A DNA stretch of 36,481 nt from Candidatus Coatesiibacteriota bacterium. Its GTDB lineage: Bacteria > RBG-13-66-14 > B26-G2 > WVWN01. The DNA is taken from NCBI GenBank assembly GCA_020356085.1, contig CP070633.1:2120238-2156718 (forward strand), in the 5' to 3' direction. Positions 1 to 36,481 of this stretch are shown here, in pieces (position 1 is the first letter of the stretch; the number at the start of each line of letters is the position of its first letter). The position numbers were made by a program, and so were the translations under genes. Under the pieces are notes generated by a model. It did no database searches. It saw nothing but the letters and a program-made list of their open reading frames with translations, and was not told the origin of the DNA.

Positions 1-245
1 CGGCCGTCCGGCGCCAGCGCGACGCCGCTCTGGTCGTCGCAGCGCAGGCCGAGGCGCCGGACCTCGCCGGAGGCGGAGACGGCGATAACCTCCGCGCCGT
101 CGGCCGTGGTCGCGGCGACGTAAATAGTGTCGCCCCGGTCCTGCTCGTTCGCGGGCGGCCACTCGGCCTTCCGCGCGCAGGAGGCTGCCAGGAGCAGGGC
201 GAGGCAAACGGCGGCCGGTAAAATCGGTAGGCGGCGCCAAGGCAT
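1..245 (-). CDS. Lipoprotein with probable beta-propeller-like body (C-terminus beyond window)
   Basis: Reading the minus strand from an ATG at 245 gives 81 codons that run off the left edge. The N-terminus is Arg-rich, then hydrophobic, and ends in the lipobox LAASC, with the lipidated Cys at residue 23. The exported part contains DTIYVAATTADGAEVIAVSASGEVRRLGL, written here only to residue type: short strands ending in SASGEVRRL resemble one blade of a WD40/PQQ/NHL-like propeller, but too little is present to name a family. A promoter (252-279) places its -10 box only 6 nt before the ATG, and no Shine-Dalgarno sequence is seen, so the mRNA may be leaderless. It follows the tyrS terminator and so is a separate unit. 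Lipoprotein status is well supported; function is unknown. Confidence 0.7.
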   Translation of the reverse strand, partial: MPWRRLPILPAAVCLALLLAASCARKAEWPPANEQDRGDTIYVAATTADGAEVIAVSASGEVRRLGLRCDDQSGVALAPDG

Positions 246-251
246 GGCGCT

Positions 252-279
252 AATTTAACATAAAACGGCGAGGGGGCAA
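252..279 (-). promoter_or_regulatory. Promoter of the truncated lipoprotein gene
   Basis: On the minus strand TTGCCC (274-279), a 16-nt spacer and TAAATT (252-257). Only 6 nt separate the -10 box from the ATG at 245, so transcription would begin at or next to the start codon. Confidence 0.45.
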
Positions 280-312
280 GGGGAAAGGTGGCGCACCCGA
301 AGTACGACCCAA

Positions 313-345
313 TAAAAAACCCGCCTCCGGGAGGCGGGGGTTTTC
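313..345 (-). terminator. Rho-independent terminator of tyrS
   Basis: On the minus strand a GC-rich stem (CCCGCCTCC against GGAGGCGGG) is followed by TTTTTTATT. It starts two bases after the tyrS stop codon. Confidence 0.85.
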
Positions 346-346
346 G

Positions 347-1579
347 CTACAGTTGTATGCGGCAGAAGCGGCGCTTGCCGACGCGGATTATCTCGCCGCC
401 CGCGAGCGTTATCTCCCCCTGCGGGTCGGCGAGGCGCTCGTCGTTGACGGCGACGGCGTTCTGCGAGATAAGGCGCCGCGCCTCCGTCTTGGAGGGGGCC
501 AGGCCGGCCTCGACCAGCAGCGTCGCCACCGCAATCGGGTTGGCGGAGGGCGTGTGGGTGGCCATCTCCTCCGGCGCGAGCTTCTCGCGGTGGACGCGCT
601 CGAAGTGTTCCTCCGCGGCGGCCGCCGAAGAGGCGTCGTGGAACCGCTCTACCAGGCGCCGCGCCATCGCCATCTTGACCTCTTTGGGGTGGGCCTTGCC
701 GGCGGCCAGCTCCTTCCTGAGCTTCTTCACGGCGGCCGGCGTCTCGAGGCGAAGTATCTCCAGATAGTCGAACATCAACTCGTCGGAGACCGACATTAAC
801 TTGCCGTAGATCTCCTCCGGCGCCTCCGTGATGGCGACGTAGTTGCCGAGCGACTTCGACATCTTCTGGCTGCCGTCGGTGCCGACGAGGAGCGGCGTGA
901 TGACGGCGACCTCCGCCTCCTGGCCGAACTCGCGCTGGATGTCGCGGACCACGAGCAGATTGAACTTCTGGTCGGAGCCGCCCAGCTCGACGTCGGCCTC
1001 CAAGGCGACGGAGTCGTAGGCCTGCGCCAGCGGGTAGAGCGGCTCGTGCAGGCTGATGGGCAACCCCTCGGCGAGGCGCTTGGCGAAGTCGTCGCGCTCC
1101 AGCATCCGCGCCACGGTGTACTTGCCGGCGAGGCGGATTATGTCCGCGAACGTCAGCGGCGCGAGCCACCGGCTGTTGTAGTCGATGACGGTCTTATCGC
1201 GGTCGAGGATTTTAAAGGCCTGGTCGCAGTAGGTTTCGGCGTTGGCGCGGATCTCCTCCATGGTGAGCACCGGCCGCGTCTTGGACCGGCCGGAGGGGTC
1301 GCCGATGCTGCAGGTGAAGTCGCCGACGAGGAAGACGACCACGTGGCCCAGCTCCTGGAAGTCGCGCATTTTGTTCAACACGACGGTGTGGCCCAGGTGG
1401 ATGTCGGGCGCGGTCGGGTCCAGGCCGAGCTTGACCTTGAGCGGCCGGCCGGTGGTAAGGGAGGTCCGGAGCTTGGCGCGCAGGTCGTCCTCGGTGATTA
1501 TCTCCAGCGCGCCCTCGCGGAGGAGTTCGAGTTGGCGTTCGACCTCGGCTTCGGTTTTAGCGTCGGCTTTCGTCGCCAT
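347..1579 (-). CDS. tyrS: Tyrosyl-tRNA synthetase
   Basis: This cytoplasmic enzyme activates tyrosine with ATP and loads it onto tRNA-Tyr. The 410-aa protein has the class I signatures: HLGH at 61-64 (HIGH motif), KMSKS at 239-243 and a tyrosine-site stretch YPLAQAYDSVALEADVELGG near 182-201 containing the usual QAxD element. The last ~65 residues form an S4 RNA-binding domain (APSKTEARRLISQNAVAVN). The spacing and KMSKS sequence fit the TyrRZ/TyrS2-type subfamily rather than the E. coli-type enzyme. The ATG at 1579 is preceded by CAGGAG at good distance. It is flanked by terminators on both sides (its own at 313-345, the upstream gene's at 1612-1646), so it is a single-gene unit; I see no convincing promoter or T-box leader in the short gap. 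Confidence 0.97.
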   Translation of the reverse strand: MATKADAKTEAEVERQLELLREGALEIITEDDLRAKLRTSLTTGRPLKVKLGLDPTAPDIHLGHTVVLNKMRDFQELGHVVVFLVGDFTCSIGDPSGRSKTRPVLTMEEIRANAETYCDQAFKILDRDKTVIDYNSRWLAPLTFADIIRLAGKYTVARMLERDDFAKRLAEGLPISLHEPLYPLAQAYDSVALEADVELGGSDQKFNLLVVRDIQREFGQEAEVAVITPLLVGTDGSQKMSKSLGNYVAITEAPEEIYGKLMSVSDELMFDYLEILRLETPAAVKKLRKELAAGKAHPKEVKMAMARRLVERFHDASSAAAAEEHFERVHREKLAPEEMATHTPSANPIAVATLLVEAGLAPSKTEARRLISQNAVAVNDERLADPQGEITLAGGEIIRVGKRRFCRIQL

Positions 1580-1611
1580 GGCGACTCCTGAAGTTGGCCG
1601 GCGGCGGATAT

Positions 1612-1646
1612 AAAAAAGGCATAGGACTTGGGAACGCCCTATGCCC
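1612..1646 (-). terminator. Rho-independent terminator of the lamin-tail protein gene
   Basis: On the minus strand an 8-bp stem GGCATAGG/CCTATGCC with an 11-nt loop is followed by TTTTTT. It separates the lamin-tail gene from tyrS. Confidence 0.8.
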
Positions 1647-1670
1647 CACCGCCTGGGCGGCGAGGCCCGG

Positions 1671-2339
1671 TTAGCCGTAATACATGGCCTTGATGCGGCC
1701 CCACGCGTCGTTTTCCGTGCTGGCGGCGGGGTACTCGAGGGGGCTATGGATATTTTGCGGTTGCGGCGAGGACCGGTCCCGGAAATCGTTCAAGTTGTTA
1801 TCGGTGTCGTAGGAGTTGCCCTTCGTCTCGTTATGCGCTTCGCCCGATTTGCGCTCCAAGCTGTGGCCTTCCCGCACGCCGAGATGGGGGACCTCCTCGT
1901 AAAACGGGATAATTACGCGGCCCCAACCGACGGCGTCGGCACCGCCGCCGCTCCGAATCAACTGGACGCCGCCTTCGCCTGGTTTGTAATCCATCGAAGC
2001 GGTGCAGTAAAAATCCGGCTTGTAGGGGAACCTCGAACTCGACCACGTCCCCCGATCCGCCTCCCTCCCGATAAGGTAAAACCCGCACCCGGGAATCTTC
2101 GCGGAGGCGGGTAAAGTTACGGTTTCGACCGTGTCCTTAACTTTAATGCGAATTCTCCACCCGGAGATATCGAGATTGTCTCCTTTTTTCCCGGCGTAGT
2201 AGAGTTCGATAAACGGCGGCGGCGAGTTGGACCCGGCGTCGTAAAGCACCTCGGAGATATACACCAACTCCACCGAATCCCGGGCGGAGGCGCCTCCGGC
2301 AAGCATCCCTAAGACCAATATGGCGATAACGGGTCGCAT
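1671..2339 (-). CDS. Secreted lamin-tail-domain protein with C-terminal WGRIKAMYYG tag
   Basis: This is a 222-aa exported protein. The signal peptide is MRPVIAILVLGMLAGGASA, with cleavage probably after ASA. The body reads as a lamin-tail (LTD) fold: VYISEVLYDAG, PFIELYY, DISGWRIR, a LPASAKIPGCGFYLIGRE strand pair and EGHSLERKSG. LTDs are found in extracellular bacterial proteins, often nucleases or cell-surface proteins; no catalytic domain is attached here. The C-terminus DAWGRIKAMYYG matches the tag on five other exported proteins in this window. A GTG at 2354 is also open, but the promoter at 2364-2392 puts transcription start near 2357, so the ATG at 2339, just before the signal peptide, is the better start. 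Monocistronic, with its own terminator. Confidence 0.8.
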   Translation of the reverse strand: MRPVIAILVLGMLAGGASARDSVELVYISEVLYDAGSNSPPPFIELYYAGKKGDNLDISGWRIRIKVKDTVETVTLPASAKIPGCGFYLIGREADRGTWSSSRFPYKPDFYCTASMDYKPGEGGVQLIRSGGGADAVGWGRVIIPFYEEVPHLGVREGHSLERKSGEAHNETKGNSYDTDNNLNDFRDRSSPQPQNIHSPLEYPAASTENDAWGRIKAMYYG

Positions 2340-2363
2340 CTTACACTTCACCACTCCCTAACC

Positions 2364-2392
2364 ATTATGGCAGAGCGGTCGATTTTTGTCAA
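2364..2392 (-). promoter_or_regulatory. Promoter of the lamin-tail protein gene
   Basis: On the minus strand TTGACA (2387-2392), a 17-nt spacer and CATAAT (2364-2369): a near-perfect sigma-70 promoter. Expected start of transcription is about 2357. Confidence 0.78.
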
Positions 2393-2531
2393 GCAAAAAC
2401 CGGGTGCGGCGAGGACCCCCGTTATCGTCGTTTCGGGCCGCTTCAGGCGAAGCGCAAGCTACCCGCCGCTTATTAGTAACGGCCGGGGCTTTTCCGTTAC
2501 GGCCAATGACTACCCCGGCCCGGAGAGGGGG
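2393..2531. other. Intergenic stretch with two interleaved inverted repeats
   Basis: Between the zinc-ribbon stop and the lamin-tail promoter there is no gene. GTAACGG (2476-2482) pairs with CCGTTAC (2494-2500), and GGCCGGGG (2481-2488) pairs with CCCCGGCC (2513-2520). The two helices overlap and cannot form together. Neither is followed by a clear T-run, so I do not call a terminator. Confidence 0.4.
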
Positions 2532-2663
2532 CTACTTGTACTCCGTCCCCTCGCAGGTGGGACACGGCGGCAACGCGTCTTCCCGCTCGTCGAGCCGTAC
2601 GACCGTGCCGCAGCTCGAGCACACGTATAATCCGCTTCCGGGTTGTTCGCCGGTCTTCGGCAC
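2532..2663 (-). CDS. 43-aa zinc-ribbon protein
   Basis: A very short gene from GTG 2663 to TAG 2532. The protein begins MPKTGEQPGSGLYVC and has two knuckles, CSSC at 15-18 and CPTC at 34-37, separated by an acidic hinge (RLDEREDALPP). This is the compact zinc-ribbon layout of small YjzC-like/zinc-ribbon-containing proteins whose role is not settled; the four Cys should bind one Zn(II). Supporting evidence for a real gene: GGGGGTGG lies just upstream of the GTG, a strong promoter sits at 2740-2768, and all four Cys of the pattern are present. The predicted leader is about 70 nt. Start could also be debated because GTG is the only good candidate. Confidence 0.75.
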   Translation of the reverse strand: MPKTGEQPGSGLYVCSSCGTVVRLDEREDALPPCPTCEGTEYK

Positions 2664-2739
2664 TGACGCCACCCCCTTTCGGCCGGCCGCGTTAACGTCG
2701 GTATTGAACGTCCGCCGCCCCCGTCGCCCTCCCGCTACT

Positions 2740-2768
2740 ATCCTAAATCACGGCGGCGGCCTTGTCAA
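2740..2768 (-). promoter_or_regulatory. Promoter of the zinc-ribbon gene
   Basis: On the minus strand TTGACA (2763-2768), 17-nt spacer, TAGGAT (2740-2745). Expected transcript start about 2733, leaving a ~70-nt leader before the GTG at 2663. Confidence 0.65.
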
Positions 2769-2828
2769 CCGCTTATGGGGGATTGCCGGATCCGCCGCCA
2801 CCGGCCGGGCCCGCCCTCGCCGCAATAA

Positions 2829-4376
<1,548 letters not shown>

Positions 4377-4393
4377 GGGCGAGGAGGCGAGTT

Positions 4394-5383
4394 ATCCCTC
4401 CGGCGATTATAATTGCGGCCCGCGCGCTCGGGATTCCCTTCCTGGCGGGCATCAACCTCTACCTCACCGTCTTCGCGCTGGGACTGATAAAGAAACTCAC
4501 CGGCGCGACGGTGTTGGGGCCGGAGTTCGAGGTCTTGGCCAGCTGGCCCGTCCTTATCGTTGCCGGCGTGCTGCTGGTCGTCGAGATCGTCGCCGACAAG
4601 GTCCCGGCGGTCGACCACGTTTGGGATACAATCCACACGTTCATCCGCACGCCGGGCGCGATGGTCGTCATCGGCATCATGATGCAGGGCGAGCACCTGA
4701 CGTGGCAGGTCATCGCTATCCTGGTCGCCGGCGGCGTGTCGTTCGTCGCGCACTCCGGCAAGGCTACGACCCGCGCCGCCTCCACCAAAACCACGGCCGC
4801 GACCGCCAACGCCGTCGTCAGCGGCGTCGAGGACGTGTTCGTCATCCTGGGGTCTCTCCTGGCGGCGTTCTACCCCGTTCTGTTGGGCGCACTGGTCCTG
4901 GTAATTCTAATTCTGGCCGCGCTCTTCGGCCCCAAACTCTTCCGGTCCGCGCGGATAAACTGGGCCGTGGCGACGAATTTCATACGACATTTATGGGTGA
5001 AATTCCGGCGCTGGATCAACCGCGAATGGCAGCCCCGGGAAAAAGGTGTCCGATTGCCGGCCGCCCTCGAGGACCTAGCGCTGGCGGAGGAGCCGGTAGC
5101 GGCGGCCCGCGTGTTGGAGGGGCCGTACGGCCGGCGGCGCTTCGCCCATCTGGTCTTGTGGCGCGACCGGCTCGCGCTGTCCGTGCGGCGGCTCGTAAAG
5201 CCGAAGGTACTTAATTATTACTATAAAGAGTTGGGCGAGGTGTACGTGGGCGAGAATACGTTGCTGGATCGCCTGTACTTCGCCGCCCGCGGGCGCGAGT
5301 ACGTCATCTCGTTTTTCAAAGGCCGCCAACCCACGGCCGGACGCGCCGCCGAGTTGATCGGCGCCGGGCGGGCCAAACCTTAA
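4394..5383 (+). CDS. DUF4126 membrane protein with C-terminal PH-like extension; no canonical start codon
   Basis: The reading frame opens after a stop at 4373 and runs to 5383. DUF4126 begins at once (IPFLAGINLYLTVFALGLIKKL, then SWPVLIVAGVLLVVEIVADKVPAVDHVWDTIHTFIR), followed by three more hydrophobic segments, a basic linker and a ~110-aa soluble tail of unknown role. The first ATG/GTG/TTG in frame is GTG 4508, which would delete the first membrane helix and a conserved part of the domain. A strong GAGGAGG (4381-4387) sits 6 nt before ATC 4394, so I place the start there (329 aa); ATT 4406 or ATA/ATT just after are alternatives. Either a rare AUC/AUU start or a sequencing error explains this. 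It lies 17 nt behind guaB and is probably cotranscribed. Function of DUF4126 is unknown. Confidence 0.7.
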   Translation: MPPAIIIAARALGIPFLAGINLYLTVFALGLIKKLTGATVLGPEFEVLASWPVLIVAGVLLVVEIVADKVPAVDHVWDTIHTFIRTPGAMVVIGIMMQGEHLTWQVIAILVAGGVSFVAHSGKATTRAASTKTTAATANAVVSGVEDVFVILGSLLAAFYPVLLGALVLVILILAALFGPKLFRSARINWAVATNFIRHLWVKFRRWINREWQPREKGVRLPAALEDLALAEEPVAAARVLEGPYGRRRFAHLVLWRDRLALSVRRLVKPKVLNYYYKELGEVYVGENTLLDRLYFAARGREYVISFFKGRQPTAGRAAELIGAGRAKP

Positions 5384-5531
5384 CCCCCTCCGGCCGGGCG
5401 GGCGCTCGCGAAACTTGGCGCCCGGCGCGGCCTGCGACGGCGTCCCCCTTGCGGGCACCGTCTCTCGCCGCCGGTTCGACCCCCGGCTCCGTTCCCGTTC
5501 CGGGGGCCGGGGGACCGGCGGCCGCGGCGTT
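5384..5531. other. GC-rich gap without recognised signals
   Basis: This 148-nt gap between the DUF4126 stop and the first DUF2723 start contains no AT-rich promoter, no T-run terminator and no small gene that I can support. A GGTTCGAC string resembles a tRNA T-loop, but no cloverleaf folds around it. Confidence 0.5.
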
Positions 5532-7622
5532 ATGAAAACCTTCGCGACCACACGTCGCTTCACCGGCGCTTCGGCCGGGGCGCTCCTGAGCGTCCTCCTC
5601 CCGGCCGGGCTGTACCTTCTCACGTTGGCGCCGACGATCACCTTCGAGGACTCCGGACAACTGATCACCGCGGCGGCGACGCTCGGGATATCGCACCCCT
5701 CGGGCTATCCCGCGTTCGCGCTCGTCGGCCAGCTATTCACGCTGCTGCCCTTCGGTGGTTGGGCGTGGAAAGTCAATCTCGCCTCCGCGGCCGCGGCCGC
5801 CGCCGCCTGCGGCGTTTTCTACCTTCTGCTCCGCCGCCTCTTCCGCGCCGCCGCCGCCGAAGCGGAGGTCGCGGCTTCCGTTGCCGCCGCGGCCGCCGCC
5901 GTCGCCCTGGGCTTTAGCTTCACTTTCTGGAGCCAGGCGGTCGTCGCCGAGACGTACGCTTTGAACGCGCTGGTGCTGATCGCGACGCTGGCCTGCGTTC
6001 TCAACTTCGCGGCTACGGGCGAGGCGCGGTGGGGTTACGCGGCGGCGTTCCTCGGGGGGCTGGCACTCGCGGCCCATACCTCCTCGGTGGTCGTTACGGT
6101 ACCCGCCGCCGTGTACCTGATAATACGCTTCCGCCGATTGCCGGGCGTTCGCGGCCTGTTCTTGGCGGGCACCCTGGCGGCTTTCGGTTTCTCGGTCTAC
6201 CTCTACTTGCCGCTGCGGGCGGCGCAAGGGCCGGCGATAAACTGGGGCGACCCCCGGAAGCTCCCGGCGTTATACGCTCACTTCACGCGGCGGATGTACG
6301 GCGGCGCGGAGGTCGCCCGCCTGCCGTTCCTCCCGGGCCACCTCCTCGAGCTGGGTAAATTCCTGGCCCGGGAATTTACGCCGGTCGGCGCCGCCGGCGG
6401 CGTGGCGGGGATAATCTTGGCGTTGGCGCGGCGGGAGCGGCCGTGGGGTTTCTTGGTCGCGTTGCTAATTATAACCGGACCCCTCTCGGCCGTGCTCCTC
6501 GTCTTACTCCTCCAATCGCAGCAAGCCGCCGGGATAAACGTATGGTATATACCTTGTTTTATATGGGCCGCGGCCTTCGTCGGGTGGGCGCTCTTCGAAC
6601 TCGCGCGGCACCGCCGGCGCCTCGTTCGCCTGTCCGGTTACGTCGCGGCCGCCGCAGTGGTCGCCTTTCCCTTAGGGCTCCATTTTCAGCATAATAATTA
6701 CCGAAATTATTTTTTCGCGGAAGATTTCGGCGGCAATTTCCTGCGCACCATTAACTATAACGGCCTCAACCTCAGCTTCCTCCGCGGCTCGCTGGGCACG
6801 TACGAGGTCGCGTATCTCAAGAAAGTCGAGGGCCGCCGGCCGGACCACACCTTCGTGGAGGCCACCGGCTTTGTGTTCCGAGACTACGAGGGGTTCGCGG
6901 TAGGTCGCCGTGCCGCGCCGGACGCCGAAGCGGCGGCCTATTGGGACCATAATTTCGAATGGGACCTCCTGTCGTCGCCTACGGGGCGCGGCGTCTACTA
7001 CGGCACTTTCCGGGAGGAGGTCGCCTCCCACGGCTTTGTGCTGGTCCCGGAGGGAATGCTGTACCGCGCGGCCCAGCAGCCGCCCGACACTCACGAAGTT
7101 TCGCCGGTGTGGGATCGTTACTCGTTCCGCGGCGTCGCCGACGTCGCTTTCCGCCCCGAGGCGCCGCCGTACGCCGCCGACGAATGGGTCCGGGACGCGA
7201 CGTGCCGCTACAAACTCATGCTGGCGAGCGAATACTTCCTCGCCGGTGACGAGACCTCCGCCTTGGCGACGGTAAGCGAGACGGCCCCGATCGCCGCCGG
7301 ACTCAGTTCTCCCCTCGCCGAGATCGGCGCCGTGTACTTCAAGAATGGGTATTACGCAGAGGCTGCCGAGTTCTACCGCCGTTCGGCGGAAGCTTTCCCC
7401 CGCGCGGGCGGAGGCGAGGCGGCCTCCCGTTTGCTGTACGCGCGGGTGCGGCAGAGCGAGGGGTGGGCCCACCTCTACGCCGGCGAGGTGGAGGCGGCGG
7501 AAGCGGCGTTCCGCGCCTCCCTCGCGGCCGACCCGGACCAACCCGACCTCGCGCCGCTCGCCGAACGCGCCAAGCTGGAACGCCTCGCCCGCGAAATCGC
7601 GGCCCCGAACGAAAGCCGGTAA
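5532..7622 (+). CDS. DUF2723 membrane protein, probable GT-C transferase with TPR-like tail (copy 1)
   Basis: A 696-aa inner-membrane protein. The N-terminal third carries the DUF2723 signature ITFEDSGQLITAAATLGISHPSGYP (residues 36-60, acidic pair E39-D40 in the first external loop) followed by about ten hydrophobic helices. The family is related to eukaryotic TMEM260, a protein O-mannosyltransferase, so transfer of a lipid-linked sugar to exported proteins is a reasonable inference but not proven for bacteria. The last ~120 residues hold TPR-like helices (GAVYFKNGYYAEAAEFYRRS, AEAAFRASLAADPDQPDL). The ATG at 5532 is chosen because upstream sequence encodes only Arg/Gly-rich peptide. No clear SD. 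Copy 2 follows 12 nt downstream with most positions conserved in the first 300 residues, which indicates tandem duplication. Confidence 0.88.
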   Translation: MKTFATTRRFTGASAGALLSVLLPAGLYLLTLAPTITFEDSGQLITAAATLGISHPSGYPAFALVGQLFTLLPFGGWAWKVNLASAAAAAAACGVFYLLLRRLFRAAAAEAEVAASVAAAAAAVALGFSFTFWSQAVVAETYALNALVLIATLACVLNFAATGEARWGYAAAFLGGLALAAHTSSVVVTVPAAVYLIIRFRRLPGVRGLFLAGTLAAFGFSVYLYLPLRAAQGPAINWGDPRKLPALYAHFTRRMYGGAEVARLPFLPGHLLELGKFLAREFTPVGAAGGVAGIILALARRERPWGFLVALLIITGPLSAVLLVLLLQSQQAAGINVWYIPCFIWAAAFVGWALFELARHRRRLVRLSGYVAAAAVVAFPLGLHFQHNNYRNYFFAEDFGGNFLRTINYNGLNLSFLRGSLGTYEVAYLKKVEGRRPDHTFVEATGFVFRDYEGFAVGRRAAPDAEAAAYWDHNFEWDLLSSPTGRGVYYGTFREEVASHGFVLVPEGMLYRAAQQPPDTHEVSPVWDRYSFRGVADVAFRPEAPPYAADEWVRDATCRYKLMLASEYFLAGDETSALATVSETAPIAAGLSSPLAEIGAVYFKNGYYAEAAEFYRRSAEAFPRAGGGEAASRLLYARVRQSEGWAHLYAGEVEAAEAAFRASLAADPDQPDLAPLAERAKLERLAREIAAPNESR

Positions 7623-7634
7623 CCGGTACGCCCT

Positions 7635-9734
7635 ATGACGACGTCAAACCGTTTATCGAAATTCGAACTCGCGTGCGGCCTGTTGGCCGCGGCGGTTCCC
7701 CTCCTTTTTTACACAATCACGCTCCCCCCGACGATTACATTCGAGGATTCGGGCCAGCTCATTACCGCCGCGGCCCGGCTGGGCGTCTCCCACCCCTCCG
7801 GTTACCCCCTCGCGGCGCTGGTAGGCCACCTCTTCACGTTGATCCCGGTGGGTCGTATGGCGGCGCGGGTCAATTTCGCCTCCGCCGTCGCCGCCGCCGC
7901 GTGCTGCGCCGTCCTGTTCTTTTTGCTTCGCCGCCTATTTTTGGACCTCCGGGCCGAGGCGCGGGGAGCCGCGGCGGCCGCGGCCGCGACGGCCGCGATC
8001 GCCTTCGGCCTCAGCCGGTCCTTCTGGAGCCAAGCGGTGGTGGCGGAGGCGTACGCCATCAACGCGTTGGCCTTGGCGACCGTATTGTTCGCCGCGCTGA
8101 ACTTCATCCGGACGCGCCGGGCGAGGTGGGGTTACCTTGGCGCGTTCGTCGCGGGCCTGGCCCTTGGTGCCCACACCTCCTCGGTAATCGTGACGCTCCC
8201 GGTCGCCGGCTACGTGATCTGGCGGTTCCGGAAATTGCCCGGGTATCGCGGGTTCTTCCTGGCCGTGGCGCTGGTGGCGCTGGGCGCGACGGTTTACCTA
8301 TACCTCCCGCTCCGCGCGGCGCAAGGGCCGGCAATCAACTGGGGAGACCCCCGGACCCTCCCCGCGATGTACGCCCACGTTACGCGGCGGATGTACGGGG
8401 GGCCGGAAACGGCGCGGCTCCAATTCCTCCCCTACCATTTATACGAGCTCGGGAAATTCCTCTGGGCGGAGTTCGCGGCGCCCGGGTTAACAGCCGCGGC
8501 GGTCGGCGTAGTCCTGGGCGTGGTGCGCCGGGCCAAACCCTGGAGCTTCCTGGCGTTGCTCTTACTCCCGACGGGGCCGGTGGCCACGTTCGCGTTGGTA
8601 CTCTTACTCCAAGCGCACCAGCTCCCGGGGATTCAAGTTTGGTACCTGCCCTTCTTCCTACTCACTTCGTGCTTTCTGGGCCTTACGCTATTCTCGCTCG
8701 CCGCCTCTCGGCGGCGGTGGCTCCGCGGTCTGGGATACGTGGCCTTAGCCGCGGCCGTGGTCGCGCCGCCGCTCACCAACTTCTACTGGGACGATTATCG
8801 CGACTACTACTACGCCGAGGATTACGGCGCGAATTTCCTCCGAACGATATCGTATGGCGGCCTGAACATCATGTTCGAACGCGGGTCGCTGGGGACTTTC
8901 GAAACGGCGTACTTGAAGAAAGTGGAGTGGTACCGGCCGGACCACGTTTTCGTGGACGCGACCGGCAGCGTGTACAAGGAATACGAACTCTTCGCCAAAG
9001 GCCGCTTGGACGAAGGGGACCCGATGGCGGCCCGGAGATGGGAACAGGCTTTCGAACGGGACCTGCTGAGCTCGGCGACGCGGCGCGACATCTACTACAC
9101 TATTTTCCGGGAGGACGTCAGAGCGTTCGGCCTCACGCTCGAGCCGGCGGGGATGCTCTATCAGGTCCACCTGCCCCCGCGGGAGCGCCGGCCGATTGCT
9201 CCGGTCTGGGGCCGCTACGCCATGCGGGGCGTAGCCGAGGCGGAGGCGGACCCGGAGGCGCCGCGGATGCACTTGGAGGAGTGGATCCGCGTCGCGCTGG
9301 TGAAATATAAGACGATGCTGGCCCGCGACTACTTTCTGGCCGGCGACGAGGAGAAAGCGTTCGCGACGCTCGAGGCCGCAGCTCCTTTGGCCTACGGCAT
9401 GACCGAACCGCTGCTCGAGCTGGGCAACGTGTACGCCCTGAACGGACACTACGCCGAGGCGCTGCGGTACTTCGACGGCGCGCTGGAAGCCTATCCCCGC
9501 CGCGGCGCGGGCGTTCCGGCGGTACGGTACCACTACGCCCAGGTGTGGGCCAACAAAGCCGTCGCGCACCTCCACCTGGGCGACGTCGACGGCGCGGAAG
9601 CGGCGTACCGCGCCTCGTTGGAGGCTTACCCCGACCAGCCGGATATCCGGCTGATTTCCCGCCGCGAAAACCTGGTCCGCGCGGCGGAGGCGTTTGCGGC
9701 CGAGAGCGAGGCTGAGCGGCTACCCTCGCCGTAG
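7635..9734 (+). CDS. DUF2723 membrane protein, probable GT-C transferase with TPR-like tail (copy 2)
   Basis: A 699-aa paralog of the preceding gene with the same layout. ITFEDSGQLITAAARLGVSHPSGYP lies at 34-58, with acidic pair E37-D38; about ten membrane helices follow, then a soluble region and a C-terminal TPR-like pair (LGNVYALNGHYAEALRYFDGALEAYP and AEAAYRASLEAYPDQPDI). Shared blocks such as YLYLPLRAAQGPAINWGDPR and NFLRTI show recent common ancestry with copy 1. Paralogs may act on different acceptors or lipid donors. The 12-nt spacing without a terminator suggests cotranscription. There is no obvious SD before ATG 7635, so expression may rely on translational coupling. Confidence 0.88.
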   Translation: MTTSNRLSKFELACGLLAAAVPLLFYTITLPPTITFEDSGQLITAAARLGVSHPSGYPLAALVGHLFTLIPVGRMAARVNFASAVAAAACCAVLFFLLRRLFLDLRAEARGAAAAAAATAAIAFGLSRSFWSQAVVAEAYAINALALATVLFAALNFIRTRRARWGYLGAFVAGLALGAHTSSVIVTLPVAGYVIWRFRKLPGYRGFFLAVALVALGATVYLYLPLRAAQGPAINWGDPRTLPAMYAHVTRRMYGGPETARLQFLPYHLYELGKFLWAEFAAPGLTAAAVGVVLGVVRRAKPWSFLALLLLPTGPVATFALVLLLQAHQLPGIQVWYLPFFLLTSCFLGLTLFSLAASRRRWLRGLGYVALAAAVVAPPLTNFYWDDYRDYYYAEDYGANFLRTISYGGLNIMFERGSLGTFETAYLKKVEWYRPDHVFVDATGSVYKEYELFAKGRLDEGDPMAARRWEQAFERDLLSSATRRDIYYTIFREDVRAFGLTLEPAGMLYQVHLPPRERRPIAPVWGRYAMRGVAEAEADPEAPRMHLEEWIRVALVKYKTMLARDYFLAGDEEKAFATLEAAAPLAYGMTEPLLELGNVYALNGHYAEALRYFDGALEAYPRRGAGVPAVRYHYAQVWANKAVAHLHLGDVDGAEAAYRASLEAYPDQPDIRLISRRENLVRAAEAFAAESEAERLPSP

Positions 9735-9846
9735 CAGAGAAGCGAAATCCGTAGAAGCTGCCGGCCGCTTATTATATTATTGACCGGGGCCTCGGGGCGA
9801 TCCGGTGGCGCGCCGCCGTTTACGTTTCAAACCCGCAACCGTAATT

Positions 9847-11466
9847 ATGAAGAAAATACTAACCAGCCCTAAGATGCCGCTCGTAATCGTACTCCTCCTG
9901 GCAGCGGCCGCGCCGCTGACGTGGGTCGTTACCGTGGCCGTCGACGAGGGCTTGAACCTTCCCTCCGACGACGCGTGGATCCACCAGGTCTTCGCCCGCA
10001 ACCTCGCCCGGGAGGGGAGATACGAATATAACGTCGGCGAACGGTCCTGCGGCGTAACCGCGCCGCTTTGGACGCTGCTCTTAAGCGAGACGTATTTCTT
10101 CCGCCTTCCGCCGCGGGTAACGGCCGTGGCGCTTACGGTACTAAGCCATATCCTGTGGGCCGGGGCGCTGTACTGGCTGGGGCGGGCGATATGGCCTGAC
10201 CGGTCGCGGTGGTGGGCGGCGGCGCCGGCGTGCCTGCTTAGCCTACTCGGACCCGTAATGTGGTTCGCGGTCTCGGGGATGGAGACGGCGTTGTTTTTCG
10301 GCCTGGCGACGCTGGCGGCGGCCGCGTGGGCCCGCGACCGGCCCACGCTGGCGGGGTTCGCCGCGGCCGCCACGTTCCCGGTCCGGCCGGAGGGAGCCCT
10401 CCTCATCGTATTCGTATTCGGGTGGTGGGTCTACCGCCTCGCGCGGGAAAAACGGCGGCCTACGGCGGCCGAGGTCGTCGGCTACGTCGCCTTCCCCCTT
10501 ATGTTCGGCCTGCCGTTCGTTATCCACAACTGGATAGTCACGGGCGTGCCGTTCCCGACAACGTATTTCGGCCGACACTGGCTCTACTTGGGCAGCGTGA
10601 GCCCCGAAATACGGGTCATGTGGAAAGACGTCCCGGCCGTCGCGTTCTACTGGTTCCGCTATATCCAGGTATGGATGTTGGGCCAACACGACCTGTCCAA
10701 TACCATGAAAATCCTGACGGACTCGGCCGTACTCTACCAAATCGGCCTATGGGCGGCCGCGATCCAGCTCCTCCGACGGCGCCTCCCGCGGGCGTTCGCG
10801 TTTTTCTTCATCTGGGTACTCGCGCATAATCTGTTCTACGCGCTAGTTCTCCCGAATTTCGGCACGGCCGGCCGGTACCAGGGGTGTAACTTCGCGTTGT
10901 TCGCCCTCGCCTCGGTTTACGGCGCCCTCTTCCTGTTGGAGTGGATTAAAGGCAAATGGCTCCGGATAATCCCGTATGTTTTCTTGGTCGCGTCGTTCAT
11001 CGCCGCTCTCGGGTCGTACCTGGTTTGGCGTAACATGTACTCGGACAATATTCACCACATTACGACCGTCCACGAAGCGGCCGGGAAATGGGTCAACGAA
11101 AACCTGGCGGAAGAGGCCCGCGTAGCCGCGTTCGATATCGGCATCTTCGGCTATTACGCCGACCGCTATATCGTCGATTTGGGCGGCCTCCTCGACCGCG
11201 AATCCTATACCTACTTGCGCGAACGGACCATGAGCCAATACCTGAAGAAAAAAAACGCGCACTACCTCGCCATGATGGATGCCGACACGCACGATATTCG
11301 GCCGCTGCCGGACCGGCTGGGCCTCTATCAGGACGAGGGGACAGTCTTCCGCCTCGAATTCCTGAAATCGTGGACGTTAAATATAAGCCGCCGACGGTGG
11401 ATAAACGTTACCGCGGTGGCGTATCCCAGACTCAACCTTTACCGCATCGAATTCATGCCGGACTAA
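9847..11466 (+). CDS. GT-C-type membrane glycosyltransferase-like protein
   Basis: A 539-aa protein starting with a basic/hydrophobic signal anchor (MKKILTSPKMPLVIVLLL) and about ten membrane segments. Residues about 37-60, SDDAWIHQVFARNLAREG, are the first-loop Asp-Asp motif of GT39/GT87-like and ArnT-like polyprenyl-sugar-dependent transferases. The periplasmic C-terminus includes ARVAAFDIGIFGYYADRYIVDLGGLLD, typical of this group. An in-frame GTG at 9805 preceded by GGGGCGA is an alternative start that adds 14 basic residues. AT-rich TATATT at 9774-9779 could be a -10 box, but I find no good -35. It follows the DUF2723 pair and precedes the sigma factor by 15 nt, so it may be the last glycosylation gene of that block. 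Confidence 0.8.
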   Translation: MKKILTSPKMPLVIVLLLAAAAPLTWVVTVAVDEGLNLPSDDAWIHQVFARNLAREGRYEYNVGERSCGVTAPLWTLLLSETYFFRLPPRVTAVALTVLSHILWAGALYWLGRAIWPDRSRWWAAAPACLLSLLGPVMWFAVSGMETALFFGLATLAAAAWARDRPTLAGFAAAATFPVRPEGALLIVFVFGWWVYRLAREKRRPTAAEVVGYVAFPLMFGLPFVIHNWIVTGVPFPTTYFGRHWLYLGSVSPEIRVMWKDVPAVAFYWFRYIQVWMLGQHDLSNTMKILTDSAVLYQIGLWAAAIQLLRRRLPRAFAFFFIWVLAHNLFYALVLPNFGTAGRYQGCNFALFALASVYGALFLLEWIKGKWLRIIPYVFLVASFIAALGSYLVWRNMYSDNIHHITTVHEAAGKWVNENLAEEARVAAFDIGIFGYYADRYIVDLGGLLDRESYTYLRERTMSQYLKKKNAHYLAMMDADTHDIRPLPDRLGLYQDEGTVFRLEFLKSWTLNISRRRWINVTAVAYPRLNLYRIEFMPD

Positions 11467-11481
11467 ACTTTCCGGCCCGTT

Positions 11482-12063
11482 ATGGCGTCTAATTCGCGAG
11501 GCGGGGAAACAGGCGGAGCCGGGGTGGACGGCGAAGTCGTACAACGCGCGCGCCGGGGCGACGCCGAGGCTTTCGGCCTGATCGTCGAAGAGTACCGCGA
11601 CCGCCTTTTCGGCCTGGCCCTGGGCATGGTTCGAAACCGCGACGCCGCCGAAGATATCGTTCAGGAGGCGTTTATAAAAGCGTATAAGAATATCAGCGGT
11701 TTCCGGGGCGAATCCAGCATCTATACCTGGCTGTATCGGATAGCCGTAAACACCGCCCACAACCACCTCCGCCGAACGCGACGGCTCTCCCCGGTCGACT
11801 TCGACGACGTGGCGCCGATCCTGGAAGCCCGCGGCCTCAACCCGGCGCAAAAAGCCGCGAACGCCGAACTGGGGGAGGCAATAGAAAAAGCGGTTCACAA
11901 CCTGCCGCCGCGACAACGAGAGGTTTTCCTCTTGCATTACTTCGAGCAAATGACGCATCGCGAAATCGCCGAAACGCTGGGCATAACGGAGGGAGCCGTA
12001 AAAGCCAACTTCTTCCACGCAGTACAGAAACTCAAAGGGGCTTTGAAAACGTACGTAACTTAA
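11482..12063 (+). CDS. ECF-type RNA polymerase sigma factor
   Basis: A 193-aa group 4 (ECF, RpoE-like) sigma factor. Region 2 spans roughly residues 28-95 (AFGLIVEEYRDRLFGLALGMVRN, then AEDIVQEAFIKAYKNI with the DivQExF-like core-binding helix, and SSIYTWLYRIAVNTAHNHLRR for -10 recognition). Region 4 spans about 130-188 (LPPRQREVFLLHYFEQMTHREIAETLGITEGAVKANFFHAVQKLK), a helix-turn-helix for the -35 element. An unusual ~20-residue Gly-rich N-terminal tail precedes region 2. The next gene encodes a membrane anti-sigma factor, so it should be held inactive until an envelope signal arrives. Weak SD; close spacing to both neighbours suggests an operon. Confidence 0.95.
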   Translation: MASNSRGGETGGAGVDGEVVQRARRGDAEAFGLIVEEYRDRLFGLALGMVRNRDAAEDIVQEAFIKAYKNISGFRGESSIYTWLYRIAVNTAHNHLRRTRRLSPVDFDDVAPILEARGLNPAQKAANAELGEAIEKAVHNLPPRQREVFLLHYFEQMTHREIAETLGITEGAVKANFFHAVQKLKGALKTYVT

Positions 12064-12074
12064 GGTGATTCCCC

Positions 12075-13127
12075 ATGGCCACGCCCACCAAAAAACCCAC
12101 GTGCCGTAACTGGCAGATCCTGCTCGGCGAGTACGCGCTGGACACGATCTCTACGCGCGACCGCGCCCGCCTGGAACGCCACCTGGCACAGTGCCGGCAC
12201 TGCCGGAAACGGCTCGCCGAGACGCAAAAGATATACGCGGCGATGGCGGATTTCGAACTCGCCAAGCCGAGCCCGTTCTTCGCCGCCAAAGTGGACCGCG
12301 CCGTGCGAGAAACCGCGGGCCTGGAGGCGCCGCGCGCCGAGCGGAAACGGTGGTTCGAGCTCGGACGGTGGTGGCGTTCGCCGGCCTTCGCCACGGCCGC
12401 CGGGGCCGCGGCCCTGGCCGTCGTCGCGACGGTCCTCTACCTTAAGGTGTGGGTACCGTATACGGCGACGGCGCCGCTCCCGCCGCCGGCCAAGGAGACC
12501 GCGACGGTTCCGGTCGAGAAACGGGATACCGCGCCGCCGGCGCCGGCCGAAAAAGACGACGCCGCGGCCCGGGAAGTAGATACGTCGGCCCTCGCGGCGG
12601 CCGAGACGCCGCCCGGCGAGGAACTCGTGCGGGGCGAGGAGTTCGCGGAATCCCCGGACGTCGTCGACGACGGCGTTGCGGCGCCGGCGCCGACGCCGGA
12701 GGTCGCGGCCTTATTAGCGGCAAGTGAAACGGAAGGTGAGTTCGCCGGCGCGGGCCGCCGGGACGAGGCGCGGGCGCGGGAGAGCGCCGGCGGCGTCGGC
12801 TTCGGCGCCGGCTTCGCCGCCCCGGCGGAGGAGGCCCTCTGGGAGGAGGCGCCCTTCGCGGGAGCCGGCTACGCCGGGTTCGCCGCGCCGCACACGCGCG
12901 TCGTGACCGCGGCGGAGGTGGAGGCGTGGATGGACGCGCGCTTCGAGGCGGACGTCGAGCTGTTAACGGGCGAAGACGACGCCGCGCTATTGGACTACGT
13001 CACGCCCGACGCCACGTTGATGACCTATTTCTACGAATTATCCGCCGAGGAGCAAGAGGAATTGCTGAGCCGGCTGCGGCGCGAGGCGGAGGAGGCCCCG
13101 CCCGCGGAAACCTTCCTCTTCCATTAA
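12075..13127 (+). CDS. Zinc-binding membrane anti-sigma factor
   Basis: A 350-aa protein that should bind and inhibit the sigma factor encoded 11 nt upstream. The cytoplasmic N-terminus has the ZAS-type site C10...H36-x3-C40-x2-C43 (RHLAQCRHC). One membrane helix lies at about 104-127. The periplasmic part is Ala/Pro/Glu-rich and low in complexity (about 130-260), then a ~75-aa acidic segment ending in LSRLRREAEEAPPAETFLFH. The low-complexity region is far longer than in compact anti-sigma factors. AAGGTGA gives a usable ribosome-binding site. The periplasmic domain is unlike known sensor domains, so the signal cannot be predicted. Confidence 0.9.
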   Translation: MATPTKKPTCRNWQILLGEYALDTISTRDRARLERHLAQCRHCRKRLAETQKIYAAMADFELAKPSPFFAAKVDRAVRETAGLEAPRAERKRWFELGRWWRSPAFATAAGAAALAVVATVLYLKVWVPYTATAPLPPPAKETATVPVEKRDTAPPAPAEKDDAAAREVDTSALAAAETPPGEELVRGEEFAESPDVVDDGVAAPAPTPEVAALLAASETEGEFAGAGRRDEARARESAGGVGFGAGFAAPAEEALWEEAPFAGAGYAGFAAPHTRVVTAAEVEAWMDARFEADVELLTGEDDAALLDYVTPDATLMTYFYELSAEEQEELLSRLRREAEEAPPAETFLFH

Positions 13128-13147
13128 CGCCGGCCGGGGGTATGCGT

Positions 13148-13663
13148 ATGACGTACAAACGGATATTCTTGCTACTCGCGTTCGGGGCCGCGGTCGCCGC
13201 GGGAGGCTCGTTCGCCGGGGCGGAAGATCCCCCGAAAGACAACGTCGACCTGGAGGCCGTCCGCGCCGCCGTCAACGAGCTAAAGCAGAAGAAAGTCGTT
13301 GACGTTCTGGCTTTGGAGAACGGCGAGGAGGAGGCGTTTCTGGGCGTCTACAACCGGTGGGAGGAAGTCCGGTGGGCCTACCGGGAGCGGCGTAACATCC
13401 TGGTGGAAGAGCTCCGCGCGGCGCTGACCGAGACGCCGGATTCCCGGCCGCTCGGCGAGATCCTCGACGACGTCGACGCCGTGGACGCCGAGTCGCGCGG
13501 CTCGGAGGACCGCTTGCGGACGGAGTTCCGCCAGTTATTGTCGGAGGAGCAATACGCCAAGCTCCTCCTCTTCGAGCACGGCTTCAACCTCCGGCTGCGG
13601 CGGCTGGTCCAAGAACAGCAGCGGCAAGCGCCACCCCACGCCGTCGAACCGGCCAAACCCTAA
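13148..13663 (+). CDS. Spy/CpxP-like periplasmic protein
   Basis: A 171-aa exported protein with signal peptide MTYKRIFLLLAFGAAVAAGGSFAGA. The mature part is almost wholly helical and charged, with LSEEQYAKLLLFEHGFNLRLRRLV near the C-terminus, reminiscent of the LTxxQ repeats of Spy/CpxP and CnrX-type (heavy-metal resistance, periplasmic) proteins. These act as ATP-independent chaperones or as modulators of sigma/anti-sigma pairs, and the position behind such a pair agrees. An ATG at 13142 is open, but GGGGG ends directly before it; ATG 13148 has the correct spacing. Last gene of the operon, followed by a strong terminator. Assignment to the family is by pattern, not by a strong signature. 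Confidence 0.72.
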   Translation: MTYKRIFLLLAFGAAVAAGGSFAGAEDPPKDNVDLEAVRAAVNELKQKKVVDVLALENGEEEAFLGVYNRWEEVRWAYRERRNILVEELRAALTETPDSRPLGEILDDVDAVDAESRGSEDRLRTEFRQLLSEEQYAKLLLFEHGFNLRLRRLVQEQQRQAPPHAVEPAKP

Positions 13664-13683
13664 ATCCAGTATTTACGAGGAAT

Positions 13684-13718
13684 AAAAAAACCCGCCTCTT
13701 GGGAGGCGGGGATTTTTT
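13684..13718. terminator. Bidirectional rho-independent terminator
   Basis: Stem CCCGCCTC (13691-13698) with GAGGCGGG (13703-13710), 4-nt loop, flanked by A7 on the left and GATTTTTT on the right. It closes the sigma-factor operon on the plus strand and the tamA-tamB operon on the minus strand. Confidence 0.9.
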
Positions 13719-13732
13719 CGAACGCGCGGCGC

Positions 13733-13897
13733 CTAATCCCGCTCCGCCTCCTCCACCAACATTACCGGGATGCCGTCCCGGACGGGATATTTCAGGCCGC
13801 ACTGGCAGCAGATGATCCGCTCGTTCGCCTCGTCGTATTCGACGTCGCCCTTGCACTCCGGACACGCCAAGATTTCCAACAGTTCCTTGTCTACCAT
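13733..13897 (-). CDS. Trm112/YcaR-like small zinc protein
   Basis: A 54-aa protein beginning [19 protein letters not shown] and containing CPEC (12-15) and a second cluster CCQC (30-33), followed by [14 protein letters not shown]. This is the UPF0434/Trm112-like layout (first knuckle, beta-hairpin, second knuckle, then YPVxDGIPxML). Family members in eukaryotes and archaea activate methyltransferases; bacterial YcaR-type proteins are poorly characterised. C30 is an extra Cys beside the expected pair. The start has GGGGAG at proper distance. It lies 18 nt downstream of tamB, apparently the last gene of that operon. Confidence 0.88.
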
Positions 13898-13915
13898 GGC
13901 CGCTGCTCCCCTCGG

Positions 13916-16900
13916 TTAATACTTGTGGATGAACCGCAGGCCGAGGCCGTACCGCTGCGTCCCCAGTTCCTCGTTGTCCTCGTACGTGCTCCCGACGACG
14001 AATAGGTTCCGGCGGAGCTCGTAGTCGACCTCCGCGGCGTGGACCAGTTCGCCCGCCTCCGGCCCCACCTCCCGGTACCGGCCAGTATACGAGACGAAGA
14101 GGTCCGGCGTCAAGTGTTGGCCGACTGTTACCTCCGCGTACGGGTTCTCCTCGGTGCCGGTAAAAACGTTGGCGTCGAACTCGAAGACGTCAACGCCGGT
14201 CTCGCGGCGGACGGCCCGCGCCACTTCCGCCTCCGCGTAGCGGCGGACGTAATCGCTCGAGCCCTTAGTGGCGAGCTCGCCGGCGCTAAGGGCGTTATAG
14301 TCGTCCCACGTCAGGTCGAGCGCCACCACCCGCGTTATCTCCTCCCGACTCAAGCCGACGGTTTCGCCGGTAATGGTCTCGTAGCTGAGCGCCACCACGG
14401 GTTCGCGCAGCGTTCCGGTAACGTCAATGTACACGACGGCGTCAGAATTCCCGGCCCGGAGGGCCCGGATGACCCGTTTGGCGCGCAGCGCGACGACCGG
14501 GTTTAGCTCCTGCGTGCCGGTAAACGAAATATCGGCCCGTAAGACCTGGAAATCCCGCTGGAGGAAATAGTAATGGCCGCGCCGGGCGTGGAGCTCGCCG
14601 GTATATACGGTGACCGCCCCCGTGCGGCGAGCCGTGACGTCGGCTTCCAATTCGATCTCGGCGTCGCGGTTGCGGAGCCACAGGTTGCCGGGCGCCGTAA
14701 CGTGGACTTCGTACGCCAGCCCGGAGGGCGAAGCCGAGCCGCCGCCGATCGCCGCCTCGCCGAAATCCGTCGTGATTAACCCACTGGTCAGTTCGACTTC
14801 CGCCACCGCCTCCAAGCGGTCCAACGGCCCGGAAATATTGGCGCGGATATCCCCTAAAGCTTGAACGCCCCGGAAGGCCCGAATGACGTAATCCTCGACG
14901 GCGACGTTTAAACTCAATTCCCGGGGACGGAAGCCCTCGAAGGCCAGGCTGCCCCACGCCTGCCCCCCGCCCTCGTCGAGCCGAAAGGTGAGCGGCGCCT
15001 CCGGCGAGACCGTGACGCGCTCGCGCGCCGTTTCGACGGTGCCCGTGAGCCGCGCGAACGACGACCGAAGTACGCGGACGACGCCCTCGCCGTCGAGGAT
15101 CGCGAGGCGGCCGGCCCATACGGGGTCCTGATACGAACCCGTCAACTCCAACCGGCCGCGGACGACGCCGCCCGTAATCAAGACCTCCTCCGTCAACAGG
15201 TTCAGCGCGCGGAGGTCGAGATCGACGAACTCCGCGGCGAGGTCGATCTCGCCGGTGGGCTCCGGCGCCCCCGGCCGCAGCGCCAACGGCAGGCGGCCCG
15301 TAACCATGACGTTGGGCAGCGACTTCTCCGCCAACGACAGCTCGCGGATATCGACGACCCCGTCCCGATAGGTGAAGTCGGCTCGGCCGCGGTCGAACCG
15401 CACGCCGCCCCAGGCGAGTTCGCTTAGCAGTAGGTTGGCCCGAATCTCCGGGGAGGCGCCGGTGCCGGAAACGGTGATGACGCCGTCGAGGTAACCCTCG
15501 TCCACGAACCCCTGTTTGTACAGGCCGGTAACGGCGCTCATTTTAAAGCGGGAGAACCATAACGTGACGTCGACGTTCTCTTCGCCCTCGCCCGCCAGCG
15601 CGTTTAGCGGCAAATAGGCCGCGACCCGCAACGTCCCGCCCAACAGGCCCGCGACCAAACCCGGGATAATCAGCCGCTGATTGTCGTAGGAGGCCTCGCC
15701 GTGGATGTAGTCGATCGGCTGGCGGTTCACGATCAAATTCGAGGCGGCGAGGTTCGCGTACAATTCGGGATGTTCCATCGTCCCCCCGACGTCCAAGGTG
15801 ATCCGGTCGAGCCGCCCCCCTACTGTCGGCCCGACTTCCGCCGGCAAGAGGTCCTCCAGCGGAATGCCGCGGGCCTCGGCCGTCAGCGCCAGCGGCTCGT
15901 CCTCCGGGCCGAACGTACCGCGGAGGGCGAACTCCCCTCCCCGGTAGCGCAGCGGGCCGCCGCTCACGGCGTACCGTCTTCCCTCGCGCGCCAAAATGAG
16001 AGGCTCGACAAGCTCCGCCTGCATCAGGCCCAGGTTGACGTCGAGCCGGCTTATTTCCCATCGGTCCGCCGGCCGGTCGTAAGCAAAATCGAAGCGGACG
16101 TAATCGCCCTCCTCGTTCTCCAATAAGCCGTTTTCGACGACGTACGAATCTTCTTCGATCGTAACGTCCGCGCGGGCCCGCGCTAACGCCACCGGCCCCA
16201 CTTGCACCTCCCACGCCATCAGCCGAAGGTGAGCCCGTTCGTCGCCGCCGATATTTTCCCAGTAGCCCTCCGCCCGCGCCGTCCCAACGCTCAGCCGCTC
16301 GTACGCCAGGCGTTTAAACACCGCGCTCCCCCGGAACGACGGCGCCGCGTACGAGCCCGTGATCCGGCCGTCGATTGACACCGCGCCGCGCAACTTGCTG
16401 AGCTCGTCCTCCAATCCGAACCGCTCGAGGGGCACCTCTCGCGTCGCGATCTCGAGGTCCAACGCCTCCGGATCGCCGCTCCCCCGCAAGAAAAGCTCCC
16501 CGCCTTCGCCCAACCGGAGCGAGAGCCCGGAAATATACGCTTTTTCGTTGGCGTACCGGAAGTCGGCGATCCCGCCGTCGATGAGCACCGGGCCGAGCTG
16601 GCCGGGGCCCAAGGAGGCGGATACGTCGAGGGCGTAATCGCCGGCGGTTAAGCCGACGCCGGAAAAGACGATTTTCGTGTCTACGTCGGTGGTAAAATAT
16701 CCGCTGTGGAGGTAATCCGCCAGGTCCATCCGCAAGAGCCGCGCCTCCCCCCAATAGACCGGCTTATCGTTCGAGAGGTCGAACGTCATCTTGACGTACG
16801 CGGGCGTTCCGTTGAGGCGGCCTTCGAACCCCCGCAGCCTGATTTGCTTGCGCGCCACGTCGAAATCGTAGAACGCGGTAACGCGCTCGACGTCGAAGCC

Positions 16901-17869
16901 GTAGAGGTAGCCGCGGTGAAGGAGCAGCGTCCCGCTCTGCACGAGGCGTTCGGGGGGCCCCTTCAACGTGCCGGTGTACCGGCCCGTCCCAAAAAACTCG
17001 GGCGGGTCGTCGAAAACGCCCTGCGCCACCTCGCCCACGTCGAACGGATCTCCCTTGAATCGGAGGTCGAGGTAGGTATCCGGTTCGAATTTAATCGTCC
17101 CGTAGGTGGAGATGGTGGAGCTGCGCGAGGCGACGTCCACGCCGGCGAAATGCATCAACCGCGCATTGATGGCGAGCGACCCCGACCCGAAATGGGGAAT
17201 GCGCTGATCGAACTCGGGGAAGTAACAACTACAATGGCGTAAATCGATGAAGACCGCGCCCCGGGCCTTGGTAAAGGTGCACCGGACGTCGGCCTCCGAG
17301 AATTCGGTGAGCGGGCTGTTGAGCTCCATCTTGAAGTAGGCGTCTTCCAGGAAAACGTTCGTAATGACGAAGTAGACGCCCTTCCCTTTGGGGGGACCTT
17401 TGGGGCCGAAGATCCGGTCCAGGTTGATCCGGCCGTCCGGGTCCTCCCGTAAGACCAACCACGGCCGTACGCAGTGGATATAATCGATCGTCGCGTCCCG
17501 CTTGATAAAATGGATCGGGTTGTAGCGGACGTGGATTTCTTCGATCAGCAGGGCGGGGCCGTCTCGCTCCAGCGAGGGGCCGTCGGCGAGGCGGAAGTCG
17601 TAAATGTCCAGGCCGGTGAGGAGCGTGCCCTCCACGCGGCCTACGCGGCACTCGGTCCGCGTGTACTGCCGCATGTACTTCTCGATCGCCCACCGCGTGA
17701 GCGAGTGGAAGTATCCGGCGCCGTAGAGCGCGAACGCCAACACGAACGAGGCGACGGCAACCAATACCGTCGCCAATCCCAGCGCGCGTACGAAGACCCA
17801 CGCGACCTTGCCGAAGATGACGACCGCGTCGCGCAGAACGCCGAAAACTTTTCTAATAAATTTTACCAC
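13916..17869 (-). CDS. tamB: TamB/DUF490-like translocation and assembly protein
   Basis: A 1317-aa protein with an N-terminal signal anchor (hydrophobic about 28-50) and an AsmA-like start (RVEGTLLTGLDIYDFRLADGPSL, LLIEEIHVRYN). The long middle consists of repeated beta-strand units typical of the periplasm-spanning beta-taco groove, which moves lipids or outer-membrane proteins between membranes. The C-terminal ~350 residues match DUF490 features (LELTGSYQDPVWAGRLAILDGEG, VYIDVTGTLREPVVALSYE, and a final EDNEELGTQRYGLGLRFIHKY ending in an aromatic like an outer-membrane strand). Length agrees with TamB (about 1260). The gene lies 17 nt after the Omp85 gene, the usual tamA-tamB pairing. Confidence 0.93.
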   Translation of the reverse strand: MVKFIRKVFGVLRDAVVIFGKVAWVFVRALGLATVLVAVASFVLAFALYGAGYFHSLTRWAIEKYMRQYTRTECRVGRVEGTLLTGLDIYDFRLADGPSLERDGPALLIEEIHVRYNPIHFIKRDATIDYIHCVRPWLVLREDPDGRINLDRIFGPKGPPKGKGVYFVITNVFLEDAYFKMELNSPLTEFSEADVRCTFTKARGAVFIDLRHCSCYFPEFDQRIPHFGSGSLAINARLMHFAGVDVASRSSTISTYGTIKFEPDTYLDLRFKGDPFDVGEVAQGVFDDPPEFFGTGRYTGTLKGPPERLVQSGTLLLHRGYLYGFDVERVTAFYDFDVARKQIRLRGFEGRLNGTPAYVKMTFDLSNDKPVYWGEARLLRMDLADYLHSGYFTTDVDTKIVFSGVGLTAGDYALDVSASLGPGQLGPVLIDGGIADFRYANEKAYISGLSLRLGEGGELFLRGSGDPEALDLEIATREVPLERFGLEDELSKLRGAVSIDGRITGSYAAPSFRGSAVFKRLAYERLSVGTARAEGYWENIGGDERAHLRLMAWEVQVGPVALARARADVTIEEDSYVVENGLLENEEGDYVRFDFAYDRPADRWEISRLDVNLGLMQAELVEPLILAREGRRYAVSGGPLRYRGGEFALRGTFGPEDEPLALTAEARGIPLEDLLPAEVGPTVGGRLDRITLDVGGTMEHPELYANLAASNLIVNRQPIDYIHGEASYDNQRLIIPGLVAGLLGGTLRVAAYLPLNALAGEGEENVDVTLWFSRFKMSAVTGLYKQGFVDEGYLDGVITVSGTGASPEIRANLLLSELAWGGVRFDRGRADFTYRDGVVDIRELSLAEKSLPNVMVTGRLPLALRPGAPEPTGEIDLAAEFVDLDLRALNLLTEEVLITGGVVRGRLELTGSYQDPVWAGRLAILDGEGVVRVLRSSFARLTGTVETARERVTVSPEAPLTFRLDEGGGQAWGSLAFEGFRPRELSLNVAVEDYVIRAFRGVQALGDIRANISGPLDRLEAVAEVELTSGLITTDFGEAAIGGGSASPSGLAYEVHVTAPGNLWLRNRDAEIELEADVTARRTGAVTVYTGELHARRGHYYFLQRDFQVLRADISFTGTQELNPVVALRAKRVIRALRAGNSDAVVYIDVTGTLREPVVALSYETITGETVGLSREEITRVVALDLTWDDYNALSAGELATKGSSDYVRRYAEAEVARAVRRETGVDVFEFDANVFTGTEENPYAEVTVGQHLTPDLFVSYTGRYREVGPEAGELVHAAEVDYELRRNLFVVGSTYEDNEELGTQRYGLGLRFIHKY

Positions 17870-17886
17870 CCGCCGTACCCCCGCCG

Positions 17887-19800
17887 TTAAAACGCGTGGC
17901 CGAACGCGAAGTAAAAATTACCCGGGCGGTCGACCTCCCGCGTCATTATCGGCCGGCCGTAGTCGAAGCGGATGGGCCCCACCGGCGTATTATACCGCAG
18001 GCCGAACCCGGCCCCGTATTTGAGCGTTTGGTTCGCGTGCCGCGTCTTCCGGAGTTCGTCCCAGTCGGCCCAGACGTTGCCGCCGTCGGCGAACATCCCC
18101 GCCCAGAAATTGCCCAGGTTCAAGCCGATCCCGGGGACGCGGCGGCCGGCGGTAAACGGGAGCTGGAACCGGAACTCGATATTGCCGGTAAAGGAAATAT
18201 TCCCGCCCAGCGCGAAGCCGTCGTCGGCCTGGGGCCCCAACCCCCGTTCGCCGTACCCGCGGACGGAGTAAGCCCCTCCCGAGAAGAACTTGGCGGCGAA
18301 CGGTACGTCTTTGGTATGGCCGTAAGCCGAAGCGTAGCCGCCGCGGAGGCGGCCCGCAACCGTCGCGGCCGGCGCTACGCGGATATATTGCCGGCCGTCG
18401 GCGATGACGCGCCAGAAATCCTCGCCCCAGAGCGGGCCGCCGGCCGTCTCCTCCGAACCGAAAAGGTACAGTCCTTGCAACGGATTGAAGATATCGTCGC
18501 GGGTATTGACGGTGGAGGAGAAGATAAAGCTGGTAATGTTTTGCGGCCCCGCCAACCCCAGGTACCGCTCCGTCAACCGGCTGACCGGCCAGATAACCGT
18601 GACGTCGTCGCCGCGGGGGCCGAATTCGGTATAGGCCCGCTTAACGTTCATCCCGCCCGTGACTTCCAAATATTCGGTAATCTCCCTCGTTACGCGGGGC
18701 TCCAGGCCGACCTCCCAATGTCGCTTGCTCTCTTGGGAATCCCGCTCGAAATACAGCGTCGCCGCGCCCCGGTACCGGAAGCTGAACAGCCATGGCTCCA
18801 CGTACGTCGCCTCGGTCCGAAATTCCGAATATTCGGCGGCGAAACCGTACTTCACCGACGCCTCCGTCGACAGGCGCTGGTTATTACCGAAGATGTTGTT
18901 GTGGCCCCACCCTACGGTAAACGCCGCGCGGTCCGGCGATTCGTAGCCCGGCTCGAGCTTATACCACCGGAATTTATCCTCCCGGACGAGTACGAAAACG
19001 TCGACGAGCGTCGGGTCGCGCTTCGAATCCGCCGGCTCCACCCGTAAATCGCGATACAGGCCGGTGCGGTAAATATTGGCGCGGCTCTCGTCTATTTTAG
19101 AGGCCCGCCATAGCCTATCCGGTTTAATTTTATATTCGATTTCGCGGGTTATTATCTTGGGCCGGGTGCGCTCGTTGCCGGCGACGATTATCTCGCCGAT
19201 ATGGTAAACGTCGCCCTCCTCCACTTTGAAAACGACGACGCCCGTCTCGCGGTTGATCTCGAGCGTCGCGGAGGCGTACACGTACCCCCGATCGCCGTAA
19301 TACCGGCCTATTTTCAACGCCGCCTCGTTCAAATCCCGGGCCGAGAGGGGCGAGCCGACGTCGAGCCCCAAGCTCTCGCGAACGGCGAGGTAATGCTCGC
19401 GGCTCACGCCCTCCAGCAAGATGTCCGCGATTACCTCCCGGGGGCCCTCCTCAATCCGCAGCTCCAATTTACGCTTTCCGTCGCGGACGTCCCGGAAACC
19501 CCACCGGACGACGGCCTCCTCAAAACCCTCCCCCCGATAGGCCTCTTTTACGGCCTCCAACCCCCGCTCGAGCATGTAGTCGAAGAGGTATCGCTCGTAC
19601 GGTTGTCCCTTCTCGATCCCCAGCAGGTCCCGGAGATAGTTATCGTTGTAGTACTTGTTGCCGTCGACGGCGATCTTTGTGACAACGAACGTACTCTCCC
19701 CCGCCTCCTCTTGGGCGAGAGAGGACCCCGCCAGGGTGCAGCCGGCGGCGAGCCAAACTACGACTTTTAAGCGCACGGTCTTTCCAATACCGTATAGCAT
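17887..19800 (-). CDS. tamA: TamA/BamA-family outer-membrane protein (Omp85)
   Basis: A 637-aa Omp85 protein. A signal peptide (hydrophobic core near VVVWLAAGCTLAGSSLA) is followed by about three POTRA domains: FVVTKIAVDGNKYYNDNYLRDLLGIEKGQPY, then a domain around ELRIEEGPREVIADILLEGVSREHYL, then FKVEEGDVYHIGEIIVAGNERTRPKIITREI. A ~340-aa beta-barrel follows, with the strand-pair motif SVRGYGERGLGPQADDGFALGGN (the conserved RGF/RGY loop) and a terminal F. TamA inserts or assembles outer-membrane proteins together with TamB, encoded directly downstream. A GTG at 19776 would give a more typical signal peptide. LAAGC resembles a lipobox, but Omp85 proteins are not lipidated at that site. Confidence 0.93.
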   Translation of the reverse strand: MLYGIGKTVRLKVVVWLAAGCTLAGSSLAQEEAGESTFVVTKIAVDGNKYYNDNYLRDLLGIEKGQPYERYLFDYMLERGLEAVKEAYRGEGFEEAVVRWGFRDVRDGKRKLELRIEEGPREVIADILLEGVSREHYLAVRESLGLDVGSPLSARDLNEAALKIGRYYGDRGYVYASATLEINRETGVVVFKVEEGDVYHIGEIIVAGNERTRPKIITREIEYKIKPDRLWRASKIDESRANIYRTGLYRDLRVEPADSKRDPTLVDVFVLVREDKFRWYKLEPGYESPDRAAFTVGWGHNNIFGNNQRLSTEASVKYGFAAEYSEFRTEATYVEPWLFSFRYRGAATLYFERDSQESKRHWEVGLEPRVTREITEYLEVTGGMNVKRAYTEFGPRGDDVTVIWPVSRLTERYLGLAGPQNITSFIFSSTVNTRDDIFNPLQGLYLFGSEETAGGPLWGEDFWRVIADGRQYIRVAPAATVAGRLRGGYASAYGHTKDVPFAAKFFSGGAYSVRGYGERGLGPQADDGFALGGNISFTGNIEFRFQLPFTAGRRVPGIGLNLGNFWAGMFADGGNVWADWDELRKTRHANQTLKYGAGFGLRYNTPVGPIRFDYGRPIMTREVDRPGNFYFAFGHAF

Positions 19801-19845
19801 TCCCTCCCCAGTTCGGCGTTCCCTCCCGCCGAACCGGCGAGGTGA

Positions 19846-19868
19846 TAAAAAACCGCCTCGGCGGCGGC
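19846..19868 (-). terminator. Terminator after archease
   Basis: Minus strand: 5-bp stem CCGCC/GGCGG with 5-nt loop followed by TTTTTT. Short stem but a good T-run. It separates ispF-archease from tamA. Confidence 0.6.
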
Positions 19869-19893
19869 AACGACGTCCCGCGCGCCGGCGTCG

Positions 19894-20316
19894 TCAGAGG
19901 TCGAAGATCACGCGGGCGACGAAGTCCCCGTTCTCGTCGCGTTCCACGGCGTAGTCGGCGTACGTAACGTTCTTTACCTCGCCGTGGGGTCGGTGCCGAT
20001 CGACGTCCAATTCCTCGCCCTCCGCCGTCGCCTCCAAGCGGCGGTCGTCCTCCGCGAAGACGAAGCCGAATTTCCTAAACACCAATCGCTCGGCGTCGAG
20101 CCAGTACAAGAGCTCCGCCAACCACTCGTGGAAGAGTTCCGCGAGGTCGGGCCCCGCCACCTCCAGACGGCGTTCCACTCGGCTTTCGACGGCGTCGTAG
20201 TCGAGAACGAGCTGGTATACCGCGCGCGCGCCGAGGACGAAGAGTTCCTCCCGGGAGGCGGCGACGATTTCGACGCCCGCGTCGGCGGTATGTGCGAGGT
20301 AGCGGATCGTGCCCAT
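19894..20316 (-). CDS. Archease
   Basis: A 140-aa archease. The conserved metal-binding features are visible: HTADAGVEIVA at 9-19, LFHEWLAELLYWLDAERLVF in the middle, and EVKNVTYADYAVERDENG...ARVIFDL at the end, where the C-terminal Asp is part of the calcium site. Archease activates the RNA ligase RtcB (RNA repair/tRNA splicing) by promoting its guanylation; no rtcB is in this window. The protein has full family length. It lies 27 nt downstream of ispF, apparently in the same transcript, a pairing with no obvious functional link. No Shine-Dalgarno sequence is seen before ATG 20316. Confidence 0.93.
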   Translation of the reverse strand: MGTIRYLAHTADAGVEIVAASREELFVLGARAVYQLVLDYDAVESRVERRLEVAGPDLAELFHEWLAELLYWLDAERLVFRKFGFVFAEDDRRLEATAEGEELDVDRHRPHGEVKNVTYADYAVERDENGDFVARVIFDL

Positions 20317-20343
20317 GGCGGAGGCAGCCGCTCGCCGGGGCCG

Positions 20344-20826
20344 TTAGGTTTCGGCCGCGACGAGCACGACCGCGGCCCACGCCGCGATCGCCTCCCCCTC
20401 GCCGATATACCCGAAGCCCTCGTTGGTCTTGGCCTTTACGCCGACGGCGCCGACGTCCAATTCCAACAACTCGGCCAGCCGGCCGCGAATCCGGTCGACG
20501 TACTTCGCCATCCGCGGCCGTTCCGTTATGACGACGCAGTCCAGATTCCCGACGCGAAGCCCCTCCGCCTCCACCATGGCCCGGACCTCGGCGAATAGCC
20601 TGGCGCTGTCGGCGCCGGCGAACCGCACGTCCGTATCCGGGAATTGGTGGCCGATATCCTTGAGCGCCGCGGCGCCCAACATCGCGTCCATAATCGCGTG
20701 GAGCAAAACGTCGCCGTCCGAATGGCCCACCAAACCCTGCTCGTGAGGGATCTCGACGCCGCCCAGGATTACGGGCCCTTCGCCGCCGAACCCGTGGACG
20801 TCATATCCTATTCCGACTCTGGTCAT
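20344..20826 (-). CDS. ispF: 2-C-methyl-D-erythritol 2,4-cyclodiphosphate synthase
   Basis: Fifth enzyme of the MEP isoprenoid pathway, converting CDP-methylerythritol 2-phosphate to the cyclic diphosphate and CMP; a cytosolic trimer. In the 160-aa protein, zinc ligands D9, H11 (YDVHGF) and H43 (HAIMDAMLGAAALKDIG) are present, with GHSDGDVLLH and FPDTD phosphate/substrate loops and a C-terminal TKTNEG-type loop (KAKTNEGFGYIGEGEAIAAWA). Complete and ordinary. The promoter at 20838-20866 leaves a leader of only about 5 nt, and there is no Shine-Dalgarno sequence, so translation is probably leaderless. It is followed by archease. Confidence 0.97.
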   Translation of the reverse strand: MTRVGIGYDVHGFGGEGPVILGGVEIPHEQGLVGHSDGDVLLHAIMDAMLGAAALKDIGHQFPDTDVRFAGADSARLFAEVRAMVEAEGLRVGNLDCVVITERPRMAKYVDRIRGRLAELLELDVGAVGVKAKTNEGFGYIGEGEAIAAWAAVVLVAAET

Positions 20827-20837
20827 ATTTAACCGTA

Positions 20838-20866
20838 ATTATAACAAGCTAAACCGCCGGGGGCAA
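20838..20866 (-). promoter_or_regulatory. Promoter of ispF-archease
   Basis: On the minus strand TTGCCC (20861-20866), 17-nt spacer, TATAAT (20838-20843). Transcription should begin near 20831, five bases before the ispF ATG. Confidence 0.65.
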
Positions 20867-20934
20867 GCCGCAGCGGCACGGCTTTTTTACCCAACAACGG
20901 CCCCTCGGCGGCCCGACGAATCGCGGGCGAGCCA

Positions 20935-21684
20935 TCAGGCAACTCCGACCAGGCTCCGGACCAACGGCGCGACGTCGCGGACGTCGGCGACCTCGTAGTC
21001 GGCCTGGGCCTCCGCGGCCCACCGCGCCACCTCCGGCCCCTCCCGCCGCACCCACACCGTACGGAGGCCTACCTGCCGCGCCGCCATGACGTCCTCCACC
21101 GGCGAGTCGCCGACGTAGATGATCTCCGCGGGCGACGCCTCCGCCATCCGGCAGATTTGAGCGTAGATCGCGGCGTCCGGTTTAAACACCCCCAGCTCTT
21201 CCGCCACCGCCACCCAGGTGAAGTAAGGATCCCAGCCCAAGCGTGCTATTTTAGGTCGCTGGATGTCCGTGAAGCCGTTGGTCAACAGGCCGAGCGGCAG
21301 GAGGGGCGCGAGCGCGGCCAACACCTCCTCCGCGCCGGGGAGCGGATAGCTACGTTCCAGGTAAACGGCGAGGTATTCCCTTCCCACGACCGGCGCTTCG
21401 AAAGGGGCCGCGACGCCCACGCGCGCGAAAAGTTCCGCGAAGCGCTGGTCCCGGAGCGTCGTCACGTCGATCTCGCCGCCGGCCAATCCCAGCCACAGCC
21501 GCTGGTTGATTTCGAAAAACAACCGCGCGAACTCGTCGACGGCCGTACCGGTCGCGCCGACGTCGTAGCGGCGGTACACCTCGGCCAGTGCCTCCCGCGC
21601 CGCGCGACGATGGTCGTAGAGCGTATTATCGAGGTCGAAAAAAAGGGCTCGGGGCATCGCGCGGCGGGTACGGCCTTCGCTCAT
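20935..21684 (-). CDS. HAD-superfamily hydrolase (YjjG-like)
   Basis: A 249-aa HAD-IA phosphatase. Motif I is FFDLDNTL (nucleophile D17, acid D19), motif II LLTNGF, motif III Lys in GVFKPDAAIY, motif IV YVGDSPVEDVMAA; the helical cap lies between about 30 and 95. The pattern resembles YjjG/YfnB-type nucleotide or small-phosphate phosphatases, but substrate cannot be read from sequence. The ATG at 21684 is preceded by GGAAGAAG and lies 16 nt after the stop of the tagged secreted paralog, so it is probably the last gene of that operon. ATG 21657, directly before the DxD motif, is an alternative start. Confidence 0.92.
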   Translation of the reverse strand: MSEGRTRRAMPRALFFDLDNTLYDHRRAAREALAEVYRRYDVGATGTAVDEFARLFFEINQRLWLGLAGGEIDVTTLRDQRFAELFARVGVAAPFEAPVVGREYLAVYLERSYPLPGAEEVLAALAPLLPLGLLTNGFTDIQRPKIARLGWDPYFTWVAVAEELGVFKPDAAIYAQICRMAEASPAEIIYVGDSPVEDVMAARQVGLRTVWVRREGPEVARWAAEAQADYEVADVRDVAPLVRSLVGVA

Positions 21685-21700
21685 GGCAGCTTCTTCCGGA

Positions 21701-22321
21701 TTAGTAAAACAACCCTTTCACCCGGCCGAAGGAGGCGGGCGCCACCGCGGGGTGCGCATCGAAAAATATCCGCGCGTTGTAGCCCATGTCCTGTAACGTC
21801 CCGGACGTAGCTCGCTCGTCGTAGGCATAACATTGGTGTGCCGTCAACTTACCGACGAGCAAGCACACTTTTTGTCCGGTCCCCGACGTCCACGTAATCT
21901 CAAGAATCAGGTTGTCGCGGTTGTTATATTCGAACGTCTCGGCCATCGGTATGGGATAGACGCCCTCCGGGGACGGCAACTCGTACGTCGCGAAGCTGGC
22001 CACCAGCTTGGGCGTATTGCCGCCGTAGTTAGCCTCGAAATTAGCGGTTAGCGCCGAGAGGGGCGTGTGGCATAGGTAGAACTTGACCTCCTGAAACGTC
22101 GAAACGTTTACCGTCTTCTCCAACTCGAACTCGGTGATCGTCCCGGCGTAATTTATCTTGGCGCGGTCGAAAAGCATCTGGCACCGCATTCCCGGGTTGT
22201 AGGGGTGCCATGGTTGGAGGGCATTCTCGCTCCCCACGTGGATGTAGACGTTGCGACCTGTGGCCGCCGCCCCCGCTACGACCGACAACGCCGTGGCCCC
22301 AATACAAATTAGGTTCTTCAT
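21701..22321 (-). CDS. Secreted tagged protein, paralog 3 of a tandem triplet
   Basis: A 206-aa protein with signal peptide (MKNLICIGATALSVVAGAAATG). I do not recognise a named family. The body shares blocks with the next two genes: MRCQMLFDRAKINYAGTITEFELEK, FYLCHTPLSALT, NYGGNTPKLVASFATY, GVYPIPMA and YNNRDNLILEITW. The alternation of strands and the MRCQxLF...AGxIT core resemble the jelly-roll-like segments seen in exported FCB proteins, an inference only. Three Cys sites (MRC, LCHT, HQCYAYD) are shared by the triplet. The C-terminus PASFGRVKGLFY is the window's recurrent tag. Strong AGGAGG before ATG. Confidence 0.85.
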   Translation of the reverse strand: MKNLICIGATALSVVAGAAATGRNVYIHVGSENALQPWHPYNPGMRCQMLFDRAKINYAGTITEFELEKTVNVSTFQEVKFYLCHTPLSALTANFEANYGGNTPKLVASFATYELPSPEGVYPIPMAETFEYNNRDNLILEITWTSGTGQKVCLLVGKLTAHQCYAYDERATSGTLQDMGYNARIFFDAHPAVAPASFGRVKGLFY

Positions 22322-22358
22322 CCCATAACCTCCTGGAGCGGTCGGCAGGAAGCACCCC

Positions 22359-22979
22359 TCACTGATATAGCGCCTTGACGCGGCCGAAGGAGGCCGGCGT
22401 CACGGCCGGGCCGGTATCGAAGTGCACGCGGGCGTTGAGGCCGACGTCGGCGACCGTCCCGGTCGTGGCCCGGGCGTCGTACGCGTAACACACGTGGGCC
22501 GTCACCGTTCCGGAGACCAAACTCACTTTCTGGTTCTTGCCGAGCTCCCACGTTACTTCCAACAGGAGGTTGTCCCGGTTGTTATAGGCGAAGGAGTCCG
22601 CCATCGGAATCGGGTAGACGCCTTCGACCTCCGGGAGGCGGTAAGTGGCGAAGCTCGCTACCAACTTCGGCGTGTTGCCGCCGTAATTGCCGTTAAAATC
22701 CGTCGTCAAAGCGGCGAGCGGCGTATGGCAGAGGTAAAATTTGACGGTGCCGTACTCGCCAACGTACGCGTGTTTCTCCAGCTCGAACTCGGTGATCGTC
22801 CCGGCGTAGTTTATCTTGGCCCGGTCGAACAGCATCTGGCACCGCATGCCGTCGTTGGAGGAGTACCACGGATAGATGGACCCGGAGGTCCCGTTGAATA
22901 TGTACACCGTATGGCCGGTGGCGAAGGCTCCGGAGGCGAGCGCCAACCCGGCCGCAAACGTTAATAGTACCTTTCGCAC
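22359..22979 (-). CDS. Secreted tagged protein, paralog 2 of a tandem triplet
   Basis: A 206-aa paralog of its neighbours with a GTG start; AGGAGG lies 8 nt upstream. The signal peptide is MRKVLLTFAAGLALASGAFA. The conserved blocks MRCQMLFDRAKINYAGTITEFELEK, FYLCHTPLAALT, NYGGNTPKLVASFATYRLP and YNNRDNLLLEVTW are nearly identical to paralog 3; mature N-termini (HTVYIFNGTSGSIYPWYSSNDG) differ most. It ends PASFGRVKALYQ. The 37-nt gap to the next gene has only a ribosome-binding site, so these are cotranscribed. Function unknown; tandem copies diverging at the exposed N-terminus suggest surface proteins. Confidence 0.85.
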   Translation of the reverse strand: MRKVLLTFAAGLALASGAFATGHTVYIFNGTSGSIYPWYSSNDGMRCQMLFDRAKINYAGTITEFELEKHAYVGEYGTVKFYLCHTPLAALTTDFNGNYGGNTPKLVASFATYRLPEVEGVYPIPMADSFAYNNRDNLLLEVTWELGKNQKVSLVSGTVTAHVCYAYDARATTGTVADVGLNARVHFDTGPAVTPASFGRVKALYQ

Positions 22980-23014
22980 GCACGAACCTCCTCTCTCAAG
23001 AAAGCGCTTCCCGG

Positions 23015-23653
23015 CTAGCGGAACAACGCTTTAAGGCGGCCGAAAGACGCCGGCGTGACGGCCGGGTACTTGTCGAAGACGATGAGGGCGTTGTAGGCGA
23101 TGATATCCGGCGTCCCGGCCTCGGCCTGGTAGTCCCACGCAAAACAACGGTGGTTAGCCACCGACCCGTTCTTCACCCGACACATTACGTTGGACTTGTC
23201 CGACGACTCCCACGTAATCTCGAAGAGGAGGTTATCGACGTTGTTGTATGCGAACGTCGTCGCCATCGGAAGAGGGTACGGCCCCACCACCGCGGGGACC
23301 TTGTAGGTGGCGAAGCTCGCCACCATCGTGGGCGTGTTCCCGCCGTAATTCTGCCTAAACACCGGCGTGAGCGAGGTAAGATTGGTATGACAGAGGTAGA
23401 ACTTTACGTTGTAGAATTCCGCCGAATTGCCGTCGCTCTTCTCCAGCTGGAAATCCGTAATAGTACCGGCGTGGTTTATGTAAGAGCTGTCGTAGAGCAT
23501 CTGGCACCGCATGCTCGTCAGCGTGGGGTGAGGCCACCAGGGAATGGCGTTCATCCCCTCGCCGTACTTGACGTAAACCTCGCTGCCGGTAGCGAACGCC
23601 GCCGGCGCGCCAACCAGGCCAACCGCCAACGCCTTTAAGGCATACCTCTTCAT
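23015..23653 (-). CDS. Secreted tagged protein, paralog 1 of a tandem triplet
   Basis: The first gene of the operon, 212 aa, ATG preceded by GGGGAGG. Signal peptide: MKRYALKALAVGLVGAPAAFA. It is the most divergent of the triplet (MRCQMLYDSSYINHAGTITDFQLEK, FYLCHTNLTSLT, QNYGGNTPTMVASFATYKVP, YNNVDNLLFEITW), with the same Cys sites and a final PASFGRLKALFR. Transcription from 23754-23782 gives a leader of about 94 nt, in which I see no riboswitch. No function can be assigned. Confidence 0.85.
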   Translation of the reverse strand: MKRYALKALAVGLVGAPAAFATGSEVYVKYGEGMNAIPWWPHPTLTSMRCQMLYDSSYINHAGTITDFQLEKSDGNSAEFYNVKFYLCHTNLTSLTPVFRQNYGGNTPTMVASFATYKVPAVVGPYPLPMATTFAYNNVDNLLFEITWESSDKSNVMCRVKNGSVANHRCFAWDYQAEAGTPDIIAYNALIVFDKYPAVTPASFGRLKALFR

Positions 23654-23753
23654 ACGCAGCCTCCCCTTTCCTACCCGACATGGGGCGGGGCTATTACCCG
23701 AATCGAAAGCATACCGTCGCCGGATATCAAGGCGGCGGCCTTAACGCGACCCC

Positions 23754-23782
23754 AATATAACAACCCCTCGCGCCGGTGTCAA
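23754..23782 (-). promoter_or_regulatory. Promoter of the tagged-paralog operon
   Basis: On the minus strand TTGACA (23777-23782), 17-nt spacer, TATATT (23754-23759). Close to consensus and divergent from the ncRNA promoter 30 nt away. Confidence 0.78.
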
Positions 23783-23811
23783 ACTCCCGTTTCTTCCCGC
23801 CGAGCCTATAC

Positions 23812-23840
23812 TTGACTACGATCATGATAATTGTTATAAT
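23812..23840 (+). promoter_or_regulatory. Promoter of the candidate ncRNA
   Basis: TTGACT (23812-23817), 17-nt spacer that is AT-rich, TATAAT (23835-23840). Expected start of transcription about 23847. There is no protein-coding gene on this strand until 24880, beyond a terminator. Confidence 0.78.
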
Positions 23841-23846
23841 ATATGT

Positions 23847-24078
23847 AGAAAAAGGCGTTAGAGGCTAAACGCCGACGGGTTCTTTCTCGTCTAAATAAGC
23901 GGAATTCATCTGGAATATGAGACCGGAAAAAGATTTCTACACGTAACGAAGCGGGCCGGCCGCGACGGCGCCTGACGGTGGTGGAAAACAGCGCAGGCGC
24001 CTCCTCTCGCGGGACCGGCCGCTTGGTTTAATCGACCTGTTCGCTTCTACGCGGGCCCCCCCGGGGGCCCGTTTTTTT
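23847..24078 (+). ncRNA. Candidate structured non-coding RNA (~230 nt), no known family
   Basis: A near-consensus promoter leads into ~205 nt without a usable ORF and ends at an intrinsic terminator. The interval folds well by eye. 5' domain: AGAAA/TTTCT (up to TGTAGAAA 23844-23851 with TTTCTACA 23934-23941) encloses hairpins GGCGTT/AACGCC (23854-23859, 23868-23873) and GACGGG/CTCGTC (23874-23879, 23886-23891). 3' domain: CGTA plus GAAGCG (23942-23953) pairs with CGCTTC plus TACG (24042-24051). Inside are GGCCGG/CCGGCC (23954-23959, 24015-24020), CGCGA/TCGCG (23961-23965, 24007-24011) and GGCGCCTG/CAGGCGCC (23967-23974, 23994-24001), capped by a purine-rich loop. I do not see the hallmarks of RNase P, tmRNA or SRP RNA; a divergent 6S RNA is possible but not convincing. 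Confidence 0.65.
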
Positions 24079-24768
24079 AGTTCCCCGTTCCCTTATAAGG
24101 CCAACGATCTCTTTCAAGGTCGTAAAAATATGCCCCGCCGATACGGTCGAACGGCCGTGCTCGCGGGGTAGATGGCGCACGCCCCGTTCCAGAAGCGGTA
24201 CGCCGAGCCGGCGGAGCTTTACCATCAACTCCGTATCGATGAAGAATTTATCGGAATACAACTCCAAGCTTTGGAGTTCGCGCCGCGGGAGGAATTTGAA
24301 CGAACAATCGACGTCGCGGACCCGCAAGCCGAACAGGAGACGGACCAGCGCGTTGTAACCCCACGATAAGAATTTCCGGAGCGCTCCCTCCGCCCGGCCG
24401 AGCCGGTAGCCAACGACGGCGTTGCGGCCGTCGAGGAGCGGCAGGAAGGCTAGCATTTCGCCCAGGTCGAACTGGCCGTCGCCGTCCGTATAGAAGACGT
24501 AATCCATCCTCGCCGCGGCAAAGGCGTCGCGAAGGCTCTTGCCGTAACCCTCATTTTTCGAGTGGGTAACGACACGCAGCGCGGGGATTTCGCCTCGTAA
24601 CGAGGCAAGGAGGTCGGCGGTCCCGTCGCGCGAACCGTCGTCGACGATCACGATCTCGTACTCGACGCCGCCCACCCGGAGCGACTCGTCGAAGCCGCGA
24701 ACGACGCGTTCGATATTGCCGGCCTCGTTGAAGGCCGGCGCGCAGGCAGAGAGCGAAAACGACGCCAC
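24028..24768 (-). CDS. GT2-family glycosyltransferase
   Basis: A 246-aa cytoplasmic or membrane-associated GT-A enzyme of the dolichyl-phosphate mannose synthase-like group, transferring a nucleotide-activated sugar, probably to polyprenyl phosphate. Visible motifs are PAFNEAGNIERVV, IVDDGSRDGT (D43-D44), and YTDGDGQFD with the DxD at 95-97; DVDCSFKFLPR and HLPREHGRSTVSAGHIF follow. No membrane helices at the C-terminus, unlike many DPMS-like enzymes. Such a donor synthase could feed the DUF2723/GT-C proteins (inference). GTG start at 24768; a promoter at 24775-24803 leaves just 6 nt before it. Its last 51 nt overlap the ncRNA and its terminator on the opposite strand. Confidence 0.92.
   Translation of the reverse strand: MASFSLSACAPAFNEAGNIERVVRGFDESLRVGGVEYEIVIVDDGSRDGTADLLASLRGEIPALRVVTHSKNEGYGKSLRDAFAAARMDYVFYTDGDGQFDLGEMLAFLPLLDGRNAVVGYRLGRAEGALRKFLSWGYNALVRLLFGLRVRDVDCSFKFLPRRELQSLELYSDKFFIDTELMVKLRRLGVPLLERGVRHLPREHGRSTVSAGHIFTTLKEIVGLIRERGTKKTGPRGGPRRSEQVD
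24052..24078 (+). terminator. Rho-independent terminator of the ncRNA
   Basis: Stem CGGGCCCC (24052-24059) with GGGGCCCG (24064-24071), then TTTTTTT. The T-run exists only on the plus strand, so it cannot serve the minus-strand glycosyltransferase gene within whose coding end it lies. Confidence 0.85.
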
Positions 24769-24774
24769 GCCGTG

Positions 24775-24803
24775 AATATATAATTAACGCGGGCCAACCG
24801 CAA
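24775..24803 (-). promoter_or_regulatory. Promoter of the GT2 gene
   Basis: On the minus strand TTGCGG (24798-24803), 17-nt spacer, TATATT (24775-24780). Six bases separate the -10 from the GTG start codon, which implies a leaderless mRNA. Confidence 0.58.
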
Positions 24804-24830
24804 GCCTAAATACCCGGGAGGAAAAAAGTA

Positions 24831-24859
24831 TTGACTATATATGAGAAGTTTGGTAATAT
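24831..24859 (+). promoter_or_regulatory. Promoter of cupredoxin 1
   Basis: TTGACT (24831-24836), 17-nt spacer, TAATAT (24854-24859). The -10 and the strong AAGGAGGT (24866-24873) lie inside an open frame that begins at ATG 24841, so that upstream ATG cannot be the start. Confidence 0.75.
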
Positions 24860-24879
24860 ATATCCAAGGAGGTAATCAA

Positions 24880-25236
24880 ATGAGAAGAGTAACGCTTATA
24901 ATGTTGGCGCTCGCGGCCTGCGCCGCCGCCTCGCTGGCGGCTACGGAGATCCAAATCCGGGATTTCGCCTTCGTCCCGGCGAACGCCGTAATAATGAAGG
25001 GCGAAAACGTCAAGTGGACCAACTTCGACCAGGTAACCCACACGTCGACGTCGGATACCCAAATCTGGGATTCCGGCGATCTCACCCACGGCAAGTCGTT
25101 CGAATTCCGGTTTAATTCTACGGGGAGTTTCCCGTACCACTGCACGTACCACATAGCGATGAAGGGTACGATACGCGTAACGGAGACGCCGGTGGAGCCC
25201 GCCTCGTTCGGCCGCGTCAAGGCGCTTTTCCGCTAG
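24880..25236 (+). CDS. Amicyanin/plastocyanin-like cupredoxin 1 with C-terminal tag
   Basis: A 118-aa exported blue-copper protein. After the signal peptide (LMLALAACAAASLA; LAAC could also act as a lipobox) comes a single cupredoxin domain: FVPANAVIMKGENVKWTN, then H54 in VTHTSTSD, and C88-TY-H91-IA-M94. The C-x2-H-x2-M spacing matches amicyanin and predicts a type-1 copper site for electron transfer in the periplasm or at the cell surface. The mature domain ends near TETP, after which PASFGRVKALFR is appended, the same tag as on the neighbouring secreted paralogs. Start is ATG 24880, 6 nt after AAGGAGGT. Monocistronic: own promoter and terminator. Confidence 0.92.
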   Translation: MRRVTLIMLALAACAAASLAATEIQIRDFAFVPANAVIMKGENVKWTNFDQVTHTSTSDTQIWDSGDLTHGKSFEFRFNSTGSFPYHCTYHIAMKGTIRVTETPVEPASFGRVKALFR

Positions 25237-25259
25237 GCCGGCTAACGACCGCCACTCAC

Positions 25260-25286
25260 AAGCCGCTCGCAAGAGCGGCTTTTTTC
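25260..25286 (+). terminator. Terminator of cupredoxin 1
   Basis: Perfect 9-bp stem AAGCCGCTC/GAGCGGCTT with GCAA tetraloop, followed by TTTTT. Confidence 0.92.
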
Positions 25287-25349
25287 GGTTTAAAGTACGG
25301 TTTTATGCCCGCGGGCCGAGGCAGGAACCGCCTAGGCCGGAGGTTAACC

Positions 25350-25378
25350 TTGACTTAAGCACATTGGGACGCTACAAT
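25350..25378 (+). promoter_or_regulatory. Promoter of cupredoxin 2
   Basis: TTGACT (25350-25355), 17-nt spacer, TACAAT (25373-25378), with AGGAGGT 8 nt downstream of the -10. Confidence 0.76.
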
Positions 25379-25398
25379 ATAGGGTAGGAGGTAACGCT

Positions 25399-25755
25399 AT
25401 GAGGACACTGGTTTTAATGACTACGGTCGCGCTGGCCTTCGCTGCCGCGGCCTGGGCGGAAACCGAGATTAGGATCGAGGACAACAAGTTCGTCCCGGCC
25501 AACGCCGTAGTACCGAGGGGCGAGATGATCAAATGGACCAACTACGGCGCCGTCGTCCACACCTCGACCTCGGACACGCAGATCTGGGATTCCGGCGACA
25601 TTCGACCCAACCAATTCTACAAGCGGAAATTCAATCAAACCGGAACTTTCCCCTACCACTGCGAGTACCACGCCGCCATGAGAGGGACGATCCGCGTAAC
25701 GGACACACCGGTAACGCCGGAATCGTTCGGCCGCGTCAAAGCCCTTTTCCGTTAA
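25399..25755 (+). CDS. Amicyanin/plastocyanin-like cupredoxin 2 with C-terminal tag
   Basis: A 118-aa paralog of cupredoxin 1 with no length difference. Signal peptide ends AAAAWA. Copper ligands H54, C88, H91 and M94 occupy the same positions (FPYHCEYHAAMRGTI), and VHTSTSDTQIWDSGD is shared. The surface differs: it is more basic (NQFYKRKFNQ) where copy 1 is less so, which could tune the redox partner. The C-terminus is PESFGRVKALFR. Synonymous codon changes between the copies within the tag suggest selection on the peptide, not simply recent copying. It has its own promoter and terminator, so the two genes may be expressed under different conditions. Confidence 0.92.
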   Translation: MRTLVLMTTVALAFAAAAWAETEIRIEDNKFVPANAVVPRGEMIKWTNYGAVVHTSTSDTQIWDSGDIRPNQFYKRKFNQTGTFPYHCEYHAAMRGTIRVTDTPVTPESFGRVKALFR

Positions 25756-25772
25756 CGGTTTAACCCCTTGGT

Positions 25773-25800
25773 AAAAAAGCCGCCCCTCGGGGCGGCTTTT
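25773..25800. terminator. Terminator of cupredoxin 2 (symmetrical)
   Basis: AAAAAAGCCGCCC, CTCG loop, GGGCGGCTTTT. Works mainly for the plus strand; the A-run would let it also act on the minus strand. Confidence 0.85.
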
Positions 25801-25832
25801 CATTACGCGCGCGGTTACGGCCCGCATTTCCC

Positions 25833-25861
25833 TTGACGGCCGCGGCCCGCTTTCTTACAGT
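25833..25861 (+). promoter_or_regulatory. Promoter of the DUF3343 gene
   Basis: TTGACG (25833-25838), 17-nt spacer, TACAGT (25856-25861). Transcription would start near 25868, about 9 nt before the ATG and downstream of the only SD-like GAGG. Confidence 0.55.
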
Positions 25862-25876
25862 AGAGGCAGCCGAACT

Positions 25877-26143
25877 ATGAACCCCCGGCGGCAAAATCCA
25901 CCGGCTCCGCGAGGCGCCGTCCGAAAAGAGTACGCCGTCTTCGACTTCGCCTCCACCCACGACACCATCGCCGCCGAACGGCTTGCGGCGGCGCGGGGGT
26001 ACGAGGCGGAGGTTATCCCGCAACCGCCGGGACGGACGGGAAGGTGCGGCGTGGCGCTCCGCGTGTCCGCCGCGGAGGCCGAGAAGCTGGCCAAGATATT
26101 CGCCGGCGGGGGTTTAACGGATTTCGAACTTTTGGGAAGTTGA
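25877..26143 (+). CDS. DUF3343 protein (putative Se/S carrier-like)
   Basis: An 88-aa protein. After a 17-residue Pro/Arg-rich leader comes the DUF3343 domain: YAVFDFASTHDTIAAERLAAARGYEAEVIPQPPG, then GRCGVALRVSAAEAEKLAKIFAGGG. The single conserved Cys in the CGxALR loop is the residue proposed to carry sulfur or selenium in this family, which often occurs with SelD/YedF-like proteins; none is present here. It is probably expressed with the following small gene, 7 nt downstream. Confidence 0.85.
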   Translation: MNPRRQNPPAPRGAVRKEYAVFDFASTHDTIAAERLAAARGYEAEVIPQPPGRTGRCGVALRVSAAEAEKLAKIFAGGGLTDFELLGS

Positions 26144-26150
26144 GGCCGGT

Positions 26151-26390
26151 ATGCCCATCGACGACGAAGCCGAAGCCGAAGCGCTCGCCGATAAATTAGC
26201 CGCCGAAATGGTCGCCTCCCTCGACGCCGATATGCTGAGCGAGGCGAAGTCGATGGGGATGGCGACCTCCGTCTTCGCCGCGCAGATCGAGGAATATCGC
26301 GCCAAGTTCAACGCGGAGGTCTCGGCGGCGCTGGCCGAAAAAGACCTCTTCGGCGTCGCCGCCTCCCGGCTGTTGATAGAAACGGAGTAA
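26151..26390 (+). CDS. Small acidic helical protein of unknown function
   Basis: A 79-aa protein with no recognised family. It is acidic, Ala/Glu/Met-rich and predicted helical throughout (EAEALADKLAAEMVASL, AAQIEEYRAKFNAEVSAALAEKD), without signal peptide, Cys or membrane helix. It begins 7 nt after the DUF3343 stop and is followed by a terminator at 26421-26454, which supports it as a real cistron of a two-gene unit. The SD is weak (GAGGCCGGT). Confidence 0.6.
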   Translation: MPIDDEAEAEALADKLAAEMVASLDADMLSEAKSMGMATSVFAAQIEEYRAKFNAEVSAALAEKDLFGVAASRLLIETE

Positions 26391-26420
26391 CCGGAAACGA
26401 TCGCAGGAGGCGAGAGTATC

Positions 26421-26454
26421 GCCGGCGCCCCTTCGGAAGCGCCGGTTTTCTTTT
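26421..26454 (+). terminator. Terminator of the DUF3343 operon
   Basis: CCGGCGC (26422-26428) pairs with GCGCCGG (26439-26445), then TTTTCTTTT. It ends on the stop codon of the convergent CbiM-like gene. Confidence 0.83.
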
Positions 26455-27328
26455 ACCGTCGGCGCGGCCGGAGGGTTCGGGCTATCAGGAACAACGCCGC
26501 GGCCCCGGCCGCCGCCAGCGCCGTCGTCGCCACGCCCAACGCGACGCGTACGCCGAAGGCCACGCCGGCAGCGCGGGCCAACGCCGGCAGCGGCCCGAGC
26601 GGGCCGCCGTAGACGGGGACCCACGGCGCGGCGGCCGCCGCCAGAACTACCGCGGCAATTATCAAAACGCCGCCTCCCGGCCAAGCCCGCGGCCGCCACC
26701 CGACCGCGCGGCCGTCCCCCTCGTAATCGGGGCTGAGCGCGAACGCATACCCCCACGCCGCGAGGACCCCCTCCGCCGCCATTACGGCCATGCCGGCGTG
26801 GAACAGCCGCCTCGCCGCCGCCGCGTCCAAGGCGCCGGCTGCCGCCGCTACCGCCGCGGTGGCCGCCGCAACCAACGGCCCGCCGGCGGCGCCCAGCGCG
26901 AACGCCAGAACGTACCCCGAGACCCGCGACCGGAAAACCCGCTTTAAACCGGCGTACGCTGCCCATAAGAGCCAGGGCGCAACGGCCGCGTAGACTAACA
27001 GATTCGCCGCCGTCGCCGATAGGCTGGAATCGACGGTTAAAACGCCGGCTACAACCGTCGCGGCCGCCAACGCACATACGCCTACCTCCGGGCCGAAGAC
27101 GACGACGGCGAAACCGACGGCCAACACGCTCGCGCCGTGGGGCACCTCCTTCCCCAGCGGGAATTCGAGGAGGCGGAGCGCCGCCACCAGCGCCGCACCC
27201 CCCACGAACGCCGGCCACTTCGGCGCCTCCCGCCGTAGTCGCAGGAGCGCGACCGCCACCGAGGCCGCCGCCGCCGCCCACCCCAGCGCCGCGAGCCACG
27301 TCGGGACTATTCCAGCCGGGAAATACAT
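26453..27328 (-). CDS. CbiM/NikM-like membrane protein with altered metal site
   Basis: A 291-aa protein with about seven or eight membrane helices. The first 130 residues follow the CbiM/NikM pattern of ECF-type cobalt/nickel transporters: an N-terminal MxxPxG, then RLLEFPLGKEVPHGASVLAV, FGPEVGVCALAAATVVAGVL and a following SATAANLLVYAAVAPWLLW. In characterised NikM the metal is bound by the amino terminus, His2 and a His corresponding to H64 here. H64 is retained but residue 2 is Tyr. No CbiN, CbiQ or CbiO gene is near, so it is either an orphan subunit or has another substrate. ATG directly abuts the stop of the GT9 gene, indicating coupled translation. Confidence 0.7.
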   Translation of the reverse strand: MYFPAGIVPTWLAALGWAAAAASVAVALLRLRREAPKWPAFVGGAALVAALRLLEFPLGKEVPHGASVLAVGFAVVVFGPEVGVCALAAATVVAGVLTVDSSLSATAANLLVYAAVAPWLLWAAYAGLKRVFRSRVSGYVLAFALGAAGGPLVAAATAAVAAAAGALDAAAARRLFHAGMAVMAAEGVLAAWGYAFALSPDYEGDGRAVGWRPRAWPGGGVLIIAAVVLAAAAAPWVPVYGGPLGPLPALARAAGVAFGVRVALGVATTALAAAGAAALFLIARTLRPRRR

Positions 27329-28522
27329 TTACGCGTTCCTCCCCTCCAGCAGTTCCGTCGCGGCCTCGCTTACCGCTGCGGGCGTTATGGCCTCCATGCA
27401 ATAGTGCCGGTCTTGGAAGCACCGCGCGGCCTTGCAGCCGCGGCACGGCGCCTCCTCGTCTTGTACCAAGCGGTGCGGTACGCCCACCGGCGCCCACATC
27501 GTCGCCTCGCCCGGGCCGTAGAGCGCGACGACCGGCGTGCCCATCGTGGAGGCGACATGCACCGGCGCCGTGTCCAACGAAACGACGACGTCGGCGGCTT
27601 CGATTAACGCGCAGGTTTCCAAGACCGACGCCCCGGCAGCCGAGGCCGCCCGCTCCGACGCCAGCCGCTCGACCAACGCCGCAACCGCCGGCCCCTCCGC
27701 CGGGCCGCCGGTAACGACGACGGCGCCCGCGCCGCGCCGCAGCAACTCCCCTCCCGCCTCGGCCCACGCCTCCTCCCGCCATTTGTAGGAGGGATTCGCG
27801 GCGCCCGGGTGGAGAATAACGAGAGGTCGCCTCCCCTCCAGGCCGGCCGCCTCCAGCCGTTCGCCGGCGCGCCGGCGGGCCTCCGCGCCGGGGTCGAACG
27901 GCGGATACCGCTCCGCCGTAGGCGCCGCCGGCTCGACGAGGCGAAGCCAGATGTCCGCGGCTCCGATCGGCGGCGCTCCCTCCGGATAGAGGAACGTCGG
28001 CACGTTGGCCCGGAGGGGCGGCGGTACCCGCCGCGTTAGCGCGCCGCCGCGCGAGGCGTAGTCGTATCCCACTATCTCGCGGGCGCCGGCCAGCCAAGCG
28101 AGATAGGGCGAACAGCGATCCGGAACGAGGAGGTACGCGGTCGCGGCGCCGAACGCGCGCGCCTCCCGCGCGGCCGCCCGGAACCCGGCGAGGCCCGCGG
28201 CGGCCGGTATCACGCGGTCGACGAGGGAATCCGCCTCGCACACCGCCGCCCACGCCTCCCGACATACGACGGCCAGCTCGGCGCCGGGGAACCTCCCGCG
28301 GAGGGCCGCGAGCGCCGGCCGCGCCACGAACGTGTCGCCGAGGCGCAATATCCGCTGGACTACTAGCAGGCGGTCCTCGCGCGGGCGCCGGAGCCGGGCC
28401 ACGGGCCGCGCCGCCGCGACGAACGGACGGGCGAGCCGCCCCGCCACGGCCTCCCAGCGGCGACGGGACTTAAACCGCCTCGCGTATCGCTCGATCCGTT
28501 GGGCCGGAAAAGGAGCCGCCAT
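27329..28522 (-). CDS. GT9-family glycosyltransferase (heptosyltransferase-like)
   Basis: A 397-aa GT-B enzyme of the ADP-heptose:LPS heptosyltransferase family, which adds sugars to lipid A core on the cytoplasmic face. Motifs are ILRLGDTFVARPALAALRGRFPGAELAVVCREAW (N-domain), LVILHPGAANPSYKWREEAWAEAG (hinge/donor region), and SLDTAPVHVASTMGTPVVALYGPGEATMWAPVG (donor nucleotide-sugar site, with D and H of the DTxxxHxA motif). The C-terminal CRGCKAARCFQDRHYCMEAI Cys cluster is commonly seen in the family. The basic N-terminal ~45 residues are an addition and may bind the membrane. Indicates LPS or related outer-membrane glycolipid. Confidence 0.93.
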   Translation of the reverse strand: MAAPFPAQRIERYARRFKSRRRWEAVAGRLARPFVAAARPVARLRRPREDRLLVVQRILRLGDTFVARPALAALRGRFPGAELAVVCREAWAAVCEADSLVDRVIPAAAGLAGFRAAAREARAFGAATAYLLVPDRCSPYLAWLAGAREIVGYDYASRGGALTRRVPPPLRANVPTFLYPEGAPPIGAADIWLRLVEPAAPTAERYPPFDPGAEARRRAGERLEAAGLEGRRPLVILHPGAANPSYKWREEAWAEAGGELLRRGAGAVVVTGGPAEGPAVAALVERLASERAASAAGASVLETCALIEAADVVVSLDTAPVHVASTMGTPVVALYGPGEATMWAPVGVPHRLVQDEEAPCRGCKAARCFQDRHYCMEAITPAAVSEAATELLEGRNA

Positions 28523-28637
28523 TAAGCCTACCGGGGAGCGGACGCGCCCCTACAAGGAGCGGCGCGGCGCGTCGGGAGGGGCACGCCCGGCGGCCGCGCT
28601 CGTGAATAGCTTGTGGGTTTTCACTTACGCCGGGGTT

Positions 28638-29126
28638 TTAGTCGATCGCGTACCCGGCGCGGCGGAGCGACGCCTCCAACTCGCCGAACCCGGAATCGAG
28701 GTAGGTGCCGGCGGCGTTGTAGTCCTGCACGCCGCCGTTAAAGGTCTTGACGTAGTCGCGTTGGATGCCCGTCCCGCACCGACTCAACGCCGTCATGTAC
28801 AGGCCGAACGCGCCGGAGATGAGTTTATGGGCTTCGTCGAAACCCTCCGGGACGGCCAGGCTATCGAGTTCGAATTGCATGTCGCGCAGGTCGCCGATAA
28901 GCACTTCCAGCTTCCAGGCGATCTTGTCGCGCTCGTCCTGGTCCAGGTCGGCGCCGGGCCACACGAGGTACGGCTGGGACTCGATCAGCTTCTGGTTAAA
29001 CCGGGCCACGATGTCTTGGACCGTATCCGAGTACGCGAGTGTCGGGTCCTCGCCGGGCTCGGCCGCGAAGGCGGCCGCGGCCAGCATCGCCGTACCAACG
29101 GCGACTGTCCATAACGTTTTCTTCAT
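28638..29126 (-). CDS. Small secreted helical protein, unknown function
   Basis: A 162-aa exported protein (signal peptide MKKTLWTVAVGTAMLAAAAFA). The mature part is predicted to be helical: DTVQDIVARFNQKLIES, DERDKIAWKLEVLIGDLRDMQFELDSL, AHKLISGAFGLYMTALSRCG, DYVKTFNGGVQDYNAAG and SGFGELEASLRRAGYAID. It does not carry the C-terminal tag found on other secreted proteins here. I do not recognise the family. The start at 29126 follows GGGGTTGAGG; the frame opens upstream to 29195, but that segment carries the promoter. No clear terminator separates it from the GT9 gene, 115 nt downstream. Confidence 0.7.
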   Translation of the reverse strand: MKKTLWTVAVGTAMLAAAAFAAEPGEDPTLAYSDTVQDIVARFNQKLIESQPYLVWPGADLDQDERDKIAWKLEVLIGDLRDMQFELDSLAVPEGFDEAHKLISGAFGLYMTALSRCGTGIQRDYVKTFNGGVQDYNAAGTYLDSGFGELEASLRRAGYAID

Positions 29127-29166
29127 AAGCCTCAACCCCTTTGGGGAATACAAACGCACCAGCACG

Positions 29167-29195
29167 ATTTTACTTGAGGTCGCGGCGGTTCGCAA
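29167..29195 (-). promoter_or_regulatory. Promoter of the small secreted protein gene
   Basis: On the minus strand TTGCGA (29190-29195), 17-nt spacer, TAAAAT (29167-29172), leader about 34 nt. It overlaps the oppositely directed promoter at 29174-29202. Confidence 0.58.
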
Positions 29196-29202
29196 GGATA
29201 AT
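29174..29202 (+). promoter_or_regulatory. Promoter of the DNA glycosylase gene
   Basis: TTGAGG (29174-29179), 17-nt spacer, GATAAT (29197-29202), expected leader about 19 nt. It shares 22 bp with the minus-strand promoter. Confidence 0.55.
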
Positions 29203-29227
29203 CCTTCGTCGAAACGGGCGAACTAAA

Positions 29228-29881
29228 ATGAATACGGCCGCCGAACTTCTCCGCGAAATTTACCGCCGCTTGGAGGCGGCGTACGGCGACCAGCAGTGGT
29301 GGCCGGGCGAGACGCCGTTCGAGATCGCCGTCGGCGCCATCTTGACGCAGAACACGGCGTGGGGTAACGTCGAGAAGGCTTTGGCCCGCCTCCGCGAAGC
29401 CGATCGTCTCACGTTCGAGAGGCTGGCCGCGCTGCCGCCGGAGACCCTTGCGCCGCTAATCAAACCGGCCGGGTATTACAACGTGAAAGCGCGGCGCCTG
29501 GCCGCCTTTCTCGATTTCCTGGGGGCGGAGTACGGCGGCCGCGTGGAGGCGCTCGCCGAGGAAGGCCTTTCCCCCGCCCGCGAGAAACTCCTCGCCGTCA
29601 AAGGGATCGGGCCGGAGACCGCCGATTCCATCCTGCTCTACGCCTGCGGCCTGCCGACGTTCGTCGTGGACGCCTATACGTACCGCGTTCTCTTTCGGCA
29701 CGGCCTGGCGGAGGAGGCGGCCTCCTACGACGAACTCAAGGAGTTGTTCGAGGCGCACCTCCCTCCGGAGGTCGCGCTGTACAATCAATACCACGCGCTG
29801 CTGGTGCGAGTGGGCCGCGAGCGGTGCCGGCGAGGCGAACCGCGCTGCGCCGGGTGCGCGTTGGAAGGATTAAACCGCTAA
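29228..29881 (+). CDS. Endonuclease III-like DNA glycosylase (MagIII type)
   Basis: A 217-aa HhH-GPD base-excision repair enzyme. The N-terminal half has the ILTQNTAWGNVEKAL segment; the helix-hairpin-helix is LLAVKGIGPETADSILLYACG, and the catalytic Asp sits in FVVDAYTYRV. The Lys used by E. coli endonuclease III (GRKTAN) is Glu here (GPETAD), as in the H. pylori MagIII group, so I expect a monofunctional glycosylase on alkylated bases without lyase activity. Only three of four cluster Cys are present (C-x6-C-x2-C at 199, 206, 209 approximately; the protein ends before the fourth). No SD; start at ATG 29228 after AACTAAA. Confidence 0.88.
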   Translation: MNTAAELLREIYRRLEAAYGDQQWWPGETPFEIAVGAILTQNTAWGNVEKALARLREADRLTFERLAALPPETLAPLIKPAGYYNVKARRLAAFLDFLGAEYGGRVEALAEEGLSPAREKLLAVKGIGPETADSILLYACGLPTFVVDAYTYRVLFRHGLAEEAASYDELKELFEAHLPPEVALYNQYHALLVRVGRERCRRGEPRCAGCALEGLNR

Positions 29882-29909
29882 TCGCAAAGGAGGGACCCCG
29901 AACGGCCGT

Positions 29910-30872
29910 TCAATCGAGGGGTATAACGTCGCCGGCTTGAATGCGGTACTCCCGGCCGTCGTCCTCGACGACGACGAGCGCGCCGTCGTCGGCGACTTCC
30001 GCGGCAAGGCCGACGACGCCCGTATCGGCCACCCGCACCCGCCGCCCCAACGTGACGTTACGCTCCCGCCACGCCGCCAGGACGGTCTCGACGCCCTCCT
30101 CCGCCCACCGTTCCAGCCAGCGACCGAGGTCGTTGAGTATGGCGGCGGCGAGTGCAGTCCGGTCGAGGGAGGCGGCGCCGGCCATCGCTAGCGACGTAGC
30201 CAGATAAGGTAAGTCGGGGGGAAAGTCGAACAGGCAGTGCCAACAGTTTACGCCGATGCCGACGATTACGACCCCCGGGTCGCGATGGGCCTCGGCCAAT
30301 ATCCCTCCCACCTTCGCGCCGCCCGCCAACAGGTCGTTCGGCCATTTCACTCCGACCGCGACCGCCGTCTCGGCGGCGATCGCCTCCGCGACGGCGACCC
30401 CGGCCAGCAGCGGCAGGACCGTTATCTCGGGAGGCGCGCGGCGCCTCTCCAAAACCACGGAGAGATAGAGGCCGAGCCGCGAAGGCGAGGCCCAGCTCCG
30501 GCCGCGGCGGCCCCGGCCGGCGGTTTGGCCCTCCGCCAACACGGCCGTCCCGTGGGGCGCGCCGACCGCCGCCGCGGCCTCGGCCGCCGCCATCGTCGTA
30601 GCCACGGTCTCGCGGAGGAAGAAATTGCGGCCGACGCCGGTCGTAACGAGCGCCGTGAGGGCCTCCCGCTCCAGCGGCGGCGGAAGCGAGAGGCCGAATC
30701 CCTGTGCGGCGTCGCCCTCGACGGCGGCGCCGGCGGCGCGCAGGCCCTCCAACGCCGCCTCGAGCTCGGCCGGAAGTAACGCAGCCGCGGCAGCCAGCTG
30801 GGCCGCAGCGCGGCGGCCGCCGCGCGGCAACGCGCGGTACAACCGGGCGAGTTTTTCCTGGTCTCCGGCCAC
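29910..30872 (-). CDS. birA: Biotin-protein ligase, BirA type with N-terminal HTH
   Basis: Makes biotinyl-AMP and transfers biotin to carboxyl-carrier proteins; a winged-HTH domain may also repress biotin genes. In this 320-aa protein the N-terminal ~60 residues are helical (LARLYRALPRGGRRAAAQL), then the catalytic domain shows GRGRRGRSW at 119-127 (biotinyl-AMP loop), KWPNDLL at 176-182 and KVGGILAE, followed by the SH3-like C-domain (RVRVADTGVVGLAAEVADDGALVV). The frame opens to a TTG at 30911, but that TTG is part of the -35 box at 30906-30911, so GTG 30872, 10 nt after the -10, is the start. The leader is about 4 nt. No bio genes in view. Confidence 0.92.
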   Translation of the reverse strand: MAGDQEKLARLYRALPRGGRRAAAQLAAAAALLPAELEAALEGLRAAGAAVEGDAAQGFGLSLPPPLEREALTALVTTGVGRNFFLRETVATTMAAAEAAAAVGAPHGTAVLAEGQTAGRGRRGRSWASPSRLGLYLSVVLERRRAPPEITVLPLLAGVAVAEAIAAETAVAVGVKWPNDLLAGGAKVGGILAEAHRDPGVVIVGIGVNCWHCLFDFPPDLPYLATSLAMAGAASLDRTALAAAILNDLGRWLERWAEEGVETVLAAWRERNVTLGRRVRVADTGVVGLAAEVADDGALVVVEDDGREYRIQAGDVIPLD

Positions 30873-30882
30873 GGCGGAGGAT

Positions 30883-30911
30883 ATACTAAGCCGGAACGAC
30901 GCTCCGGTCAA
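30883..30911 (-). promoter_or_regulatory. Promoter of birA
   Basis: On the minus strand TTGACC (30906-30911), 17-nt spacer, TAGTAT (30883-30888). The sequence ATATACTA gives TATACT on the other strand, so the same AT-rich patch may also act as the mazG -10 box, but its -35 is weak. Confidence 0.57.
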
Positions 30912-30922
30912 GGCGGATAATT

Positions 30923-31675
30923 ATGGACGAAAAACTCCGCGAGCTATGGGGAATCGTAAAGCGGCTCCGAAAAGAATGTCCGTGGGACCGCGAACAAACG
31001 CCGCAGACGATGCGCCGCTTCTTAATCGAGGAGGCGTACGAGGCCGCGGAGGCCATCACCGCGGAGGACGACGCCGCGCTCCGGGAGGAGCTGGGCGACA
31101 TGCTACTCCACGTCTTCTTCCTGGCGGTAATGGCGGAGGAGCGCGGCGCGTTCACGCTGGAGGAGGTGGCCGCCCACGTGGCCGATAAGCTCGTGCGGCG
31201 CCACCCGCACGTCTTCGGCTCGACGGACGTCGCGGGACCAGAGGAAGTCGTCACGAACTGGGAAACGATCAAAGGCCGGGAGGAGGCGGGCCGGCGCCTC
31301 CTCGACGGGATCCCCAAAAGCCTGCCGGCGATGATGCGGGCCCGGCGCATCCAGGACCGCGCGCGCTCGGTAGGCTTCGAGTGGGAAGACGCCGCCGGCG
31401 TGCTCGAGAAGATCGAGGAGGAGGTCGGCGAGCTGAGGCGGGAGCTGGGCCGCGGCGACCGCGACCGGCTGGCGGCCGAGATGGGCGACCTATTCTTCTC
31501 GCTCATCAACCTGTGCCGGTACCGGGACTTGGACCCGGAGGAGGCGCTCACGCGGACTAACGACGAGTTTACGCGCCGGTTCCACGCCATGCAGGAGGCG
31601 CTGGCGGCGGAGGGCGTCGAGCTCGCAGAGGCCTCCCTAGAGCAGATGGAGGAGAAGTGGCAGGAGGCGAAGTAA
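30923..31675 (+). CDS. mazG: Nucleoside triphosphate pyrophosphohydrolase MazG
   Basis: Hydrolyses NTPs or dNTPs to monophosphate and pyrophosphate, a housecleaning enzyme that also affects (p)ppGpp-linked survival in some bacteria. The 250-aa protein has two MazG folds. The first has LIEEAYEAAEAI...REELGDMLLHVFFLA, the second EKIEEEVGELRREL...EMGDLFFSLINLCRYRDLDPEEAL, each with the EExxE and ExxD magnesium-binding motifs. LRKECPWDREQTPQTMRRFL opens the protein as in E. coli MazG. ATG 30923 is preceded by AAGGCGG. Full length and typical; divergent from birA. Confidence 0.96.
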   Translation: MDEKLRELWGIVKRLRKECPWDREQTPQTMRRFLIEEAYEAAEAITAEDDAALREELGDMLLHVFFLAVMAEERGAFTLEEVAAHVADKLVRRHPHVFGSTDVAGPEEVVTNWETIKGREEAGRRLLDGIPKSLPAMMRARRIQDRARSVGFEWEDAAGVLEKIEEEVGELRRELGRGDRDRLAAEMGDLFFSLINLCRYRDLDPEEALTRTNDEFTRRFHAMQEALAAEGVELAEASLEQMEEKWQEAK

Positions 31676-31689
31676 ACTCCCGACCCGAA

Positions 31690-31720
31690 GAAAAAACCCG
31701 CCGTCCGGCGGGTTTTTTTT
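31690..31720. terminator. Bidirectional terminator between mazG and the cyclophilin genes
   Basis: A6, stem CCCGCC/GGCGGG with a GTCC loop, then T8. It lies between convergent genes and overlaps the stop codon of the minus-strand gene. Confidence 0.9.
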
Positions 31721-32363
31721 AGTCTTCGACCGTTGCCGGGGGGGCCTCCTCCGCGCCGACGGTCACGATCCGGAGGCGCTCGATGACGTCGTCCACCTCC
31801 ACCGCGTCGACGACCTCCATCCCCGCGACGACCGCGCCGAAGACGCAAAAGTCGGGGTCCAGGCGTGGAGTATCCAGCTTAAGGATGAAAAACTGGGTCG
31901 GGCTGGTCGCGCCGTAGACCCGCTCTCCGGTCTCCTCGTCGTACCAGGCGTAGCGGGCCATCGACATAATGCCCCGCTTACACTCGCGCGCGTCCGGCTC
32001 CAGCTCGAGTTCGAGGTCCGGAAGTTCCCGGCCGACGCGGGTCGGGTCTCCCGCCTGGACGACGAAATCCTCGACGCGGTGGACCGGAATGCCGTCGTAG
32101 AACCCCTCCTCGACGAGGCGGATGAAGTTGCCGGCGGTAACGGGGGTCTCCTCCGTAAACAGCTGGACCTCCACGTTCCCCCGCGCGAACTCGATACGGG
32201 CGACCTTGGTTCCGGGCGGCAGCGCGCGCGCCTCCGGCGAGAGGGTAACCGGCTCCTCTTCAAACGGCGCCGCGACGTGGGTCTCGGCGTATAGCTCCTC
32301 CCCGGCGCCGGCCGCCGTAGCGAGAAAGACCCCCGCCAGGCCCGCGTAAGCGAGAACCCTCAT
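31719..32363 (-). CDS. Secreted cyclophilin-type peptidyl-prolyl isomerase
   Basis: A 214-aa exported PPIase. Signal peptide MRVLAYAGLAGVFLATAAGA; then an acidic linker and a cyclophilin domain (FARGNVEVQLFTEETPVTAGNFIRLVEEGFYDGIPVHRVEDFVVQAGDPT, RGIMSMARY, SPTQFFILK, FCVFGAVVAGMEVVDAV). HRVEDFVVQAGD corresponds to the FHRVIPxFMxQGGD catalytic segment, with F replaced by V at the first position. The start ATG 32363 has AGAGGTGG upstream; another ATG at 32381 lies before that SD. It follows its lipoprotein paralog after 58 nt, so the two form an operon; they may fold outer-membrane proteins. Confidence 0.9.
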   Translation of the reverse strand: MRVLAYAGLAGVFLATAAGAGEELYAETHVAAPFEEEPVTLSPEARALPPGTKVARIEFARGNVEVQLFTEETPVTAGNFIRLVEEGFYDGIPVHRVEDFVVQAGDPTRVGRELPDLELELEPDARECKRGIMSMARYAWYDEETGERVYGATSPTQFFILKLDTPRLDPDFCVFGAVVAGMEVVDAVEVDDVIERLRIVTVGAEEAPPATVED

Positions 32364-32421
32364 CCTGTCCACCTCTTTCATTCCACGGGTCCGTTTTCGG
32401 CTCCCCCGCCCGGAAGGGAGC

Positions 32422-33075
32422 TTATTCGGTCGGCCCCTCTTCCTCGCCGACCGTAAGTACGCGGAAACGTTTGATCACGTCGTTCTGTTTAATCCCGTCC
32501 ACGATATCCATCCCGGTCACGACGACGCCGAAGACGCAGAAGTCCGGGTCGAGGTGGGGCGAATCGCCCAGCAGGATGAAGAACTGCGTCGGGCTGGTAT
32601 CGAGGTACTCGCCGGTTGCCTGGTCGAACCCGCGCGCCATGGAGATCGCGCCCCGGAGGCACTTCCGTTTGTCGGGTTCGACCTCGAGCGCGAGGGCGGG
32701 GTTGGCGCGCCCGACCAACGTCGCGTCGCCCGCCTGGACGACGAATCCCGGCTCGACGCGATGGAAGATAATCCCGTCATAGAAATTATCCTCGCACAAC
32801 GCGACGAAATTTCCCGCGGTCGCCGGAGTTTCGTCCGTGAACAGCTCGATCTCGACGAGCCCCGCCTCCAGTTCCATAACGGCGACCTTGGTCCCCGCGG
32901 CGAGCTTATCGGCTTCCTCGGATAAAGCGAGAGGCATTTCGGGCTCCTCCTCGGTTGCGGCCGTCAGGGCCGTCTCCTCGCCGGTCGCCGGCTCTTCCAC
33001 CTTTTTCTGACACCCGGCCGCGGCGAGGGCCAAGACGAATACCGCGAGCACTCCGAACAAGTATACGTTCCGCAC
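32422..33075 (-). CDS. Lipoprotein cyclophilin-type peptidyl-prolyl isomerase
   Basis: A 217-aa paralog of the gene downstream, with a type II signal peptide ending LAAAGC at residue 22. Next comes a ~40-residue Glu/Thr-rich linker, then a cyclophilin domain with IFHRVEPGFVVQAGDATLVG, ISMARGFDQATGEYLDTSPTQFFILLGD and FCVFGVVVTGMDIVDGI. The active-site Arg of FHRV and the Q of QAGD are retained; the Trp of larger cyclophilins is absent, as in most bacterial forms. GTG start, AGGAGGT 7 nt upstream. Probably membrane-anchored chaperone in the periplasm. Confidence 0.92.
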   Translation of the reverse strand: MRNVYLFGVLAVFVLALAAAGCQKKVEEPATGEETALTAATEEEPEMPLALSEEADKLAAGTKVAVMELEAGLVEIELFTDETPATAGNFVALCEDNFYDGIIFHRVEPGFVVQAGDATLVGRANPALALEVEPDKRKCLRGAISMARGFDQATGEYLDTSPTQFFILLGDSPHLDPDFCVFGVVVTGMDIVDGIKQNDVIKRFRVLTVGEEEGPTE

Positions 33076-33116
33076 TGTCGTTACCTCCTCTCAAAACTAC
33101 GGGAAAGTAGGTTTAG

Positions 33117-33145
33117 ACTATATATTAGCCGACGGCGGATGTCCA
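33117..33145 (-). promoter_or_regulatory. Promoter of the cyclophilin operon
   Basis: On the minus strand TGGACA (33140-33145), 17-nt spacer, TATAGT (33117-33122). The leader is about 35 nt and contains the strong AGGAGGT. Confidence 0.5.
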
Positions 33146-33171
33146 GCGCGGAAACCGCCCCGCGGTACGAA

Positions 33172-33205
33172 TTCGCTTGACGCGGTCGGCTAATTATAAT
33201 AAAAG
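33172..33205 (+). promoter_or_regulatory. Promoter region of the TauE/SafE gene
   Basis: TATAAT at 33195-33200 with TTCGCT 17 nt upstream (33172-33177); TTGACG at 33177-33182 pairs better with TAAAAG (33200-33205, spacer 17). Either would start transcription near 33207-33212. Which is used cannot be decided from sequence. Confidence 0.42.
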
Positions 33206-33242
33206 TTGTCCAGATTTCGCCGCGCGAGCGGCCCCTCGGACC

Positions 33243-34106
33243 ATGGCCCTAAGCCGCAAATACCAAGCGATCTTCGTAGCGCTCCTACTCATGGGAGTTG
33301 CTACCGCGTTGAGCATCTGGTGGCCTTTCCCGTTCAACCGGTGGTTGGTCGCCGGGCCGGCGCTGACGGTCCTCTGGCTCTCCTTCGCCTCCGGGTACGT
33401 GGACGCGACCTTGGGGATGGGCTACGGCCTTACGCTGACGCCGATACTCCTTATCCTCGGCTACCACCCCCTCGACGTCGTCCCCGCGGTCTTGGCGGCG
33501 CAATTCGGCAACAACCTCGTCGCCGCCGTGGCCCATCACACTATCGGCAACGTCGATTTGAGGCCGGGCGGCCGCGCCTTTTGGATTACCGTCGCGGTTG
33601 GCGTGTCGTCTACGGTCGGAACCGTATTCGCCGCGTTACTCGCCCTCCGCCTCTCCGAAAATATCCTCGAGGCTTGGATCGGCATCCTGGTCTTCTCGAT
33701 CGGCGTCACGACGCTGGCCTCGTACGGGAGACACCTCCGATTCTCGTGGCCAAAGATGCTTTTATTCGGCGCTTTCGCCGGGTTCAACAAGGGCACTACC
33801 GGCGGCGGCTACGGCCCGGTCGTGACGGGCGGCCAGTTACTCGCCGGCGTGCCGCCCGCCAACGCCGTCGCGATAACGCAACTGGCCGAGACTTTCGCGT
33901 GCGTCGCCGGCGCGGTAACGTTCTTCGTGGGGGGCGGCGATTTCAGCTGGCGGCTCGCGCCGTATATGGCCGCCGGCGCCATCGCCTCCGTCCCCTTCTC
34001 GGCCTTGACCGTCCGCGTCTTGAAACCGGTCCAGCTCAAGATTTCGGTCGGCCTGGTAACGTGCACGCTGGGCGCACTTCTCCTCCTACGGATGTTCGTC
34101 TTCTAA
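33243..34106 (+). CDS. TauE/SafE-family membrane permease
   Basis: A 287-aa protein with about eight hydrophobic helices in two related halves. The first half has LSFASGYVDATLGMGYGLTLTPILLILGYHPLDVVPAVLAAQF, the second GFNKGTTGGGYGPVVTGGQLLAGVPPANAVAITQLAETFA, the paired GxGxG-type signatures of the sulfite exporter TauE/SafE family (DUF81). Members export sulfite, organosulfonates or sulfoacetate, or are uncharacterised; no sulfur-metabolism gene is adjacent to suggest which. The frame opens from 33177, but that region carries the promoter. No SD seen before ATG 33243. Confidence 0.9.
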   Translation: MALSRKYQAIFVALLLMGVATALSIWWPFPFNRWLVAGPALTVLWLSFASGYVDATLGMGYGLTLTPILLILGYHPLDVVPAVLAAQFGNNLVAAVAHHTIGNVDLRPGGRAFWITVAVGVSSTVGTVFAALLALRLSENILEAWIGILVFSIGVTTLASYGRHLRFSWPKMLLFGAFAGFNKGTTGGGYGPVVTGGQLLAGVPPANAVAITQLAETFACVAGAVTFFVGGGDFSWRLAPYMAAGAIASVPFSALTVRVLKPVQLKISVGLVTCTLGALLLLRMFVF

Positions 34107-34130
34107 ACCCCACTCCCCCTCTAAAAAGCA

Positions 34131-34158
34131 AAACCCGGCGCCCCGCGCGGGTTTTTTT
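34131..34158 (+). terminator. First terminator of the TauE/SafE gene
   Basis: AACCCG/CGGGTT-type stem with an imperfect middle, followed by TTTTTTT. Confidence 0.75.
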
Positions 34159-34167
34159 GTAACCGGG

Positions 34168-34192
34168 CCGGGCCGTGAGGCCCGGTCTTTTT
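34168..34192 (+). terminator. Second, tandem terminator
   Basis: Perfect 7-bp stem CCGGGCC/GGCCCGG with GTGA tetraloop, followed by TCTTTTT, 10 nt after the first one. Confidence 0.82.
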
Positions 34193-34261
34193 ATGCAACT
34201 TTTCCCGGCCGGCCCACGTATTATCGGGTGAAAGAAGCTTTAAACGGCAGGAGGTTAAAAG

Positions 34262-34465
34262 ATGTTGAAGGCCAATATCATAAATATTCTGACGACGCTT
34301 GCGGCCCTGGCGTTATCGTTTTTAATCTTGACGCGCGCCGCCCCGCCGGATCTGGCGGAGGTCGGCCCCGCAGCCGTCGCCGCCGCCTCGCAGCATACGA
34401 ACGCTATCATAATATCGTCGTACCCCGCCGACGCCATTATTATTGAATCTATTCCAGCCCCCTAG
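34262..34465 (+). CDS. 67-aa membrane or secreted peptide, unknown function
   Basis: A small gene with AGGAGGTT 5 nt before ATG. The N-terminus is a membrane helix or signal (MLKANIINILTTLAALALSFLIL), then a short Ala/Pro region, and a hydrophobic C-terminus that contains two quasi-repeats, AIIISSYP and AIIIESIP. It is flanked by terminators on both sides (34168-34192 and 34498-34526), so it is an independent unit. TATTAT at 34219-34224 could be a -10 box, but no good -35 is present. I recognise no family. The SD, the helix and the dedicated terminator argue for a real product; a signalling or toxin-like peptide is conceivable but unsupported. Confidence 0.62.
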   Translation: MLKANIINILTTLAALALSFLILTRAAPPDLAEVGPAAVAAASQHTNAIIISSYPADAIIIESIPAP

Positions 34466-34497
34466 CCCCTTCTCCCCTCCTCTCCTCTCTTAACGGG

Positions 34498-34526
34498 ACG
34501 CCCGCCTTTTGGCGGGCGTATTTTTC
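34498..34526 (+). terminator. Terminator of the 67-aa peptide gene
   Basis: Perfect 9-bp stem ACGCCCGCC/GGCGGGCGT with a TTTT loop, then ATTTTTC. A C/T-rich tract lies just before it (34455-34491). Confidence 0.9.
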
Positions 34527-34589
34527 TATAGCGGTAACTCACGCAAGTCTCTTTTAACCGCGCCCCAGCGGGCGTTTCCCGTATAGGAT

Positions 34590-34618
34590 TTGACATATAT
34601 TGGATATTAGCTTATAAT
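34590..34618 (+). promoter_or_regulatory. Perfect-consensus promoter of the AlkP-type genes
   Basis: TTGACA (34590-34595), 17-nt spacer, TATAAT (34613-34618). This is the only promoter in the window that matches both consensus hexamers exactly; transcription should start near 34625. Confidence 0.82.
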
Positions 34619-34631
34619 AATAGGTCTATTC

Positions 34632-34650
34632 GCCCGGTACCGGGCTTTTT
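34632..34650 (+). promoter_or_regulatory. Leader hairpin resembling a terminator/attenuator
   Basis: GCCCGGTACCGGGC, a perfect palindrome able to form a 5-bp stem with a GTAC loop, followed by TTTTT. It lies between the promoter and the ATG at 34655, so it would be the first structure of the mRNA. It could cause early termination, stabilise the 5' end, or control initiation. Confidence 0.5.
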
Positions 34651-34654
34651 CGTT

Positions 34655-35938
34655 ATGCCTCTTTTCGGAAAGAAGAAAAGGCGGGCCGTCGTCGTCGGCT
34701 TGGACGGGATGCCGTACTCGCTGCTCCAGGAGCTGGCGGCCGCGGAAGTCATGCCCCACCTGGCCTCGCTGGGCCGGGAACGCCCGTTCGCGCGGATGAC
34801 CGTTACGCTCCCCGAGATCTCGGCCGTTTCGTGGCCCTCCTTCGCCACCGGCCTGGACCCGGGAGGCCACGGCGTCTTCGGCTTCACCGATTTAAAGGCC
34901 GGGACGTACGAACTGCGCTTTACTAGCTCGGCCGACGTCAAAGCTCCCACGATCTGGGAACGGCTGGGGCGGAGCCGCAAGCGCGCCGTCGTCATCAACC
35001 AGCCCTCCACCTACCCGGCGCGGCCCATAAACGGCGCCCTTATCGCCGGCTTCGTCGCTATCGACTTCGACCGCGCCGTCATGCCGCCCCCACTCCGGCC
35101 TCGCCTGCGCGAACTCGGCTACGAGATCGACGTCGACACCGTGAAGTGCCGCGAGGACCACGACCTTCTCCAAACGCAGCTGCGAGAGACGTTGGACGGC
35201 CGGCGCCGCGCCGCCGCCTACCTGTGGGACCACGAGAGTTGGGACTACTTCGAACTCGTTATAACGGGGACCGACCGCCTCCAACACTACCTGTGGGACG
35301 CCGTCGCCGACCCGAACCACCCGCGGCACGAGTTCTGCCGGGAGTACTACCGGGAGGTGGACCGCCTGGTCGGCGAAATCTACGAACGGGCGGCGGAGGC
35401 CGGGTGCGCGTTCTACCTGTTGTCGGACCACGGCTTCTGCGGCGTCGGACAGGAGTTCTACCTCAACACTTGGCTCGCCCAGGAAGGCTACCTGGCGTTC
35501 GACGGCGAGGCGCAGGATACGTTCGAGGCGATGGCGCCGCGGACGCGCGCTTTCGCGCTCGACCCGAACCGGATTTACGTCCACGCCGCCGGCAAATATC
35601 CGCGAGGGGCGGTGCGGCCCGGCGACGTCGCCGCGCTTCGCGCCGAACTTCGGGACCGCCTGCGCGGCGTCTCCTACGACGGCCGGCCGGTCTTCCGGGA
35701 GGTATTCGCGCGGGAAGAAATCTACGACGGGCCCCACGCCGCCCAGGGCCCCGACCTGGTCGCCGTCGCCTACCCCGGCTTCGACGTCAAGGCGCATCTC
35801 GCCAAGCCGGAGGTCTTCGCGCGGACCAACCTCACCGGCATGCACACCTACGACGACGCCGTCTTCTGGTCGGCGGAGGCGCCGCCGGCCAACGTCCACA
35901 TCACGGACCTGGCGGACCTCATTCTGGCGAATTATTAG
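34655..35938 (+). CDS. AlkP-superfamily phosphodiesterase/phosphohydrolase (COG3379-like)
   Basis: A 427-aa protein of the type I phosphodiesterase/nucleotide pyrophosphatase group. The metal- and phosphate-binding elements are VVGLDGMP (D17), SAVSWPSFATGLDPGGHGVFGF (nucleophile candidate S62 or T65; H72), ITGTDRLQHYLWD, YLLSDHGFCGV (Asp-His pair) and TGMHTYDDAVF near the end (third His/Asp set). No signal peptide or membrane helix, so it acts in the cytoplasm, unlike the next gene. Substrate is not predictable; homologs occur with glycolipid and glycan genes. No SD before the ATG, only the leader hairpin and CGTT. Confidence 0.88.
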   Translation: MPLFGKKKRRAVVVGLDGMPYSLLQELAAAEVMPHLASLGRERPFARMTVTLPEISAVSWPSFATGLDPGGHGVFGFTDLKAGTYELRFTSSADVKAPTIWERLGRSRKRAVVINQPSTYPARPINGALIAGFVAIDFDRAVMPPPLRPRLRELGYEIDVDTVKCREDHDLLQTQLRETLDGRRRAAAYLWDHESWDYFELVITGTDRLQHYLWDAVADPNHPRHEFCREYYREVDRLVGEIYERAAEAGCAFYLLSDHGFCGVGQEFYLNTWLAQEGYLAFDGEAQDTFEAMAPRTRAFALDPNRIYVHAAGKYPRGAVRPGDVAALRAELRDRLRGVSYDGRPVFREVFAREEIYDGPHAAQGPDLVAVAYPGFDVKAHLAKPEVFARTNLTGMHTYDDAVFWSAEAPPANVHITDLADLILANY

Positions 35939-35948
35939 GTCGTTGACC

Positions 35949-36481
35949 ATGCGCCGCTCAACCACCCTCCTACTTATCGGCCTGACGGTACTGGCGTTCG
36001 CCGCCTCGGCCCACGGCTACGTTGGCCCGGGCGCGGGCTTTGCGGTCGTAACGTCGTTCTTCGCCATTTTCGCCAGCCTCTTCCTGGCGGTATTCGCTTT
36101 CCTCAGCCTGCCGATCCGGCGCCTGCTGCGGGCGCTGAGGCGGCGGCGCGCGCTGGCCACGGCGCGGGTCCGCCGGGTGATAATCCTGGGTTTGGACGGC
36201 CTGTCGCCCAAGATCGCGGCCGAGATGATGGCGGCGGGCAAGCTCCCCCATTTCTCGCAGCTGGCCGAGGAGGGGACGTTTAAACCGCTCGCGACGACCG
36301 TACCCTCCGTCTCGCCGGTGGCGTGGTCGTCGTTCCAAACCGGCGCCACGCCGGCGCGGCACAATATCTTCGACTTTCTCACCCGCGACCGGGCCTCCTA
36401 CCTCCCCGACCTCTCCTCCGCGCGGATCGGGCCGCCGCGGCGCTCCCTCCGGCTGGGGCCGTTCCGCCTCCCGCTCGGCAA
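35949..36481 (+). CDS. Membrane-anchored AlkP-superfamily phosphodiesterase, 3' end outside window
   Basis: The frame runs from ATG 35949 to the right edge (177 codons visible). It begins with a signal-like hydrophobic segment (LLLIGLTVLAFAASAHG), a short loop with GYVGPGAG and a second hydrophobic helix (FFAIFASLFLAVFAFLSLP), then a basic stretch and the catalytic domain: RRVIILGLDGLSPKIAAEMM, VPSVSPVAWSSFQTGATPARHNIFDFL. Both catalytic segments match the preceding gene, so these are tandem paralogs. Two hydrophobic segments put the catalytic domain back on the cytoplasmic side if the first is not cleaved. It lies 10 nt after its neighbour and is probably cotranscribed. Confidence 0.88.
   Translation, partial: MRRSTTLLLIGLTVLAFAASAHGYVGPGAGFAVVTSFFAIFASLFLAVFAFLSLPIRRLLRALRRRRALATARVRRVIILGLDGLSPKIAAEMMAAGKLPHFSQLAEEGTFKPLATTVPSVSPVAWSSFQTGATPARHNIFDFLTRDRASYLPDLSSARIGPPRRSLRLGPFRLPLG

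Follow-up and report, generated by a model that had tools for sequence, protein, structure and literature searches.

A probable stand-alone small RNA gene, with a dedicated promoter and terminator, seen so far within one genus of an uncultured bacterial lineage

Systematic searches have reportedly yielded numerous new candidates for structured RNAs in bacteria (PMC2864571; PMC11109978). The candidate considered here lies in a 36,481-nt stretch of DNA (hereafter the window; G000:C1:2120238-2156718) from one of four species examined in a genus for which NCBI gives the public relatives as Candidatus Zixiibacteriota. Comparison among these species makes it a well-supported candidate for a new genus-restricted small RNA that would fall outside every catalogued RNA family.

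Among the described families, 6S RNA resembles this RNA in length, in being encoded by a stand-alone gene, and in a possible stem that closes the 5' and 3' ends, and some bacteria carry two 6S genes. The original prediction named a divergent 6S RNA as the main known alternative. However, no match to RF00013 was found at the locus at E values up to 10 (three homologs), and the 6S identity was rejected because a canonical 6S RNA is encoded elsewhere in the same genome (G000:C1:235655-235833; 77.2 bits, cut-off 46.4). Moreover, the core of the present RNA is a near-continuous hairpin of 24 pairs that lacks the large central bubble of 6S RNA. Atu_C8 (RF02502), a small RNA of Rhizobiales, likewise combines a G+C-rich hairpin with a terminator and was the best weak Rfam match of the window copy (E = 0.004). 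However, its 25.8 bits are far below the cut-off of 50 and two homologs scored only 12.9 and 18.5 bits, such that this candidate was also rejected.

Similarly, when novelty was checked with covariance models, no Rfam family reached the gathering level anywhere in the window, and searches of the locus and two homologs at E values up to 10 gave only weak, unrelated matches. The statement that the locus carries no hallmarks of RNase P RNA, tmRNA, or SRP RNA agrees with the lack of a covariance match to any of these families at this position. The tmRNA of this genome is located elsewhere (142 bits). A partial RNase P match in the same genome (G000:C1:594074-594287; E = 3e-13, 46 bits against a cut-off of 100) covers positions 20–222 of 367 and suggests that the RNase P RNA is unusual or incomplete.

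Gene structure and conservation

The features of the locus (window coordinates, with strand in parentheses) are listed below; G001, G002, and G003 are the other three species of the genus.

23754–23782 (−): TTGACA-17-TATATT, the divergent promoter serving the cluster of C-terminally tagged genes; same layout in G002 and G003
23812–23840 (+): RNA promoter, TTGACT-17-TATAAT with an extended −10 TGT; score 11/12; same arrangement in the other three species
about 23845/23847–24078 (+): predicted RNA gene; homologs in G001, G002, and G003
23845–23850 (+): GUAGAA, 5' strand of a possible closing stem with 24045–24050 (UUCUAC), from the predicted fold
23847–23939 (+): 5' domain, fast-evolving, with folds that differ between species
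23954–24020 (+): conserved core hairpin, 24 consensus pairs
23972–23996 (+): apical part of the core, CUGACGGUGGUGGAAAACAGCGCAG, nearly invariant in the four-species comparison; loop at 23981–23988
24021–24051 (+): 3' tail that includes UUUAAUCRAC and is antisense to the final codons of the glycosyltransferase gene
24052–24078 (+): intrinsic terminator, stem 24052–24059/24064–24071 followed by seven T; in all four species
24028–24768 (−): convergent glycosyltransferase gene (named by resemblance only), the end of which overlaps the RNA tail and terminator

The promoter of the original prediction is backed by its score and its TGT extension, and the layout of TTGAnn, a 17-nt spacer, and TGT-YATAAT is found at the homologous place in all four species. 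The terminator had been described as strong, and it indeed has a G+C-rich stem of 8–9 bp (24051/24052–24072) with seven T after it on the plus strand. As for the proposed ends at 23847 and 24078, the 3' end stands, whereas a 5' end at 23845 would suit the closing stem better. The gene is located between the divergent promoter of the tagged protein genes and the convergent glycosyltransferase gene. The RNA is not a leader, since it has a terminator at its end and is followed by a convergent gene. As expected from the earlier report of no ORF, every reading frame through the RNA is interrupted in at least one of the four species, and a 1-nt indel falls within the core; these observations indicate that the core is not coding. 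An independent promoter and terminator, the absence of an ORF, and conservation are the features by which trans-acting small RNAs are recognized, and the locus shows each of them. Judging from these sequence comparisons, a real non-coding RNA gene is very probably present at about 23845–24078 (+). The claim of a complete RNA gene of a new family is strengthened by the homologs in four species, by a promoter and terminator kept in each, and by the absence of any Rfam match.

The RNA comparison rests on four sequences only, and within this set the core has 82–95% identity between species (23954–24014 as measured), compared with 56–72% at fourfold-degenerate sites of the adjoining glycosyltransferase gene in the same species pairs. 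Since the core evolves much more slowly than the silent sites of this neighbor, the RNA should matter to the cell. Identity is 64–83% in the 3' tail and 75–86% in the terminator, and the conservation of these two parts is partly explained by antisense coding. The 5' domain is the least conserved part; the window copy has 34–40% identity to the other species, which have 55–70% among themselves. Short motifs, UAAAC and CUAAAUAA, are nonetheless conserved in this domain.

Relative to dinucleotide shuffles, the fold of the window RNA has z-scores of −3.7 (terminator included) and −2.9 (terminator left out); the three homologs have values of −3.2, −1.5, and −2.4 without the terminator. All four sequences fold the core hairpin, and 97.9% of the cells in its consensus pair. 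Variable columns of the core are found at 8 of 20 unpaired positions versus 5 of 48 paired positions (Fisher p = 0.014), and the variable unpaired columns spare the apical loop GUGGAARA, save one A/G site. The G-rich tip, GGUGGUGGAARACAG, is near-invariant. No core pair is changed on both sides in the four-species alignment, as the core is too conserved to show any covariation, and covariation thus neither supports nor refutes this hairpin. In the window, the 5' domain folds into two local hairpins (23854–23873 and 23874–23891). Of the two well-paired domains originally described, the 3' core hairpin holds, whereas the helices of the 5' domain are not kept and the fold drawn for it is specific to the window. 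The 5'–3' closing stem (GUAGAA/UUCUAC in the window and GCGUAC/GUACGC in G001) is predicted to be strong in G001, moderate in the window, and weak in G002 and G003, and GUAGAA at 23845–23850 has an alternative predicted partner at 23934–23941.

The terminator stem contains a covarying pair. At its eighth pair, the window and G002 have C-G, and G001 and G003 have G-C; given that G001 and G002 are the closest pair, this double change occurred at least two times on the expected tree. The shuffle control alone is not significant (82/500; one pair, four sequences), and the weight of this covariation rests on the repeated event instead. Furthermore, the amino acids encoded antisense to the terminator by the last codons of the glycosyltransferase gene vary among species (RG, EP, GR, and AT), suggesting that the hairpin rather than the protein is kept. 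For the compensatory changes that were to be sought in the listed helices, the terminator stem provides an example and the closing stem is suggestive; the core has none, and the 5' domain has no single aligned structure.

Distribution and genomic neighborhood

A BLAST search of the 232 bases against 61 genomes gave strong matches (E = 1e-29 to 7e-22) in the three remaining species of the genus and nowhere else. In all four species, the RNA adjoins the end of the same glycosyltransferase gene. It is also located beside tagged genes in the window, G002, and G003; the G001 contig stops too early to show that side. A phylum-wide covariance-model search (14 genomes, up to 150 candidates scored per genome) recovered no relative outside the genus, although a diverged copy may have been missed. 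A 29-nt pattern with up to three mismatches, searched in 386 genomes, had one off-genus match; it has three mismatches, its similarity stops at 23 nt, and it sits across a long open frame. The exact pattern had no copy in IMG/VR, and no copy of the RNA was found in the plasmids searched. In G004, which belongs to the same order, a gene for a HAD hydrolase directly follows the glycosyltransferase gene, with no RNA gene in between. Because no copy outside the genus was recognized in the phylum, the 386 genomes, IMG/VR, or plasmids, the RNA seems, within this coverage, to form a family at the level of the genus.

The divergent gene cluster in the window, G002, and G003 encodes secreted proteins that end in PASFGRVKALFR-like tags, and its promoter (TTGACN-17-TATATT) is kept in these three species. 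A C-terminal tag, PxSFGRVKALFR/YR, is common to the secreted paralogs (window 21701–23653, minus strand) and the cupredoxins (24841–25755, plus strand), and a variant, PASLGAIKAGF, is present in G004. This tag looks like a sorting or anchoring tag. The glycosyltransferase gene of G002 (L003; G002:C43:34966-35700) has an in-frame TAA four codons ahead of the end shared by the other species. Additionally, the one-contig genomes G000:C1 and G004:C1 contain 100-N runs, and are therefore probably gapped scaffolds rather than closed chromosomes.

The signal recognition particle question

Because searches found no SRP RNA in any of the four species of the genus, nor in G004 and G005, a strongly diverged SRP RNA (of the 4.5S or large type), in a lineage where the normal form is not recognizable, was considered. 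Other members of the phylum do have an SRP RNA, and the one in G006, which belongs to the same class, is of the normal large kind. Loosely like a large SRP RNA, the locus has a 5' domain followed by a long hairpin whose tip contains GGAA. However, it has no match to RF00169 or RF01854 at E values up to 10 (three homologs), and a search with its own model likewise left the SRP RNAs of relatives unmatched. It also lacks the CAGG/AGCA symmetric loop; the GGAA is flanked by ACGG/AGCG, whereas the SRP RNA of G006 has the standard motif. Finally, neither the Ffh M domain (PF02978) nor the Ffh/FtsY GTPase domain (PF00448) was found in the four species, which leaves an SRP RNA without a partner in this genus. 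The SRP identity was therefore largely dropped and is considered very unlikely.

This apparent absence of the proteins is itself of interest. In the class represented by G000–G006, the M domain and the GTPase domain were both found in none of seven genomes, including G005 with 100% estimated completeness. In the sister family (G007–G013), the M domain was found in six of seven genomes, and two GTPase matches are present in G007. The same method found rpsP in 10 of 10 genomes. The synteny of rpsP is uninformative for a missing ffh, as ffh and rpsP are on different contigs in G007 as well. No precedent for bacteria without SRP was found in the literature searched. These patterns suggest an apparent class-wide loss of the SRP GTPases that needs independent confirmation and, if confirmed, would be a larger surprise than the RNA. 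The SRP RNA of G006 (L080:1386-1652; 194.5 bits, large type) is located beside a tRNA gene, though no Ffh or FtsY was found in that genome; this may mean that the contig is a contaminant, that the genome is incomplete, or that the SRP RNA is an orphan. That the present RNA is what became of SRP RNA, or a successor in a membrane-targeting or ribosome-linked role in a class apparently without SRP proteins, would be a long shot.

Possible functions and comparison with known small RNAs

The tentatively preferred reading, one that may well turn out otherwise, is a stand-alone, genus-restricted, trans-acting small RNA whose invariant tip, tail, or both would base-pair with target mRNAs. Transcription would start from the strong sigma-70-like promoter and stop at the intrinsic terminator, giving a product of approximately 205–230 nt that may act in trans. 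The working part would be the rigid hairpin, which presents the G-rich tip, together with the single-stranded tail that follows, and the 5' domain may be a fast-evolving structural add-on. Binding of target mRNAs by the tip and/or tail through base pairing is considered the most likely mode of action. Among 13 tests of complementarity to the translation starts of neighboring genes, two had p values of about 0.02, and neither was repeated in another species. One of these is a partial complementarity between the RNA tail and the start of tagged gene 2 in the window (p = 0.02, this species only). The model of the RNA gives 23.4 bits to a GGCCGG...CCGGCC inverted repeat at window positions 22898–22985 (+), on the strand antisense to where the second tagged gene starts. 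This match and the complementarity are probably the same signal, which is not seen in G002.

The invariant tip may alternatively be a protein site, such that the RNA would act as a scaffold or decoy rather than through a pairing seed. The near-perfect invariance of the apical loop, its closing pairs, and its mismatches would suit a shape-specific protein site, and the strong conserved promoter is also consistent with this explanation. However, there is no candidate protein, and a CsrA decoy with many GGA motifs (CsrB/RsmZ type) was rejected because GGA is not enriched; the RNAs have three to five GGA, a chance level given the shuffled means of 4.3–5.1. Protein binding is thus possible but rather unlikely. 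Regulation of the convergent glycosyltransferase gene only, as an antisense or 3' regulator, is improbable; the tail and terminator are antisense to its last codons in all four species, but the best conserved part of the RNA (23954–24020) lies outside the overlap, given that the gene ends at 24028. It is even less probable that the 5' domain also encodes a peptide of 9–15 residues, which would make this a dual-function RNA. An ATG and a stop occur at corresponding places in three species, and a comparable short frame in the window ends at the same column. However, no ribosome-binding site precedes the ATG in those three species, the window frame begins elsewhere, and the common end is accounted for by a conserved CGGAG/CUCCG hairpin.

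Taken as a trans-acting small RNA, the RNA of this locus differs from the described members of this group in that neither its sequence nor a covariance search matches it to an Rfam small RNA family. It nevertheless resembles trans-acting bacterial small RNAs in general in its promoter, size, lack of an ORF, intrinsic terminator, and conserved loop, and would represent a new small RNA family in an uncultured lineage that is sharply defined by its promoter, ends, and invariant tip.
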